Assembly: GCA_002698785.1 (NCBI GenBank)
Contig: PAAG01000029.1
Location: forward strand, 1 to 64,000
DNA length: 64,000 bases
Origin: Verrucomicrobiales bacterium
Lineage (GTDB): Bacteria > Verrucomicrobiota > Verrucomicrobiia > Verrucomicrobiales > DEV007
Direction: 5' to 3'
In this document: positions 1 to 64,000 of the stretch, one piece after another
Position numbering within the stretch: position 1 is the first letter of the stretch
Layout: every line of letters starts with the position of its first letter
The notes under the pieces: model-generated
The model's input: only the letters and a program-made list of their open reading frames with translations
What the model was told of the DNA's origin: nothing
The model's database searches: none
Translations under genes and position numbers: made by a program

Positions 1-39
1 GGTGCGGTGGTGCGGGTCTTTTGGAGTGCCGGGCCTCCG

Positions 40-76
40 GGAACGACAGGATCCAGTAACCGGCGAGGGTCGTTCC
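40..76. repeat. REP-like palindrome, copy 1
   Basis: The arms GGAACGAC (40-47) and GTCGTTCC (69-76) are exact inverted repeats around a 21-base centre. The same arms and shared flanks (tccgg before, a short AGCGGTA further on) recur near 1056, on the other side of the 132-887 gene. The pattern resembles repetitive extragenic palindromes, but only two copies are visible here. Confidence 0.55.
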
Positions 77-131
77 TTCTGGGCGCATAGCGGTATCGAA
101 ATGGACGGTGCAGGTGCGGTCCGAGGGATGC

Positions 132-887
132 TCAGTCCAAACGGATGAGAGGTCGGTCGGAGCATTCGGCGAGGACACCCGGCCGACACGGGATGATAGT
201 GTCCGGTATGTAATGGTTTCGAAGACGTCCGGTTTTCTCGGGCATCAAGTTTATGTCATCCGACTTGAAATTATCGTGGCGATGAGGGTCGTAGAACCAA
301 AGTGAAGGGAGTCTCGGAGGTACTACTTCGTATACTTCAGGTTTCCATCTAGTAATTTTCCATTTATCGAATTCAGTAGAGGAGTGGAACTTTGGTATGC
401 TTTCCATCAGGAGGATATGTTTCGCTTGGCAGCGAATGCGAGTTGACCGAGTCCTGTTTCCTACCTCGCGAATTAGGTCTCCATATATCGGTCGTGAACA
501 TGCCCGGCAGTACACTTCGCAGGTGTCTCTTTCGAGGAGGTCTTCGATCAATCTTGTCATAAGCCCAATTTGATGCGGTAAGATCGTAATGCGCTCGTCG
601 AGGCGGTCTGCTTGAGATAACCATCGGAACAGGTTACAATATTCTGGACACTCTCGATTTTTCGTTTCGCAGACATTTCGCAGAAGTTCAACCAAATTCG
701 CAGATTCAAAAGTGAAGCGGCCATGCATCTTTTGATCGAATCTTCCGAGGTTCTCGTGGCCCGGTTCGTAGGCTACGTACCGAGTACAATGGGACCATCG
801 TGAATGTGGAAAATACTGTCCTGCAATAGCATAGCACTCGGAAAAGAGCGTGTTCCAGTCTTCGAAAATCGGTGAGGAGCCGTTCAT
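132..887 (-). CDS. hypothetical protein with a cysteine cluster
   Basis: A 251-residue open frame I do not recognise. It has no signal peptide and no obvious membrane segment, so it is probably cytoplasmic. A C-x3-C-x2-C cluster at about residues 128-135 followed by another cysteine about 25 residues later could bind a metal, but no known zinc-finger spacing is matched. The composition (several Cys, His, Trp) is protein-like and no stop interrupts the frame. It stands alone: both flanks carry copies of the same GGAACGAC palindrome, and the next gene (ECF sigma) is divergent. The region looks lower in GC than the neighbouring operon, which together with the flanking repeats may mean it was acquired. 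Coding status is moderately likely only. Confidence 0.5.
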   Translation of the reverse strand: MNGSSPIFEDWNTLFSECYAIAGQYFPHSRWSHCTRYVAYEPGHENLGRFDQKMHGRFTFESANLVELLRNVCETKNRECPEYCNLFRWLSQADRLDERITILPHQIGLMTRLIEDLLERDTCEVYCRACSRPIYGDLIREVGNRTRSTRIRCQAKHILLMESIPKFHSSTEFDKWKITRWKPEVYEVVPPRLPSLWFYDPHRHDNFKSDDINLMPEKTGRLRNHYIPDTIIPCRPGVLAECSDRPLIRLD

Positions 888-1205
888 AATATAGTAAGTG
901 TTAACCCAGTATACTTTGTGTAAGAAAGTTTAATTTTAAGAAAGGAATCAAAGCTGTCTGTGGGGTTGGTGGAGGTAGGAGGGGATCACGGATGCGCTTC
1001 GCGCTCACGTATTTTTGGGATGCGCACGGATGGCTATAGTTGGTCTTGGCTTCCGGGAACGACATGAGTGTCGTTCCTCCTTGGTCTAAAGCGGTAGCGG
1101 TGGGTTCTTTGCTTCTCTTGAGGTGAGTTCATCCCGCACTCCCGCCACGGAAAATTTTCCTAAATTTCGTCAGATTCCCATACCATCGGGAGTGAAAGGG
1201 CGAAA
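888..1205. other. intergenic region upstream of the sigma-factor operon
   Basis: This stretch lies between two divergent genes. It contains the second REP-like palindrome (1056-1077) and presumably the promoters of both neighbours. No open frame or RNA gene could be supported in it. Confidence 0.6.
1056..1077. repeat. REP-like palindrome, copy 2
   Basis: GGAACGACA (1056-1064), a TGAG spacer, then TGTCGTTCC (1069-1077) form a perfect 9-bp stem hairpin. The first eight bases of each arm are identical to the palindrome at 40-76. It lies in the gap before the ECF sigma gene and has no T-run, so it does not look like a standard terminator. Confidence 0.6.
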
Positions 1206-1739
1206 GTGCAGGAAAATTCCAAAGATTCGGACTCTCACGAGTTGTTTGTAAAGCTGCTGGCGCGACATGAGCGCTCGCTTCGTGCCTATATTCGGCCCAG
1301 CGTTCAGAGCGCGCATGATGTCGCGGAGATTCTGCAGGAGGTCAGTCTGATTGCCTGGCGGAAGTTTGCTGACTTGGAGGAACCTGAAAGAGATTTTGCC
1401 AAGTGGGCCTGTGTGATTGCTAGATATGAGATCTTAAAATTTCGACGCTCAAAGGCTCGTGATCGGCTGGTGCTGTCTGATGATGTGGTGGAAAAGATCA
1501 ACGAAGAAGGCCTCGCCGAAACGGAGCAGCGTGAGCGTCACTTGGATAACCTGGAATACTGCCTCGCGAAGTTGCCGGGGGATCGCCGGAATCTGGTCGT
1601 TCGAGCCTATTCTGCGAATTTTTCGATCAAGGAGTTTGCGAAGTCGATCGGGAAATCGCCCGATGCTTTGTATCAATTGTTGAAGCGAATTCGCAGCGAA
1701 CTCGCTGATTGCCTGGAAAGGAGAGCGGGAGCGGTATGA
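1206..1739 (+). CDS. ECF-type RNA polymerase sigma factor
   Basis: A 177-residue sigma-70 family protein of the extracytoplasmic-function type. Region 2 is visible as the LQEVSLIAWRKF stretch (about residues 43-54), and region 4 as the C-terminal helix-turn-helix with SIKEFAKSIGKS. The length fits the family. No ATG lies near, so GTG at 1206 is used, with an AAAGGG-like ribosome site before it. The stop overlaps the ATG of the next gene (ATGA at 1736-1739), so the two are translationally coupled. That next gene carries an N-terminal cytoplasmic segment, a membrane helix and a FecR domain, the usual layout of the membrane regulator of such a sigma factor. The likely target is this operon, which is an inference. 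Confidence 0.9.
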   Translation: MQENSKDSDSHELFVKLLARHERSLRAYIRPSVQSAHDVAEILQEVSLIAWRKFADLEEPERDFAKWACVIARYEILKFRRSKARDRLVLSDDVVEKINEEGLAETEQRERHLDNLEYCLAKLPGDRRNLVVRAYSANFSIKEFAKSIGKSPDALYQLLKRIRSELADCLERRAGAV

Positions 1740-3289
1740 GCAAAGACGAACTGCAATTACTCGATGACTATCTCGATGGTCGTCTTGCGGAGAGCGATTT
1801 CGACCGTGTTGAGAGACTCCTCGACGAGAGTTCGGAGGCAAGGGCGAGACTTCGTCTACTCTCGACAGTGGAAGAGGGGCTGGCCGATTATTCTGTGGAG
1901 TTTGAAGAGTCGGTTGCTGAACCTGCGGTCGTGCCCTTTCGAGCACGCAACCTGATACCTTGGGCCATTGCTGCCGCAGCTTGTGTATTGCTCGTTTTTC
2001 AGCAGTTCAGAAATCGGGAGCCTGTTTCTAGGGCTGGTGAGGAGAATACCAATATTATTGCTCTAGTAGTCGATGAAGCCGGTGCTCGATTCGCAGAAGG
2101 AAAGTCACCGGATGATGAGGTGCGCTGCGAGGCCGGTGAATATCGTTTGGAAGAAGGAGTCGTTCATCTTCGGTTTTCCAACGGGACGGACCTTGTCATG
2201 AACTCACCAGCGGAGTTTACCATTCGAGATTCTTTCCGTGTTGATCTGGTTGAGGGAAATGTGAGGGCAATCGTGCCTCCGACTGGGCATGGGTTTACGA
2301 TTGGCTCGCCCGGTATCGATTACGAAGATATCGGGACTGAATTTGGGGTGTCTGTCAGTCGCGGTAGTCAAGGGAGTGAATTGCATGTTTTCGATGGGCA
2401 GGTGAATCTGAAGAAGCCGAAGTCGTCGGATCTGATCCGAGAGGCGACTGTCGGGGATTCATTGAAGTTCGTGGAAGGAGAGATATCGGAAGCATCACCG
2501 GCAGTAGAGGGGGAGTTTCCCACACCAGGTGCGATTGGCTATCTGCGGTGGAAACAGTGGCAGGCTGAGTTTGCGGACGCTCAGGGATTGATCGGCTTTT
2601 TCGGAATGGATGATGGGGAAAAAAGGCGTGCGGGAGTTTTCGATAACACGGCGAGCAATGCACTGGTGAGTGACGGTGAAGTGATGGGCGCGAGATGGGT
2701 CACCGGACGTTGGCCGGAGAAGCGCGCCCTGCTTTTTGACCGTGACCTGGATGCCGTGGAGTTCGAGATCCCTGGTGAATTTTATGAACTTTCCATGGCG
2801 GTGTGGATCAATGTGGATCGGTTAGACCGTGAATTGAGCGCCATTGTCGATTCGAACGAATGGGAGCTGGGTGATGTGCACTGGCAGATCAGTCGGACTG
2901 GATTTTCGCGTGGCGGTATTAATGAGATCCCACTGGAACAGACTGTTTTTAATGAAGCTGTGATACCCGGAAAGTGGTGTCATGTGGCTCTGGTGATTTC
3001 CAAGCCGGAAAGGACGATGGCAGTCTACATCAACGGAAAGCCATCGACGGTTTCCCTAATGAAAGAGGATGGGCCGATTACTCCCGGTATGTGTCGCCTC
3101 GGAAACTGGCTGCGAGATCCTGAATGGCCGCATGCTCCGGTTCGTGGGTTGCGAGGACGTATCGACGAACTCGCAATCTGGGATCGAGCCCTTTCCCTGG
3201 AAGAAATTTCCCAACTTGTGAAAGACGGGCAGCCGACAGCGCTGTGGTCTGCGGACTCTTTCACGACTTCTGCCAATTTTCGCCATTAA
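1736..3289 (+). CDS. FecR/LamG domain membrane protein, probable sigma regulator
   Basis: About 517 residues from the ATG at 1736; the frame is open further upstream but this ATG overlaps the sigma stop and follows a GGAAAGGAGAG ribosome site. Order of parts: an N-terminal segment of about 70 residues rich in Asp/Glu/Arg, a single membrane helix at about 73-90, a FecR-like periplasmic domain (about 120-260), then a concanavalin A-like LamG domain (about 280-500) with the typical IDELAIWDRALS ending. FecR proteins transmit an outer signal to an ECF sigma factor; LamG folds commonly bind carbohydrate. Fusion of both suggests a sensor of glycan at the cell surface. Its TAA shares a base with the next ATG (TAATG), so translation of the operon is coupled. 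The regulatory role is inferred. Confidence 0.85.
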   Translation: MSKDELQLLDDYLDGRLAESDFDRVERLLDESSEARARLRLLSTVEEGLADYSVEFEESVAEPAVVPFRARNLIPWAIAAAACVLLVFQQFRNREPVSRAGEENTNIIALVVDEAGARFAEGKSPDDEVRCEAGEYRLEEGVVHLRFSNGTDLVMNSPAEFTIRDSFRVDLVEGNVRAIVPPTGHGFTIGSPGIDYEDIGTEFGVSVSRGSQGSELHVFDGQVNLKKPKSSDLIREATVGDSLKFVEGEISEASPAVEGEFPTPGAIGYLRWKQWQAEFADAQGLIGFFGMDDGEKRRAGVFDNTASNALVSDGEVMGARWVTGRWPEKRALLFDRDLDAVEFEIPGEFYELSMAVWINVDRLDRELSAIVDSNEWELGDVHWQISRTGFSRGGINEIPLEQTVFNEAVIPGKWCHVALVISKPERTMAVYINGKPSTVSLMKEDGPITPGMCRLGNWLRDPEWPHAPVRGLRGRIDELAIWDRALSLEEISQLVKDGQPTALWSADSFTTSANFRH

Positions 3290-6200
3290 TGAGGAATCTA
3301 TTCTCCATCCTGACACTGTCTCTATCTGCTGCTTACGTGAATGCAGCGGATCGCATCGATTTTAATCACGACATCCGACCGCTTCTTTCGAATCGGTGCT
3401 TTGCCTGTCATGGGCCGGATGAGGAGGAATTGAAAGCTGATCTCCGCCTGGATACTCGGGAGGGTGCAACAAAGGACCTGGGGGGGTATGCAGCATTGGT
3501 CCCCGGCGATCCGGAAGCGAGTGAGCTACTCTACCGCATCACACTCCCGGCTGACGATGACGATGTGATGCCACCCAAGGGCAAGGGGGCGCATTTTACG
3601 AAAGAGGAGATTGCCCTGATCACCAGGTGGATCGAGCAAGATGCGCCGTATGCGCTGCATTGGTCGTATGAGTTGCCTGAAAAGCCGGAAGTCCCAAAGG
3701 GTGTGCGTTCCGACTGGCCAAAGAATGAGATCGACTGGTTTGTGCTGTCTCGAATGCAGAGTGAAGGCTTGGAGCCATCTCCTGAGGCGGATCGATATGC
3801 ACTCGCAAGGCGCCTGTCGCTGGATCTCACGGGTTTGCCTCCCTCGTGGGAAGAAGCCAAGGCTTTCGCAGAGAATGAAGCGCCGAATGCGTACGAGGTG
3901 TATGTCGATAGTCTTCTGGCGAAACCTTCGTACGGCGAACGCTGGGCTCGGGTCTGGCTGGACCTGGCTCGCTATGCCGATTCTGCGGGATATGCGGACG
4001 ATCCGCCCCGCACGATCTGGGCGTTTCGGGACTACGTGATTCGTTCGTTGAACGAGAATAAGCCGTTCGATCAGTTTACGGTCGAACAGATCGCGGGGGA
4101 TTTGTTAGAGAACCCGACAGAGGAACAGCTCGTTGCGACGGCATTTCATCGGAACACGCTGACAAATAACGAAGGGGGAACGCAGGACGAAGAGTTCCGT
4201 AATGTTGCGGTGGTCGACCGTGTTAATACCACCATGGCTGTGTGGATGGGAACGACGATGGCCTGTGCTCAATGCCATACTCACAAGTATGATCCGCTGA
4301 CGCATGCAGAGTATTTCAAGCTGTTTGCATTTTTTAATCAGAGCCAGGATGCCGACCTGAAAGATGAATCGCCCCTTCTTGAACTCTGGTCTGATGAGCA
4401 GGAAAAGAAAAAAGCGGAGCTGAAGGCACAGGTCGCGGAATTGAAGAAGATTCTCAATACGCCGACGGAGGAAATTGCAAAGGAACAAGAAGCTTGGTTG
4501 GCGAGGCTGTCGAGTGAACCTGTGTGGAATGCTCTTCAGCCAACGGAGGTTTCGTCGAAGAGTGGTGCCTTGAAAGTGAACGGTAACACCTTGGTTCTCG
4601 AAGGGGAAAAGGCAGCCAATGACGAGTATATGATCAAAGTGGATCTGCCTGACACTGCTACTACGATTACTGGCCTTCGCCTTGATGTCTCCGATAAACA
4701 GCAATCGAATTTTGTCCTTTCGAAGATTTCTGCCAAGTGGGTTCCTCGGGGAAGTCAGGCAGTCGATGCCCGCTATGTGAAAGTGACGGTTCCGGGCGAA
4801 AAGAGAATTCTCCACATTGCGGAATTACAGGCTTTCTCGAATGGGCAGAACGTGGCCGCCAAGGGAAAAGCCATGCAGAGTTCCGTGGGATCGGGTGGTG
4901 ATGCTACTCGGGTGATCGACGGCAACACAAACGGCGACTATGCGAAGAACTCTGTCGCCCACACACGTTCGGAAAAAGACCCATGGATCGAAGTTGATCT
5001 GGGATCGATGATGCCTCTGGATCGCGTCGTGGTGTGGAACCGCACAGATGGGAATACCGCACCTCGGATCAAGGGGTATCGTGTCGAGCTGCTCGATGAA
5101 GCGAAGAAGGTGGTTTGGACGGGCTCGCCTGAAGGGATTCCTGAGCCATCGGAAGAATTGTCTCCCAGTGGTGTGAAGGCGCTTTCTTTTGCGACGGCTT
5201 CCGCGACCTACGAGCAAAGCGGTTTTCCCGCATCATCGGCAATTGCTGCTAAACCTGATCCGAAAAAGGGATGGGCTATTGCTGGTGGGACCGGGAAACC
5301 TCAAACACTGACACTGCCGCTTCGAAATGCGGTAGAATTGAAGGGTGGCTCATTGGAGGTGTCCCTCGCTCAGCAGTCGGAACACAAGAATCATCTGCTG
5401 ACGAATTTTTCTCTTTCAGCGACTTCGGATGCGTCGGTGGCGAGATGGGCCAACGTGCCCGGAGACATCCTGACAATCATTCGAAAAGGTGAGGGGCGAA
5501 GTGATGATGAGCGCGAGAAGTTGGCGACGTATTTTCGGAGTATTGCTCCATCGTTGAAAGAGGAGCGTGCTGATTTGGCGAAAGCGGAGAAGCAACTGGC
5601 CGACATGAAGCCCGAGACGACTGTTCCGGTGATGCGCGATCTGCCGGAAAGCGAGCATCGCGATACATTTGTCCAGATTCGGGGGAATTATCAAAGCCTG
5701 GGAGAGCAGGTGAGCCAAGGTGTTCCAGCCGTTTTTCATCCGATTGAACATGAGGATAATCCGAACCGACTGGACCTGGCGAAATGGTTGGTTGATGAGA
5801 AGAATCCGCTCACGGCACGGGTGATTGCGAACCGTCATTGGGAGCAGCTTTTCGGAACGGGGATCGTAGAGACAAGCGAGGAGTTTGGTTCGCAAGGAGA
5901 GCTGCCTTCTCATCCTGAACTTCTGGACTGGCTGGCGGTTGATCTGCAGGAGAATGGCTGGGATTTGAAACGGTTTTTGAAGCAGATCGTGATGTCGGCG
6001 ACCTATCGTCAGTCGTCGAAAACAAACCCGAAGGCGGAGGAGGACGATCCATACAACCGAATGCTGGCTCGTGGACCTCGTTTCCGGATTACGGCGGAGA
6101 TGGTGCGGGACCAGGCGCTGGCGGTGAGTGGCCTGCTCAGTGATACGATGTATGGCCCGCCGGTGAAGCCTCCCCAGCCAGAGATGGGATTGAAAGCAGC

Positions 6201-6705
6201 TTTTGGTAGCGCCACGGACTGGCAGACAAGTGAAGGGGGAGACCGCTATCGTAGAGGGCTCTACACGACCTGGCGAAGAAGTAATCCGTATCCCTCGATG
6301 GCGACTTTTGATGCTCCGAATCGAGAGGTTTGCACGGTTAGACGCAGTCGGACGAATACACCGCTTCAGGCTCTCGTGACGCTTAACGACCCCGTCTACG
6401 TCGAAGCGGCGCAGGCGCTTGGTCGCGAGATGGTGGCCAAGGGTGGTGAGAGCGTTTCCGATAAGATCGGCTATGGGTTACGACATGCTCTGATTCGTCA
6501 GCCGAAAGAGGAAGAAGTGTCGCGTCTTTCTGCGCTCTATCAAAACGCTTACGATGATTTTTCTGCATCGCCAGAAGATGCCAAGCAGATGGCGGAAGAT
6601 CCCCTCGGTCCTATTCCTGAAGGAAGCGATGCTGCTGAGTTGGCGGCATGGACGGTCGTCTGCAATGTGATTTTGAATCTGGACGAAATGTTCATGAAGC
6701 GGTGA
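3289..6705 (+). CDS. PSCyt1/PSCyt2/PSD1 (DUF1549/DUF1553) exported protein
   Basis: About 1138 residues from the ATG at 3289; an upstream in-frame extension is ignored because this start overlaps the previous stop and opens a clean signal peptide (cleavage near VNAAD). A Planctomycete-type cytochrome c domain follows with haem motif C37-x2-C40-H41 and a later MPP distal ligand region. Then come DUF1549 (PSCyt2), a coiled linker, an F5/8 type C-like carbohydrate-binding stretch (about 540-690), and C-terminal DUF1553 (PSD1, with the RRSRTNTPLQAL motif). This architecture is a hallmark of Planctomycetes and Verrucomicrobia and is almost always followed by a DUF1501 gene, as here. The biochemical function is not established; a role in polysaccharide use is often proposed. 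Confidence 0.9.
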   Translation: MRNLFSILTLSLSAAYVNAADRIDFNHDIRPLLSNRCFACHGPDEEELKADLRLDTREGATKDLGGYAALVPGDPEASELLYRITLPADDDDVMPPKGKGAHFTKEEIALITRWIEQDAPYALHWSYELPEKPEVPKGVRSDWPKNEIDWFVLSRMQSEGLEPSPEADRYALARRLSLDLTGLPPSWEEAKAFAENEAPNAYEVYVDSLLAKPSYGERWARVWLDLARYADSAGYADDPPRTIWAFRDYVIRSLNENKPFDQFTVEQIAGDLLENPTEEQLVATAFHRNTLTNNEGGTQDEEFRNVAVVDRVNTTMAVWMGTTMACAQCHTHKYDPLTHAEYFKLFAFFNQSQDADLKDESPLLELWSDEQEKKKAELKAQVAELKKILNTPTEEIAKEQEAWLARLSSEPVWNALQPTEVSSKSGALKVNGNTLVLEGEKAANDEYMIKVDLPDTATTITGLRLDVSDKQQSNFVLSKISAKWVPRGSQAVDARYVKVTVPGEKRILHIAELQAFSNGQNVAAKGKAMQSSVGSGGDATRVIDGNTNGDYAKNSVAHTRSEKDPWIEVDLGSMMPLDRVVVWNRTDGNTAPRIKGYRVELLDEAKKVVWTGSPEGIPEPSEELSPSGVKALSFATASATYEQSGFPASSAIAAKPDPKKGWAIAGGTGKPQTLTLPLRNAVELKGGSLEVSLAQQSEHKNHLLTNFSLSATSDASVARWANVPGDILTIIRKGEGRSDDEREKLATYFRSIAPSLKEERADLAKAEKQLADMKPETTVPVMRDLPESEHRDTFVQIRGNYQSLGEQVSQGVPAVFHPIEHEDNPNRLDLAKWLVDEKNPLTARVIANRHWEQLFGTGIVETSEEFGSQGELPSHPELLDWLAVDLQENGWDLKRFLKQIVMSATYRQSSKTNPKAEEDDPYNRMLARGPRFRITAEMVRDQALAVSGLLSDTMYGPPVKPPQPEMGLKAAFGSATDWQTSEGGDRYRRGLYTTWRRSNPYPSMATFDAPNREVCTVRRSRTNTPLQALVTLNDPVYVEAAQALGREMVAKGGESVSDKIGYGLRHALIRQPKEEEVSRLSALYQNAYDDFSASPEDAKQMAEDPLGPIPEGSDAAELAAWTVVCNVILNLDEMFMKR

Positions 6706-6735
6706 GCGCATTTCTCTAAATTTCCTGACATAGCC

Positions 6736-8187
6736 ATGAATCCTTTTCTTGAAAACATTCAGCTGAAAACCAGAAGGCATTTTCTGCAGCAATCTGCTGC
6801 GGGGATTGGAGGGATTGCCCTGAACGCCCTTCTCGCCAAAGATGTGGAAGCCGCGCTGGGTGGAGGTGGTAATCCTCTGGCGCCAAAGCAACCCCATTAT
6901 GCGCCAAAGGCGAAGCGGGTCATTTACCTGCATATGACGGGATCTCCGCCGAATCTCGACATGTTCGATTACAAGCCGGAGCTGGTGAAATACGATGGGA
7001 CGGACTGTCCTGACAAGTTTATCGAAGGGAAGACTTTTGCATTTACCTCCGGTGTTCCGAAGCTGATGGGCTCACCCAGAAAGTGGGCGCAGTACGGAAA
7101 AAACGGAATGTGGATGTCTGATGCGGTTCCGAATTTCCATGGTCTGGCGGATGACATGTGCATGGTCCATTCGATGCACACGGATCAATTCAACCATGCA
7201 CCTGCTGAGTTGATGATTTACACAGGCTCTCCGCGGTCCGGACGTCCGTCGATGGGGGCTTGGGCTACGTATGGGTTGGGAACAGAGAACGAAGACCTGC
7301 CAGGGTTCGTGGTGCTGATCTCGAGTGGTGTGCAGCCAAATGGGGGAAAGAACTCTTTCGGCTCCGGGTTCCTTCCGTCTGTGTACCAGGGCGTGCAGTG
7401 CCGGTCGAAGGGAGATCCGGTTTTGTATTCGTCCGACCCGAACGGAATGAGTCGAGGGATGCGTCGAAAGACTCTGGATGCGCTGCGTGATTTGAATGAG
7501 CTACAGGCGGAAGAAATGGGGCACCCTGAAACACTGACTCGAATCTCCCAGTATGAGCTCGCGTTTCGTATGCAGACTTCGGTTCCCGAAGTGATGGATA
7601 TTTCGAAAGAGTCGCCGAAGACGATCGAAGCCTATGGTGCGGAGCCTGGAGGTTCGAGCTTTGCGAATAATTGCCTACTGGCGCGTCGGCTTGCTGAGTC
7701 GGGTGTGCGGTTTATCCAGTTGTTCGACTGGGGGTGGGACTTTCACGGAACCCGACCGGACAGCGGTATTACGGATGGACTCACGAAAAAGTGTGCCACG
7801 ATGGACAAACCGATTGCGGCCCTGATCAACGATCTGAAAGAAAGAGGGCTGATGGAGGATACCCTGATCGTGTGGGGAGGGGAGTTTGGGCGGACGCCTT
7901 TCCGTGAGGGGCGGACAGCGAAATCGAAAACGCTGGGTCGCGATCACTTTCCCGATGCGTTCACGATGTGGATGGCTGGTGCCGGAGTGAAGGGAGGACT
8001 CGACTATGGAGCCTCAGATGAACTGGGATTCTCTGTGGCGGATAAGCCGGTGCATGTTCACGATCTGCAGGCGACTATTCTACACCTGTTAGGTTTTGAT
8101 CACGAGCAATTGACGTATCGGTTCCAAGGTCGTGATTTTCGCCTGACTGACGTGCATGGACATGTGGTGAAGGATCTTCTCGCCTGA
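6736..8187 (+). CDS. DUF1501 protein with twin-arginine signal
   Basis: A 483-residue DUF1501 family protein (alkaline-phosphatase/sulfatase-like fold). The N-terminus carries R13-R14-HFLQQS followed by a hydrophobic stretch, consistent with Tat export of a folded protein. Internal family marks include LIVWGGEFGRTPF and GRDHFPDAFTMWMAG. It starts 30 bases after the PSCyt1/PSD1 gene and completes the sigma/FecR-LamG/PSCyt/DUF1501 operon. In this superphylum the two proteins occur as a pair, suggesting joint action in the periplasm. Catalytic activity is not known. A strong hairpin terminator follows 8 bases after the stop. Confidence 0.9.
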   Translation: MNPFLENIQLKTRRHFLQQSAAGIGGIALNALLAKDVEAALGGGGNPLAPKQPHYAPKAKRVIYLHMTGSPPNLDMFDYKPELVKYDGTDCPDKFIEGKTFAFTSGVPKLMGSPRKWAQYGKNGMWMSDAVPNFHGLADDMCMVHSMHTDQFNHAPAELMIYTGSPRSGRPSMGAWATYGLGTENEDLPGFVVLISSGVQPNGGKNSFGSGFLPSVYQGVQCRSKGDPVLYSSDPNGMSRGMRRKTLDALRDLNELQAEEMGHPETLTRISQYELAFRMQTSVPEVMDISKESPKTIEAYGAEPGGSSFANNCLLARRLAESGVRFIQLFDWGWDFHGTRPDSGITDGLTKKCATMDKPIAALINDLKERGLMEDTLIVWGGEFGRTPFREGRTAKSKTLGRDHFPDAFTMWMAGAGVKGGLDYGASDELGFSVADKPVHVHDLQATILHLLGFDHEQLTYRFQGRDFRLTDVHGHVVKDLLA

Positions 8188-8195
8188 GCACTAAA

Positions 8196-8230
8196 AAAGC
8201 CCTGCTCGACTGGTCGTCGAACAGGGCTTT
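8196..8230. terminator. bidirectional intrinsic terminator
   Basis: AAAGCCCTG-C-TCGAC (8196-8210), loop TGGTC, GTCGA-A-CAGGGCTTT (8216-8230): a 15-bp stem with one mismatch. A-run on the left and T-run on the right allow it to end both the DUF1501 operon (plus) and the DUF4399 gene (minus). Confidence 0.85.
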
Positions 8231-8255
8231 CGAGAATCCTTATTCAGGACGATTC

Positions 8256-8774
8256 CTATTCCACCGTGATCGTGATCTTTTCAGATACGAGTGGTGGGTC
8301 GTGTGGAATGTGTGCGTGGTCGCCGAATACAAGCTGGAGGGTGTGTTCGCCGGGCTCAAGCTCGAGCGTTACTTCCGTCTGACCTCCGCCAAAGTGCATG
8401 TTTTTCTCGTCCTTGGGGAAAGGGAGTTTCAAATCTGGCAGCTCGGAATCGATTACCAGGTGATGGTGGCCGGTTGGCATGTCAGGACCCATGTAGATAC
8501 CTGCAGGGGCGACGCCCATTCCTTTCACTCCGAATACGACTTTGAACTTTTTCTTCACTGTTTTGCCGTCCTTAGGAGATACGATATAGAGTTTGGCATC
8601 CTCTGGTCTGGGGATCGGGCTCATGGGAGGCATTGGCAGTGTCATGCCTGCCTTTGCGTGACCGTGGTCGTCTTTCTTTTCTTCCTCCGACGTTGCACGC
8701 TGCCCGAGAAATGCGAAGGCAGTCGCGACGGTGAGGAATGTTCCAATGATGATATTACGTGGTGGTGTTCTCAT
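8256..8774 (-). CDS. DUF4399 domain exported protein
   Basis: About 172 residues from the ATG at 8774; a longer frame begins at 8813 but the internal start gives a proper signal peptide (MRTPPRN then a hydrophobic run). The mature part matches DUF4399: a PAG...TGHHHLVID centre, a GGGQTE segment, EPGEHTLQLVFGDHAH and a terminal PPLVSEKITI. The conserved histidines suggest metal or ligand binding, though the family has no assigned reaction. The linker is rich in His, Met and Pro. It lies downstream of the two-repeat cysteine protein on the same strand with a terminator between them, so it is probably transcribed separately. Confidence 0.8.
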   Translation of the reverse strand: MRTPPRNIIIGTFLTVATAFAFLGQRATSEEEKKDDHGHAKAGMTLPMPPMSPIPRPEDAKLYIVSPKDGKTVKKKFKVVFGVKGMGVAPAGIYMGPDMPTGHHHLVIDSELPDLKLPFPKDEKNMHFGGGQTEVTLELEPGEHTLQLVFGDHAHIPHDPPLVSEKITITVE

Positions 8775-8798
8775 TTTGATTGAAATGCAGTGAATATA

Positions 8799-8829
8799 AA
8801 ATAGCCCCGGCAATCTGCCGAGGCTATTT
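8799..8829 (-). terminator. intrinsic terminator of the cysteine-rich gene
   Basis: AAATAGCC-C-CGGCA (8799-8812), loop ATC, TGCCG-A-GGCTATTT (8816-8829). Read on the minus strand the hairpin is followed by a T-rich run (TTTTATATT), as expected for the end of the 8856-9218 gene. Confidence 0.75.
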
Positions 8830-8855
8830 GGAAAAGATTTTGTAGGAGAGTCCTA

Positions 8856-9218
8856 TCAGGATTCGCCAAGCTCACCGAGGTATTTCTTCGGTTCAGCAGC
8901 TACCTTTTTCTTACAACCGCCGCAGCACACTGCGATGCTCACAGTTGAAGTCGCTTCAGGATCTACGTCCTTACCGCTAAAAGGACATTTGCCCTCTTCG
9001 GCTGCGGCAACCTTGGCTGCGCTGGCTTTAGGATCCTTTTCGAATTTCGATACGCATTTGTCGCAGCAAAATGTGGCTGTGTATTCGACGCTTTTGGAGC
9101 CATCTGCAGACTTACCTTTCACCGGGCAAGTATCGTTGATTGCGTCGTCGGCAAAAGCGAGACCGCTGCTGAGTGCAAGTGTTGCAACTGCTGTGAGTAA
9201 GATTCGAGCTATTTTCAT
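8856..9218 (-). CDS. exported protein with two TRASH/YHS-like cysteine repeats
   Basis: A 120-residue protein with a signal peptide (MKIARILLTAVATLALSSGLAFA, cleaved near AFADD; cleavage site estimated). The mature part is an internal duplication: CPVKGK...FCCDKCVSKFEKDP and CPFSGK...AVCCGGCKKKVAAEP. Each unit has a Cys-Pro followed about 25-30 residues later by Cys-Cys-x2-Cys, resembling TRASH/YHS metal-binding modules. The likely role is binding of a soft metal (copper, iron or similar) in the periplasm, which is an inference. It has its own terminator and a 166-base upstream gap shared with the divergent propeller gene. Confidence 0.75.
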   Translation of the reverse strand: MKIARILLTAVATLALSSGLAFADDAINDTCPVKGKSADGSKSVEYTATFCCDKCVSKFEKDPKASAAKVAAAEEGKCPFSGKDVDPEATSTVSIAVCCGGCKKKVAAEPKKYLGELGES

Positions 9219-9384
9219 AATGATAGTTGGCTTTACACCGTGCAGTTAGCACGATCCCGAGTCCGATGTCAATTCTGCTATAGAGGGCGTATGCGTACCC
9301 TTTTTATTTGAACGAGAATCGTAGCAGTGGATTCCGGGTTCGCGCGCTTGGAAAAATCAGGGGAGCCAACTATTCTTCGGGATA

Positions 9385-10683
9385 ATGAGAACTTGGCCTT
9401 TCTGGATTTTCTGTCTTTTGCTCTGTGGAATCGGGCCCGGTTTCAGTCACGCTGAGAGTTGGCCTCGCTTCCGAGGATTGAATGGTTCAGGCGTGGCAAG
9501 TGGGCAGTCCGCTCCCACAGTGTTGGACGAAAGTACCCTGCAATGGGATGTGGATATCCCCGGAGTTGGTCATGGGTCTCCTGTCGTCTGGGGCGATAAG
9601 CTTTTTCTTCTGACCTCTGTTCCGGCGGTTGATTCTACAACCGGGCCCGGGGGCGGACCGAAAGGAAAGGGGAAAAAGAAGGGGCATGCCTTTGAATGGG
9701 TGACGCTGTGCCTGAATCGTGAGACTGGGGAGACGATTTGGAAACAGCATTTTGCACCTCGTTCTTTCAAAGGGCATCGCTTCAACAGTGCTGCATCGTC
9801 TACTCCTGCGGTCGATGAGGATCAGGTGGTGTTTGCCTGGGGCACTCCGGACAGCCTGACAGTCGTTTCACTATCCCACGACGGGGAAATTTCCTGGGAG
9901 CAGGATCTAGGAACGGTGACCGGTGGTCATGGATTTGGCGGATCGCCTATTCTGTACAAGGATCTGGTCGTGCTGAATAACGATCAGGAGAATGAGAAAG
10001 GGAACCTGATTGCGCTGGATGCCAACACTGGGGAGACGAAATGGATTGTGCCGAGACACAGCAAGCGGATTTCGTACTCGGTCCCTTGTGTGTATGAGGT
10101 GGATGGCAAGGAAGTTCTGGTTTTTGTGAATTGGACACACGGGTTCACCGCGATTGACCCTGCCGATGGTGCTGTCGTGGCGGAGAAATCGGTTTTCAAT
10201 TTGGAGACGAACGAACGGGCGATCAGCTCGCCCATTGTCTCAAAGGGGATTGTGATCGGAACTTGCGGATTTACAGGCTATCCGCGGCACTGTGTCGCGA
10301 TGAAGCTCGAAGGAGGGGAGTGGAACGAAGTCTGGCGAGTGGAGAAGAACCTCCCTCACATTCCATCTGTGATTGCGGTGGGTGATTATACTTTCCTGAT
10401 CGAAGATTCCGGAATTGGAACGTGTGTAGAAACAGAGACCGGGAAGGAGCTTTGGAAGAAGAGACTTCCTGGAGTAGAAGGGGAGGTGTTCGGCTCTCCG
10501 GTGAGTGACGGAGTGAATCTATTTTTTGCCGATGTGAGCGGCAATGTTCATGTTATCGCTGCATCGAGCGAATTCCAACCGATTGCGGCGAATCGCTTGG
10601 GTGAGTTGTGCAGAATGACACCTGCTATCGTTGAGGGCACTATTTACGTGCGCACCGAGACGAAACTGCGTGCGTATCGCTGA
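9385..10683 (+). CDS. PQQ-binding-like beta-propeller exported protein
   Basis: A 432-residue protein with an N-terminal signal peptide ending near FSHAESWPRFRG. The WPxFRGxxGxG opening and recurring GxTxWK-type blades (GETIWKQHF, GETKWIVPR, GKELWKKRL) identify an outer-membrane-assembly/PQQ-like propeller of a type expanded in Planctomycetes and Verrucomicrobia. Quinone binding is not shown by the sequence; many members probably act as scaffolds or binding proteins. A Gly/Lys-rich insertion (about residues 86-100) is unusual. It is monocistronic: the divergent neighbour is upstream, and its stop abuts the stop of the convergent SHD1 gene with no gap. Confidence 0.85.
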   Translation: MRTWPFWIFCLLLCGIGPGFSHAESWPRFRGLNGSGVASGQSAPTVLDESTLQWDVDIPGVGHGSPVVWGDKLFLLTSVPAVDSTTGPGGGPKGKGKKKGHAFEWVTLCLNRETGETIWKQHFAPRSFKGHRFNSAASSTPAVDEDQVVFAWGTPDSLTVVSLSHDGEISWEQDLGTVTGGHGFGGSPILYKDLVVLNNDQENEKGNLIALDANTGETKWIVPRHSKRISYSVPCVYEVDGKEVLVFVNWTHGFTAIDPADGAVVAEKSVFNLETNERAISSPIVSKGIVIGTCGFTGYPRHCVAMKLEGGEWNEVWRVEKNLPHIPSVIAVGDYTFLIEDSGIGTCVETETGKELWKKRLPGVEGEVFGSPVSDGVNLFFADVSGNVHVIAASSEFQPIAANRLGELCRMTPAIVEGTIYVRTETKLRAYR

Positions 10684-11568
10684 TCAATCCTCGATATCGA
10701 GGCGACGCTTGAGACGGGCGACTTCTTTCTCGCCGTCTTCGGAGGGAAGGGCTTCCCAGATGTTCAAATCGCGGAACCCGATCGTTTCACCTGATACGAT
10801 GAAGCCCCACTTCGCTTTCTCTGTTGCAAGCAGCGGATCGCTGCCAAGGCTGATGTGGTCGCCGGTCTGAGCTAGTAGCGTTTCTCCCAGGATCTCCATC
10901 CGGACGGTGTGCCACTCATCGGTTTCGAGTTCTTCCTGAATAGAGTTGAAAGGTTTTCCGACATCGGGACCTTCGTGATCGTTGTCATCTTTCTTTGCCT
11001 GAAAGGAGGTGGGGGTGATGGTGACGCGGCAGACGTGATCCTTCGCGTCGTCTAGACCGAAAGAGGCGCTCTTTCCTGAACCGAGTAGAACATCGAATTC
11101 GATGATGACGTCCTTCAGAGGCATCGCCCGTTTCATGACGGCGGCGTGATCATCTGCGGCGACCTCCGTTCCGGAAACTCCCGCTTCGCTGGCACTCCAG
11201 CTACCCACTGCTGTTCTCCAATCGCTGTCGATCTGTGTGAGGGGAGAAGAGTAGAGAATTTTTCCTGGCGTAGCCATAATTGGCTCCGTCTTGAGCTCTG
11301 GCGCGTTGGCGATTGCGGCCATCTCTTCGCGAGTCTTGTTGGCATACTCCACATCTGCGTCGGACAGAGTGTTCAGGGCTACGGTATATTCTCTGCCGTT
11401 TTCTAATTTCAGAACGACGGAGTCTTCCGTGAAGGAGAGTGCTTCTGCCCGGATCGTGACTCCGGCATTGTTAGTCCAGTCCCGGACCTCTGCGGCGTGC
11501 AGTGATGTGATTCCGTTGAGCCATGCGCAAAGTGCTGCAACAGAGAGGAATGTGGCGAGGTGTTTCAT
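10684..11568 (-). CDS. SHD1-domain exported protein, first paralogue
   Basis: A 294-residue protein with a signal peptide (to about LHAAEV). An SHD1-like module follows (VRDWTNNAGVTIRAE...ENGREYTVALNTLSDADVEYA), then a DUF1080/concanavalin-like domain of about 190 residues and a charged C-terminus. It is clearly homologous along its whole length to the 43397-44242 protein, and its SHD1 part to the C-terminus of the 55519-56130 protein. SHD1 folds resemble an SH3-like barrel and are common on exported PVC proteins; the ligand is unknown. It converges with the propeller gene with no intergenic base. It is probably periplasmic or surface-bound. Confidence 0.75.
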   Translation of the reverse strand: MKHLATFLSVAALCAWLNGITSLHAAEVRDWTNNAGVTIRAEALSFTEDSVVLKLENGREYTVALNTLSDADVEYANKTREEMAAIANAPELKTEPIMATPGKILYSSPLTQIDSDWRTAVGSWSASEAGVSGTEVAADDHAAVMKRAMPLKDVIIEFDVLLGSGKSASFGLDDAKDHVCRVTITPTSFQAKKDDNDHEGPDVGKPFNSIQEELETDEWHTVRMEILGETLLAQTGDHISLGSDPLLATEKAKWGFIVSGETIGFRDLNIWEALPSEDGEKEVARLKRRLDIED

Positions 11569-11621
11569 GATATAGAACGCCGAGCGTAGCGATTCCGATC
11601 GGGAAAGCGAAGCGTTTTTGT

Positions 11622-12155
11622 TTACGTATTTTGTAACCGCTGTTCGAGTTCGGAGCGTTGTTTCGGAGTCTTTCCGAAAAGCCCGTCGATCGAATGAATT
11701 GGCTCGATACCGCTCTGACGAACGCCGAGAAACTCAGCGAGCTGTTTCTCAAAGTGCCGGATGGCTCGCCAGTCTGCCTCGGTATCTTCCAGGTAGTTCA
11801 AACCTCGGTCCAGTAGATCAGCCAGTTCGGGAGCGGGGGCTTCCGGCTCGGACACCTGTTCGATCAGCTTCACAAAATAAGACGCCGCAAGCGTCTGCAG
11901 GTAGTTTCGCCTTAGGCCGAGACGGGGCCGTTCCAAGGTGAGGTCCTTTAAAATATGGAGGTCACCACTTTTTGCTGGGTGAATTTCCACTTCGCAGAAG
12001 TAAAAGAGGTCGAGCTTGCCTGCGAAAGGGCTCTTTGGGCGTCGAGCGCCTTTGGCAACCGTTTTGACGATCCCATTCTCGTGAGTACACCAGTGCACGA
12101 TCAGGCTTGTCTCCGTGAGCGGAGACCGGCGAATCAGGGTGCCTCGTGCTTTCAT
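11622..12155 (-). CDS. recO: DNA repair protein RecO
   Basis: A 177-residue RecO homologue. The N-terminal OB fold is recognisable (MKARGTLIRRSPLTETSLIVHW, then KGARRPKSPFAGKLDLF, a stretch highly typical of RecO), followed by the helical region with RLGLRRNYLQTLAASYFVKLIE. RecO loads RecA onto single-stranded DNA with RecR in gap repair and anneals complementary strands. At 177 residues it is shorter than the usual 230-250, and the cysteine cluster found in many zinc-binding RecO proteins is missing, so it is a compact variant. It is divergent from prfB across a 70-base spacer, which must hold both promoters. Confidence 0.9.
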   Translation of the reverse strand: MKARGTLIRRSPLTETSLIVHWCTHENGIVKTVAKGARRPKSPFAGKLDLFYFCEVEIHPAKSGDLHILKDLTLERPRLGLRRNYLQTLAASYFVKLIEQVSEPEAPAPELADLLDRGLNYLEDTEADWRAIRHFEKQLAEFLGVRQSGIEPIHSIDGLFGKTPKQRSELEQRLQNT

Positions 12156-12225
12156 GAAATTGTCAGTGAAATCGATAAACGACGATTTGAATTATTCCAG
12201 AATTGTGAGACAAATTACGCTTCGC

Positions 12226-13348
12226 ATGAAAGACGAATTGCAAGCCATCGATACGGAATCTCTAAAGGCCCGGCTCTCCGAGTTGCGGCGGTATCTTTGA
12301 CTTCGAAAAGCTGGTAAAAGAACTGGAAGCGTTCGAAGTCGAAATGAGCGCTCCCGATTTCTGGGACGATAACGAAAGAGCCCAGAAGAAGGTAGCCGAA
12401 GTCGCTGCCCTGAAGAACAAAGTCATTCCTGTGCGCGAGCTTACCCAGCGCATTGAGGATTTCTCGGTTCTCATGGAACTCGCCACGGAAGAGGACGACG
12501 ACTCTTCCATGGAGGAGGTTCGATCGGAGATCGAGGCGATCGAAGCTGGCCTCGACAAGATCGAACTGCAGACCCTTTTGAGTGGGCCTCATGACGGTGA
12601 GAATGCTTTCCTTACAATCCATGCTGGTGCTGGTGGCACTGAGGCCTGCGACTGGGCCGATATGCTGATGCGCATGTATCAGCGATGGGGACAACAAAAT
12701 GGCTACAAGGTCGAGATCATCGATCTCCAGGAGGGGGAAGAAGTCGGAGTGCGTGGCGTGACCATGCGCTTTGAGGGAGAGAATGCCTTTGGTTATCTCA
12801 ATTGCGAGAGAGGTGTTCACCGTCTCGTTCGCATCTCGCCATTTGATTCCCAGGCGCGCCGTCATACATCCTTTGCCAGTATTGATGTGGTCCCCGACCT
12901 CAAAGAGGAACCTGACATCGAGATCGACGAAAAAGATATCGAGATCAAAACGGCACGTAGTGGCGGTAAGGGAGGTCAGAACGTGAACAAGGTGGAGACC
13001 GCCGTTCACCTGACGCACTTTCCTTCTGGTATTCAGATTCGATGCACGGTGGAGCGGACGCAGGGACGAAATCGCGACATGGCGATGAAGCTCTTGAAGG
13101 CCAAACTTCTCCAGATCGAGGAAGACAAAAAGCGTTCCGAGATGGAGCGCCAGTATGGTGAGAAAGGCGAGATCGCCTTCGGTAGCCAGATTCGCTCCTA
13201 CGTTTTCCAACCCTACCAGATGGTAAAAGACCACCGGACTGGTTGTGAGACCGGGAACATTCAAGCTGTAATGGACGGAGATCTGGAAGCCTTTATCGAA
13301 TCGAAACTCCGCGGGCAGGTTGGTGACAGTTCTGGTGAGGATGTCTAG
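12226..13348 (+). CDS. prfB: peptide chain release factor 2, programmed +1 frameshift
   Basis: RF2 ends translation at UGA and UAA. The gene starts at ATG 12226 ([11 protein letters not shown]) and reads 24 codons to CTT-TGA at 12295-12300. Reading then slips +1 after CTT so that GAC (12299-12301) is decoded, and continues to 13348, giving about 373 residues (E. coli RF2 is 365). The second part holds the catalytic GGQ within [11 protein letters not shown] and the RF2 signature [14 protein letters not shown]. It is the only release factor in the window. The following C39-like gene begins 9 bases later and may be cotranscribed. Confidence 0.97.
12286..12301 (+). promoter_or_regulatory. RF2 programmed +1 frameshift site
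   Basis: The slippery CTT-TGA-C (12295-12301) is preceded by GGCGGTAT, a Shine-Dalgarno-like purine stretch at the spacing seen in the classical AGGGGGTATCTTTGAC signal. When RF2 is scarce, slow termination at the in-frame TGA favours the shift, giving autoregulation. The site is read directly; the mechanism is established for bacterial prfB. Confidence 0.95.
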
Positions 13349-13357
13349 GGAAAGAAC

Positions 13358-14233
13358 GTGCTGAAGAAAGAGATGAGGAGAATAGGATGCGGACTGGCCC
13401 TTCTCCTGATTTGTCATCTTGCGGTGGCTCAATCTGACAAGGTTGAGCCCTTGGACCGAAAGCCGGTCATTCCCGTGGCGGGTATTGTTGATCAGCGCGA
13501 TTTCCCGGATTCGATCAATGGGTGTGGCCCTGCTTCGATATTGAACCTGCTGAAGTTCAGTGGCCCGGAGTATCTCAGTGCCTATCAGACGATTCTCGGT
13601 CCCGATGAAGGAATACGGATGCGTTCCCTGGTCGACAAGTATTTCAAAAACCGTCCTTCTGTTGTGTATCCAAGCCGGAATCGATGGGGGGTGCACGGAA
13701 TTCATTCGGCGGATCTTGTTTCCGGGCTGAATGAATTTCTAGATGAGAAGGGGATACCCAAGCTGGAGGGACAGTATCTGGATCGTCAGAAAGAGGAGTC
13801 TGCGTCGAATCATTTGAAGAGGTGTCACGATCTGATATCCGCTTCGTTGGATCGAGATGTTTCTCCCATACTCAGCCTGCGATCCTATGTCGTGCAGAGA
13901 AGAAAAGAAGGCGAAGGAGAGAAAGTTGGGTGGGAAACGGGGTATCATCATTATGTAGTCGTCAGGCGCATTAGTAGCCCCTTGCTGGAAACGGGATTCG
14001 AACTTGAGGTGCTTGAGCCTTATCGAGGTAAAAAGACACACATTTATCTTCATCCCGAGTCAAATGGGCAGCCTTTTCGAGCGCTCAAAGGGCTTCTCCA
14101 AAATGGAAAATGGTTGGGTGGTGAGCCCTTCCTTTTGGCACTTGCTCCTGACCTTCCTACCCTGCGTCCCCGGGACGTGACGTGGGAGCACCGATACATT
14201 GTCGTCTCAAATTTCCTGATAGGCGCTTTTTGA
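13358..14233 (+). CDS. exported C39-like cysteine peptidase family protein
   Basis: A 291-residue protein; GTG at 13358 or ATG at 13373 could start it, both giving a signal peptide ending near LAVAQS. A papain-like C39 core is suggested by NGCGPASILNLL (catalytic-type Cys after a Gly-rich turn, about residue 55) and later YHHYVVV (catalytic-type His, about residue 199). The third residue is not clear; EPYRG follows where an Asp or Asn is usual. It may cleave leader peptides or be a structural relative. It is followed 4 bases later by a GspL/PilM-like gene and two more assembly-like genes, so it may process or modify proteins of that system. That link rests on position only. Confidence 0.7.
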   Translation: MLKKEMRRIGCGLALLLICHLAVAQSDKVEPLDRKPVIPVAGIVDQRDFPDSINGCGPASILNLLKFSGPEYLSAYQTILGPDEGIRMRSLVDKYFKNRPSVVYPSRNRWGVHGIHSADLVSGLNEFLDEKGIPKLEGQYLDRQKEESASNHLKRCHDLISASLDRDVSPILSLRSYVVQRRKEGEGEKVGWETGYHHYVVVRRISSPLLETGFELEVLEPYRGKKTHIYLHPESNGQPFRALKGLLQNGKWLGGEPFLLALAPDLPTLRPRDVTWEHRYIVVSNFLIGAF

Positions 14234-14237
14234 AGAC

Positions 14238-15515
14238 TTGATTCTCGGTTGCGAATTCGAAAAACTTTTTCCGAGTTTCGCGGTTTATACCGGAGATCGA
14301 TCAATTTTGAAGGCGAACAACGCAACGATAGTGCCGGCGTCTGACCGGGGGTGGGTCCTTTTCTCTGGTGGAAGGGAGGAGTCCCGTAGCCTGGAAGTAA
14401 CTGGTTTTCCCAAAGGAGCTGTCGTCGGGATCCCTTCTTCCGCTGTTTCTCTCTTCTCTGTCACCCTACCGCCAACGGATGCATCGCTTCACGAGAGCAT
14501 GGTCTTTTCGCAGATCGAGAAACGCGGTTTAGAGAATCGGCAGGGTGAGACTGTTTTCGATTTTCAAAAGGTGGGCACTAACGAAGAAGGGGATGTCTTT
14601 TCCGTTACGGTCGTGGTGCATCTGCCACCTGAACTAGAGATTCCTGGCTCGACCGGGTATGCCCCAGCGGCAGCTCTGCGATCCCACCCGAAGGATGGTC
14701 CCGCAATATGGCTGGAGCAGGGACGCGTTGTGCTGGGAGTGTTTTCTGGTGGCGTCCCGATGCACTTGGAAATCCTATCGGCTTCTGCGGAATCTGGAAA
14801 GGCGATCGCGACAGATGTTAATCTCGCCCTCATGGGGCTCGACGGGCAACCCGAATTTCAACAGGGGATGTCTGACTGTCTGTATGTGGCATCCCCACCG
14901 GTATCGGTAGATGTAGTCGCTGATTTGAAACTGGCCTTGTCGATCCCTGTCGAGATTTATGAAGACGGTGTCGACGGGCAGGGAGACGTAAGGCCAAGGT
15001 TGGAACCCGCTAGTGTGTCGCGAGCGGCTAAGCGGAAGAGGGCTGCTAAAAGAAATGTGGCTTTACTTGTTGCCGGCCTGATCCTTTACGCGGTGGTCAT
15101 TTCCTGGTTATGGATCGAATCGAGAGCGACCAAGTCAGAGATCGAATCGCTCGAGCGGCGAGTTTCCATAGTGGAGCCTGACGTCCAGCATATCCAGATG
15201 ATTGAGGAGAGGTGGAAACAGCTTTCACCCGCCTTCGACAAAGCGAAATTTCCGATCGTACAATTGAGTCGTATTACCTCGGCCCTCCCTGTTAGTGGGG
15301 TGGTTGTTCGCGAGTATCGAACCAATGGGCAGACCGTTCGAATTCGAGGACAGGCGAGGGATGTGCAACTGGCGAACCGCCTCCTGGAAGATCTGAAAGG
15401 AATGGACTTTTTCAAAAGCTACGAGTGGAGCATGCCGAACCCAAAGGTCGAGCAAAACAATACCGCCACTTTCGAAATTGAAGGGAAACCCCGTTATGCG
15501 AGCGCTGACAGTTAG
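14238..15515 (+). CDS. GspL/PilM-PilN-like assembly platform protein
   Basis: About 425 residues; TTG at 14238 is the only plausible start, 4 bases after the previous stop. The first 260 residues resemble the actin-like cytoplasmic domain of GspL/PilM. A basic stretch (KRKRAAKRN) precedes a single membrane helix at about 273-293, then a coiled coil and a ferredoxin-like periplasmic domain with RITSALPVSGVVVREYR...VRIRGQARD, the PilN/GspL pattern. The protein thus combines PilM and PilN functions as GspL does. It overlaps the next gene by 20 bases. No secretion ATPase, secretin or pseudopilin gene lies nearby, so its partners must be elsewhere. Confidence 0.75.
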   Translation: MILGCEFEKLFPSFAVYTGDRSILKANNATIVPASDRGWVLFSGGREESRSLEVTGFPKGAVVGIPSSAVSLFSVTLPPTDASLHESMVFSQIEKRGLENRQGETVFDFQKVGTNEEGDVFSVTVVVHLPPELEIPGSTGYAPAAALRSHPKDGPAIWLEQGRVVLGVFSGGVPMHLEILSASAESGKAIATDVNLALMGLDGQPEFQQGMSDCLYVASPPVSVDVVADLKLALSIPVEIYEDGVDGQGDVRPRLEPASVSRAAKRKRAAKRNVALLVAGLILYAVVISWLWIESRATKSEIESLERRVSIVEPDVQHIQMIEERWKQLSPAFDKAKFPIVQLSRITSALPVSGVVVREYRTNGQTVRIRGQARDVQLANRLLEDLKGMDFFKSYEWSMPNPKVEQNNTATFEIEGKPRYASADS

Positions 15516-16092
15516 AGAGAAATTGCTACTCGGTGCGTGCTTCGCCGTGATTTTTCTCGTGGCAAATGGCTTTGCCGCCCGAGCGATCATGAAAACCCTT
15601 CGAGGGAGTGGAGATCGCATTCGAACCCTGGAAAGTGAGTTGGCCGATTACGAGATGTGGCTGGAAGAAGCGCCGAAAGCTGATGCGCGACTTCGTTGGC
15701 TTGAAGAGACTCTACCTAATCTCAAGGAGACGACGCTAGGTAAAGCACAGGGCGATTTGCTGCAATCACTTCAGGATGATGTGTTAGACCGAAAACTGAA
15801 GATCGAGCAGCAGAGCTTGCAGGACATCGTCAACGATACCTTCTACACAGAAGTTGCCGTTCGGTTGACGGTTCGAGGAAATGAAGATGAAGTGATCGAA
15901 TGGCTCATCTCACTTCAGGGGCGGGAAAAGTTTCAAGTCATCAAGGCGCTTGAGTTGGAACTTGATACTCGTTCGAAAGAAGAAGAACCGCAGGCTGTCT
16001 GTCAAATCACGGTGGCGAGATGGTTTGCTCCGCAGGGCGATGCGACCATGACTGAACAATCACGGGGGCAATCAACTGAGTCCAAAGGGTAG
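15496..16092 (+). CDS. GspM/PilO-like membrane protein
   Basis: About 198 residues from ATG 15496 (MRALTVREK). The layout is a short cytoplasmic tail, one membrane helix (about 9-27), a coiled coil and a ferredoxin-like domain (VAVRLTVRGNEDEVIEWLISLQ), as in GspM and PilO. These proteins pair with GspL/PilN to form the inner-membrane ring of type II secretion or type IV pili. The gene overlaps the GspL-like gene and runs into the next one nearly without gap, so a single transcript is likely. Sequence similarity to the family is in layout and motif style, not strong residue identity. Confidence 0.7.
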   Translation: MRALTVREKLLLGACFAVIFLVANGFAARAIMKTLRGSGDRIRTLESELADYEMWLEEAPKADARLRWLEETLPNLKETTLGKAQGDLLQSLQDDVLDRKLKIEQQSLQDIVNDTFYTEVAVRLTVRGNEDEVIEWLISLQGREKFQVIKALELELDTRSKEEEPQAVCQITVARWFAPQGDATMTEQSRGQSTESKG

Positions 16093-16101
16093 TTGAATGA
16101 G

Positions 16102-16806
16102 ATGAAGGCATATTTTACCTCTGCTTTGATTTCGCTTGTTGCTGTCTCTATTTCCGCCCAGGAGGTAGTGGAAGCGATTCCTTCTGCCCCGGGTGAGGAG
16201 GACTTTGCATCGCTACGAAAATCGAGTCCTTTTACCCGGGTATTGAGCCTGACCGAAACATATCAGTTGCGAGGGATCGCTTCTCTCGAAGAAATGCAGG
16301 TAGCGACACTCTTCAATCGGCAGACGGAAAAGACGGTCGTCGTAACGAATGCTGAAGAAAACGAGCAGGGTATTTCACTGGTCGAAGTGTCCCCTTCGTG
16401 GAGGCTGAACGGGGTTACCGCGAAGTTTACATTTGGGGGAGAAGAAGTGGAGTTGAAATATGATGAAACACAGCTTTCTCCACAACCTCGAGAGGGTGGA
16501 GGTAAAGGAGGCGATCGCGGTAGACGAGACGGTCGCCGTGACGGCGAACGGAGGGGGCCATCTCCACAGGATATCGAGCGATACAAATCTCTTTCCGAGG
16601 AGAATCAGAAAAAGCTGAGAGAATATGTCGGCCACGTGTTGCGATCTTACCCGAACATCTCACGCGAAGAGCGAGGAAACATGATTCGCGGGGCGATGAT
16701 TCGATTATCCGATGGAAGAGAACTGGAAATTCCGCAACAGACCGGTGGAAACAATGGAGGCGGAGGTGATCGTCAAGGAGGAGGCGGTCAGGGAAGGCAA
16801 CGATGA
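16102..16806 (+). CDS. GspC/PilP-like exported protein with Gly/Arg-rich insert
   Basis: About 234 residues from ATG 16102; a TTG three codons earlier is possible. A signal peptide (to about SISAQE) is followed by a GspC/PilP homology-region-like domain (TYQLRGIASLEEMQVATLFNR...VSPSWRLNGVTAKF). A low-complexity Gly/Arg/Asp-rich insert comes at about residues 133-155, then a short helical domain (SEENQKKLREYVGHVL) and a Gly-rich tail. GspC and PilP link the inner-membrane ring to the secretin. It completes the three-gene assembly set. Its TGA directly abuts the stop of the convergent kinase gene. The GspC-like call is tentative. Confidence 0.6.
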   Translation: MKAYFTSALISLVAVSISAQEVVEAIPSAPGEEDFASLRKSSPFTRVLSLTETYQLRGIASLEEMQVATLFNRQTEKTVVVTNAEENEQGISLVEVSPSWRLNGVTAKFTFGGEEVELKYDETQLSPQPREGGGKGGDRGRRDGRRDGERRGPSPQDIERYKSLSEENQKKLREYVGHVLRSYPNISREERGNMIRGAMIRLSDGRELEIPQQTGGNNGGGGDRQGGGGQGRQR

Positions 16807-19344
16807 TTACTGCTTCACCAAACGGACGGCTCCAATATCCATCATCCTTGGTTGTACTTTCTCTCCCGCCGTTAGCACCAGCGTATACACTTGATTGGGC
16901 GCCAGAGTTATCGTTCCAGGAAGTTTAACGACCGTAAATTCCTCCAGTGATTTCGTTTTCTCTGTTTGCCCGAGAAGGGCGAACTCTCCCAAGTAGACAA
17001 TGAATTCACTGGGTTTTTCGCGCATGTAAGCCTGATCGATTTCTACGGAATACTCGCCAGGTTGTTCTACCTTGAAGCTCCAGGAGAACCACGTTTCCGG
17101 CGATGTCCAATTGGTGAGAGAGGAAAGGAAAGAGTTTATGGATGCACCGCGGTTGTTGCCCTGCACCCTGGCTTTGTTGCCCTTCAATTCATCTCCAGGT
17201 TTGAGAACAGGTAGGCCCGCCATCGATCTCTGAAGAGTAGTCACAGCACTCTTTGCGATAGCCCCATAGTTGGGGTGGTTCTGCCACTGACGCAGCAGAT
17301 TCAAAGTTTGTGGAGAGGGATACTCGATCATTGCTCCGATGAGGCGTCGAACGTCATTCGGATTGGTGATCAGCTCGAATGCTGTTTTCCAGGCCTCGAC
17401 TTTTTCAGCAATCGGCTCAGGGCCGGGAAGTGTTGCGAGACGGGCGTAGGCCTTTTCTCCGCCGGAACGTAGCGCCTTGTCCTCCGTTTCGTTCACAATT
17501 GTTTCGACGTCATCGAGAACAGACCGATCTCTCCAACTGAGATAGGCGATCATGGCATCGCGCTGATACTCCGGATCGTTCTCTTTGTTGTAGATTGCAG
17601 TGAGTCGTGTTCTGACCTTTTCGCCACCCATCACGCCCAGGATTCGGAACAGGCTCTTTCTTTCACTCCCACTGGTTGTGGAGACTCGTGAAAGAATCTC
17701 GTCGATGACTCTTCCTGTGTCTTCGCTCTTCCGCAGAATAGATAGAACGGTGTCTTCGAAAACTCTTCTGACATTGAGGCTTGGGTCTCCTTTTAGTCCA
17801 TCAAGAATTGTCTCGATGTCCTTCATTTCAGCCACCCCTCTCACAGCATCCAGCAAGCGAGTCTGTTCGTCATCTGAACTGGCCGACTGAAACGCAGCCA
17901 TAATGGCAGGAATGGCTTCGTTGTAGTCCCGCTCTGAAAGGATCTCTGAAAAAGCCAGTTTCGCCTGTGATGATCCGGTCGAACTCAGGCGATTCAGAAT
18001 CATGTCGTTCGCTGCGGGCAATTCAATTCGCTCGAGGATCTTTTTTGCGTCGCCCTTTAAAGCCGCCGAAGAGCTGTCGTTCTCAAGGACATCGAGCGCT
18101 GTAGTTACGTCAGCTGCTGTCGCGACTGGATTATCCTGCGCGGCCAGAGTGACGATTCGTTGTTCCGCTTTCTTTTGATTCGCGGAGGAGACGACTTGGA
18201 GAGCGATGAAGATTGCAATGGCTGAGACCACACTTCCGATGATAATCCATTTCAGTTTCCCTCCGCCGCCGCTCGAACTGGACGTGCGTTTGACATTTGG
18301 GCGTCCTGGTCGGATGGAGCCGGTTAGCGGGCCTGTACGACCTCCGTGAATCCTGCCGGTGCGTCCTCCTCGTGGAAGGTTTGGTGCGGTACCAGTGACG
18401 ATGAGAGCGGGAGGAGCCGAAGCCCCGCTGGAAGCTCTCACAATCTTTATCTCTCCTGTGGAGACTTCCGGGGTCTCTTCGACAGGCAGGGCCTCGACAG
18501 GAACAGCTCCCGGAGGCTCGGGATCGCGAGGCCAGTGTTTGAGCGCTTCCCGTGCATCTTTTGGGCGGTGCTCGATGTCGCGATTGATCAACCACATTAC
18601 CCACTGGCATATCGAAGGAGACAGGTCTGGTCGGACCTGCTCAAGAGGCACTACCTTGTGCTGGAGGTGGGCGTTCATCACCTGGGGAGCAGTTTCTCCG
18701 TTAAAGGGATACTGTCCTGTGAGTGCGTTGTAGTAAACACACCCCATCTGGTAGATGTCTGTGCGGGAGTCCAGTTCTCCTCGTTCGAACTGCTCTGGGG
18801 CCATGAAAAAGATCGAACCCATCACGGATTCGTCCTGATCCATGGTCTGAACCGAAGGCGATTTGCTGAACTTGGCGAGACCAAAGTCGAGAATCTTGGT
18901 CTGAAACTTACCAGAGGCCTGCCAGATGACCATGATGTTGGTCGGCTTGATATCCCGGTGAATCACATCGTTTGCCTGCGCTGCGATGAGCGCCTCCATG
19001 GTCTGGTAGACGATCTCGGTGAAATCCTCCTGAGTGAGAACCCCCCGCTCGATGGTTTCGTCGAGAGTTTCCCCTTTGAGCAACTCCATCACGACGAAGC
19101 CACCTTTTTCGTCCTGGCCGACATCAAAGACCGTGATGATGTTCGGGTGGTTGAGGCTGGAAAGCGTCTGCGCCTCTGCCATTAGTTTCTCGGCAGCCTC
19201 TTTGACTTCTTCCTCGGTAGCTCTCTCTGCTGTGAGAACTCGTTTGACTGCAACCTCACGCTGGAGCTGAGTATCGAGTGCTTTGTAGACTGCACCGAGG
19301 CCTCCCTTGCCAATTTGCTCGCGAAGTTCGTAGCGGTTGCTCAT
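16807..19344 (-). CDS. Hanks-type Ser/Thr protein kinase with HEAT-like extracytoplasmic part
   Basis: An 845-residue kinase. Domain I shows GKGGLGAVYKA, the VAVKR lysine, HRDIKPTN catalytic loop and DFGLAKF, so it is probably active. A Pro/Gly/Arg-rich linker leads to one membrane helix (about 363-385). Outside, about 350 residues of helical HEAT-like repeats (LNVRRVFEDTV, REDTGRVIDEI-like helices) precede a C-terminal beta-rich module resembling a carbohydrate-binding domain (about 730-845). Such kinases sense outer signals and phosphorylate cytoplasmic targets. It is divergent from polX and convergent with the GspC-like gene; the outer ligand is unknown. Confidence 0.85.
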   Translation of the reverse strand: MSNRYELREQIGKGGLGAVYKALDTQLQREVAVKRVLTAERATEEEVKEAAEKLMAEAQTLSSLNHPNIITVFDVGQDEKGGFVVMELLKGETLDETIERGVLTQEDFTEIVYQTMEALIAAQANDVIHRDIKPTNIMVIWQASGKFQTKILDFGLAKFSKSPSVQTMDQDESVMGSIFFMAPEQFERGELDSRTDIYQMGCVYYNALTGQYPFNGETAPQVMNAHLQHKVVPLEQVRPDLSPSICQWVMWLINRDIEHRPKDAREALKHWPRDPEPPGAVPVEALPVEETPEVSTGEIKIVRASSGASAPPALIVTGTAPNLPRGGRTGRIHGGRTGPLTGSIRPGRPNVKRTSSSSGGGGKLKWIIIGSVVSAIAIFIALQVVSSANQKKAEQRIVTLAAQDNPVATAADVTTALDVLENDSSSAALKGDAKKILERIELPAANDMILNRLSSTGSSQAKLAFSEILSERDYNEAIPAIMAAFQSASSDDEQTRLLDAVRGVAEMKDIETILDGLKGDPSLNVRRVFEDTVLSILRKSEDTGRVIDEILSRVSTTSGSERKSLFRILGVMGGEKVRTRLTAIYNKENDPEYQRDAMIAYLSWRDRSVLDDVETIVNETEDKALRSGGEKAYARLATLPGPEPIAEKVEAWKTAFELITNPNDVRRLIGAMIEYPSPQTLNLLRQWQNHPNYGAIAKSAVTTLQRSMAGLPVLKPGDELKGNKARVQGNNRGASINSFLSSLTNWTSPETWFSWSFKVEQPGEYSVEIDQAYMREKPSEFIVYLGEFALLGQTEKTKSLEEFTVVKLPGTITLAPNQVYTLVLTAGEKVQPRMMDIGAVRLVKQ

Positions 19345-19526
19345 AAGTCACACGGCGGAAATGGCTGTATATAGTAGAAGTAACCAGCCATTTTTCATCG
19401 TTCGCTGAATATAAGGTGCATTGTCAACATTTTCATCGAATTCTGGCGAGTTTTTAACCCAAATTAACAGTCTGTATCGCTAAATCGGCGGTTTGAGGTG
19501 AGGCGAATCCAAGCTATGGATAACTC

Positions 19527-21275
19527 ATGACTCGCGAAGACCTTGCTGAGACGCTCGAAGAGATAGCGTTGCTCTTAGAATTAAAAGGGGAGAATCCGTT
19601 CAAGATCCGCGCCTATCGGACGGGTGCTGAGACGGTGCGCCAATATTCGGGAGATATCGTATCCCGGGCGAAAGAAGGGGATTTGAAAGGCATAAAGGGC
19701 ATTGGTGATGCTCTTCAACAGAAGCTTCACGAACTCGCTTCGACCGGAAAACTTGAGTACTACGAGAAGCTCAAATCCGACTTTCCCGATAGCCTTTTCG
19801 AACTATTCAAAATTCAAGGATTGGGACCGAAGAAGGTGAAAGCGGTATACGAATCTCTGGGTGTGGATTCAATAGCGAAGCTTAAGGAGGCCTGCGAGTC
19901 TGGAAAGCTGGCGGAACTCTCCGGTTTTGGGAAAAAGACAGCAGAGAAGATTCTGGAGGCGATTGAGTTTCGGGAACAGAACGCGGACCGCTTTCGTCTG
20001 GGAGATGTAGAAGTGCCAGTGAGGCAAATCCTGGATTCGCTGAAAGGGCATCCCGATTGTCTTCGGGTGGAAGCGGCAGGAAGCTACAGGAGGGCTAAAG
20101 AGACCGTCCACGATATCGATTTTCTCGTGGCGACCGGGAACCCTGAGGACGTAATCGAATCCTTCGTATCCGAACCGTGGGTGGACAAAGTGATCGCGAA
20201 AGGCGCAACGAAAGCGAGCATCTATCTCGACAACGGGCTTCAGTGCGATCTCCGTGCGGTCAAGAATGAGGAGTTTGCCTGTGCGCTTGCTTACTTCACG
20301 GGAAGCAAGGAGCACAATGTCGTGATGCGAGGTCGTGCAAATGAGAGGGGATACACCTTGAATGAATACCGCCTCGCTTTGAAAGATGGTAGCAAGGCCG
20401 AGGAGCCTCCAGTTTTTGAAACTGAGCAGCAGCTGTATGAGTTCCTCGAACTCGATTTTGTTCCACCAGAGCTGAGGGAAAATACGGGAGAGGTGGAAGC
20501 GGCAGAGTCTGGTGATTTGCCTCGACTTATTGAGCTGGAGAACCTTCGCGGAACCTTCCACAATCACACCGTCGCAAGTGACGGCCAGAATACTCTCCGT
20601 GAAATGGCGGATGCAGCGATCGACCTTGGTTTGCAATATCTCGGGATCGCAGACCACTCGAAGAGTTCATTTCAGGCAAATGGGCTCGACGAGAAACGAC
20701 TACGGGAGCAAATTCAGGAGATCGCAGATTTGAATGCGGAATTCGCTGAAAACGGTGACAAATTTCGAATCTTTGCTGGGAACGAAGTTGATATCTTGAA
20801 GGATGGGACCCTCGATTTCGATGACGATCTGCTTGAGGAACTCGACTACGTCGTGGCGAGTGTTCACAACGCGATGACCTTATCGGAAGCCGACATGACT
20901 GAGCGAATCATCAAGGCTGTTTCTCATCCCAGTGTCACGATGTTGGGGCACCTGACCGGAAGGCTTTTGCTGAGGCGTGAGCCATACGCGGTCGATGTGC
21001 CGGCCATTATTGAGGCGTGTGCCGAAACAGAGACGGTGATCGAGCTGAACTGCAATCCGTGGAGATTGGATATGGATTGGCGGTGGTGGAAGTATGCGGT
21101 GGAGAAGGGCGTGAAATGCTCAATCAACCCAGATGCTCACAAAACTGAACACCTCGATTTTCTCGCCGTTGGCGCAAGGGTGGCAAGAAAAGGTTGGCTC
21201 ACCAGGGGCGATGTCATCAACACGATGGCACTGGGAGAGATGGAGAACTTCCTTGGCGTAAAGGCGATCTCGTGA
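19527..21275 (+). CDS. polX: PolX family DNA polymerase/3'-5' exonuclease
   Basis: A 582-residue bacterial PolX. The helix-hairpin-helix N-terminus (GIKGIGDALQQKL, GLGPKKVKAVYESLG, GFGKKTAEKILE) binds DNA. The polymerase palm shows GSYRRAKETVHDIDFLV with the metal-binding Asp pair. The C-terminal PHP domain begins at FHNHTVASDG and keeps the His/Asp motifs (GIADHSKSS, NPDAHKTEH), giving nuclease activity in this family. Together they act in base-excision and gap-filling repair. Length equals the family norm (about 570-580). It starts at ATG 19527 and reads away from the kinase across a 182-base gap. Confidence 0.95.
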   Translation: MTREDLAETLEEIALLLELKGENPFKIRAYRTGAETVRQYSGDIVSRAKEGDLKGIKGIGDALQQKLHELASTGKLEYYEKLKSDFPDSLFELFKIQGLGPKKVKAVYESLGVDSIAKLKEACESGKLAELSGFGKKTAEKILEAIEFREQNADRFRLGDVEVPVRQILDSLKGHPDCLRVEAAGSYRRAKETVHDIDFLVATGNPEDVIESFVSEPWVDKVIAKGATKASIYLDNGLQCDLRAVKNEEFACALAYFTGSKEHNVVMRGRANERGYTLNEYRLALKDGSKAEEPPVFETEQQLYEFLELDFVPPELRENTGEVEAAESGDLPRLIELENLRGTFHNHTVASDGQNTLREMADAAIDLGLQYLGIADHSKSSFQANGLDEKRLREQIQEIADLNAEFAENGDKFRIFAGNEVDILKDGTLDFDDDLLEELDYVVASVHNAMTLSEADMTERIIKAVSHPSVTMLGHLTGRLLLRREPYAVDVPAIIEACAETETVIELNCNPWRLDMDWRWWKYAVEKGVKCSINPDAHKTEHLDFLAVGARVARKGWLTRGDVINTMALGEMENFLGVKAIS

Positions 21276-21312
21276 TTCTAATAGTGGAAGGTAACTTCGT
21301 TCAAAATTTGGA

Positions 21313-21339
21313 TTGAATATTCCTGGATAAGAATATAGT
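21313..21339 (+). promoter_or_regulatory. possible promoter of the RND operon
   Basis: The 104-base gap before the efflux operon is unusually AT-rich. TTGAAT (21313-21318) and TATAGT (21334-21339) resemble -35 and -10 boxes, though the 15-base spacing is short. No experimental support. Confidence 0.3.
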
Positions 21340-21379
21340 TATATTAAATTTAAGAACAACTTCTCTCCGGAAGGTCTCC

Positions 21380-22417
21380 ATGAAATTGTTTGTCCGAAAT
21401 ACAATCCTTCTCCCTGCTATTGCTCTTTCTTCCTGTGGACACGGCCACAAAGAAGGGGAGCAGGTCGAACTTCCCGCCATCCAAGTGGAAACCCAGACTG
21501 TCGAGAGGAAAGAGGTGCCGGTATTCGAGGAGGTTGTTGGAACGGTTCGCCCGAAGAAAGAAGCGCAGGTGGCAGCGAAAGTGACAGGACGTGTCCTGAC
21601 CATGGATGCGGTTCCTGGAATGAAAGTGAAAAAAGGTGACGTGCTCGCTCGTCTCGATGTCCGTGAACTCGAGGCTGCTCTGGAGCGCGCTGAGGCAGCG
21701 CTGGCTCAGGCGGAAAGAGACGTGACTCGCTTTGCAAAACTCAGAGAGTCGAATGCTGTTTCGGAGGCCGATTTTGAACAGGCGGAAGCGAGGCGACAGA
21801 TGGCAGCTGCAAGTGTCCGTGAAACGAAAATCATGGTGGAAAATGCCGTGGTAGAAGCTCCCTTCGACGGAACGGTGACGCGTAAGTTTCTGGAACCGGG
21901 GAATCTTGCTTCTCCCGAGAGAGCGATCTTTTCCATGGAGGATTCCTCCCTTTTGCAGCTGGAGATCGGGGTTGCCGAGTCGCTCGCAGGAGAGATCGAA
22001 CTCGGTGACTCGTTTCACGTGGAAATATCCGATACTGGATTTGACGGAACTGTGAGTGAAATCTCGCCTTCAGCAGATGTGGGAAGCAGGACTTTTTCCG
22101 TAAAACTCGATTTGCCGAACGAGGAAGCTCTTCGGGCGGGTCAGTTTGGAAGGGCCTTCCTGCCGAGAGGGATGAGAGATGCCATCGCGATCCCGGAAAC
22201 GGCTATTATTTCGCGAGGCCAGATGGATTATGTCTTTGTGGCTGAAGATAACACGGCGAAGCTGAGAATCGTTCGGACTGGCAGTAGTGGCGATGGATCT
22301 ACGGAGATTCTCGCTGGTCTCGAGCCGGGGGAAGAAGTGATTCTCTCTCCTCCTTCGGTGCTTCAGGACGGGCAGCCGCTGACCGGAGCTTCAGAAGCAG
22401 AAAACTATCCTCGCTGA
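21380..22417 (+). CDS. RND efflux periplasmic adaptor lipoprotein
   Basis: A 345-residue membrane-fusion protein. A lipoprotein signal ends at the lipobox LSSC (Cys19), so the mature protein is anchored to a membrane. The barrel-sandwich part ([17 protein letters not shown]...[13 protein letters not shown]), a short alpha-hairpin ([18 protein letters not shown]) and the beta-barrel domain with [18 protein letters not shown] follow in the usual order. It links the inner-membrane RND pump to an outer-membrane channel. The pump gene starts 11 bases downstream. No TolC-type gene is nearby. The His-rich N-terminus (CGHGHKEGE) might touch metal, but substrate is unknown. Confidence 0.92.
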
Positions 22418-22427
22418 ATTCTTTCCG

Positions 22428-25400
22428 ATGAGCGATTCTACCTCGAATACTTCAGCACACGGTCTCGCCGGGAAACTGGCGCATGCGTTCATCGACTCGA
22501 AGCTGACTCCGCTTGTTGTCGTTGCTTCGATATTGCTGGGAGCCTTTGCCGTTATCATGCTGCCACGCGAAGAGGAACCGCAGATCAAGGTTCCCATGAT
22601 CGATGTGATGGTGGCCATGCCGGGAGCATCGGCAAAGGAGGTGGAAGAACGTGTCACGGCTCCGATGGAGAAGCTTCTCTGGGAGATCGAGGGCGTGGAG
22701 TATGTGTATTCAACCTCAAGTGCAGGTCAGAGTCTTGTGATTGTGCGGTTTGAGGTTGGCCATGATGTAGAAACGGCGCTTGTTCGGCTGAATCAGGAAC
22801 TGCAGTCCAACTATGACCGTATTCCTCCCGGGGTGACCTCTCCGTTGATCAAGGCGAAGTCCATCGACGATGTCCCCATTCTCGCCCTGACATTACACAG
22901 TGCTCGCTACGATGATATTGCCCTGCGTCGACTGAGTGCGGAGCTGGAGGATGCCGTGAAGCAGGTCCCCGATGTGGCTGAGACGACTTTGATTGGAGGA
23001 CGTCAGCGGACGATTATTGCCTCTATCGATCCGGCTCGCCTTGCTGCTAGAAATTTAAGCCTGGCGGGAATTGTTCCAGTCCTTCAGCAAGCCAATAAAC
23101 AGTATCGAGCAGGAACAATGTCGGCTGACAATTCCGAGGTTCTCATTGAGAGTGGAGCGTTTCTTCATTCAGCCGAGGAAGCTGGAAATGTAGTTCTCGG
23201 CGCTTATTCCGGAAAGCCAGTCTATCTGCGTGACGTCGCAACGCTGAAAGATGGAGCGGATGATCCGGATAGCTACGTCTTGTTTGGTCACGGTGCGGCT
23301 TCAGGAAAAAGCGGTGGGGAAGAAAGTGCTGTCACGCTGACTGTGGCGAAGCGACCGGGAACAAATGCCGTAGCTCTCACAGAGGAGGTGCTCCGTAAGG
23401 TCGATGTGTTGAAAGGGAGAGTAATCCCCGGCGATGTGGAGGTATCGGTTACCCGACACTACGGAGACACGGCTGCCGAGAAATCGAATGAGTTGCTTCT
23501 GCACATGGGGATTGCGGTAGTGAGCGTGTCTATCTTGATTCTCCTGATGCTCGGCTGGCGGGAGTCTCTTGTCGTGGCGATCGCAATTCCTTCGACTTTG
23601 GCGCTGACACTTCTCGTCTTTTATCTCTATGGATTCACGTTGAATCGGATCACACTGTTCGCACTAATCTTTTCCATCGGGATTCTCGTGGACGATGCCA
23701 TCGTGGTCGTTGAGAACATTGTCAGGCACTATCGATTGCCGGAGAGCCGGAAGAAGCCCCTGATGGAAGTCGCCGTTGAGGCTGTGAGTGAGGTGGGCAA
23801 TCCAACCGTTCTTGCAACTTGGGCAGTGATTGCTGCGATTGTTCCCATGGCGTTTGTGGGGGGATTGATGGGACCATACATGCGCCCCATCCCGATTGGA
23901 GCAAGCGCCGCGATGATATTCTCCCTGCTGATCGCCTTCATCGTCACTCCGTGGGCCGCGCTGCGTTTGTTGAAACGAAAAGGAAAATCTGATCCGGGAG
24001 AAGAGGAGAGCGACCCTCATGAGACGGAAGGGTGGATGACGCGGGGCTACCGGCGCTACATGGGCTGGTTGTTGGAAGGACGATGGCATCGATACGCTTT
24101 CCTGGTGATCATCGCCTTGATGCTGCTCGGGAGTATGGGCTTGGTCGGGATTGGTTTCGTTAAGGTGAAAATGCTTCCCTTCGATAACAAGAGTGAGTTC
24201 CAGGTCATTATCGACATGCCCGAAGGGGCTACGTTGGAGCAGACAACACGGGTCGCAAGGGAGATGGCTGCAATGATTGCGAAGGAACCGGAGGTTACAG
24301 ATTACCAAGTGTACTCCGGGGTGGCATCGCCATTCAATTTTAATGGGCTTGTCAGGCATTACTTTATGCGACAAGGGGCTAATGTCGCGGATATCCAGGT
24401 GAATCTCTTGCCGAAGCACGACAGATCCACCGATAGTCACGATATTGCGAAACGTGTTAGGGAGAGCATTGTCCCGATTGCCGAGAGGTATGGTGCTGCC
24501 GTCGCTGTGGCAGAAGTGCCTCCCGGCCCACCTGTTTTGCAAACTCTGGTTGCTGAGGTATACGGCCATGATCGGGAGAACCGAGAGGCTCTAGCCAGTG
24601 AGGTGAAGAGGGTCTTTGAGGAGACTGATGGTGTTGTCGATGTGGATTGGTATGTGGAAGAAGACCAATCGCGGTTTCTATTTCACATCGACAAGGAAAA
24701 GGCCGCGCTGAACGGAATCGCAGCCGAGACAATTTCCCAGACTCTCAAGATGGCGGTGGATGGAATCGACGTAGACCTCGTTCATTTCCCCCGAGAGCGG
24801 GAACCTGTCACGGTGAGAGTGAAGCTGCCTCGCGAACTTCGCACGGATCCTCGACAACTGCTCGCACTACGCGTTCGGTCGGGTGATGCGAATGCGCTGC
24901 CGGAACCGGGAACTCAGGCCACGCAACCTTCACTGGTGCCGCTGGGTGAGCTGGTAACGGTGGAAGAGGATGTCATCGACAAGAGCATCTATCACAAAAA
25001 TCTTCTGCCTGTCACCTATGTGACTGGGGATGTGGCTGGAGTGAAAGAGAGTCCCGTGTATGCCATTCTCGAAATGAACGATAAGCTGGCAGAGCTGGAT
25101 GCCACGAAATTCGGAGCAACCGATCCAACCCTGAAGATTTTGAACGCAAAGCAGCCATTCGTCGATGTGGAGCCCTCCATGAAGTGGGATGGTGAATGGC
25201 ATATTACTATCGAGGTGTTCCGAGACCTTGGGATTGCTTTTGCGGCTGTGTTAGTCTTGATCTATATTTTGATGGTAGGTTGGTTCAAGTCCTTCGTCAC
25301 TCCACTGATCGTGATGATCGCGATTCCATTTTCCTTGATCGGCGTGCTGCCTGCACACGGGATGATGGGCGCCTTTTTCTCCGCCACGTCTATGATCGGG

Positions 25401-25715
25401 TTCATGGCAGGCGGTGGTATCGTCGTTAGGAATTCGATTATCCTCGTGGATTTTATTCAGCTTCGCTTGAAGCAGGGGATGCCTTTGAAGGAAGCGGTCG
25501 TCGATGCCGGCGCGGTTCGATTTCGTCCGATGCTTCTCACTGCGATGGCTGTGGTGGTCGGGGCAGGAGTGATCCTGATGGACCCTATTTTCCAGGGACT
25601 TGCGATTGCGCTGATGGCGGGTGAAATCGCGTCGCTCTTTGTGAGCCGGATCGCTGTTCCGGTGCTCTATTACATGGTGAATGCGAAAAAAGGATCGGAT
25701 CCCGCCGACCATTAA
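22428..25715 (+). CDS. RND superfamily efflux permease
   Basis: A 1095-residue AcrB/HAE-type transporter. The N-terminal helix is followed by the hallmark [19 protein letters not shown] and two large periplasmic porter domains. Membrane helices cluster at about 355-560 and 930-1075. Helix 4 carries [14 protein letters not shown] with the paired Asp residues of the proton relay. It uses proton flow to extrude compounds from the periplasm or membrane through a tripartite pump. It is cotranscribed with the adaptor lipoprotein upstream. It is slightly longer than AcrB (1049). The substrate class (drug, lipid or metal) cannot be told from sequence. Confidence 0.95.
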
Positions 25716-25799
25716 CCGGTCGGTGTGTCGTAACACCTCTGTAAGACGCAGTGAACGATGGACGTCAGTCCCGTCGAACGATAGCCTTGTGAAAGCGAT

Positions 25800-26825
25800 A
25801 TGAAGCAATTCCTACTCACCCCCACAGAAACCGCCGGAGAACCACTTTCCCTCACTTCCTCTGATGTAGAGGATTCAGCACCTGGCCACGGTGAAGTGTC
25901 GGTGAAGATGGAAGCCTGTTCGCTCAACTATCGCGATCTTCTGGTGCGCTCGGGAAAATCCGCTTCGGGAGGATCTGATCCTGTTGTCCCGCTTTCGGAC
26001 GGCGCCGGGGTGATTGAAGAAGTCGGTCCAGGTGTCGATGAATGGAGTTTAGGCGACAGGGTAGCGTTGACGTTCTTTCGTGACTGGGAAGACGGAGCGT
26101 TCGACATGAAATATCACAAAGCGGCCCGTGGGGGATCATGCGACGGTGTTCTCGCTGAGAAAGTGGTCGCACCTGCTCATAGTCTTGTGCGGATTCCCTC
26201 CTATCTGGACCCGGTGGCGGCTGCTGCTTTGCCATGTGCGGCAGTCACGGCGTGGCACGGACTGATGGAGCGATCACGTCCTCTGAAGGCGGGAGATACT
26301 GTCCTTTGCCTCGGAACGGGTGGAGTCTCGATTTTTGCGCTCCAGATAGCAAAAGCAGTTGGTGCTCGCGTTATTATTACGAGCAGCTCAGATGAAAAGC
26401 TTGAACGTGCAAAAGCTCTCGGTGCCGATGAGACAATCAACTATCGCGAGCATCCCGATTGGGACAAAGTTGTTTTCGAGCTTACCGAAAAGAAAGGGGT
26501 GGACCATGTCATCGAAGTGGGCGGCCCCGGAACGTTGGAACGCTCCATGAATTCTGTTGGAGCAGGCGGGAGTATCTCATTGATCGGTGTGCTAACGGGC
26601 TTTGATCCTCCTTCCGCAAGTCTGTTCCCTCTGGTAGCGCGAAACGTGGACTTGAGTGGCATATATGTCGGAAGCCGAGCAATGTTCGAACGGATGTTGG
26701 CGTTCTTTGAAGAGCATCAGATCCATCCTGTTGTTGATGAGACATTCGCATTTGATGATGCAGGTGGCGCTTATGCGGCTTTGGAAGGCGCTGGCCATTT
26801 TGGTAAGATCACGATCCGAATTTGA
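25800..26825 (+). CDS. zinc-independent MDR-family NAD(P)-dependent oxidoreductase
   Basis: A 341-residue medium-chain dehydrogenase/reductase. The GroES-like N-terminus has CSLNYRDLLVRSG and the glycine-rich LSDGAGVIEEVGPGVDEW; the Rossmann domain shows LCLGTGGVSIFALQIAKAVGARVI. The cysteine ligands of the structural zinc in classical alcohol dehydrogenases are not visible, so a quinone-oxidoreductase-type or alkenal-reducing activity on NAD(P)H is more likely than alcohol oxidation. The stop overlaps the start of the FG-GAP gene (TGATG), so the two may be coupled. Substrate unknown. Confidence 0.85.
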   Translation: MKQFLLTPTETAGEPLSLTSSDVEDSAPGHGEVSVKMEACSLNYRDLLVRSGKSASGGSDPVVPLSDGAGVIEEVGPGVDEWSLGDRVALTFFRDWEDGAFDMKYHKAARGGSCDGVLAEKVVAPAHSLVRIPSYLDPVAAAALPCAAVTAWHGLMERSRPLKAGDTVLCLGTGGVSIFALQIAKAVGARVIITSSSDEKLERAKALGADETINYREHPDWDKVVFELTEKKGVDHVIEVGGPGTLERSMNSVGAGGSISLIGVLTGFDPPSASLFPLVARNVDLSGIYVGSRAMFERMLAFFEEHQIHPVVDETFAFDDAGGAYAALEGAGHFGKITIRI

Positions 26826-27961
26826 TGAAGAAAGCAGTGTTTCGAGCCGTCGTTTTGATTTTTATCTTGGTTCGGTCCGCTGCTGGATTTCCTTTCGAGA
26901 CAGTTGAGATCAACTCGGAGTCGACCTACAGCGCGGCTGCGGTTTCAGATATAGATGCCGACGGGGACCTAGACATTCTCTGCGGTGGCTACTGGTACGA
27001 AGCGCCCGATTGGACTCCCCACGTTGTGAGGAAGGTGGAGGAAATTGGAGGCCGCTTTGATGGATACTCCCATTTGCCCATCGATATGGATGGTGATGGA
27101 GATGACGACTTCATCAATGTGAATTATCGCAGCAAGTCCATCTACTGGATCGAGCGGCCAGACGACCTTTACGAAGAATGGCCCAAGCACATCGTTGCAT
27201 TGCCGGGGGCGATGGAGAACGGAAGCCTCGTCGATGTGGATGGAGACGGTCAGGTGGACCTTCTTCCCAACGGTCCCAGAGTCGTCGCCTGGTGGAAGAT
27301 CACAAATGAAAGTGAAAATTCGAATCGGAAAATCCTGATACGACATGAATTGATTCCGGAGTTGGCTGGGCACGGCATGGGAATTGGCGATGTCGATTCC
27401 GATGGAAGAATGGATTTAGTAGGCGTGTCAGGCTGGGCAAAAGCTCCCCAGGAGCGGATTGGTGGAACGTGGGAATGGAATCCCGAGTTCGAGCTGGAGC
27501 GCCGAGCCAGTGTTCCGGTTCTTGTGGTAGATGTTGATAGGGATGGCGATACGGACATCATCTGGTCGAGTGCGCACGACTACGGAGTCTTTTGGTTGGA
27601 ACAAAGCCACGACAAATACGGGAAACGCGAATGGACACGCCACGAAATCGATAAGTCGTGGTCCCAAGGTCATACTCCCCATTGGCTCGATCTTGATGGG
27701 AATGGTGTGAACGAGTTCGTGTGCGGAAAGCGCTACATGGCTCACGAGGGGAAGGATCCCGGTGCCTACGATCCTTTGGTAATTTACAGCTATGAGTTTG
27801 AGCCAAAGGAAGCCAAATGGCGGCGCCGAGAAATCAGTAAAGGCGATAAGGTGGGGTGGGGGTTAAGTCCGGCCATCTCCGATATCGATAGCGATGGAGA
27901 TCTTGATTTGGTCTGTCCTGGCCGGAGTGGCCTCTACCTGCTGTTGAATCAGAATCAGTGA
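26825..27961 (+). CDS. FG-GAP/VCBS repeat exported protein
   Basis: A protein of about 378 residues with signal peptide (to about RSAAGFPF). It contains at least five Asp-rich repeats of the type DIDADGDLDILCGG, DMDGDGDDDFINV, DVDGDGQVDLLPNG, DVDSDGRMDLVGV, DVDRDGDTDIIWS and a final DIDSDGDLDLVCPG. These FG-GAP/VCBS blades bind calcium and build a beta-propeller. Such proteins are abundant on PVC exported proteins and usually mediate binding or adhesion. Start ATG 26825 overlaps the previous stop by one base. Why it is coupled to a dehydrogenase is not evident. Confidence 0.85.
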   Translation: MKKAVFRAVVLIFILVRSAAGFPFETVEINSESTYSAAAVSDIDADGDLDILCGGYWYEAPDWTPHVVRKVEEIGGRFDGYSHLPIDMDGDGDDDFINVNYRSKSIYWIERPDDLYEEWPKHIVALPGAMENGSLVDVDGDGQVDLLPNGPRVVAWWKITNESENSNRKILIRHELIPELAGHGMGIGDVDSDGRMDLVGVSGWAKAPQERIGGTWEWNPEFELERRASVPVLVVDVDRDGDTDIIWSSAHDYGVFWLEQSHDKYGKREWTRHEIDKSWSQGHTPHWLDLDGNGVNEFVCGKRYMAHEGKDPGAYDPLVIYSYEFEPKEAKWRRREISKGDKVGWGLSPAISDIDSDGDLDLVCPGRSGLYLLLNQNQ

Positions 27962-28070
27962 TCTTTCCCAGAAAGGGGGGGGCAAAAAAAATCTTATCTT
28001 CTTTGTGAATTTTTCTTTTCAAACCCTCCGATTTTTATCACCATCCCGGCCCTCTTTGGATTTTAAAACT

Positions 28071-28400
28071 ATGCATGTTCGGTCTTTTCTGGAAGGGTCG
28101 TACTCCCTTCAACTCGTGCCCGTCACTGCAGCGCTCTCCCCGATTTTTATTGCAATGGCGCTGGGTGGACTTCCCCTGTTCGAGCGAACCCTAACGGGGT
28201 TTGAAATGTTTCATTTCGCCTCTTTCTTATCGGTTCTGGTGTCACTCGCAGGAATGGTCCTTTTCACCTACGAGGTGCGATTAGGATTGCGAAAGGTGTC
28301 TTGGTTCTGGCCGGCTTGCCTGATCACCGGACTGTTCTTCGCCGCTTCCTGTCGCATCTACGGTGATATATATCTCACTTTCGGAACGCAGGGCTTCTAG
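28071..28400 (+). CDS. small membrane protein of unknown function
   Basis: About 109 residues from ATG 28071; a GTG at 28005 would extend it by 22 residues without homology support. Three hydrophobic helices are visible (LVPVTAALSPIFIAMALGG, HFASFLSVLVSLAGMVLF, FWPACLITGLFFAASC). The family is not recognised. The upstream gap holds a run of G and a run of A residues. Its TAG shares bases with the stop of the convergent DUF502 gene. Confidence 0.55.
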   Translation: MHVRSFLEGSYSLQLVPVTAALSPIFIAMALGGLPLFERTLTGFEMFHFASFLSVLVSLAGMVLFTYEVRLGLRKVSWFWPACLITGLFFAASCRIYGDIYLTFGTQGF

Positions 28401-29107
28401 GGATTTTCGCTTTCGGAAACGTTTATTTCTGACTCAGGAAGCTTGTTGTCGTAGATGACATTCTCCGGTGCAATAGCTCCACCGGAGACAATGAAATTCA
28501 TGGCTTCATCCATTGTCCAATCAGTCTGGGTGAGTCTTTCGACGGGAACAATTTCCAGATAGCCGGAAGTGGGGTTCGGCGTTGTAGGCACGTATACAGC
28601 AGCCAACTTGCGTCCGGTTTTCGCGTCTTCGAGCACTCGAGTGACGAGACCAACGGTTTTCATCTCTGGAGTTGGAAACTCTATCAATACCACACGTTGG
28701 ACATCGCCCGCCGGTTTCTCCTGAAGAACCGTGGTGAGCTTTTTTACAGAACGGTATACGTGTCGAATCACGGGAAGCCGATCGAGTAGTGCTTCAAAAA
28801 ACTCGACCACCTTGCGGCCGGCTACGACCATCGTAAGCAGACCGAGACCGTAAATGATGACGATTACGAGAAGAAAGGAACATACATTCCACGCGATCGG
28901 GCTGTCTACAATCTTCCCGATCTGGGGAAAATTTGGTTCCAGCAGTTTGGCCAGCCCTTTGAACACCGGACGGCCCAAATCAGAAAGGGTCGTGAACAGG
29001 AAAGAGATAACGAGCCAGGTAATCCACAGCGGGATAACGGTTACAAGGCCAGCGAGGAAAATACTGCGCGGGTTAGGTTTGTCGCCGTGTGGGTGAGCGT
29101 CCGACAT
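28397..29107 (-). CDS. DUF502 family membrane protein
   Basis: A 236-residue DUF502 protein. Two membrane helices are visible near the N-terminus (IFLAGLVTVIPLWITWLVISFLF shortened core and a second at about 80-105), then the family signature RLPVIRHVYRSVKKLTTVLQ and a beta-rich C-terminal part with VVLIEFPTPEMKTVGLVTR. The function of the family is unknown; plant relatives are linked to the endomembrane COV proteins. It follows the S66 carboxypeptidase by 12 bases on the same strand, so they probably form an operon. The final TAG lies inside the palindrome CTAG used also as stop by the convergent gene. Confidence 0.88.
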   Translation of the reverse strand: MSDAHPHGDKPNPRSIFLAGLVTVIPLWITWLVISFLFTTLSDLGRPVFKGLAKLLEPNFPQIGKIVDSPIAWNVCSFLLVIVIIYGLGLLTMVVAGRKVVEFFEALLDRLPVIRHVYRSVKKLTTVLQEKPAGDVQRVVLIEFPTPEMKTVGLVTRVLEDAKTGRKLAAVYVPTTPNPTSGYLEIVPVERLTQTDWTMDEAMNFIVSGGAIAPENVIYDNKLPESEINVSESENP

Positions 29108-29119
29108 AGCAGCTGTTGA

Positions 29120-30007
29120 TCACGGATTTACAATCAGGCAATCGCCGACAATTTTCGCAGGCGCTCCAAAATTGAGAGGAACATTCTCAGAGATATGCCC
29201 TGCCGACAATCCCGCCAGAACCGGGCAATCAAGTTCGGAAAAATGTTCGCAGAACACGTCGTCGACTGATGTGCCATCGGGACCGGGATCGCCTTCGGTG
29301 AAAGCGCCAAGTACCACTCCTGATACGACATCGAACCATCCTGATTGCTTTAATGTTGTGAGCATACGATCGATTCGATACGGACGTTCGCCGACATCTT
29401 CAAGAAACAGAATCTTCCCTTTCAGCTTGGGCGTAAAAGGTGTGCCATTCAGTGCTCCGAGCACAGCCAGGTTTCCGCCAACGAGGACTCCCTCAGCACC
29501 GTTGGCTCCTCCATCGATGCGTTTGAGATGCCATTTTCTCTCAGTCTCGGGGTGCTCTAGTGCTTCAATCCATTTCGTGCGAATCGCTTCAGAGGCTTTT
29601 CCGAGGGCGGCGACCATGGGCGCATGAATCGACCGAACTCCCGCCTCTGCCCAGAGATTGTGGAGGGCAGTGATATCGCTGAATCCTACGATGGTTTTGT
29701 TGGCTGCTCTAATTGCTTCCAGGTCGAGACCAGGGAGGATGCGAGTTGCTCCGTAGCCACCGCGAGCACAAAGTATGGCATCAACGTCAGGATTTTCGAT
29801 TGCTTGTCGAAGCTCCGACAGACGCCGATCGTCGCTCCCTGCAAAATACCCTGACTTTGTAAAAATTTCTGGAGAGTAGGATACGTGATATCTTTCGCAG
29901 AGCCAGTCCACCCCGAGGAGGAATGCTTCTTTATCAAAAGGGCCTGCAGGAGCAACGATTGCGAGGTGCGAGCCTTTACCTACGGGTCTGGCTGGAGGAA
30001 GGCTCAT
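29120..30007 (-). CDS. LD-carboxypeptidase, peptidase family S66
   Basis: A 295-residue S66 peptidase. Signature parts are CARGGYGATRILPGLD, the nucleophile-type Ser in IVGFSDITALH, the Glu in FLEDVGERPYRIDRML and the His in AGHISENVPLNFGAP, so the Ser-Glu-His triad seems complete. Family members trim the terminal D-alanine of murein tetrapeptides during recycling; the related MccF enzymes cleave microcin C. Without a signal peptide it is cytoplasmic, in agreement with both. It is the first gene before DUF502. The terminator of hpf lies just upstream. Confidence 0.9.
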   Translation of the reverse strand: MSLPPARPVGKGSHLAIVAPAGPFDKEAFLLGVDWLCERYHVSYSPEIFTKSGYFAGSDDRRLSELRQAIENPDVDAILCARGGYGATRILPGLDLEAIRAANKTIVGFSDITALHNLWAEAGVRSIHAPMVAALGKASEAIRTKWIEALEHPETERKWHLKRIDGGANGAEGVLVGGNLAVLGALNGTPFTPKLKGKILFLEDVGERPYRIDRMLTTLKQSGWFDVVSGVVLGAFTEGDPGPDGTSVDDVFCEHFSELDCPVLAGLSAGHISENVPLNFGAPAKIVGDCLIVNP

Positions 30008-30018
30008 AAATGAAAAAA

Positions 30019-30047
30019 CGGGAACGCGAAAAACATTCGCGTTCCCG
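30019..30047 (-). terminator. intrinsic terminator of hpf
   Basis: CGGGAACGCGAA (30019-30030), loop AAACA, TTCGCGTTCCCG (30036-30047): a perfect 12-bp stem. On the minus strand it is followed by TTTTTTCA, a clear terminator for hpf that separates it from the S66 gene. Confidence 0.88.
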
Positions 30048-30070
30048 ATGAGAGACGTTTTCGAAAGAGA

Positions 30071-30658
30071 TCAGTTGTCTTCGATCGGCGAGATCAAGCC
30101 GTATTCGCCATCATCTTTCTTGTAGAGGCAGGCGAGGCAGTCACGCTTTGCGTCGTGGAAAAGGATGAAGTTCTTTTCATTCATTTCCATGTCCATAATC
30201 GCTTCGTCAGAATAGAGGTGCTTTACCTTGTACTTCTCTTTGTGAACGATTGTTGGCTCGTGATCTTCCTCGGGTTCTTCGGGAAGATCCGCGGCATATA
30301 CTGCCTCTTCGAGGAAGCGCATTTCCTTTTCGCGCAGCTTTGGCCGGTGAGACTTCAGCATCCGGGTCTTGTGCTTGCGCATACGGCGAGCAATCTTGGA
30401 AATTGTTTCGTCGATCGAGGCGTACATGTCTGAAGTCGTAGTGTCAGCTTCGATGACAATGTGGTTGGCGCAGAAAAGAATGATTTCCGCGATGTGACGA
30501 TCTTGCTCTACGTTCAGGAGAACTTTTGCCTCGATGATCTTGGGGTAGTCAAGGTGCAGTCCAGCCACTTTCTTTTCCGCATGTTCTCTCATCGCCTCCG
30601 TGACGGAGACATGACGACCAGTGACAGTGATGGGCAGGTTTACGTTTTTGACTTGCAT
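30071..30658 (-). CDS. hpf: ribosome hibernation promoting factor, long form
   Basis: A 195-residue HPF/RaiA family protein. The N-terminal domain (VNLPITVTGRHVSVTEAMREHAEKKV, DMYASIDETISKIARRMRKHK) occupies the decoding centre of idle ribosomes. A linker of about 30 acidic residues is followed by the C-terminal dimerisation domain (KHLYSDEAIMDMEMNEKNFILFHD) typical of long HPF, which joins 70S ribosomes to 100S dimers. It lies after lptB on the same strand across a 137-base gap, an order reminiscent of the proteobacterial lptA-lptB-rpoN-hpf block but without rpoN. A strong terminator follows. Confidence 0.93.
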   Translation of the reverse strand: MQVKNVNLPITVTGRHVSVTEAMREHAEKKVAGLHLDYPKIIEAKVLLNVEQDRHIAEIILFCANHIVIEADTTTSDMYASIDETISKIARRMRKHKTRMLKSHRPKLREKEMRFLEEAVYAADLPEEPEEDHEPTIVHKEKYKVKHLYSDEAIMDMEMNEKNFILFHDAKRDCLACLYKKDDGEYGLISPIEDN

Positions 30659-30795
30659 GGTTTGTTTCTATTGGGTTGTTGGTCGATTGTGACCGTTGAT
30701 TAGCGTAAATGGTACCAGATTAGATCGCTTTCTGACAAGCGATCTCTGGAATCTATACGCGGTAAAAAGGCTGAAAGGCACTCTTTTAGAATGGG

Positions 30796-32103
30796 TTACA
30801 TCGAGAACCGTTCGCCGAGATACAATTCCCGGCTCACCGGATCGTTGATGAGAAAGTCTCGTGTTCCTTCCCGCAAAACTTTCCCCTCATATATTAAATA
30901 CGCTCGATCCACCAGCTCTAGAGTCTCTTTTGCGCTATGATCTGTAATTAAAATTGCGAGACCCGATTTTCGAAGATCTCCAACGATCGTCTGAATCTCA
31001 TTCACAGCGATAGGGTCGACACCGGCGAAGGGTTCATCGAGCATTAAAAGGCTAGGCTGCGTGACCAACGATCGGGCGATCGTTACTCGGCGCTTCTCTC
31101 CGCCAGAACAGGCCATAGCGACGTTCTTTCGGATGTGGGTGATTTTGAATCGCTCCAAAAGTTCATTGCAACGGGCGACTTTCTCTTTTCGGGGGATTGT
31201 GAGGGTCTCCATCACAGCCATGATGTTCTCCTCTACTGTTAACTTTCGAAAAATCGATTCTTCCTGCGGGAGGTAGCCCATACCCACGCGAGCCCGCTTG
31301 TACATGGGCATGTTAGTGACGTCCTTCCCATTGAAAATCACCCTCCCTCCGTTGGGGGGAACGAGACCCACGATCATGTAAAAGCTCGTGGTCTTTCCCG
31401 CGCCGTTTGGTCCTAGCAGACCAACGATCTCTCCCGGGCGGACATTGATATCAACACCGTTCACGACTGCACGACCGTCGTACACTTTCTTTAGGCCCTG
31501 GGTATCCAGGAGCAAGGTTCCCGATTGGGCCGGTTTCTCGGGGGAGGGAGCAGGGCGTGGCTCATCCACCACTACAGATGGCTCTGGCTTCGGCTCTGGT
31601 GTTTTCTCAGGAGCTTGCTCGACATTCTTAGCTGCGGGGACCGGCATAGGCGGAGGAGCCTGCTTTTGCTGCGGAACTGCATCCATTGGTGGAGGTCCGG
31701 TCAGGGGAGGGGCCTCCTTCGGCGTCGGAGCTTCTTTCTTTGGAGGGTCGTCAGAATCGAAAGAAAAGAAGTCTGAGTTCGAGAAATCCGGGGTATCTGC
31801 CTCGTCGTAAACGAGGATTTCCTCATCTTCGATAGGGGGCTGGGGAGCGATTTCTTCTTTAGGGGGAGAGGGACGGTTCTCCAGGGGGTGTGGTTCCACA
31901 TCTTCTGGAGGGCGAAGTTTGACTGGCTTCTTTACTTCGACGTTCTGCGAAGGAGGGGCCTTTTTCTGTGGTGCCGGTGTTTCTTGCTTTTCCCGATCTT
32001 CCCGTAGCGGCGGAAGCTCTAGATCTTCGGAATATCCCGTCTTTTTTGATGATGGTTCGCCAAACAGTTCGGCAATCTCATCTCGCTCATCAGAGTAACT
32101 CAT
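30796..32103 (-). CDS. lptB: LPS-export ATPase LptB with a proline-rich N-terminal arm
   Basis: A 435-residue protein in which residues from about 196 match LptB (usual length about 240). Walker A GPNGAGKTT (231-239), signature CSGGEKRR, Walker B LLMLDEPFAGVDP and switch His in ITDHS are intact, so ATP hydrolysis is expected. LptB powers extraction of lipopolysaccharide by LptFG and its passage to the LptA bridge. The first 195 residues are an added disordered-looking arm rich in Pro, Glu and Asp with no ATPase function visible. The LptA-like, LptC-like and kdsA genes precede it on the same strand; lptF and lptG are not in the window. Confidence 0.92.
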   Translation of the reverse strand: MSYSDERDEIAELFGEPSSKKTGYSEDLELPPLREDREKQETPAPQKKAPPSQNVEVKKPVKLRPPEDVEPHPLENRPSPPKEEIAPQPPIEDEEILVYDEADTPDFSNSDFFSFDSDDPPKKEAPTPKEAPPLTGPPPMDAVPQQKQAPPPMPVPAAKNVEQAPEKTPEPKPEPSVVVDEPRPAPSPEKPAQSGTLLLDTQGLKKVYDGRAVVNGVDINVRPGEIVGLLGPNGAGKTTSFYMIVGLVPPNGGRVIFNGKDVTNMPMYKRARVGMGYLPQEESIFRKLTVEENIMAVMETLTIPRKEKVARCNELLERFKITHIRKNVAMACSGGEKRRVTIARSLVTQPSLLMLDEPFAGVDPIAVNEIQTIVGDLRKSGLAILITDHSAKETLELVDRAYLIYEGKVLREGTRDFLINDPVSRELYLGERFSM

Positions 32104-32121
32104 TCGAACTACGAAAACTTT

Positions 32122-33291
32122 CTATCGATTCTTCTTCGGCTTCTCACGATTGGAGAGATTACCCAGTGCTCCATTGATGCCCATGCTTTCTCCCTGTTTG
32201 GGCTTTTCGACTGGAATGACGATGCGGCTTCGTTCGGAGCCGAGAATCTCGCATTTCCCGTTGATTCGCATCACGATCTTGGCGTCGTTCGAGTTTGTTT
32301 CAATAAAGCGATCTCCGTCCTGAAGATAGGGCGGGCCACCACTCAAAGTGATGATTTCTCCTGCCGCATCGTAGTCGGCCTTCCTTGCCAGCGCGAGACG
32401 AGTCTCACCCTCCGGGCCGGTGCTGCGGATTTCTACCGTGCCCCCGGTTGCAACGGCACGGGAAAAAGTTGCTCCACCACCACCTCCACCGCCGGCAGGC
32501 ATCATCGCTCCACCAGCCATGTGAATGACCAGCTTTTCGCATTTCATATCGTACTGGGGGTGATTCAAAACGACATTCCCCTCAAAGGTGAGCTGATTGC
32601 TCTCGTTGTCCATGATCGACTCACGGGCAAAAATCTCCATTTCCCTCTTCTTTGACTTTTTGGGGCGCAGACCGCCTTTACCCTCCATATCGTACTGCTT
32701 TTCCAGCGGTCTTGGCTCAGGTATCTGGTCTGGGGTCAACCCTGGAGAATCGGGAATCTGGGAGGGAATGGGGGATGCATCCGGGGACGGGCGTACGGAA
32801 TCTCGCTGCACCACTGTTTCAGGTGTGGGCTCTGGCTCCGCCGAGCTTTCTTCGGGAGATACAGGCATGGCAATGGGCGTGGCTGCGACTGTCGCTTCCC
32901 TTGTTGCGGGAACGGCGCGAGTAGCAGGAGGATCATCCGACGACTTGGATTTGTCGATCATCTGACCTACCGCAGACACCGCACCCCGCGCCTTTTTCTC
33001 AAAATCCTCTTTCATCTCCGGGGAGATTGCATCGTCATCGAGTTTGAGCTTTTCCTTGTTTTTCAGGAACATGTCTGTCGCACTCTTTACTGAATCTGCA
33101 TGTTCGTCAGGGACTGCACTCGCAGCATCTTCCGGGTTCTCACGAATCGTGCGGAGCATGTTTTTGAACCGGGGATCTTCGAGAGCCGCGCGTCCAGCTT
33201 CTTCGAGTTCCGAAGTGTCCTGGGCGGAAGCGTGAGGGATTTCTGCCAGATACAGAAATCCGATGAGGAGGAGGAATGTTTCCGTCTTCAT
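32122..33291 (-). CDS. LptA/OstA-like periplasmic protein
   Basis: A 389-residue exported protein (signal peptide to about ASAQD). A helical N-terminal part and a long Pro/Ser/Glu linker precede an OstA-like C-terminal domain (SNQLTFEGNVVLNHPQYDMKCEKLVIHMAGG...ATGGTVEIRSTGPEGETRLALARKADYD), with a Gly-rich insertion. The beta-jellyroll of LptA bridges lipopolysaccharide from LptC to the outer membrane. It is much longer than typical LptA (about 180) because of the N-terminal half. Its place between an LptC-like gene and lptB supports the assignment; residue-level identity is modest. Confidence 0.78.
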   Translation of the reverse strand: MKTETFLLLIGFLYLAEIPHASAQDTSELEEAGRAALEDPRFKNMLRTIRENPEDAASAVPDEHADSVKSATDMFLKNKEKLKLDDDAISPEMKEDFEKKARGAVSAVGQMIDKSKSSDDPPATRAVPATREATVAATPIAMPVSPEESSAEPEPTPETVVQRDSVRPSPDASPIPSQIPDSPGLTPDQIPEPRPLEKQYDMEGKGGLRPKKSKKREMEIFARESIMDNESNQLTFEGNVVLNHPQYDMKCEKLVIHMAGGAMMPAGGGGGGGATFSRAVATGGTVEIRSTGPEGETRLALARKADYDAAGEIITLSGGPPYLQDGDRFIETNSNDAKIVMRINGKCEILGSERSRIVIPVEKPKQGESMGINGALGNLSNREKPKKNR

Positions 33292-33302
33292 AAGGGAAAT
33301 GG

Positions 33303-33872
33303 TTAATTGGATGGTGAGCCTGCCGGTAGTCCCATCAGAGGAGTGAACTCACTGGCGTCAGGGATAACAACGTGGACGTTTCCGATCAGTCTTGTCCTTT
33401 GGGACTGCGTCTCGAAAATCAACTGGTCTCCCGTCATCGTGAATCTTGGCTGCTCGATGCGCGATGGCGTTTTGCTCCGGAGTTCTCCGGCCAGGAGATC
33501 GTATGCAGCGAGTTCCATAAAAATGGTGGTCTCTGGCTCGCCCTCGGAATTGTAAATCAGGATTCGCAGATTTACCAGATCCAGAAACTGTTCGTTGATT
33601 CGGGTCACCGAATCGGCATTCATCACGGACTTCAGGACATCCTCAGTATAAGAAGGAATTGCGACGCCCTTGAACTCACGTCCAATCGGAAACATAGAGG
33701 TCAATTCAGGCGGGAAAGCTGCTTGCATGGCGCTATCAGCAGCCTTCTTCTGGCGGCGTTCTTTGCGGGCCTTTTTCTCCTCCTTTGATTTCTCTTCTTC
33801 ACAATGCAGCACACCCGAGAAGGCGAAAAGCGCGACCAGCACCAGGGGAAGGGGAGAAAAACGAAAAATCAT
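33303..33872 (-). CDS. LptC-like LPS export protein
   Basis: A 189-residue protein with an N-terminal hydrophobic segment (signal or anchor, about 6-22) then a Lys/Glu-rich stretch. The remaining beta-rich domain (FKGVAIPSYTEDVLKS, ...RFTMTGDQLIFETQSQRTRLIGNVHVVIP) has the LptC/OstA-like pattern of short strands ending in GNVHVVI. LptC anchors the LptA bridge to LptBFG. It starts one base after kdsA (TAGTATG) and is followed 11 bases later by the LptA-like gene, so the operon is tight. The call relies on order plus fold pattern; identity is low. Confidence 0.7.
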   Translation of the reverse strand: MIFRFSPLPLVLVALFAFSGVLHCEEEKSKEEKKARKERRQKKAADSAMQAAFPPELTSMFPIGREFKGVAIPSYTEDVLKSVMNADSVTRINEQFLDLVNLRILIYNSEGEPETTIFMELAAYDLLAGELRSKTPSRIEQPRFTMTGDQLIFETQSQRTRLIGNVHVVIPDASEFTPLMGLPAGSPSN

Positions 33873-33873
33873 A

Positions 33874-34704
33874 CTAGAGGCCGCGCACGAGGCGATAGAT
33901 GTCTTTCAATTGGGAAAGAACTTCTTTCAGGCGGTCGAGTGGAACTTGATTGGGGCCGTCGCTGAGAGCATTTTCCGGATCGGGATGCGTTTCCATGAAG
34001 ACACCGTCGCACCCGGCGGCAACAGCCGAGCGTGCCAGGACGGGCGCGAGTCGTCCATCTCCACCGCTGGTGGAGCCCTGCCCTCCCGGTCGCTGCACCG
34101 AATGGGTAGCGTCAAACACAACGCGATAACCGCTTTCCTGTATCCAGGGAATAGATCTCATATCCGCGACCAGATTATTATATCCGAAGCTGGTTCCTCG
34201 CTCGGTAAAAAAATAGTTCTCGCAACCAAAAGCATCGAGCTTGTCTGCAATGTTACTAACGTCCCAGGGAGCAAGAAATTGGCCTTTTTTCACGTTCACC
34301 ACTCTTCCAGTACGGGCACACGCTTCGATCAAGTCCGTTTGGCGACAGAGAAACGCAGGAATCTGGAGGATGTCGATGTAGTCGCCTGCGATTTTTGCTT
34401 CCTCTTCCGTGTGGATATCTGTGGTTACTGGAACTGAAAGTTCGTCCCCGATGGAGCGCAGAATCTTGCAACCTTCCTCGCAGTCCATTCCTCGAAAGGA
34501 TGATACGGAACTGCGGTTCGCCTTGTCGTAACTCGCCTTAAACACAAAATCCACTCCCGCTTCAGCTGCAATCGTTGAGATTTGTGGCGCAAGACCTCGT
34601 ACAAACTCTTCCGACTCAATTACACAAGGGCCGAGAATGAAAAGGGGGCGATCTCCGCCCAGGGAATGGTTACCGATCTGAACGGTTTTCTGCATGTCTG
34701 ACAT
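33874..34704 (-). CDS. kdsA: 3-deoxy-8-phosphooctulonate synthase
   Basis: A 276-residue KdsA, which condenses phosphoenolpyruvate with arabinose 5-phosphate to KDO 8-phosphate for the LPS inner core. Conserved stretches include FILGPCVIESEE, FKASYDKANRSS, DILQIPAFLCRQTDLI, VNVKKGQFLAPWDV, FDATHSVQRPGGQG and METhPDPENALSDGPN-type ending. Length is that of the family (280). The putative metal-site Cys is present (GPCVIES). It leads a kdsA-lptC-lptA-lptB operon, a strong sign that the organism makes KDO-containing lipopolysaccharide. It is divergent from a Ser/Thr kinase across 162 bases. Confidence 0.96.
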   Translation of the reverse strand: MSDMQKTVQIGNHSLGGDRPLFILGPCVIESEEFVRGLAPQISTIAAEAGVDFVFKASYDKANRSSVSSFRGMDCEEGCKILRSIGDELSVPVTTDIHTEEEAKIAGDYIDILQIPAFLCRQTDLIEACARTGRVVNVKKGQFLAPWDVSNIADKLDAFGCENYFFTERGTSFGYNNLVADMRSIPWIQESGYRVVFDATHSVQRPGGQGSTSGGDGRLAPVLARSAVAAGCDGVFMETHPDPENALSDGPNQVPLDRLKEVLSQLKDIYRLVRGL

Positions 34705-34866
34705 TCGGAGAACAACTTACTGCTGAGTGGCCTGGAAGCAAGCATCACGCGCGGTTATGATGATTATCAATAAATCTGAACAATCGATCTGTGTTTTGTC
34801 TGGACCTGCTCAGGCCAAACGATACACTGTCGCTCTCTCATTTCGAGAGTTCTCCGTGGTGTGTAA

Positions 34867-37287
34867 ATGGATGAAAATGTTGAAAGTATCCCGTTGCTGA
34901 ATCGCTGCCCCGAATGCGAGCAGGACATTAATGTCTCGGCTCTGGGACCCTTTGCAAAAATTACCTGTCCGCACTGCGCTTCTTCCGTGCGTGTCCGGAC
35001 GACAATGGGCCAATACCAGATCTCCCAGCTCTTGGGTGAGGGGGGGATGAGCCAGGTCTTCAAAGCCGTGGATGTCCATTTGAATCGCGAAGTCGCACTG
35101 AAGATCCTCCATCAGGCCCTAAGTAGGGATGAGACGCTCACCTCCATGTTCGAACGCGAGGCCAAGCTGACTGCTTCGATTTTGCATCCGAACGTCGTGA
35201 AGGTCTACAAGGTCGGGAACGATCAGGGGTATTTCTTCATCGCCATGGAGTTGGTCGAGACCACGAGCCTGGAGCAGTTGATCGCAAGCGATGGTTCCCT
35301 GGCTGAAGGAAAGGTTTTGGATATCGCTCACGATGTTACGAGTGGATTGCGTGCCGCGAATGAGGAGGGGCTGATACACCGGGATATCAAACCGGGAAAC
35401 ATGCTGGTAACGGGAGATGGCACCACAAAGCTCGTCGATTTTGGCCTCGCCGTTCACCAGGATGGAGCGGACGAATCCGAAGACCTCTGGGCAACCCCAT
35501 TCTATGTCCCTCCCGAGAAACTGGATGGAGAGCCGGACACCTACCTGGGAGATATCTACAGTCTCGGGGCTACGCTTTATCACGCTCTGGCGGGGAAACC
35601 ACCTTTCGAGGCGAACACGAATTCAATGGATGAGTTGAAGCTCATCAAAGAGAACCCGGTTGATCTGAAAAGTGATGCTCCCGGTGTTTCAAAGCCCACA
35701 GTCAAGCTTGTGGAAAAGATGATGGCCTACCGGCCAGAAGATCGCCACCAGAGCTATTTGGAACTGCTCGATGAGATCGAAGAAGTGCAGCGCAAAGTCA
35801 TCGGCGTTGATTCGCATCGAAGAAAATCTGGCAACAAGAAAAACCCGGCACTTGTGATTGCGGGATTAGCACTCCTGCTGATCATCATCGCAGGGGCAGC
35901 AGCACTTTTCCCAAAGAAAGAGACAGTCCCCGAGGAAGTGCTTGAGCTCGGGAGTGGTGAACGTGTCATAAGTCGAGGGGAGAATCGAAACGCGGAATTG
36001 TTTCTGCGCGGCAGAAAGGAACTGGCGGCAGGAAACCTCGTGGCTGCATCTGATGCCTTTTCAAAGCTTGAAGAGAAAAAGGATCTTCCACCACTGACGG
36101 ATGGCTGGACGCACTATTTCACCGGATTGATCTTTTTGCTCGAGGGGAGAGAGTTCGAATCTCGCGAACATTTTGCGAAAGTGCTTCAAATCGATCGAAG
36201 TGAGGCGCCGGAAGACGAAGATGAAACCGAAGTTCTGGTTTTCCTCGCCCGTTCCGCGAATAATCTGGCTTCGCCACTTCCAGTGATGGGAGGAGGGATC
36301 GGGATTGATTCGGACTCCGTTGAGGCGATTGCACTGGTAGCAGCAGGCTTGAAGAACTGGCACTTAGGAGAATTCGAATCTGCCTTTTTCTTCCTCGACG
36401 AGTATTCCAAATCTAACATTCCTCCCGAAGTCGACTGGCTTGAGGGATTTCAAGATCAAATTGTTCCTTACTTTTTTGACTTCGAGCTACTCCAGAAGCT
36501 GCCGAATCCGTCCCGGAAATCCTCAGAAGATTTTACCGAAGAGAAGACGGCTCTCGAGAATGCACTCGGAAAGGTTCGGACTCGGCATGCCCTGCCGAAA
36601 TTAATCAAAGAACGACTGCAGCGGATAGACTCCATTGCTTCACTGGTAGCCGAGGAGCAGGCGAAATCTCAGGAAATGGCAAGCAATCAGGTTGCGAGTG
36701 AAAAGGGGCCTGAGAAACCTCGCCGACCGAAAAAGGATGACGGAATCGGTCCGAAAGAGAGCGAAGAGATAGACTCTCTGAAAGCCTTTCTCACAGAGCA
36801 GGGAAGCTTGATAGGAACGATGCGTTTTGCTCTCGTCGCAGAAAAACTGAGCGATGTGGAACTGGAAACGGACTTTGCCAAATCGATGAGAGACCAACTT
36901 GCACAGGTATTCTCAAGCGCAGACGACTACAGGAGTGTTCTGGCGACCCGGCTGAATTCCGGGGAATACGAAGGCACTGTCAGGAGGAAAGAAGGAAAGC
37001 CTCTCGATGCGGCGATTACGGCTGCTACATCGGTAATTTTCACCGTGGATCTTGGATTCGGCCCGAACGAAGTGGAAGTAGAAAAATTCGCGTATGACTG
37101 GTTGCTGGAGGCGGGGGAAGAGGTGCTGCCCGAGCTCTCAGATTCTACAGTGTCCGAGTGGGAGACTCTGGTATGTTTTGCGTTAGCGACGGGCCAGACT
37201 GAAGCGTTCCAGCGGCTTGCCCCCAGGTTGGCTTCTCAATCTGCAGAATTCGCAGAGCGAATGAAGATCCTGCGGGAACTGCGATAG
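34867..37287 (+). CDS. Ser/Thr protein kinase with N-terminal zinc ribbon
   Basis: An 806-residue kinase. A four-cysteine ribbon opens it (Cys14, Cys17, Cys34, Cys37), an add-on seen in some PVC kinases. The Hanks domain follows with GEGGMSQVFKA, the Lys in REVALKIL, HRDIKPGN and DFGLAVH, so activity is expected. A single membrane helix (about 327-349) separates an outer part of about 450 residues with TPR-like helices (ELFLRGRKELAAGNLVAASDAFSKL). The ligand and targets are unknown. It is not the same type as the 16807-19344 kinase, which lacks the ribbon. The clpX-like gene follows after 86 bases, with a TATAAT box in between. Confidence 0.85.
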   Translation: MDENVESIPLLNRCPECEQDINVSALGPFAKITCPHCASSVRVRTTMGQYQISQLLGEGGMSQVFKAVDVHLNREVALKILHQALSRDETLTSMFEREAKLTASILHPNVVKVYKVGNDQGYFFIAMELVETTSLEQLIASDGSLAEGKVLDIAHDVTSGLRAANEEGLIHRDIKPGNMLVTGDGTTKLVDFGLAVHQDGADESEDLWATPFYVPPEKLDGEPDTYLGDIYSLGATLYHALAGKPPFEANTNSMDELKLIKENPVDLKSDAPGVSKPTVKLVEKMMAYRPEDRHQSYLELLDEIEEVQRKVIGVDSHRRKSGNKKNPALVIAGLALLLIIIAGAAALFPKKETVPEEVLELGSGERVISRGENRNAELFLRGRKELAAGNLVAASDAFSKLEEKKDLPPLTDGWTHYFTGLIFLLEGREFESREHFAKVLQIDRSEAPEDEDETEVLVFLARSANNLASPLPVMGGGIGIDSDSVEAIALVAAGLKNWHLGEFESAFFFLDEYSKSNIPPEVDWLEGFQDQIVPYFFDFELLQKLPNPSRKSSEDFTEEKTALENALGKVRTRHALPKLIKERLQRIDSIASLVAEEQAKSQEMASNQVASEKGPEKPRRPKKDDGIGPKESEEIDSLKAFLTEQGSLIGTMRFALVAEKLSDVELETDFAKSMRDQLAQVFSSADDYRSVLATRLNSGEYEGTVRRKEGKPLDAAITAATSVIFTVDLGFGPNEVEVEKFAYDWLLEAGEEVLPELSDSTVSEWETLVCFALATGQTEAFQRLAPRLASQSAEFAERMKILRELR

Positions 37288-37313
37288 ATCCGATTACAAA
37301 CCGGGAAACAGGT

Positions 37314-37319
37314 TATAAT
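37314..37319 (+). promoter_or_regulatory. possible -10 box before the clpX-like gene
   Basis: A perfect TATAAT at 37314-37319 lies 55 bases before the clpX-like ATG. No good -35 element is at 17 bases, so support is weak. Confidence 0.3.
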
Positions 37320-37373
37320 CGAACAATCTTTGCAATTCGTAATCATAGACTCTAGAAAAACGTCAAAGTGATT

Positions 37374-38999
37374 ATGTCAGACAAAGACGACGACAGCAAA
37401 AAAGGATTTCCCGACCCGGAAGAAATTTCAAAGAGACTTTCGGATTTTCTGAAATCGAGTTTCGGAGAGAACGTTTCGTTCACTACCATGATGGATTCTG
37501 CGAATTCGTTTACGGGACCAACTCAGGAGGAGCCCTCCGGAGAGAACCACGATTTGCGTGAGGAGCCGCAAGCGAAGATCCATGATTTCGACTTGATTCC
37601 AAGGCAGATCAAAGCGCATCTGGACCGATTTGTAATCCAACAGGACGAGGCGAAGAAAGCGCTGGCGATTGCGGTATGCGATCACTACAACCACGCCAAA
37701 TACTTGCGGCGCCTCGCGAAGGAAGATCCTGACAAAGCTGCGTCCATTGAGTTTGCCAAGCAGAATGTCATTATCGTAGGTCCCACTGGTGTGGGTAAAA
37801 CATACCTCGTGAAACACATCGCAGAGTTGATCGGCGTTCCTTTCGTAAAGGCCGACGCAACGAAATTCTCTGAGACGGGATATGTGGGTGCGGACGTTGA
37901 TGATCTCGTGAGGGAGCTGCTCCGCAAGGCGGATGGTGATCTGGAACTGGCCGAGCATGGCATCATTTACATTGATGAAATCGATAAGATCGCATCGGCT
38001 GGTAATTCGATGGGGCGCGACGTGAGTGGCCGCGGTGTTCAAACGACTTTATTGAAGCTCATGGAAGAGACGGAGGTGCCAATGCGGAACCCACAGGATA
38101 TCCAGTCTCAGATGCAGGCGATGATGGAAATGAGCAAAGGCCGGAATTCCGGCAGAGACACCATCAATACACGCCATATTCTTTTCATCGTCAGCGGTGC
38201 CTTTTCAGGGTTGGAGCAGATTGTTGAAAAACGACTGCGTCAGGGAGCAATCGGGTTTGGTGCAGCTGGATCAGATGATACCAATTCGATCTCGCTTCAC
38301 GAGTCTGTGGGCACTCAGGATTTCATCGAATTTGGGTTCGAAGCTGAATTCATCGGGCGCCTTCCTGTTCGGGTGGTGTGCGATCACCTCGAAGCGGCAG
38401 ACCTCTTCGACATCATGAAGTATTCGGAGGGGAGCTTGATTCGCCAGTATGAAAGAGAGTTTGAATCATTTGGTATCCAGGCCCGCTTCACAGATGAGGC
38501 TCTCGAAGAGATTTCCGAGAGAGCTGCCAAAGAAAAGACTGGTGCACGAGGCCTTGTCACTGTCTGTGAAAGACTTTTGAGGAATTTTAAATTCGAACTC
38601 CCGGGTACGACGGTAACAGAACTATCCATAGACGAAGAGGTCGCCGAAGACCCAGAAAAGGTGCTCCAACGCCTCATCGAGGAATCAAACTCAGTTGGAG
38701 ACACTCGGATAGTGTCGGAAATCGCAGCATTTCGTCGGAAGTTCGAGGAGGAACACGGGGTAAAACTGACTTTTGAATCGGAAGCCGTGAGCCGACTGGC
38801 GGAACTGGCCGAAGAGCGCAACCAGAGCGTCCTGCAATTGTGCGAAGAACTCTTCCATGATTACCAGTTCGGGCTCAAGCTCATACAAAAGAATACTGGC
38901 CAGCAGTCCTTTCCCATAACGACCGCAGCCATCGAGCGGCCGGACAAGTATTTGAGCGGTCTCGTGGTAGCGAGTTACCGAGACGATTCGGAGCAATAA
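37374..38999 (+). CDS. ClpX-like AAA+ unfoldase without zinc-binding domain
   Basis: About 541 residues from ATG 37374. The AAA+ module has Walker A GPTGVGKT (about 136-143), Walker B IIYIDEIDKIA, pore-loop GYVGADV (ClpX GYVGEDV) and the ClpP-docking-like IGFGA stretch. ARGL-type sensor 2 is at TGARGLVTV. These suggest a working unfoldase able to dock to ClpP. The N-terminal four-cysteine zinc domain of ordinary ClpX is replaced by about 70 acidic residues, and the C-terminus is longer by some 120 residues of helices. So adaptors and substrates probably differ from housekeeping ClpX. No clpP lies adjacent. Confidence 0.85.
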   Translation: MSDKDDDSKKGFPDPEEISKRLSDFLKSSFGENVSFTTMMDSANSFTGPTQEEPSGENHDLREEPQAKIHDFDLIPRQIKAHLDRFVIQQDEAKKALAIAVCDHYNHAKYLRRLAKEDPDKAASIEFAKQNVIIVGPTGVGKTYLVKHIAELIGVPFVKADATKFSETGYVGADVDDLVRELLRKADGDLELAEHGIIYIDEIDKIASAGNSMGRDVSGRGVQTTLLKLMEETEVPMRNPQDIQSQMQAMMEMSKGRNSGRDTINTRHILFIVSGAFSGLEQIVEKRLRQGAIGFGAAGSDDTNSISLHESVGTQDFIEFGFEAEFIGRLPVRVVCDHLEAADLFDIMKYSEGSLIRQYEREFESFGIQARFTDEALEEISERAAKEKTGARGLVTVCERLLRNFKFELPGTTVTELSIDEEVAEDPEKVLQRLIEESNSVGDTRIVSEIAAFRRKFEEEHGVKLTFESEAVSRLAELAEERNQSVLQLCEELFHDYQFGLKLIQKNTGQQSFPITTAAIERPDKYLSGLVVASYRDDSEQ

Positions 39000-39104
39000 T
39001 CCGCCCGATCAGCGGCGAGATACTTGCAGTATCAGGGCTGGCGCAAAACTTCACGTCAGCGCACTCAATTGCCTTGATTTCGTTTATAAATACAATAATC
39101 TCCA

Positions 39105-39110
39105 TATAAT
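39105..39110 (+). promoter_or_regulatory. possible -10 box before the histidine kinase
   Basis: TATAAT at 39105-39110 in a locally AT-rich patch about 150 bases before the kinase ATG. The hexamer 17 bases upstream is a poor -35. The rest of the 261-base gap holds nothing I can identify. Confidence 0.3.
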
Positions 39111-39260
39111 CGGTGCTGACTTCGTCAGTCTTCGGAGAACTCCTCTTCTGTCTCTTTCTTCGTTCGGAAAACCCGGCGTGCTCAGTGGGAGTGTCCTCAT
39201 TTTAGAACTTGAAACAGTTTGAGCAAAAAGACGCAAACTCCCAGGTCGAAGCATTCGGCA

Positions 39261-41972
39261 ATGAGCATCCGCGAGAAGCTAACCCTCGCGTTCGCTCTCG
39301 TAGGGCTCTTTCCGATTCTCGCCTTGGTGATTCTTTCCTATCGCTTCAATGGGAAGCAGATCCGCGAAGATGCACATCGGCGCAATTCTCTCATTGCGAA
39401 TGAAATTGCCAACCAGATTGAGTCCACTATCGAGATGACTCTTTGGGGGATCGAGAACCTCGCAACAAACCCGGATTTGATTAATGACAGCCAGGCGCGT
39501 CGAGAAAGACTGGCGGAGATACACCGCATCCAATCTGGCAGGCTGACTTCGCTGTCTTTGCTGGATGCGGACGGGCGCACCATCGAGTCGACTTCACCGT
39601 TCTCCCAGGCACAGGACGGATCGCCCTGGTTTCAGGCAGCTCGAGACCGAAATCATCCCGTCGTTTCGTCCCCTCTGAAGAGCTCCGAGACCGGAGAGTT
39701 GTCACTTTCGATTTACCTACCCGTGTCGAAGGCCCCGGCAGGGGATACCAGGGTGATCCGGGCAAGTTTCCCGTTTGCAGTGATTCGAAATTCGGTATCT
39801 GGCCTGGAACGGAACAGCGATTCGTTTATGGCACTGTTAGACGGACAGGGTAATGTCCTTTTTTCGAACTTGGCCGTAGAGCCTTTGAAGCGGCTGAACC
39901 AAAAATTACCTTCCGACTATTGGAACGAAAACCCCAGCGGCACATATCGGATGCCGTCCAATGGGCGGGACTACGAATTCGTCTCTCTGGAGGTCAACCC
40001 GGGTTTTCAATTGGACAGCAGTCAATCGTGGAGACTCGTTTGGTTTGAGGATCGAAAGAATGTCCTGGCGCTATTGCACCAGCATTCGTTGAATCACTTC
40101 GTTGCCGCGACGTTTGGATTGACCTTTGCCATAGCGTTAGGGTTCTGGGCGGGAGCTCATCTGTCCAGTCCGCTTCAGGGCTTGTATCGAGCGGTCCTTC
40201 GAGTTGCGAAAGGTGACCTTGATGTAAGGCTTCCAGAACAGTCCGGATCCATTGAAACAAATGCTGTAGCAGCTTCGTTCAACAACATGATGGCCCAGTT
40301 GAAGGAGACGCAGGATTCACTTGGTTGGGCTCTGGAAGAACAGAAAGGGCATCGGCAGATGGCCGAGTCGTTGACCACCCAGATGGCAGCCTCTTACGAG
40401 GCGGTCCAGCACGGACTGCTTTTGACAGACAGCCGTGACCGGATTGTTCTGGCAAACTCAGCGTTGCTGGAGGCGTTTGGAATGGGGGACATGTTTCTCT
40501 CGGAACAGGAAGTCGGAATCCTTCTCGACGAAGTGGTAAAACGGTGTGATCCTCCCGAGGAATTCAGGAAGCTGATTGATGAGATTTTTGAAGATCCAAA
40601 ATCGGTGTGCGATGTGGAGTTTGCGTTCCAAATGGACAAAACTCGAACCTTCTCGGTTTTTACGGCTCCTGTATTTCGAGGCGAAAGACAGGGACCAGAG
40701 GGAAGGGTCTGGATCTTTTGCGATCTAACAGAACAGCGTCAGTTGCAGGAGCAATTGCAGCAAAGCCAGAAGATGGAAGCTGTCGGGCGTCTCGCAGGGG
40801 GCATCGCACACGATTTCAACAACCTTCTTACTTCGATCTCAGGTAATCTCGCTTTGGCTGAACACGGTTTGTCGGACCTCGGTATTCCAGCGGTGAAGCT
40901 CTCTCAGGTAAACGAGCACGTTCATACTGCACAGAGATCGGCAAGCCGTGCCAGTTCCCTGGTCAGTCAGTTGTTGGGCTATTCTCGCTCCAGCGCCATC
41001 AAGTTGGAAAAGGTGGATCTCAATTCGATCGTGTGGGATACGGAAGAAATTCTGCGCTATACCCTTGAGCCGAACGTCGACCTGGATCTCGATTGCGATG
41101 AAGACCTGTGGCTCGTAGAGGCAGACGTCATCCAGGTTCAGCAGGTCTTGCTCAATCTTTGTGTGAACGCTAGTGACGCCATTAGTGGAAAAGGTTCGAT
41201 TCGAGTGCGCACTCGCAATGCGACATGGGAAAAGAACGACCGTCCTTCTGATCGGATGAATTACGTCTGTCTCGAGGTAGAAGACGACGGCGTTGGAATG
41301 AACCAGTCAGACTGCGACAAGGTTTTCGAGCCATTCTTCACGACCAAAGAACAGGGGAAAGGAACCGGGCTTGGATTACCCATGTGTCTGGGGATTGTGG
41401 AGCAACATGGCGGTTGGATCGAGGTTGAATCACAAGAGGGTGTGGGCACGACTGTTTCCATCTACCTGCCACGATCCAACGGCGGCAAGGTAGCAAAGAG
41501 AAAAGCGAAAAAGCGGGGAGACTCTTCCCCCGCGCAGGCGACATTCACGGCCGCTCAGGAAAAAGGAACCATTCTCGTCGTGGATGATGAGCCATCTGTC
41601 AGGATCGTAGCGGAGAGCGTGCTGAAACGGAATGGGTTTCAAGTGATCACGGCCTGCAATGGAAAGGAAGCAGTCGAACTCAGCCTGAAAATGGGCGATG
41701 AAATCCAACTCATCGTCATGGATTTTACCATGCCCGTTATGTGTGGGCGGGAGGCGTTTCAATTGATGGCGCGGGATTTCCCTGATCGTCCGGTCATTAT
41801 TTGTAGCGGCTACATCACGGAGGTCGAAGATTTCCGCACAGAAGACGGAATCGCACCATGCGAATTCATCCAGAAGCCGTACAGCCTCGAAGCATTTGTC
41901 GAAATCGTCTTTCGAATTCTCGAAAGCAACCAGTTGGAGCAGGATGAAGAAGCCATCGGCCTGCCTTCGTAG
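39261..41972 (+). CDS. hybrid sensor histidine kinase/response regulator
   Basis: About 903 residues from ATG 39261 (MSIREKLTLAF); a TTG 14 codons earlier is less likely. Parts in order: membrane helix (about 7-26), a Cache-like periplasmic sensor (about 45-270), a second helix (about 280-300), HAMP, a coiled coil, a PAS domain (about 380-500), HisKA with AGGIAHDFNNLL (phospho-accepting His), HATPase with N-box NLCVNASDAISG, G1 DDGVGM and G2 GKGTGLGLPM, and a C-terminal receiver with VVDDEPS and phospho-Asp in VMDFTMPV. It perceives a small molecule outside and probably passes phosphate to a separate histidine phosphotransfer protein. No partner regulator is adjacent. Confidence 0.93.
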   Translation: MSIREKLTLAFALVGLFPILALVILSYRFNGKQIREDAHRRNSLIANEIANQIESTIEMTLWGIENLATNPDLINDSQARRERLAEIHRIQSGRLTSLSLLDADGRTIESTSPFSQAQDGSPWFQAARDRNHPVVSSPLKSSETGELSLSIYLPVSKAPAGDTRVIRASFPFAVIRNSVSGLERNSDSFMALLDGQGNVLFSNLAVEPLKRLNQKLPSDYWNENPSGTYRMPSNGRDYEFVSLEVNPGFQLDSSQSWRLVWFEDRKNVLALLHQHSLNHFVAATFGLTFAIALGFWAGAHLSSPLQGLYRAVLRVAKGDLDVRLPEQSGSIETNAVAASFNNMMAQLKETQDSLGWALEEQKGHRQMAESLTTQMAASYEAVQHGLLLTDSRDRIVLANSALLEAFGMGDMFLSEQEVGILLDEVVKRCDPPEEFRKLIDEIFEDPKSVCDVEFAFQMDKTRTFSVFTAPVFRGERQGPEGRVWIFCDLTEQRQLQEQLQQSQKMEAVGRLAGGIAHDFNNLLTSISGNLALAEHGLSDLGIPAVKLSQVNEHVHTAQRSASRASSLVSQLLGYSRSSAIKLEKVDLNSIVWDTEEILRYTLEPNVDLDLDCDEDLWLVEADVIQVQQVLLNLCVNASDAISGKGSIRVRTRNATWEKNDRPSDRMNYVCLEVEDDGVGMNQSDCDKVFEPFFTTKEQGKGTGLGLPMCLGIVEQHGGWIEVESQEGVGTTVSIYLPRSNGGKVAKRKAKKRGDSSPAQATFTAAQEKGTILVVDDEPSVRIVAESVLKRNGFQVITACNGKEAVELSLKMGDEIQLIVMDFTMPVMCGREAFQLMARDFPDRPVIICSGYITEVEDFRTEDGIAPCEFIQKPYSLEAFVEIVFRILESNQLEQDEEAIGLPS

Positions 41973-42058
41973 AGAGATAAAGTTTTTATAAAATTCTCAA
42001 AACTGAGACTAAATATCAATTTAATTTGATAAAATGCGAATCTGAAGGACATTTTCGC

Positions 42059-42496
42059 ATGAGAATTTTTATTCTGTTGGCAGTGGTTGTTTCTACTGCA
42101 GCTGCGATTGTGTCATGCTCGACACGCTCTGCGTTTTCAAGAACCGAGTACATCACCTTGGAGGCGACAGGATACTGCAAGTGTGGCCAATGCTGTGGAT
42201 GGAAGCGGAATCTGCTTCTGCAGCCTGTGTATGCCTATGGTCCAAACAAAGGGGAAAAGAAGAAAATCGGAGAGACCGCATCAGGCACCAAGGCGAAGCC
42301 AAAGCACACGATCGCCGCAGATACAGATGTGTTTCCCTTCGGCACACGTATCAAGATCCCCGGTTACGGATGGGGAGTGGTAGAAGATCGCGGCGGTGCG
42401 ATCAAAGGCAAACGTATCGACCTTTTCTTCAAGACACACAAGCAGGCACTGGAGTGGGGTAGACAGACAGTCACAGTCGAAGTGGTCCGCCAGTGA
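42059..42496 (+). CDS. 3D-domain exported protein (probable murein-acting)
   Basis: About 145 residues from ATG 42059; upstream in-frame codons are AT-rich leader. A signal peptide ends in a possible lipobox (IVSCS). The body is a 3D domain: EATGYCKCGQCCGWKRN, KAKPKHTIAADTDVFPFGTRIKIPGYGWGVVEDRGGAIKGKRIDLFF, with the three conserved Asp residues. Such a domain is the catalytic barrel of MltA-type lytic transglycosylases and of resuscitation-promoting factors. The Cys-rich start (C-x-C-x2-C-C) may bind metal or form disulfides. It probably cuts or binds peptidoglycan. Its 3' end overlaps a decayed gene on the other strand. Confidence 0.85.
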   Translation: MRIFILLAVVVSTAAAIVSCSTRSAFSRTEYITLEATGYCKCGQCCGWKRNLLLQPVYAYGPNKGEKKKIGETASGTKAKPKHTIAADTDVFPFGTRIKIPGYGWGVVEDRGGAIKGKRIDLFFKTHKQALEWGRQTVTVEVVRQ

Positions 42497-42770
42497 GTGT
42501 TGGGCGACTCAATGAGAGAAATCCGAGGTCGCAACTGGTAGCTTTGCCAGTCGCGCGCTGAACCAGAGTCGCGCTCAGTGCGGAGGCAAATTTGAAGCCG
42601 TGTCCGGAAAGGCCAGCTGAAAAGCAACGCTCGCTATCTTCTGGTTCTACCTCCCGATTGTCCGCGAGAGGATCGTTTTTGAACCGTCACACCTCAGTGA
42701 TCGACTACTTTGATACCCTTTGTATCAATGGCAGGGAAACAGCATTCTCGTCAGATGCGAAGCCCGATCC
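42471..42770 (-). pseudogene. decayed monomeric sarcosine oxidase (SoxA/MTOX family)
   Basis: On the minus strand a frame of 71 codons without start runs from 42686 to a stop at 42471. Its DNREVEPEDSE matches the DREV..PEDE segment, and SAGLSGHGFKFAS followed by TGKATSCDLGFLSLSRPTL matches the C-terminal end of monomeric sarcosine oxidases (GFSGHGFKF, then TGKT..D...F...RP). Just upstream, in another frame, lies DTKGIKVVDH, matching the GFKL/KVxxH strand. So there are at least one frameshift and a stop, plus a deletion of about 50 residues between PEDSE and AGLSG that removes the covalent-FAD cysteine region. The product cannot be active. Limits upstream are approximate. Confidence 0.75.
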
Positions 42771-42847
42771 CAGACGGGGACAATCTTCACTTGTCAGAAG
42801 CGGGGAGGATATGAGACGGTTCTCTCGTCGAGACTGCCTCGTAAGCG

Positions 42848-43321
42848 ATGAGTAACGAGACCCCATTTATACGCGGAATTAAGTTCCTTCAGGCAAACGC
42901 CCTCTTTGGGGGATTCACTGAAAAAGACCTCGAGGCAGTTCTCCCGCTGATGGAAGAAGAATCGTTCAAAGAGGGAGATTACATCATCCGGGAGGGCGAA
43001 ACCGGCGATCGCCTGCACTTTATCGAAAAAGGTCGGGTCGATGTTACCAAAGATACAAAAGACGGGGAGACACTCCTGACCACCCTGGGGCCCGGCGATG
43101 AATTTGGCGAAATGGAACTCATCGATATTCGTCCTCGATCTGCCACCGTCCGAGCTGTTGAGGAGGTAGTCACCCTTTCCCTGACGAACCGCAATCTGTT
43201 GCGCCTCTATCACAACGATGTCGAAATCTTCGCACGCCTCGTCCTGAATCTGGCACGCGAAGTCAGCAGACGCTTTCGCAAGGCGGAAGAGCGGTGGTTT
43301 GGGGATGAGGAAGCCACCTGA
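42848..43321 (+). CDS. stand-alone cyclic-nucleotide-binding protein
   Basis: A 157-residue cNMP-binding fold (FGGFTEKDLEAVLPLMEEESFKEGDYIIREGETGDRLHFIEKGRVDV...GPGDEFGEMELIDIRPRSATVRA). The phosphate-binding cassette keeps FGEMELID...RSATV, with the Glu and Arg that contact the nucleotide, so cAMP or cGMP binding is plausible. There is no helix-turn-helix after it, thus it is not a Crp-type regulator; the short helical C-terminus may be for dimerising. It starts at ATG 42848, next to the decayed oxidase, and ends 75 bases before an SHD1 gene. Confidence 0.85.
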   Translation: MSNETPFIRGIKFLQANALFGGFTEKDLEAVLPLMEEESFKEGDYIIREGETGDRLHFIEKGRVDVTKDTKDGETLLTTLGPGDEFGEMELIDIRPRSATVRAVEEVVTLSLTNRNLLRLYHNDVEIFARLVLNLAREVSRRFRKAEERWFGDEEAT

Positions 43322-43396
43322 TCCCGCCTTTGCATCACACTCGATATTTCTATCCGTTCTGCTAAGATTCCCTTCGCTATTAAGGTAATCCCCGAA

Positions 43397-44242
43397 ATGA
43401 AAACGCTCCCTATTTACGTGCTCCTCTTTTTCGCATGCCTCACGATATCTCTCGCTGAAGATTCCCTGCGCGACTGGACCAATACGGAAGGAAAAACCAT
43501 CACTGCTGAACTGGTCGACCTCCAGGGAGATACCGCTACCCTCCGGATGGAGAACGGTAGAAAATACGAAGTCGCCCTCGCCACTCTCAGCGAGACAGAT
43601 CGCGAGTACGCTGCCAAGTGGCAGGCAGAAAAAGATGCTGCTGCCAGCGCCGAGGAAAAAGGGTTCGAAATCGGTGTTCCCACCGATGTCATCGTAAAAT
43701 CACCATTCGATCAGGATACTCCCGTTACCCGAAAAGCATCACTCGCCGGATGGCAGGCCGGCATCGGTCAGTGGCGCATTGAGGATGGTGCTCTCATTGG
43801 CGACGAGGTGGCCGAAGACAACCACCCCTCCTCGCTCACCCATCGCTTCGAGACCGATAATCTCATTATCACCGCCCAGGTTCAGCTAGGCACCGCCACC
43901 CAGATCGCCTTTGCCTGCCGCGACACCGTGCCGCCAAACAATCACCTGGGGCGCCTCTATATCACTCCGGATAAGCTCTGGATTCAGCATATGTCAGGCA
44001 TTTCCAAGACTACCAAAGCCGAGAGGCTTACTACCGTGGATGTCGATATTGATCCTGACAAATGGTACGACGTCACCATCGAAATCATCGGCGACCACTA
44101 CCGCGCTACCGTCGGCGACGAAGAACTCGAAGCCACCCATTCTCGCTTTGCCGATGCCAAAGGCATCGTAGCCCTCGTAAACAAAGGGCAGGGAGCAAAG
44201 TTCAAGAACGTGGAACTCTGGAAAGCTGAGCCGAAGGAGTAA
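43397..44242 (+). CDS. SHD1-domain exported protein, second paralogue
   Basis: A 281-residue exported protein (signal peptide to about ISLAED). SHD1 module LRDWTNTEGKTITAELVDLQ...ENGRKYEVALATLSETDREYAAK is followed by a DUF1080-like concanavalin domain with ENHP and WRIEDGALIGDEV. It aligns along its length with the 10684-11568 protein (shared RDWTN..G.TI.AE, ENGR.Y.VAL.TLS..D.EYA). Probably periplasmic or surface located; ligand unknown. Its sequence is conspicuously rich in C-ending codons compared with its neighbours, for example in GCC, ACC and CTC, which might reflect high expression or different origin. The convergent thioesterase gene ends four bases away. Confidence 0.75.
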   Translation: MKTLPIYVLLFFACLTISLAEDSLRDWTNTEGKTITAELVDLQGDTATLRMENGRKYEVALATLSETDREYAAKWQAEKDAAASAEEKGFEIGVPTDVIVKSPFDQDTPVTRKASLAGWQAGIGQWRIEDGALIGDEVAEDNHPSSLTHRFETDNLIITAQVQLGTATQIAFACRDTVPPNNHLGRLYITPDKLWIQHMSGISKTTKAERLTTVDVDIDPDKWYDVTIEIIGDHYRATVGDEELEATHSRFADAKGIVALVNKGQGAKFKNVELWKAEPKE

Positions 44243-44246
44243 GCCG

Positions 44247-44654
44247 TTACCGCTCCGTCGAACCGAAAATCTCCGGTAACCGTGTTGGGCGCATCGTTTC
44301 GCTGGAGAGGCAGGCATGCACCGTATATCCCTCCGCCAATAGAGTATCGCCTCGTCGGACCTCACAGCAGGCTCGAACCCGAGTTCGCCCCATCTGCTCA
44401 AACCATCCATGGATCTCTAGCAGATCATCATACCGGGCGGGCTGCCGATAGTTGCAATGCGCTTCAATCACTGGGAGAATAATGCCTTCCTCTTCCATCT
44501 CCCGATAGGTCAGCCCCAGTTCTCGCAGGGCCTCGTTCCGAGACCTCTCGAAGTAGATCAGGAAATTGGCGTAATAGACCATCCCCATCTGATCGGTGTC
44601 AGCATACGGGACACGGTAGGAGTGTTGGCTCCGTGAGGATTGTTCGGGTGGCAT
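44247..44654 (-). CDS. YbgC/FadM-type acyl-CoA thioesterase
   Basis: A 135-residue hot-dog protein. The YbgC/4HBT signature YADTDQMGMVYYANFLIYFERSRNEAL contains the catalytic Asp and the Tyr/Asn pattern; YRQPARYDDLLEIHGWFEQMGRTRVRACCEV follows. It hydrolyses acyl-CoA esters, probably of short or medium chain, in the cytoplasm. In many Gram-negatives ybgC sits with tol-pal, but no such genes are here. It is monocistronic, convergent with the second SHD1 gene. The ATG at 44654 is close to the upstream divergent beta-helix gene (140 bases). Confidence 0.9.
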   Translation of the reverse strand: MPPEQSSRSQHSYRVPYADTDQMGMVYYANFLIYFERSRNEALRELGLTYREMEEEGIILPVIEAHCNYRQPARYDDLLEIHGWFEQMGRTRVRACCEVRRGDTLLAEGYTVHACLSSETMRPTRLPEIFGSTER

Positions 44655-44794
44655 GCCTCTACCTATCGAAAAGGAGATGAGAAATCAAATGGGTTGTAGA
44701 ATACCATCAACCTTGGGCGAATTTTCGAGGCAGACCGTCCGAAAAGAATGATTTACTACCTGTATTGTGTCGAATAGCCTTTCTCCAAATTGCT

Positions 44795-46294
44795 ATGAAA
44801 GGTCCCACTACTTTACTTACACGGTGCGTCACACTACTCCTTTTTCTGATCACATCGACAGTGGTTTCTCGATCTGCGGATGTGACGGTTCAGAATGGGA
44901 ATGCTTCTGGTCCCGGCTCTCTCCTTCAGGTCGTGTCGGATGCCGACCCTGGGTTTGTTATCGATTTTCACCCTGATCTATCGGGGGAAACCATTCCCAT
45001 ATCCGTTCCTATTGGCATCACCAAGAACCTCACCATTGACGGCAGGTCACTCACCAATCCGGTAACCATCACCGGCCAGGGAGTAAGACGCCTGATGACA
45101 GTTACTGGTGGAGCAGAGATTACCGTTCGCTCTGTCATCTTCACCGATGGGGCTGCAGATTCCGCTACGGATGGTACAAACCCCGCAGACGGGCAAAGTG
45201 GGGGCGCTTTCACTGTCATCGGCTCCGGGAGTACCCTCACCCTCATAAACTGTTCTGTTCAGAACAATCGTGCAGGTGAAGGGGGCAGTCAGACCGGTGG
45301 AGGAAGTTCCAATTCGGGCGGGAACGGTGGAAATGGTGGGGCGATTTCGGTAAGCTCCGGCGCTTTATTGAATATTATCGGCTGCACCTTTGTAAGCAAC
45401 TATGCTGGAGACGGCGGAGACGGAATTGCTCCTGCCAGCGACGCGGGGAACGGTGGCAGAGGAGGGGCTATCTACGCAGTCACCGCAGACATTACCATCA
45501 TCAACAGCACGTTTTCAGGCAATATTGCAGGGGACGGAGCAACTGATGGGGAAGCTCCGGGTTTTGGCGGAGAAGGAGGAGCCATCTTTCTGCTTTCATC
45601 TAGTCTCATCGCCTGCAACTCCACTTTCACTGCTAACCTTGGTGGCGACGCGGGCGGGCCGACAACCGGAGGAAGCGGAGGCGCCATATTTGCCTCTTCT
45701 TCTGACACCGAGCTGGGCAATACCATCGTAGCCGGAAACTCGAAAGGAAGCGGAAACGGAGCCGAGATCAGCGACGATATTCTGGAAACCGGGGGAACCA
45801 TTCTTTCCCTGGGCGGAAACTGCATTGGGAGCAACCGAACGATCGACACCGAGTTTCCAGTCGTGAACATGAACGGAGATCTCGTCGGGACTGCTGGCGC
45901 TCCTTTCGATCCGCAGCTCTTCGCTTTGCAGGACAATGGCGGGAAGACTCTTACACACGAACCGTTGCCGAATTCCCTCCTCATAGGAGCAGGGAATCCC
46001 ATGATTCTCCCGATGGACGCTTTTGATCTCGACGGAGATATGGATGTCATGGAATCCCTTCCCATCGATCAGACCGGTAGATCACGCATCGGCGGGGGAG
46101 CACTCGATATCGGGGCTATTGAATACGTTGAACCGGTTGTCAACGATAACGCAGTCCTGAAATCTCGCCTGAAACGCAAAATCAAAAAACTGCTCAAGCG
46201 AGTCAAGAAGCTCAAAAAAGCTGGCAAACGAACAGCAGCCAAGCGGGTAAAGAAGAAAGTCCGCAAGTTTAAGAAGCGATTGCGCGCCCTCTGA
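44795..46294 (+). CDS. exported beta-helix protein with highly basic C-terminal tail
   Basis: About 499 residues from ATG 44795; a TTG at 44765 is less likely. A signal peptide (to about VVSRSADV) is followed by a right-handed beta-helix of the choice-of-anchor-Q type (TLINCSVQNNRAGEGG, IGCTFVSNYAGDGG, INSTFSGNIAGDG, CNSTFTANLGGDAG, NTIVAGNSKG), with Gly-rich turns, and a terminal SLPIDQTGRSRIGGGALDIGAIEY. Right-handed helices of this sort bind or cut carbohydrate. The last 45 residues are almost all Lys/Arg with Leu/Ala spacing (KIKKLLKRVKKLKKAGKR pattern). This tail could tether it to anionic LPS or cell wall, which is my inference. It is followed by a small membrane protein 2 bases on. Confidence 0.8.
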   Translation: MKGPTTLLTRCVTLLLFLITSTVVSRSADVTVQNGNASGPGSLLQVVSDADPGFVIDFHPDLSGETIPISVPIGITKNLTIDGRSLTNPVTITGQGVRRLMTVTGGAEITVRSVIFTDGAADSATDGTNPADGQSGGAFTVIGSGSTLTLINCSVQNNRAGEGGSQTGGGSSNSGGNGGNGGAISVSSGALLNIIGCTFVSNYAGDGGDGIAPASDAGNGGRGGAIYAVTADITIINSTFSGNIAGDGATDGEAPGFGGEGGAIFLLSSSLIACNSTFTANLGGDAGGPTTGGSGGAIFASSSDTELGNTIVAGNSKGSGNGAEISDDILETGGTILSLGGNCIGSNRTIDTEFPVVNMNGDLVGTAGAPFDPQLFALQDNGGKTLTHEPLPNSLLIGAGNPMILPMDAFDLDGDMDVMESLPIDQTGRSRIGGGALDIGAIEYVEPVVNDNAVLKSRLKRKIKKLLKRVKKLKKAGKRTAAKRVKKKVRKFKKRLRAL

Positions 46295-46296
46295 GA

Positions 46297-46593
46297 GTGG
46301 CCCACCTCTCCTTGTATCTGGTAAGAATAATGGCCCTGCTCTCTTTCACTACTAACGCACTTGCTCTTGGCGCGCCCGGCGCTCAGGAGATGGTCGTGAT
46401 CTGTCTTATTTTGGTGCTCAACTTAGGTGGGCTCTTTGCCATGATCTGGGGAATCATCCACGCGGTGAAGAATCCTACCCTGACCGAAAACGAGCGTCTT
46501 ATTGCCATTCTGCTCTGCGTATTGCTCGGCCTTATTGGGGCGCTTATCTACTACTTTGCTCTTCGCAACGGGTCAAAGGGAGAGACCGACTAG
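46297..46593 (+). CDS. small PLDc_N-type membrane protein
   Basis: Up to 98 residues from GTG 46297, or 87 from ATG 46330. Two hydrophobic helices (VVICLILVLNLGGLFAMIWGII, AILLCVLLGLIGALIYYFAL, each quoted in part) separated by a polar turn with the KNPTLTENERLI stretch resemble the phospholipase D-nuclease N-terminal (PLDc_N) module, a two-helix membrane piece found alone in many bacteria. No enzymatic domain is attached. A ten-base C run follows the stop at about 46599-46608. Confidence 0.6.
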   Translation: MAHLSLYLVRIMALLSFTTNALALGAPGAQEMVVICLILVLNLGGLFAMIWGIIHAVKNPTLTENERLIAILLCVLLGLIGALIYYFALRNGSKGETD

Positions 46594-46661
46594 TCTTTCC
46601 CCCCCCCCTTAAGATTCAGCTAAGCACGACCATCTTCAGCGCAGAGAAATGAATACGCTGA

Positions 46662-46680
46662 TTTCGCGAAGTAATGTCAG
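46662..46680. repeat. 19-bp direct repeat, left copy
   Basis: TTTCGCGAAGTAATGTCAG occurs at 46662-46680 and again, same orientation, at 48783-48801. The two copies bracket the GGDEF gene and its small partner. The motif contains the palindrome TTCGCGAA. It resembles the borders of REP-like or transposon-derived elements, though no transposase is in between. Confidence 0.6.
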
Positions 46681-46712
46681 TTACGGAAGAATCTTTGAAA
46701 AAATCAGCCTCT

Positions 46713-48116
46713 CTAACTGCAAATGACCTGATCTTTCCCGTTTTCTTTGGCTTCATAGAGGGCATTGTCCGCTCGGGCTAAAACTTCTTCCAGAGATTCA
46801 TTCTTCTCAACATCCGTCATTGCAATGCCGATGCTGACGGTTACTCGGGCAACTGATCCGCCTGCAGGCGATACGGATATCGTCTTGGCTTCCTTTTGAA
46901 AGCGGCCAGCCGTTTTGGCGGCCTCATCTATGGACATTCCAGGGAGAAGCACCGCAAACTCTTCGCCCCCGATTCTACCGAAAATGTCTTCCTCTCGGAG
47001 TAGCTCTGAGAAAGCTCCGACCAAGCCAACCAGGACACTGTCTCCCAGGGCATGACCATATTGGTCATTGAGTTGTTTGAAGTCATCAACATCAACCATT
47101 AAGACTGACAGAGGAGTCTTGGAAGATTTGGACTCCATCAGGAGATCTTCTCCACGATCAAAGAATGCTTTGCGGGAAAGAGAGCGCGTGAGATCATCGT
47201 GGGTTGCCGAGTAATGCAGCTTTCTTAGCAGTTCCGTCTTTGCTCTGTTAATGCTCGCTACTGTCAATGGGCCGAGTGCCAGTAGGGTAATGCCGAGGCG
47301 GAGCGATGTCATCGACTGCATGAAATCGTCTTCAAGTGGGATGGGTAGAAACCCAGCCGAAATGGCGATCAATAACCACATACATAGAAGCATTGTCAGG
47401 ACCGCAGAAGTGAATAGCCCATAGCTCAGCGCGCACCAGAGCAACGCTGTTATCGGGATTGCGATTGCTCCCGGACCGCCGATAAGTTCAGTCGCCGCAA
47501 TCGAAGCTAACAAAGCGATAAAAGGTGCTGCGGAACGCCAGCCAATGTCCTCTTTCTGAAAATAAAAGCGCTGTTGCCTTTCATTCGAATATCTGGGAAA
47601 CGTGAACAGGACTGGCAGAATTACGATACTGTTAACCAGTTCGGTAGCAAACCAGAACCAGAAACCCTCTGCCCAGGATTTATCGAAGAGAATGGGTGCC
47701 GTCCCGCTACCAACCGCCGCAGCTGCGAATGCTGCTATAGCGCATACAGTAAGAAGTCTGAGAACAGAGAGGGGATTTTGAAGGTGTAGATCTTTCGCTG
47801 AATGTCTGCGAAACAAAAGCCATCCTGTCAAAGCGCCAGCTACATTGCCCGCCGTCAACCAGGCAGTGGCTAACCATGTGCCGCCTGTAAGCAGGTCGGC
47901 TAAAAAATACCCTACTATTGCGGCGATCCATCCCAAGGGAGTAGCGAGTCGAGGCCAACGGACCATCATCCCGAGAAGGATCGCGTTTGCAGGCCAGAAT
48001 GCGGCGAGAAAATCTAGAGGTCGTGTAAGGATCCCGAAAAGGGATGCCGCGCAGATGATTGCCGCGACGATGAATGCGTCGAAAATACGAAACCAACCTG
48101 TTGGAGTGGAAGGCAT
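46713..48116 (-). CDS. MASE1-GGDEF diguanylate cyclase
   Basis: A 467-residue protein. The N-terminal 280 residues form about eight membrane helices of the MASE1 sensor type (FLAAFWPANAILLGMMVRWP, ATELVNSIVILPVLFTF). The GGDEF domain follows with HDDLTRSLSRKAFFDRGEDLL, DVDDFKQLNDQYGHALGD and active site GGEEF. An RxxD inhibitory site (REED) lies five residues before GGEEF, so cyclic-di-GMP feedback inhibition is likely. It makes c-di-GMP in response to a membrane signal. It is the second gene after the 48127-48501 small protein, with a 10-base gap, and both lie between copies of a 19-bp repeat. Confidence 0.9.
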   Translation of the reverse strand: MPSTPTGWFRIFDAFIVAAIICAASLFGILTRPLDFLAAFWPANAILLGMMVRWPRLATPLGWIAAIVGYFLADLLTGGTWLATAWLTAGNVAGALTGWLLFRRHSAKDLHLQNPLSVLRLLTVCAIAAFAAAAVGSGTAPILFDKSWAEGFWFWFATELVNSIVILPVLFTFPRYSNERQQRFYFQKEDIGWRSAAPFIALLASIAATELIGGPGAIAIPITALLWCALSYGLFTSAVLTMLLCMWLLIAISAGFLPIPLEDDFMQSMTSLRLGITLLALGPLTVASINRAKTELLRKLHYSATHDDLTRSLSRKAFFDRGEDLLMESKSSKTPLSVLMVDVDDFKQLNDQYGHALGDSVLVGLVGAFSELLREEDIFGRIGGEEFAVLLPGMSIDEAAKTAGRFQKEAKTISVSPAGGSVARVTVSIGIAMTDVEKNESLEEVLARADNALYEAKENGKDQVICS

Positions 48117-48126
48117 CGTTTTCTCA

Positions 48127-48501
48127 TTATGATTTGGAATCTAGAGCAAGCAATTTGGCGCGAGCTTCATCAGCGCTGAATCCCGCCGCCTTTAGCATTG
48201 TCATAGCTTTGCCAAAACGGCGCCTGTAGGACTGGCCATTTTCGCTCGAATCCCTTCGATCCTTGCAGACAACCAACATAGTGCTGCCGCATTGGCAGTT
48301 TCTCCAGACTCCAATGCTCTTCTCCCGGAAATGGGAGGTATCACTCAAATCTGTATCACCCTCAACTGGGGTGGTCCCAGTCAAGAACTGCTCCAAATTC
48401 GCGTAGGAGCGGGAGCAGGCACAGGCCTGAGGAAAGTCAGACTCATCGATTACCGTAAGCCCATGGTAACGATTAGAGTGAGATGGAGGAAGATGACTCA
48501 C
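48127..48501 (-). CDS. small cysteine-rich protein paired with the cyclase
   Basis: A 124-residue protein that I do not recognise by name. It has C-x-C (CACSRSYANLEQFLTG), then about 40 residues on C-x-C (WRNCQCGSTMLVVC), giving four or five cysteines in paired form that could hold zinc, iron or haem. The last 30 residues are helical (YRRRFGKAMTMLKAAGFSADEARAKLLAL). No signal peptide or membrane part is seen, so it is cytoplasmic. It lies 10 bases before the GGDEF gene, suggesting that it controls or senses for the cyclase. Coding status is supported by the tight spacing and clean frame. Confidence 0.65.
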   Translation of the reverse strand: MSHLPPSHSNRYHGLTVIDESDFPQACACSRSYANLEQFLTGTTPVEGDTDLSDTSHFREKSIGVWRNCQCGSTMLVVCKDRRDSSENGQSYRRRFGKAMTMLKAAGFSADEARAKLLALDSKS

Positions 48502-48797
48502 AGCAAAAGCGGATCGTAAGAATTACGAGACGCCGAGCATATTGGCAAGTCTATGAGTTTCAATAGGAAACTTGCTTTTCCTGATTTCTAATAGTCGTGA
48601 AAAATGGAGTGAGAGCGGTCAGTGTGGTAATCTTCATGGTTGAGAAGGTGTACGGAAAGACTTGGCCGTCACAAACATGAGAGGGTACTGCTCTTTGGTC
48701 TGGAGCCTGGAGACAAAATTGGGAATTGTGCGAAATACGAGTAGGTCCGAAAAAGGAAAAAAGTCAAAGGTATGGGACGTCCTTTCGCGAAGTAATG
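48502..48797. other. intergenic region, probable promoter area
   Basis: About 296 bases upstream of the small cysteine-rich gene, bounded by the right copy of the 19-bp repeat. No gene or RNA could be supported. The neighbouring minus-strand gene ends inside the repeat. Confidence 0.5.
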
Positions 48798-48801
48798 TCA
48801 G
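48783..48801. repeat. 19-bp direct repeat, right copy
   Basis: Exact second copy of TTTCGCGAAGTAATGTCAG, 2.1 kb from the first. It includes the stop codon (TCA on this strand, 48798-48800) of the 48798-49283 gene, so the C-terminus of that gene may have been set by insertion of the element. Confidence 0.6.
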
Positions 48802-49283
48802 GCACCAGGTTCCTTGGGAACGATGGTAGTGGTACCACCTTTAGCGAGATGTAACACGTGCCCTACTCCGTCTTCAAACGTAATACGGAATACGCCCGTA
48901 GGCCCTGAGAGTCGGATGGATCCGTCGTCATACAGAGACCAGTTACCGCCTCGTGTCCATTCGGTATGGTAGGCTTCTCCGTTCGACTTGAGAACAAGAT
49001 CTCCACCGGATTGCCACGTCCAATAGCGAATCGGGGCAGTGGCATTAGCCGAAGGATTCGCTTCTTCTTTGAGTCGAGTCAGGAGGTTTACGGTCTCCGT
49101 ATCCTCCTTCTCTTTGTATGTTTCGAGAAGGGAATCGAGGTCCGCTTGGTATTGCTTTTCGATTTCTGCGATCTGTTGAGAGTGAGATCGGATCAGGTCT
49201 CGAACTTCTTTTGGAGGCTCTGCTTGAAGCGTCGAAGTGAAAGCGAAAAAGGCAATGGTGCAGAATACAAAGAACAGTCTCAT
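48798..49283 (-). CDS. exported hypothetical protein
   Basis: About 161 residues from ATG 49283; a longer frame to 49346 is ignored because the internal start gives a clear signal peptide (MRLFFVFCTIAFFAFTST, cut near LQAEPP). A coiled-coil stretch (RSHSQQIAEIEKQYQADLDSLLETYKEKEDT) is followed by a short beta-rich domain (RYWTWQSGGDLVLKSNGEAYHTEWTRGGNWSLYDDGSIRL) that looks like a small jelly-roll or SH3-like fold reported in many Verrucomicrobial exported proteins. I cannot assign a function. Its stop lies inside the 19-bp repeat. Confidence 0.65.
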   Translation of the reverse strand: MRLFFVFCTIAFFAFTSTLQAEPPKEVRDLIRSHSQQIAEIEKQYQADLDSLLETYKEKEDTETVNLLTRLKEEANPSANATAPIRYWTWQSGGDLVLKSNGEAYHTEWTRGGNWSLYDDGSIRLSGPTGVFRITFEDGVGHVLHLAKGGTTTIVPKEPGA

Positions 49284-49490
49284 AACACGTGTATATAGTT
49301 TAATTCGCGTTGAGTGTATCAATTTTTCATAAGTAGGTAAATACAAATAATTCGGTAGGGGTATGTAGGTGGTTGGCCGGTCGGTTTTTTTCTTTCGCGA
49401 GACAGAAGTAAAAGGGCGGCAGGCTTTTCCTTCGCCTCTAAGATTTCGGGAAAGGAATTTCGAGGACTATCGTCTGAACCTGCATCGGAA

Positions 49491-49979
49491 ATGAGCGAAA
49501 AACCAATCCACCCGGAAACTCGCATCGGACACGTACACCTCAAGGTGGCCGACTTGGAGCGCGCCTTGGATTTTTACTGCGATGTCCTCGGCTTTGAAGT
49601 CACCATGCGATATGGCTCTCAGGCCGCTTTCGTTTCTGCAGGGGGATACCATCATCACATCGGCCTGAACACGTGGGAGAGCGCCGGCGGAGATCCTCCG
49701 CCAGCTGGAGCCACAGGACTCTTCCACGTAGCCATCCTGTATCCGACTCGGGCCGCTTTGGCCGACGCGCTCCGTAGACTCCTGGATGCCGGAGTGAAGC
49801 TAGACGGTGCCAGCGATCACGGAGTCAGCGAAGCTCTTTACCTCAGAGACCCCGACCAGAATGGCGTGGAACTCTATTGGGATCGCCCACAAAAGGAGTG
49901 GCCACATACTCCAGATGGAAAACTGGAGATGTATACCCACGCCCTTGATCTTCAGTCGCTTCTTTTGGAGAACGAGTAG
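49491..49979 (+). CDS. VOC-family dioxygenase/glyoxalase-like protein
   Basis: A 162-residue vicinal-oxygen-chelate protein. Two beta-alpha-beta-beta-beta modules are visible: IGHVHLKVADLERALDFYCDVLGFEV and FHVAILYPTRAALADALRRLLDAG, ending in RDPDQNGVELYWDRP. The metal ligands expected are His near the start of each module (GHVHL and LFHVA) and Glu in VELYW. It resembles catechol-2,3-dioxygenase/CatE-type members. The exact substrate is unknown. It starts at ATG 49491 and stands alone, divergent from the hypothetical exported gene. Confidence 0.88.
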   Translation: MSEKPIHPETRIGHVHLKVADLERALDFYCDVLGFEVTMRYGSQAAFVSAGGYHHHIGLNTWESAGGDPPPAGATGLFHVAILYPTRAALADALRRLLDAGVKLDGASDHGVSEALYLRDPDQNGVELYWDRPQKEWPHTPDGKLEMYTHALDLQSLLLENE

Positions 49980-50110
49980 ATCTCGATCGTTTCGCAGCGC
50001 TATAGCCTGTATAATCTCGACAGGTGGAGTGTGTTTGTGTTAGTATTGGGTGATTCGAATTCTTTTCTGCCTGCGGTTTATGCCCGAAGCCTTAAGTCCG
50101 CGGAATGAGT

Positions 50111-50140
50111 CGAAATGCAGCGAAATGCAGCGAAATGATG
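50111..50140. repeat. 10-bp tandem repeat upstream of sulfatase 1
   Basis: CGAAATGCAG at 50111-50120 and 50121-50130, then CGAAATGATG at 50131-50140. The period of ten bases equals about one helical turn, so a protein bound to each unit would face the same side. Confidence 0.65.
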
Positions 50141-50186
50141 AGGTGTGAAATAATACAAAATGCACATAGAGAACGAGTTAACTCAG

Positions 50187-50227
50187 AAATGATGGGAAAT
50201 CGAAAACTCCATCATTTCCCATCATTT
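50187..50227 (+). promoter_or_regulatory. 14-bp inverted repeat in the sulfatase leader
   Basis: AAATGATGGGAAAT (50187-50200) and ATTTCCCATCATTT (50214-50227) are perfect complements around a 13-base loop, followed by TTG and an A-run. As RNA it makes a stable stem in the leader 79 bases before the sulfatase ATG; as DNA it could be an operator. Terminator or attenuator function is possible since T residues follow the stem. Confidence 0.55.
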
Positions 50228-50305
50228 TTGAAAAACGCGCCAATTGAGGCTCTCTGTTCAATCGCGTCTCTTGCTGCAATCGAGTTCAAGCGATACAAAA
50301 ACGCC

Positions 50306-51910
50306 ATGTTACGAAAACTCAGTTTTTTGATTTGTTTCACCTTCGTTGCGGCGGGATTCACTCACTCTGCTGATCGCCCTAACATTGTCTTTATACTAGC
50401 CGACGACCTCGGCTACGGGGACATCAAGGCCTTTGGCGGGGAGAAGTGCAACATCGACACGCCGAACTTCGATAAACTTTGTGCGGACGGGATGAAGTTC
50501 ACCAATGCGCATGTTACCGATTCGGTATGCGTTCCCAGCCGAACGTCGGTCATGACAGGAAGGTATGCCTTTCGTTTTGGGAAAGCCGAGCAGGGCGGGC
50601 CGTGGGGTTTTACTGGCCTTCGGTTTCCGACGAGTCAGCACACGCTGGGCGATATGTTCCAATCCGGCGGCTACCACACCGGATATGTGGGGAAATGGCA
50701 CCTCGGCACTCGAATGACCACGACCGACGGAGAAGTGCAGGGGCCCGAGAACACAGATTTCTCAAAACCCATCCAGATCGGGCCCACCGACTATGGATTT
50801 GATGAGTGCTTCTTTCTTCCCGGATCGCTCGATATGTTTCCCTACGCATTCATTCGGGGGAAAGAGTGGCAGGGAAGCGTGACCGCGCAAAAGGGATGGA
50901 GCGCTTTCAACCGCGTTGGTCCCGCTGCTGAAGATTTTATCGATACCGAAGTGCTGCCCGCTTTTTGTGATGAAGCAGGGGAGTATATCAGGGCTCGCGC
51001 TGCGGAAAAGAAACATTTCTTCCTCTTTGTCGCATTGACTGCTCCTCACACACCCACCTCTCCGGAATCTGAGTTCGAAGGGAAAAGTCGTATCGGTATC
51101 TACGGCGACTTCGTTATGAACACGGACGCTTGCATTGGGCGCGTTCGGGATCATCTCCGCGACGCGGGTGTGGATGAAAATACGGTCATTATGGTTTCCT
51201 CTGATCACGGTCCTGGGCACTACTCCGGTCGGAAGCGGGAAGCCACCGCCAACCAGATGCAGGAAATGCAGAAAGACGGTCACTACACGACGGGCCCATT
51301 TCGTGGCTACAAATTCTCCGCATACGAGGGCGGGCTGCGAGTTCCGTTTGCCGCTGTCTGGCCTGGAGTTGTCGAGCCGGGAAGCGAGACCAATGCGCTC
51401 ATCGGCTTGAACGACCTGATGGCAACCTGGGCTGAAATTGCAGGAATCGAATTGTCGAATCAGCACGCGCCGGACTCGGTAAGCTTTCTTCCTGTGTTGA
51501 ATGATTCTTCTACTACGGTTCGGGACACACTCGTGACCCGAGGCACACGCACAGACGCGTTTCACGATGAAAATTGGAAGCTCATCCTCGGCCCGGGAAG
51601 CGGCAGTACTGGGCCATTCGGGAGCGAAACCAGATCTGACGAGGCATGGAAATCCGCCGTAGAGGCGTTCGGTAGAAAACCGGCAAAGAACGGGGAGCTG
51701 TTAGATCCTGTCTTTGTCCAACTCTATGACCTCAAAAACGATCCTGGTGAAACGACGGACTTGTCCGCCGACAATTTCGATCAGGTGAAGAAGATGGTGG
51801 CCGAATACAGGAAAATTATCGAAGACGGCAGATCCACGCCTGGTCCGAAACTTCCCAACGATCGCAATGTAACCGTATTCAGGCCGCTGCCATTTGTGAT
51901 GGAAAAGTGA
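50306..51910 (+). CDS. formylglycine sulfatase, first copy
   Basis: About 534 residues from ATG 50306 (the frame is open to 50105 but that part is leader). A signal peptide ends near THSADRPN. The arylsulfatase fold follows: RPNIVFILADDLGYGD with the metal Asp pair, and the modification motif Cys75-V-P-S-R, whose Cys becomes formylglycine. Further marks are GKWHLGT and SDHGPGHYSGRK. It removes sulfate esters in the periplasm. Substrate may be sulfated polysaccharide. The ligand loops resemble the GALNS/arylsulfatase A group (S1). No carbohydrate-active enzyme lies adjacent. A sulfatase-modifying enzyme is not in the window. Confidence 0.93.
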   Translation: MLRKLSFLICFTFVAAGFTHSADRPNIVFILADDLGYGDIKAFGGEKCNIDTPNFDKLCADGMKFTNAHVTDSVCVPSRTSVMTGRYAFRFGKAEQGGPWGFTGLRFPTSQHTLGDMFQSGGYHTGYVGKWHLGTRMTTTDGEVQGPENTDFSKPIQIGPTDYGFDECFFLPGSLDMFPYAFIRGKEWQGSVTAQKGWSAFNRVGPAAEDFIDTEVLPAFCDEAGEYIRARAAEKKHFFLFVALTAPHTPTSPESEFEGKSRIGIYGDFVMNTDACIGRVRDHLRDAGVDENTVIMVSSDHGPGHYSGRKREATANQMQEMQKDGHYTTGPFRGYKFSAYEGGLRVPFAAVWPGVVEPGSETNALIGLNDLMATWAEIAGIELSNQHAPDSVSFLPVLNDSSTTVRDTLVTRGTRTDAFHDENWKLILGPGSGSTGPFGSETRSDEAWKSAVEAFGRKPAKNGELLDPVFVQLYDLKNDPGETTDLSADNFDQVKKMVAEYRKIIEDGRSTPGPKLPNDRNVTVFRPLPFVMEK

Positions 51911-52008
51911 GTCCCCCGCAGATTTAGCAGGAACTCGGGCTCATTCGAAGAGAAACCGCTCCCAAACTTCCCCTTGCGTGTCCGCCCTCCCCGTGACACA
52001 TACCGCCC

Positions 52009-52755
52009 ATGAGTGATTTTACAGATCGAGTTGTCGTTGTAACCGGTTCCGGACGTGGAATCGGGAAAGCTATCGCGGCAGAGTTCGTGAAAGCCGGAGC
52101 GAAAGTAGCCGTGGCAAGCCGCACGGAGGCAAATTCGGCAGCCGCAGCGGAAGAACTGAATGCGATGGGACCCGGCTCTGCCAAAGGATACGCAGTCGAT
52201 ATCGCAGACCACGACGCCACTGTTGAATTCGGAAAGCAGGTCACGGCAGATCTCGGACCCGTGAGTATTCTGGTTAACAACGCTGGCGTTACTCGTGACG
52301 GCTTGGCTCTGCGGATGAGTGAGGAAGACTGGGATACCGTTCTCGATACGAATCTGAAGGGAGCTTTCAACGCAGTGAAAGCTTTCCAGAGGCAGTTGCT
52401 TAAGGCAGAAGATGCCCGGATTATCAACATCAGCTCAGTGATTGGCCTGATGGGAAATGCTGGGCAAGCCAACTACGCAGCAAGTAAAGCCGGCCTTATT
52501 GGTTTCACGAAGGCCTTGGCGAAAGAGTTCGCTAGCCGTAAGGTTTGCGTCAATGCCGTTGCTCCTGGCTTTATCGTCACTGATATGACTGGAGAGCTTA
52601 CTGACGATCAGAAAGACCAGATTCAGACAGGCATCCCTCTTGGTTTCCTCGGGGAAACTGAAGACATCGCCAATGCAGTCCTTTTCCTCTCTGATCCTGC
52701 TGCTCGATACATCACAGGCCAAGTCCTCACCGTCGACGGTGGCATGGTAATGTAG
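52009..52755 (+). CDS. fabG: 3-oxoacyl-ACP reductase
   Basis: A 248-residue short-chain dehydrogenase matching FabG. The NAD(P) motif TGSGRGIGKAIA, NNAG (VNNAGVTRDGL), catalytic Ser in INISSVIGLMGNAGQANYAASKAG with Tyr and Lys (YAASK), and ending YITGQVLTVDGGMVM are all there. It reduces 3-oxoacyl-ACP in fatty-acid elongation. Other fab genes are not adjacent, so it may be a second copy or belong to another SDR role; the RDGLALRM and VNAVAPGFIVTDMT stretches favour true FabG. It follows sulfatase 1 after a 98-base gap. Confidence 0.9.
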   Translation: MSDFTDRVVVVTGSGRGIGKAIAAEFVKAGAKVAVASRTEANSAAAAEELNAMGPGSAKGYAVDIADHDATVEFGKQVTADLGPVSILVNNAGVTRDGLALRMSEEDWDTVLDTNLKGAFNAVKAFQRQLLKAEDARIINISSVIGLMGNAGQANYAASKAGLIGFTKALAKEFASRKVCVNAVAPGFIVTDMTGELTDDQKDQIQTGIPLGFLGETEDIANAVLFLSDPAARYITGQVLTVDGGMVM

Positions 52756-52810
52756 GTCCAATGCCTGTTCACTCACTGATCACGGATAACTAATTACCGA
52801 CTACTGCACT

Positions 52811-53494
52811 ATGGAAGCCGAAGTAACAAAGACCGATAACTTTTTCGATGACGCAACCTACTGGATTGCACGTAAGATCGTAGACGCACAGAGGGATGGC
52901 GGAATTTTCCGGCTGTCACTCTGCGGAGGATCGACACCGGCTCCCATTTATGAGGCGCTCGCCGCCCGTGAAGATATCGACTGGGAACGCGTGCTGATTA
53001 CCTTCGGTGACGAACGGACGGTGCCTCCGGAAGACGAGCAGAGCAACTACCGCATGGTAAAGGCGAGTCTTCTCGATCCGGCGGGCGTTCCGGCTGCGAA
53101 TGTTATCCGGATGTGCGGAGAATTGGAGCCTGCCGAAGCGGCCGAGCGATGCGAAGGGCAACTGAAGAAGTTGGCGCAAATCGCAGGAGAGGAAATTTTC
53201 GTTCACGACCTGATCCTTCTTGGAATGGGGGATGACGGTCACACCGCTTCTCTTTTTCCAGAGACGGAGGCATTGAAAGAGGAGGAGCGCTGGGTAGTGG
53301 AGAACTTCGTGCCGAAGTTCGACACCTACCGCATCACTTTTACTTACCCGCTCATCAAGGCGGCAAAAGAAGTCTTGTTCCTCGTGAACGGCGCGGCCAA
53401 GCACGAAATGGCGGAAAACGTATTGGCTGGAAAGCCCGAATATCCGTCCAGCGCGATCGAAGCGGAGAAGGTCTTTTGGTTGATAGGTGGTTGA
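52811..53494 (+). CDS. pgl: 6-phosphogluconolactonase
   Basis: A 227-residue protein of the glucosamine-6-phosphate isomerase/6-phosphogluconolactonase family. The CGGSTPAPIYEAL, FGDERTVPPEDEQSNYRMVKASLL and LLGMGDDGHTASLFPET stretches are typical of Pgl; the last motif, with Gly-His-Thr-Ala-Ser, distinguishes Pgl from NagB. It opens 6-phosphogluconolactone in the oxidative pentose phosphate pathway. No zwf or gnd gene is adjacent. It starts at ATG 52811, 55 bases after fabG. Confidence 0.92.
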   Translation: MEAEVTKTDNFFDDATYWIARKIVDAQRDGGIFRLSLCGGSTPAPIYEALAAREDIDWERVLITFGDERTVPPEDEQSNYRMVKASLLDPAGVPAANVIRMCGELEPAEAAERCEGQLKKLAQIAGEEIFVHDLILLGMGDDGHTASLFPETEALKEEERWVVENFVPKFDTYRITFTYPLIKAAKEVLFLVNGAAKHEMAENVLAGKPEYPSSAIEAEKVFWLIGG

Positions 53495-53524
53495 TTTCCT
53501 GTCTAGCATTTGAATAATCGTGCG

Positions 53525-54523
53525 ATGGCTGAGCTTCCGAAAGTTGTCGTCACGGACTATATCGTCGAGCCTCTCGCGTATGAACGAGAGGTGCTCGATG
53601 GGCGCGCCGATGTGGTTGCGCTAGGTGCGACCACACAGGAAGATCTGGCTGCGGGCATAGTCGATGCGGATGCGGTAATGATTTATCATTACCTTTCTCT
53701 CGACGCGAAGACGATCGAATCGTTGAAGAAATGCCAGATCATCGTGAGGCCGGGTGTCGGCTACGACAATATTGATCTTGATGCTGCTAAGCGTGCTGGG
53801 ATTCCGGTATGCAACGTCCCGGACTATGGAACGGAAGAAGTTGCTGATTCCGCTTTAGGTATGGCCATTTCGCTGGCGAGGGAAGTTCACTTTCTGAATC
53901 ATCGCCTGCAGCGCAATGCGAGTGAGCCGTGGTCTGTGGAGGTCGCTGGATCGGTGCCGCGGCTGAGAGGGAGAACCTTTGGTATTGTGGGCTTGGGGCG
54001 TATTGGAACTGCTGCTGCCGTGCGTGCAAAAGCATTCGGTTTCGATGTCGTTTTCTACGATCCCTATATTCCCGATGGTATCGACAAGGCGCTCGGAATA
54101 CGTCGCGCCTTCGATTTGAGTGATTTGCTAGAGCAGGTCAATGTTTTGAGCCTCCATTGTCCGCTGACAGACGAGACACGTGGGATGATCGGTGCTGAGG
54201 AAATTGCAGCGATGCCGGAAGGCGGCATTGTGGTGAATACTGCACGCGGCGGAGTATTGGACACAGCGGCGGCAGTTCGAGCATTGGAAAATGGTCACCT
54301 GAAAGGAGCCGGTATCGACGTCCTCGAAACAGAGCCGCCGAGCGAAAACGACGAGATAGTCGCGGCATGGCGAAATGAAGAGCATCCGGCCCACGACCGC
54401 TTGTTGCTGAATCCCCATTCCGCATTTTTCTGCAACGAAGGCGAGGCAGAGTTCCGCCGCAAAGGTGCCAGGGAAGTGCTTCGTATGCTGAAAGGGGAGC
54501 CATTACGAAATCAGGTGGGCTGA
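53525..54523 (+). CDS. D-isomer-specific 2-hydroxyacid dehydrogenase (CtBP-like)
   Basis: About 332 residues from ATG 53525. The fold shows a split catalytic domain around a Rossmann domain with GIVGLGRIGTAAAVRAKAFGFDVVFYDPY, VNTARGGVLDTAAAVRAL with the catalytic Arg, the Glu in LETEPP and the His in NPHSAFFCNEG. The C-terminal-binding-protein subgroup is suggested by VRPGVGYDNIDLDAAKRAGIPVCNVPDYGTEEVADSAL. It likely reduces or oxidises a 2-keto/2-hydroxy acid with NAD(H); substrate unknown. It begins 30 bases after pgl. Confidence 0.88.
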   Translation: MAELPKVVVTDYIVEPLAYEREVLDGRADVVALGATTQEDLAAGIVDADAVMIYHYLSLDAKTIESLKKCQIIVRPGVGYDNIDLDAAKRAGIPVCNVPDYGTEEVADSALGMAISLAREVHFLNHRLQRNASEPWSVEVAGSVPRLRGRTFGIVGLGRIGTAAAVRAKAFGFDVVFYDPYIPDGIDKALGIRRAFDLSDLLEQVNVLSLHCPLTDETRGMIGAEEIAAMPEGGIVVNTARGGVLDTAAAVRALENGHLKGAGIDVLETEPPSENDEIVAAWRNEEHPAHDRLLLNPHSAFFCNEGEAEFRRKGAREVLRMLKGEPLRNQVG

Positions 54524-54583
54524 TTTTGGCTTTGTAAGTGAAAATTCGTTGCCAAGAGGCGTTGGATTTCATACACCGACAGC

Positions 54584-55510
54584 ATGTTTACGCTTCGCAC
54601 GATGGTGGCATCGGATTTCGATTCGGTGGCTGAGTTGATTTTCCTTTCTACGAATTCGTGGTACCAGCACCGGCTGGGACGTTCAGTATTCCAATGCAAA
54701 CCGCAGGACTGCCGTCTCTTCTGCGAGGTGTATGAGGATCTCGATGAAGGGTGCGGAATCGTGATGGAGCATAACAAAACCGGGATGCTCGCTGCTTCAT
54801 GTTTCTATCATCCTAGAGAGACACATGTGTCTCTCGGCATCATGAACGTGCACCCCAACTATTTCGGGCACGGATTAGCCGGACAGCTATTGAAGGAGAT
54901 CATTCTTTACGCAGAAGGGAAAGACCTTCCTGTCCGATTGGTTTCAAGCGCTCTGAACCTCGACTCGTTTTCGCTCTACAACCGATTCGGGTTCAGCCCT
55001 CATGGGGTGTATCAGGATATGATCCTGTCTGTACCCAGGAAGGGAGTGGCTGTGGAAGAAAATCGCGAGTTGCCGAAGGTGAGGGAAGCTACACCCAACG
55101 ACCTCGTTGCGATGGGAACAGTGGAGTTTGATGTGAGTGGTATCTCCCGTGAGAATGACTACTGTTATTTTATTGAGAACAGTTCAGGTATCTGGCACAC
55201 GCTGGTTTCTTTGGATGAAGAAGGGGACGTTGACGGATTTCTCGTATCACTTCGTCATCCTGCATCGCACATGATTGGGCCCGGTGTAGCGAAGAATTCC
55301 AAGGCGGCAGAAGCCTTGTTGCTGGCTCAGTTGGAGAGGTTCTGTGGGGAAACAGTAGTCTTTCTGGTCCCCTCAACAGAGCGAGAGTTGATCGATGCCG
55401 CCTACAGTTGGGGTGCACGAAACTGTGAAATCCATTTCGCCCAGGTACGTGGGGAAGCTCAGCCCGTCAACGGGATCGTGATGCCTACGTTTCTTCCAGA
55501 GTCCGGATAA
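54584..55510 (+). CDS. double GNAT acetyltransferase
   Basis: A 308-residue protein with a GNAT domain in the first half (LGIMNVHPNYFGHGLAGQLLKEIILYAEGKDLPVRLVSSALNLDSFSLYNRFGF, in which the acyl-CoA-binding GHGLAG loop is visible). The second half (about 165-308) lacks a clear acetyl-CoA motif and looks like a degenerate second GNAT domain with AKNSKAAEALLLAQLERF. Acetylates an unknown amine. It is followed convergently by the cytochrome-SHD1 gene, 8 bases away. Confidence 0.8.
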   Translation: MFTLRTMVASDFDSVAELIFLSTNSWYQHRLGRSVFQCKPQDCRLFCEVYEDLDEGCGIVMEHNKTGMLAASCFYHPRETHVSLGIMNVHPNYFGHGLAGQLLKEIILYAEGKDLPVRLVSSALNLDSFSLYNRFGFSPHGVYQDMILSVPRKGVAVEENRELPKVREATPNDLVAMGTVEFDVSGISRENDYCYFIENSSGIWHTLVSLDEEGDVDGFLVSLRHPASHMIGPGVAKNSKAAEALLLAQLERFCGETVVFLVPSTERELIDAAYSWGARNCEIHFAQVRGEAQPVNGIVMPTFLPESG

Positions 55511-55518
55511 GCGACTCT

Positions 55519-56130
55519 TCACTGCGTCGCCGCGTGTAGCTTTTTAGCGAGCTCCTGGCTCTCAGGTGAGAGCTTGTGGTAGTCGTAGGGAATGGTGGAG
55601 CCGTCCGCGAGCTTGAGGAGCACGTTTGTTCCTTCGGTTCCGGCGAATTCTGCCTCGAGGGTTTTTCCCTCAACATTCGTCCATTGGTGGACTTTCTCCT
55701 CCATTGCGGGCTCATCTGCCACAGCCGGTGTGGGGGCAGCTCCCTTTTCAAAGCTGGCGCCCTCGGATATCCACTGTTTGACGAGATTGAGCTCAGTGGA
55801 AGTCATAGGTTCTGCACCTCGCTCTCGGGCGGGCGGCGGAGGCATCGCTTCGCCATCGGAGCGTGGGAGACCTGCCTTGATGGCCAGGAGAGATTCGGCA
55901 GGATTCCCTGGAACAATGACGGGGTCATCACCACCGATTCGGTCTGCGAAACTGTTCTCGGAATCCATGCGGAGCTTTCCTTTTGCCCGTGGACCGGAAT
56001 GGCACTTGTAGCACTTCTTGTTCAGGATCGGGCGAATCTCTTCCTGATAGTCGACGGCTTCAAGCACTGCGGGGGCAAGAAGAGATAGTAGAAAGGACGA
56101 GGAAAGGAAGGAGATGGAACGGAACTTCAT
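55519..56130 (-). CDS. PSCyt1 cytochrome-type protein with SHD1 C-terminus
   Basis: About 203 residues from the ATG at 56130 (or 208 from 56145). A signal peptide (FLSSSFLLSLLAPAVLEA) precedes a Planctomycete-type cytochrome domain with haem motif C-Y-K-C-H (about residues 40-44) and a distal part (GEAMPPPPARERGAEPMTSTELNLVKQWI) carrying the MPP methionine. The C-terminal 55 residues form an SHD1-like module (HQWTNVEGKTLEAEFAG...LKLADGSTIPYDYHKLSPESQELAKKL). It is a fusion of two modules that are separate in the big operon. Possibly an electron carrier or binding protein of the outer surface. Confidence 0.8.
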   Translation of the reverse strand: MKFRSISFLSSSFLLSLLAPAVLEAVDYQEEIRPILNKKCYKCHSGPRAKGKLRMDSENSFADRIGGDDPVIVPGNPAESLLAIKAGLPRSDGEAMPPPPARERGAEPMTSTELNLVKQWISEGASFEKGAAPTPAVADEPAMEEKVHQWTNVEGKTLEAEFAGTEGTNVLLKLADGSTIPYDYHKLSPESQELAKKLHAATQ

Positions 56131-56276
56131 TGCTTCGGTATTCAATTTTTCTCGAGAATCCGGAGGAGGTTAATTGTAACAGAACGCGCCGGCGAATCAA
56201 ACAGACGCGTGGATACGCCAGATAAATAACAGTTTTGCAATTGATTCAAGATTGAAAACCAGATAACCCACGGGTC

Positions 56277-57842
56277 ATGACTTTCCGTTCGCTGGTTTTC
56301 TCGTTGTTCTGCTTCGCTGTTTTTCCACTTTCACTTAGCTCTGCGGATTCGAAGCCGAACATTGTTTTCATTTTTACCGACGATCACTGCGAGCAAGCTC
56401 TGAGTGCTTATGACAACAGTCGGATTGTCACCCCGAACCTTGATAGGATCGCCAAAGAGGGGATGAAATTCACGCGATGCTATGTCACGAATTCAATCTG
56501 CGGACCCAGCCGTGCGGTCATTCAGACGGGCAAATACAGCCACCTGAACGGCTTCGTGAGAAACGGAAATACGTTCGATGGCTCGCAGCAGACATTTCCC
56601 AAGTTGCTCAGAAAAGGTGGCTATCAAACAGCAATCGTTGGAAAGTGGCACCTGAAGTCGACGCCGCAGGGCTTTGACATGTTCGATGTCCTCGTAGGAC
56701 AAGGGCCTTATTATAATCCCCCGATGCTGAGCGGCGGCATCGATGCCGTGGCAACGAGGAATGAAAATGTCGGATATACCACAGACATTATTCGTGACAA
56801 AGCTCTCGACTGGCTCAAGGAAGGACGGGACCCGGAAAAGCCCTTCATGCTGATGTTTCAGCACAAAGCGCCGCATAGAAACTGGCAGCCTGGACCGAAG
56901 TATTTAACGTGGCTCGATGACAAGACTATTCCGGAACCGGATACGTTGTGGGATGATTATTCGAATCGGGCGAGCCCTGCGGCGAACCAGACGATGGAGA
57001 TCAAGCAGCACCTGACGGAGTCAGACTTGAAATTGGTTCCGCCAAAGAATCTCACCCCCGATCAACTGGACGCATGGAACGCGGCCTACGTGCCAAAGAA
57101 TGAAGCGTATCTGAAGAAGCGTTCTTCCATGTCCGAAAAGGAGATCATCAAATGGAAATACCAGCGATACGTGAAGGACTATCTCCGCTGCGTGAAGTCG
57201 GTGGATGATGCGGTTGGTTCGGTGCTCGATTATCTGGAAGAAGCGGGTCTGGCGGAAAATACGATCGTGATGTACTCCAGCGACCAAGGGTGGTATCTGG
57301 GAGAGCATGGGTGGTTCGACAAGCGCTGGATGTATGAAGAATCGCTGAAGACTCCTCTCCTTGTGAAATGGCTAGGCGTCGTGGAACCGGGCTCAGAATG
57401 CGATGAAATCGTTTCGAACCTGGATTTTCCTGAGACATTCCTGGATGCAGCTGGCCTTTCGATTCCGGGTGACATGCAGGGGAGGAGTTTGGTTCCTATC
57501 TTGAAAGGAGACGTCCCGAAAGACTGGCGGACATCATTTTACTACCACTACTACGAATTCCCCGGAGCGCACAGCGTGGCGCGGCATTACGGCGTAACTA
57601 CGGGGGAGCATAAACTCATCCACTACTATCACGTGGGGGAATGGGAGATGTTCGATCTGAAATCTGATCCCGACGAACTGAATTCAGTCTATGGTGAAGA
57701 TGAGTATAAAGACGTTCAAGCGTCTCTAGAGGCCGAATTAGGCAGGTTGCGTGAAAAGTTCAAAGTACCTGAAGATCCTGAGCCGGCACCGCAGCCGAAG
57801 AAGGAGAAAAAAGGCGGTAAGAAGAAGGCCAAACAAAACTAG
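56277..57842 (+). CDS. formylglycine sulfatase, second copy
   Basis: A 521-residue sulfatase with a signal peptide (MTFRSLVFSLFCFAVFPLSL, cut near LSSADS). The motif at Cys75-G-P-S-R carries the residue converted to formylglycine, and KPNIVFIFTDDH supplies metal ligands. GKWHLKS and SSDQGWYLGEHGWFDKRWMYEESLKTPLL are the C-terminal marks, nearer to heparan/mucin-type (S1_8/S1_11-like) enzymes than the first sulfatase. About 25 residues of Lys-rich tail (PKKEKKGGKKKAKQN) end it. It likely acts on sulfated glycans. It precedes the giant exoprotein gene by 294 bases. Confidence 0.93.
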   Translation: MTFRSLVFSLFCFAVFPLSLSSADSKPNIVFIFTDDHCEQALSAYDNSRIVTPNLDRIAKEGMKFTRCYVTNSICGPSRAVIQTGKYSHLNGFVRNGNTFDGSQQTFPKLLRKGGYQTAIVGKWHLKSTPQGFDMFDVLVGQGPYYNPPMLSGGIDAVATRNENVGYTTDIIRDKALDWLKEGRDPEKPFMLMFQHKAPHRNWQPGPKYLTWLDDKTIPEPDTLWDDYSNRASPAANQTMEIKQHLTESDLKLVPPKNLTPDQLDAWNAAYVPKNEAYLKKRSSMSEKEIIKWKYQRYVKDYLRCVKSVDDAVGSVLDYLEEAGLAENTIVMYSSDQGWYLGEHGWFDKRWMYEESLKTPLLVKWLGVVEPGSECDEIVSNLDFPETFLDAAGLSIPGDMQGRSLVPILKGDVPKDWRTSFYYHYYEFPGAHSVARHYGVTTGEHKLIHYYHVGEWEMFDLKSDPDELNSVYGEDEYKDVQASLEAELGRLREKFKVPEDPEPAPQPKKEKKGGKKKAKQN

Positions 57843-57844
57843 GT

Positions 57845-57859
57845 AGGGGATTCTCCCCT
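57845..57859 (+). terminator. weak hairpin after sulfatase 2
   Basis: AGGGGA (57845-57850), loop TTC, TCCCCT (57854-57859), then TTATT. The six-pair stem plus T-rich end may act as a weak terminator. Confidence 0.4.
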
Positions 57860-57908
57860 TTATTGGTCGACGTCGGATTTCTCCAAAAATTCATTTTAGA
57901 CAGCTAAG

Positions 57909-57928
57909 ATATCCGGAATCCCGGATAT
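57909..57928. promoter_or_regulatory. inverted repeat upstream of the giant exoprotein gene
   Basis: ATATCCGG (57909-57916), AATC, CCGGATAT (57921-57928) is an 8-base perfect inverted repeat with 4-base spacer, about 210 bases before the exoprotein ATG. The size and symmetry suit an operator. A C7 run (58114-58120) and an A8 run (58128-58135) lie directly before the start codon. Confidence 0.45.
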
Positions 57929-58136
57929 TACCGGGTGTTTGTCGGATTTTCGAATCGCAATTTTGCGATGTCGCTTTCAAATGTGTGTAAAGTCCTGATA
58001 GATAGGGCTGTTTGAAGTGTCAAAAAAAAGAAAAAAAGGATCGACAACATTTGTCAATTTCTCCTAGTCTCCGGAGATACGTGGATTTTACCCGCGTTTG
58101 CCCACAGCTCCCTCCCCCCCGTTAAACAAAAAAAAT

Positions 58137-61100
58137 ATGAGAAAGTCTCCTCTGCATAGGGGTAGTCTTTGCGGGTCTTTGCGCAGAGCTATCCGGCTTC
58201 AGGTTGTAGTTACGACGCTACTGGCCCCAGGGTTATCTATATGGACAGTTCCGGTGCGAGCGAATCCTCGAGGTGGGATTGTTGTGCATGGTGACGTGAA
58301 TATCGGCCCGAATCGGGGCGGTAATCTGCAGATCGTCCAAAATAGTCGCAATGCTGTCATCGACTGGGATTCGTTTTCAATCGACGCCGGTGAACTGACT
58401 CAGTTCCGTCAACCAGGAGCAAATTCGGCTGTTTTGAACCGAGTTACGGGTGGTGATCCATCGGCCATCCATGGAGCGCTTCGGGCAAACGGAAATGTCT
58501 TCGTCATCAACCCGAACGGAATTCTTGTGGGTGCTGGCGGAACGATTGATGTGCATGGACTCGTTCTTTCAACTCTGGACGTGAGCAATGGAGAGTTCCT
58601 TGCCGGGGGAGATATGGTGTTCAGCGGAGACAGCAATAGCGGCGGAATCACCAACATGGGTCGTATCAACGCTATCGGTGGCGATGTTTTTCTGATTGGT
58701 CGTACAATCTCAAACAGTGGTTCGATTACAGCAACGGGGACAGTCGGACTTGCCGCCGGGGAAGAGGTGCTTCTTTCCGCAGATTCGAAGGCGGGTGAAC
58801 GCATGTTTGTTCGTGCCAAAGGGGCCGGTGTGAGCGGAACGGGAATTTACAATGACGGCACGATCGAGGGTGCTGCTGTTGAGCTCAAGGCTCACGGAAA
58901 CATGTTTGCTCTTGCCATCAACAATAAGGGCTCAATTCGTGCTACTGGTGCAACCACTTCGGGGGGGCGTGTATTCCTTCGAGGTGCAGGAGGTTCCGTG
59001 TCCAATGGAGGAAGTATTCGTGCCAGTGCGCCCAGCATTGGTAGCGGCGGACGGGTGCTGATCGAAGCTGCCTATGCAAAGGTCGATGGAATGATTCGCG
59101 CCGAGTCAGCGGATGTTAAAGTCGCCGCGACGGAGGCCATAGAACTCGATGGTGAAATTGATGTTTCTTCCGAGGTAGGCCGCGGGGGTAACGTAATTCT
59201 CGAGAGTGATGACATCACGTTGAGTTCAACTTCATCCGTGAATGTTTCAGGATACTCTGGCGGAGGAAGCGTCCAGATTGGTGGAGGATTCCAGGGTAAG
59301 AACGAGGATATCACGAATGCCAAAACTCTTTATGTTGCGGAGGGTTCGGAGATCTACGCTGATGCCTTGGATTTCGGGAATGGAGGGGCTGTCATTTTGT
59401 GGTCTGACGAAACGACGTTCTTTGCAGGTGACATCTATGCCCGTGGTGCAGGTGGAGGACGTGGAGGTTTTGCGGAAGTTTCGGGCAAGAAAGATCTGGG
59501 ATATCACGGCTATGTCGATTTGACCTCCGATCACGGGTTGAGTGGAACGTTACTTCTTGACCCAACGGATGTGACGATCAGTTCAGCGGCAACCTCGTTT
59601 GACAATGTGAACAACGTGGATCTCTCGAATACACTTGATGCGGGAACAAACGTGATCATCACGACGAACATCGGTGGAACTGACCGCGGCGACATTACGG
59701 TGGAAGATCGCGTGGAATGGTATTCGGATTCTGCCGGTACAGATCCCGGCGATCTTTACCTGCTTGCGACGGGAGATATTTATTTCAATCGCTCGGTTCG
59801 CAGTGCCGGAACGGGTAGTGTGAATGCTGTAGCAGGTTGGAACGGCGTGACGGGAGTGAATCTCGGCGACTTGGGCAGTGGTGTTATCAATGAGGATGTT
59901 GCTTTCGACATGGACGCGATTTTCGCGACACTTCCTGGCGGAGCCAACGAAGGCGATGCGGACGCTGCAGGTCTCAATGATGGTTCGATTTTTATCAACC
60001 AAACCAATACTCCCGTCGACAGACAGGTGAATGTCGGATCTCGATTCGGCGATACCCGACTTGCCGGTCATGATTTGATCATGAAAGGCAACAACACCGG
60101 CGGTAATCGTTGGGCTCAGATTGGTTTCAATGACACTGGGTACGAATACGAAAACGGAAACACGATCAACGGTGTTCACAGCGAATGGTGGGGCAGTGAT
60201 GCTGCGGCAGATGGAACCGGATTTACAACAACGGACGCTGTTACTGGCAAGAATTATATTGATTTGTTAGGTGGGACGCGACTGTCTGGTGGTGAGTTCG
60301 ATGGTGCTGGTAGCGGTGCGACCGGAAACATCGACATCGGATTGAGTGGTCGTCTCGATATGCGGACAGGCGACGACAATCGGAGTTTTGTCCAAATTGG
60401 TCATGGTGGTTCTGTTGTTCCGGAGCCAACTCGCAGCAACAATACCGCGGTGACTCGCGATGGTATCATCATGGACTCGGCGAATAATGGACGCGCCTTT
60501 TTCAGCACGACATGGCGGACAAATCTGGAAGCTGATCCCTATCGCGGAAGCCAATACATGGTCGATGGAGATATCACGATCAATGTGGGAGAAGAAGCCC
60601 TCGTAATGGCCGCTCCTGCCTTCGATGGGAATAATTCCGATCTCGTCAATACTGATGGATCTGATGGTATGTATGCCAGGATCGGCCATGGTGGTTCACG
60701 AAACCACGGCAGTTTCCATGGCGATATTACCATGAACGTATTCGGTGCGGATTCCGACGGAGTGGGACTGGAACTGCGCGCCGGTAGAGGTACGCGCAGG
60801 GGCGCATACATCGGTCACGGCTCGGATTCCGACGGTAACCGAACAAACATCTTCGATCAGACTCGCAGCGGAAACATTACTGTTAACGTGACAAGCGGGG
60901 CGATTCGGATGCTGGGATACAACCAGCTTCCTCGCGTTGGTGACGACAATACAGGAACCATCGTGGCGGCGGACGAAGTGCTGCCTACTGAGGGAACTGC
61001 CAACCGCTACTACTACAGCCCCGTCCAGATCGGGCATGGCGGAGCAATGCGCGAGCAGGGAACGGAGGATGGGGATGATGGATTCTTCGCCGACAATCCC

Positions 61101-64000
61101 ACCTACCTTCCAAATGCCCTCGCAGGCTACCACGATATTCCGGATAGCTCTGCATCGGGAGACATCACTGTTTTCGCAGGCGGCACTTTCAGCTACAACG
61201 ATATCGGAGATCCAGGACCAGGGGTTGACCCGCTTCTCGCGCCGGGAACGATGCGGGACGTGGGTATTCAAATTCAGGCGGGCAATGGCCAATATTCTTA
61301 CGGCATGATCGGTCACGGCGGAGACCAGCAATTCATCAATACCGCCCTTACTTCGGGATATCTGAATACGATCGACGCGGATGAAGTCCAGAGCGGTTTG
61401 CGTGGTGATATTACCGTCACAGCAGATCAGGGAACTTTCTTTGCTCAGGGTGGCGAAGAGCGCAGGCAGGACTCACTGGACGGATATGGTTTCAACTTCG
61501 TCCAAGTTGGTCACGGAGGATACAACATCGATGCGGGCCACGAGGAGAATGACGGTGGTCGTGATCGGAACGACATTCAGATTTTCGAAGGAAACGTCAC
61601 CGTATCCGCGGGGCAGGATTCCCTCGGCACCGGCAATGTGAATGAAGGAGCGATTGTTTTCCGTTCCGGTCGGATGCGTTTTGGATACGGGCAGATTGGT
61701 CACGGAGGTGGTAACACCGAGGGAGCCGTCGCCGGTGATGGGACCTCACATATTTTTGTGACAGCTAGGGATGAAATCGAGTTCACCTCCCGCATCTCTG
61801 CTCCGAGGGATCCTTTCCTTTCACTCGATTTCGTTACCGACCGAGTCATTGATGACTCTCTTTTGCAGGGATATACAGGAGCGACAAATGGAGCCGATAC
61901 GGGGGACCAATGGGAGCGTTACCTGGGTTCTGGCCAGACTTACCGGCCTCAGTCCGTCCAATACAACTACGAGTGGGAGACTAATGCGAAATACATGAAG
62001 ATTGGTCACGGTGGATACAACTCTTCCGAGCACAACCAGTCCCGCGACTTCTCACGCAACAACACGATTACCGTTATTGCCGGCACCGGGGAAAACGGCG
62101 CCAATGATAACGATGACTCAACTGGTGGTGTTTACTTCAAAGGTGGGGATGATACCGCCGACTTTATCCAGATCGGTCATGGTGGCTGGGATAATGGTCA
62201 CGATGGAAATGTGATCGGAGGTGATATCACGATTTTGGCGAATGGTTCGGTTGTGATGGATGCATCTGACGGCGGCACAGCGGGCTACACTCGCTCGACT
62301 GTTTTTGGTGGTGTGACCAGAGATGAGTTCGGAAACATCATCGAGGCTGGCCACCGTGCCTTCGGCGGTCAGGGACAGGAGTCCTTCGCCATGATTGGTA
62401 ACGGTGGCTACAACATGGATGGTGACTTTGATGGTGAGATCACCATTGTGGCCGTTGGTAATGGAAGCAGCATTATTGGGCTGGGGCCAGTTACAAATAC
62501 CGACATCATCTCAGTGAATGATTGGATTGGCCCTTATGTGGAAGAATCCAGCTCGTCGACGCTTCAGTTAGGGAATATTCACACCCTTTCGGCATTGCAG
62601 GAAGCTTCCATGCAGACACGTGGATTTACTCTGTATCACGGTGCTGGTAATGCCACCTCCAATGGTGGTTTCCTCGACGATGATAATTCTGGCCGAATTG
62701 TGGAAGGATCGTTTGCCTGGGATGTCGACAATGGTGACTTGGTTGATAATCCGTCCGGTGATCCAGATCCGGATATCGGAACCATCGTTGGGGTCAATGG
62801 ATCGTTGAATGGACAGACTGTTGGGCGCATCAATTACGCAACTGGTGAGATCACTATTGATGGAACACTTGTTACCTCTCAGGGAGCTATCGGTCAGGTC
62901 GAGGATCGTGACGATCGCTACAACCGGAACATCGATTACCAGTATGCCGCAACCAACGGGGGAACGTTTACCATTTCTGACGAACGCACTGCTGCCTCGG
63001 ATACTGCATTGAAACCGAATACGGCATGGCTTGGAGCTTCAGGTATTGTTCCGGGATCTGTTTCGATCGTCGTTGATGCAAACAACGATGGTAGTGGAAC
63101 CATCGTATTGACGGACAATCTTGGCGATGGACAGCTTCGGGATTCGCTTGGAAATCGTATTGCTGATGTCAACTACGACACAGGTAAGATCCTGTTCCGT
63201 AGCGCAATCAACCCGAGTGGAGACGAAGTCGTTGCGAACTATCAATACACGGAAGGAAATGCCGACAGGGCATTTGTCCAGATTGGTAACGGTGGATATG
63301 CTTCAGGCCGTGGCGGTCCGAATTCGGCGGGCAACTTTGGCGAGATTAACCTGAGTGCTGACGGAGATATTCGAGTCCACGGAGGTTCTTACGACAACGC
63401 TTATGCCCAAATTGGCCACGGTGGTTATTCGACCCAGAGTTATCACGGGGTTCAGACCGATCAGATTGACAACGTGAATCCCGATCTCACATTCGGTGGT
63501 GATACTTCAGGGGACATCAACGTTTCGGCAGGCGGAATTCTTGAGTTGTTGTCAGGGCGGGGACTCTCCTACTACGACAATGCTCAGTATTCGCAGCTAG
63601 GTCTGGGTGGATATGAAGCAGAAGGCAATCATCAGGGCAATATTTACGTCACTTCCGGATCGGGAGAGATCAGCCTGGCACCTGGAGCGGTTGGCGGCAG
63701 CGGCCTTATCGGTGGCATTGTCTTTTCTGCAGGGCAAGGTTCAGACGCATACACTCAACTGGGCCACGGAGGATATAGTGCACAATCCGCAAGAGAGGAT
63801 GGGTTCTCCGGGATACGCGGGCTCTACGGTAATATCGAGGTCGAAACTGATGGCGATGTTTCGTTTACGTCGGGGACTTTGTTAGACAATGGTCGCAATC
63901 TGGATGACGGACGCCTTTACAGTCAACTCGGTCATGGTGGCTACGACGTCGATATCCGAAACGACGGAAATAATGACCAGCGCTACATCGGTATTGGTCA
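58137..64000 (+). CDS. FhaB-like two-partner-secretion exoprotein, 5' part
   Basis: The frame is open from ATG 58137 to the window end, so at least 1954 residues are seen and the 3' end is missing. A long basic signal peptide (to about PVRANP) is followed by a TPS domain: QIVQNSRNAVIDWDSFSID, TQFRQPGANSAVLNRVTGG, NGNVFVINPNGILVG and GLVLSTLDVS, the classical haemagglutinin-activation motifs including NPNGI. Then come beta-helix repeats. From about residue 750 the motif [QMKR]-[IVL]-G-[HN]-G-G recurs at 60396 through 63927. The partner TpsB transporter is not in the window. The function, adhesin, toxin or matrix protein, cannot be told without the C-terminus. Confidence 0.92.
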   Translation, partial: MRKSPLHRGSLCGSLRRAIRLQVVVTTLLAPGLSIWTVPVRANPRGGIVVHGDVNIGPNRGGNLQIVQNSRNAVIDWDSFSIDAGELTQFRQPGANSAVLNRVTGGDPSAIHGALRANGNVFVINPNGILVGAGGTIDVHGLVLSTLDVSNGEFLAGGDMVFSGDSNSGGITNMGRINAIGGDVFLIGRTISNSGSITATGTVGLAAGEEVLLSADSKAGERMFVRAKGAGVSGTGIYNDGTIEGAAVELKAHGNMFALAINNKGSIRATGATTSGGRVFLRGAGGSVSNGGSIRASAPSIGSGGRVLIEAAYAKVDGMIRAESADVKVAATEAIELDGEIDVSSEVGRGGNVILESDDITLSSTSSVNVSGYSGGGSVQIGGGFQGKNEDITNAKTLYVAEGSEIYADALDFGNGGAVILWSDETTFFAGDIYARGAGGGRGGFAEVSGKKDLGYHGYVDLTSDHGLSGTLLLDPTDVTISSAATSFDNVNNVDLSNTLDAGTNVIITTNIGGTDRGDITVEDRVEWYSDSAGTDPGDLYLLATGDIYFNRSVRSAGTGSVNAVAGWNGVTGVNLGDLGSGVINEDVAFDMDAIFATLPGGANEGDADAAGLNDGSIFINQTNTPVDRQVNVGSRFGDTRLAGHDLIMKGNNTGGNRWAQIGFNDTGYEYENGNTINGVHSEWWGSDAAADGTGFTTTDAVTGKNYIDLLGGTRLSGGEFDGAGSGATGNIDIGLSGRLDMRTGDDNRSFVQIGHGGSVVPEPTRSNNTAVTRDGIIMDSANNGRAFFSTTWRTNLEADPYRGSQYMVDGDITINVGEEALVMAAPAFDGNNSDLVNTDGSDGMYARIGHGGSRNHGSFHGDITMNVFGADSDGVGLELRAGRGTRRGAYIGHGSDSDGNRTNIFDQTRSGNITVNVTSGAIRMLGYNQLPRVGDDNTGTIVAADEVLPTEGTANRYYYSPVQIGHGGAMREQGTEDGDDGFFADNPTYLPNALAGYHDIPDSSASGDITVFAGGTFSYNDIGDPGPGVDPLLAPGTMRDVGIQIQAGNGQYSYGMIGHGGDQQFINTALTSGYLNTIDADEVQSGLRGDITVTADQGTFFAQGGEERRQDSLDGYGFNFVQVGHGGYNIDAGHEENDGGRDRNDIQIFEGNVTVSAGQDSLGTGNVNEGAIVFRSGRMRFGYGQIGHGGGNTEGAVAGDGTSHIFVTARDEIEFTSRISAPRDPFLSLDFVTDRVIDDSLLQGYTGATNGADTGDQWERYLGSGQTYRPQSVQYNYEWETNAKYMKIGHGGYNSSEHNQSRDFSRNNTITVIAGTGENGANDNDDSTGGVYFKGGDDTADFIQIGHGGWDNGHDGNVIGGDITILANGSVVMDASDGGTAGYTRSTVFGGVTRDEFGNIIEAGHRAFGGQGQESFAMIGNGGYNMDGDFDGEITIVAVGNGSSIIGLGPVTNTDIISVNDWIGPYVEESSSSTLQLGNIHTLSALQEASMQTRGFTLYHGAGNATSNGGFLDDDNSGRIVEGSFAWDVDNGDLVDNPSGDPDPDIGTIVGVNGSLNGQTVGRINYATGEITIDGTLVTSQGAIGQVEDRDDRYNRNIDYQYAATNGGTFTISDERTAASDTALKPNTAWLGASGIVPGSVSIVVDANNDGSGTIVLTDNLGDGQLRDSLGNRIADVNYDTGKILFRSAINPSGDEVVANYQYTEGNADRAFVQIGNGGYASGRGGPNSAGNFGEINLSADGDIRVHGGSYDNAYAQIGHGGYSTQSYHGVQTDQIDNVNPDLTFGGDTSGDINVSAGGILELLSGRGLSYYDNAQYSQLGLGGYEAEGNHQGNIYVTSGSGEISLAPGAVGGSGLIGGIVFSAGQGSDAYTQLGHGGYSAQSAREDGFSGIRGLYGNIEVETDGDVSFTSGTLLDNGRNLDDGRLYSQLGHGGYDVDIRNDGNNDQRYIGIG
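60390..63998 (+). repeat. IGHGG-motif protein repeats
   Basis: Within the exoprotein, the motif starts (codon of I/V/L) at 60396, 60681, 60810, 61029, 61308, 61506, 61695, 62001, 62172, 62394, 63282, 63411, 63597, 63759 and 63927, with a cut-off copy at 63987. Typical forms are QIGHGGY, MIGHGG, KIGHGGYN, QLGHGGYS; variants are IGNGG and LGLGG. Between motifs lie 129-306 bases containing a GDITV/GNIxV strand. A stretch of 888 bases (62394-63282) lacks it. Confidence 0.85.

Follow-up and report, generated by a model that had tools for sequence, protein, structure and literature searches.

Two exact copies of a 19-bp direct repeat, TTTCGCGAAGTAATGTCAG, bracket a two-gene unit in the genome of a Verrucomicrobiales bacterium, in which a small Cys-rich protein and a diguanylate cyclase (DGC) are encoded, and the pair is best explained, if tentatively, as the short direct-repeat scar of an illegitimate recombination, which is a known kind of structure. 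The pair is unique in the genome and has sharp ends, and no transposition machinery accompanies the two genes between its copies. The presence of the 19-mers is confirmed, and chance would seldom give such a pair; what they resemble, however, is an ordinary scar of short repeats, or else a coincidence, and not the ends of a mobile cassette. The case is chiefly of use for calibration: a striking exact pair of repeats on either side of an operon was weighed by counting it across the genome, by taking inverted pairs as a control, and by way of a relative in which the operon is present and the repeats are not.

The repeats and the operon between them

The features of the locus are listed in Table 1, where positions refer to the window, i.e. 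the whole 64-kb stretch of DNA that was analysed.

Table 1. Features at and around the bracketed operon
Feature	Position	Strand	Remarks
98-aa ORF, left neighbour	46297..46593	+	long hydrophobic stretches; convergent with DGC
Left repeat, TTTCGCGAAGTAATGTCAG (19 bp, direct)	46662..46680	+	exact match
Diguanylate cyclase (DGC), 467 aa	46713..48116	-	MASE1 membrane domain (PF05231, 5.4e-11) and GGDEF domain (PF00990, 4.6e-40)
Small Cys-rich protein (CxC...CxC), 124 aa	48127..48501	-	unnamed family; ORF 10 nt upstream of the DGC start
Spacer from right repeat to unit	48502..48782	.	281 nt; presumed promoter and leader
Right repeat, TTTCGCGAAGTAATGTCAG (19 bp, direct)	48783..48801	+	exact match
182-aa ORF, right neighbour	48798..49346	-	probable start 49283 (161 aa); predicted secreted (by eye)
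REP-like palindromic cluster AAATGATGGGAAAT ... ATTTCCCATCATTT, plus CGAAATGCAGCGAAATGCAGCGAAATGATGAGG	50103..50235	.	matches the motif beside L052; separate from the 19-bp pair

As the earlier note had described, the two identical 19-mers stand in the same orientation on both sides of the two-gene unit; their starts are 2,121 bp apart. Read along the - strand, the 182-aa ORF is followed by the 281-nt spacer that separates the right repeat from the start of the Cys-rich ORF, then, in the same direction and after a gap of 10 nt, by the DGC, and 32 nt beyond the DGC stop by the left repeat, which in turn lies 68 nt past the 98-aa gene. The right copy holds the TGA with which the 182-aa gene of the - strand ends, in agreement with the earlier claim that it supplies the stop of the neighbouring gene. 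No further copy with up to 3 mismatches occurs in the window (100 shuffles searched in the same way gave a mean of 0.03 copies and a maximum of 1), and the genome-wide count that had been proposed as a check returned just the two copies in all 7,015,219 bp at up to 2 mismatches. For the inner 13-mer, GAAGTAATGTCAG, the genome-wide count is two as well. The ends of the repeat are sharp, the 40-bp flanks on either side being 0.28 and 0.25 identical. TTTCGCGAAGTAATGTCAG includes an 8-bp palindrome, TTCGCGAA, and the sequence running on from the right copy is GCACCAGGTTCC.

The cyclase belongs to the MASE1-GGDEF type, as it combines the MASE1 domain with a GGDEF domain that carries the GG[DE]EF signature (GGEEF at residue 383), and an RxxD motif (REED) lies upstream. 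Both motifs are intact, and the DGC is therefore likely an active, product-inhibited enzyme, as judged from these residues. The unit would make c-di-GMP at the membrane, and the partner with its CxC/CxC arrangement, which is putatively metal-binding, may modulate the DGC. MASE1 and GGDEF domains are also combined in DgcE of E. coli, which has an N-terminal MASE1 domain and acts together with the partner proteins RdcA, a GTPase, and RdcB (PMC6510439). Unlike DgcE, the DGC of the window has no PAS or EAL domains, and its candidate partner is an unrelated small 4-Cys protein. A search of the spacer for a sigma-70-like promoter gave only a weak match (48563-48536, - strand), no better than in shuffles.

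In synonymous codon usage, the DGC is found at the 2.6th percentile of 1,406 genes (z -5.0), the Cys-rich gene at the 10th and the 182-aa gene at the 12th, and the GC3 of the latter, which is patchy in the genus, is at the 1.5th percentile. The two-gene unit looks compositionally atypical, and this oddness continues past the right repeat. With the 182-aa gene just as odd on the outer side, the bracket marks no clean compositional boundary.

Frequency of comparable repeat pairs

Maximal exact pairs of at least 14 bp were counted in a sample of 2.04 Mb of the same genome. For exact direct pairs of at least 19 bp that are 300-5,000 bp apart, the random expectation amounts to 0.038 for the sample, 0.131 for the whole genome, and 0.0012 for 64 kb; with a coding density of about 0.88, a pair with both copies in intergenic DNA is roughly 70-fold rarer, about 0.002 per genome. 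The inverted-pair control at 14-16 bp matches the random expectation. Direct pairs far exceed inverted pairs in the sample (at least 14 bp), and the long ones lie nearly all in repetitive coding sequence or longer repeats, the sources being a giant ORF (58098-84767) and a few regions of contigs C2 and C50 that resemble repeat proteins or belong to longer repeats. The giant ORF (8,890 aa, 26.7 kb) runs from 58098 to the end of the window at 64000 and on to contig position 84767; it carries a TPS two-partner secretion domain at its N-terminus along with numerous IGHGG-like repeats, and many of the contig's long direct repeats fall within it.

Intergenic direct pairs of at least 15 bp number nine in the 2.04 Mb, and the 19-mer pair is the only intergenic one of at least 16 bp and 300-5,000 bp apart that falls outside the excluded classes, which were assigned by eye (longer repeat, palindrome, local repeat cluster, probable tRNA-type repeat). 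The pair is unusual for its genome. At 0.0012 per window, however, a scan over many windows is expected to meet some such pairs, so that "very unlikely by chance", as the earlier note put it, holds for a single window and only moderately so across a many-window scan.

Insertion scar or coincidence

At high identity (61%), the DGC occurs in one of 33 other genomes of the genus, G033 (Akkermansiaceae), where a Cys-rich gene 53-55% identical to that of the window adjoins it. There the two genes stand in a different genomic setting and lack the bracketing repeats, and the repeats are thus not part of the unit. The earlier note had suggested that the unit was inserted or mobilised as a module, and it had named in advance relatives that keep the unit without the repeats as the finding that would refute this. 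What stands of its interpretation is a real and genome-unique pair around a co-directional unit with atypical DGC codons and a patchy occurrence; mobilisation as a module is not supported, and at the unit there is also no transposase, integrase, terminal inverted repeat or tRNA. By itself, the finding in G033 would still leave room for an insertion scar in the present lineage.

According to this preferred reading, illegitimate recombination, by short homology or at a staggered break, would have placed the operon together with its upstream spacer between the 182-aa and 98-aa genes, the pair and the unit presumably arriving in one event, which was probably an insertion rather than a duplication. 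Removing the unit and one repeat copy in silico leaves the 98-aa and 182-aa genes as a convergent pair, separated by a spacer of 83 nt; as a model, the ancestral site would have been this spacer with one copy of the 19-mer, joining ...AATACGCTGA and GCACCAGGTTCC... in its unit-free form. The repeats may now be inert, beyond permitting a rare deletion of 2.1 kb.

Such scars have been described in E. coli, S. aureus and S. pyogenes, where direct repeats border 10-18% of the small variable segments, the repeats being shorter than 30 bp in 66-94% of these, and where the authors name replication slippage or short-homology illegitimate recombination as the cause (PMC2884548). As this survey takes repeats from 5 bp upward, an exact repeat of 19 bp need not be typical of them (PMC2884548). 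Like these segments, the one studied here is short, bears genes, has direct repeats of less than 30 bp at both ends (19 bp, exact, with sharp ends), and carries no transposase or integrase; the variability of the published segments was shown by alignment of strains of the same species, whereas here no empty or alternative site was found.

This failure to find an empty site goes back to the loss of synteny around the locus. The search was anchored on the glyoxalase, FabG, 98-aa and 182-aa genes, around which gene order is not conserved, and none of the relatives examined keeps both flanks; the glyoxalase orthologs (77%, five relatives) and the FabG orthologs (81-83%, five genomes) have different neighbours upstream. 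In the window, a 6-phosphogluconolactonase-like and a dehydrogenase-like gene (52811-54523) stand between FabG (52009) and the gene at 54584, whereas in the relatives G004, G007 and G024 the orthologs of the genes at 54584, 55519 and 56277 come directly after FabG.

For the scar speak the two copies in 7.0 Mb with their sharp ends, the chance expectation of 0.13 pairs per genome, or about 0.002 with both copies intergenic, the 83-nt convergent spacer of the collapsed site, the atypical codon usage of the DGC, and the occurrence of the unit in one of 33 genomes of the genus in another setting. Against it count the missing empty site, the equally odd 182-aa gene, and the expectation of such a pair in a scan of many windows. 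The last two points belong also to the main rival, a possible but less probable one, according to which two unrelated intergenic 19-mers match by chance on either side of the operon. An expectation of 0.13 per 7-Mb genome applies to pairs at any location, the inverted-pair control at 14-16 bp agrees with the random one, and G033 keeps the unit without the repeats, all of which fits a coincidence. What a coincidence has to accept is that both copies are intergenic or overlap a stop and bracket exactly one operon, an arrangement that is the roughly 70-fold rarer one, though judged so after the fact.

Mobile elements, functional sites and the Cys-rich family

All other explanations are less likely than a scar or a coincidence. 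Between the repeats, the DGC and the Cys-rich protein are the only ORFs of note, and no gene for a transposase or an integrase was found within the unit or next to it. Terminal inverted repeats are lacking at the inner ends of both 19-mers, so that a transposon with target-site duplication is not what is seen here, and no tyrosine or serine recombinase gene is present as it would be in an att element. The window has no tRNA, the unit and the repeats have no match in Rfam, no plasmid resembles the unit, and the 19-mer was not found in 2.9 million viral contigs of IMG/VR; an origin from a phage or plasmid was rejected on these last two results. An integron-type attC was not seen on reading the sequence. 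Elsewhere in the same genome (C50:62997-66742), a 28-nt exact inverted pair with sharp ends, 3.7 kb apart, possibly represents the ends of a transposon.

Integrated elements usually have identical direct repeats at their ends, one of them overlapping the 3' end of a gene. This layout is what the pair shows, and the 19-mer could accordingly be read as an att core at the 3' end of the 182-aa gene, the unit being a minimal or decayed element the integrase of which has been lost or lies elsewhere. Such a site-specific integration is unlikely, as besides the lack of an integrase in or beside the unit and of any tRNA, viral or plasmid link, the genome holds no other copy or related att-like site, and in 57 genomes only scattered matches with 2 mismatches occur, one each in G006, G020 and G038.

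Quite unlikely, too, is a shared role of the two copies as one regulatory or 3'-end element, for instance a protein-binding site, downstream of two genes on the - strand. Each copy does lie at or just beyond the 3' end of such a gene (the DGC and the 182-aa gene), and the 19-mer contains the palindrome TTCGCGAA, but a third copy is absent from 7 Mb even at 2 mismatches, the RNA folds around the copies do not surpass those of shuffles (z +1.05 and -0.82), nothing in Rfam matches, a terminator-like site is found in neither copy, and G033 has no such repeat.

A mis-join at the 19-mer during assembly is conceivable in a draft of 60 contigs with 95.9% completeness and 4.97% contamination, yet it would still require a 19-mer shared by the joined ends, and the gene pair recurs in the independent assembly of G033, which makes it very unlikely. 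Just as little weight is given to the idea of a site-specific or template-driven insertion system that has the 19-mer as its core and lacks a known recombinase in the vicinity, and in which the DGC and the 4-Cys protein would be a cargo cassette moving between loci of Akkermansiaceae.

The earlier note had finally pointed to RAYT-type transposases. Five RAYT-like genes are indeed present in the genome (PF01797, Y1_Tnp), all away from the locus, and like the REPINs and RAYT-associated REP elements the 19-mer is short, repeated and intergenic; the continuation of the right copy, GCACCAGGTTCC, also recalls REP-like words. REPs, however, are multi-copy elements with paired palindromic units, the motif of which also flanks the RAYT gene, whereas the 19-mer is present twice, with no third copy, and is absent from the flanks of all five genes. 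Extended to the right, the word of the right copy is found a single time in its own genome; among 387 other members of the phylum it turned up in 11, each time as a scattered single match with 2 mismatches. One of the RAYT-like genes, L052, adjoins a palindrome of a different type, AAATGATGGGAAA, which has 76 matches in 2.04 Mb at up to 2 mismatches vs 10 for the reversed control, and 38 vs 0 in intergenic DNA. A palindrome of this type also stands in the window at 50103-50235, and the true REP-like element of the neighbourhood, some 1.3 kb rightward of the right repeat, thus differs in sequence from the 19-mer. A mobilisation of the unit by RAYT/REP is therefore extremely unlikely and was rejected on copy number, RAYT flanks and motif.

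The Cys-rich protein is matched by no model of Pfam or NCBIfam. Its AlphaFold model (pLDDT 77.6, pTM 0.60) has no fold match in the PDB at E 0.001 or better, and a sequence search of the PDB gave no convincing relative. The family to which it belongs (48127-48501; loci L058-L062 and L021) has a conserved [N/T]CxC...RR motif and is patchy across the phylum, and in distant relatives CxxC replaces CxC. Among 388 genomes sampled in the phylum, five distant homologs were found in four genomes, the one of the window excluded; no GGDEF gene lies within about 1.5 kb of any of these five, and a family-wide conserved linkage to a DGC was rejected. A by-product of possible interest is thus an uncharacterised 4-Cys family that in two Akkermansiaceae genomes is encoded directly upstream of a membrane DGC. 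At the G033 locus (L021), a perfect 24-nt inverted repeat, ATTTGAAATTGGTTCCCTGACCCG, the copies of which are 340 nt apart (about 11503-11890), lies about 1.6 kb from the Cys-rich/DGC unit, and the ORF at 13431-14834 looks by eye like a RAYT-type transposase.
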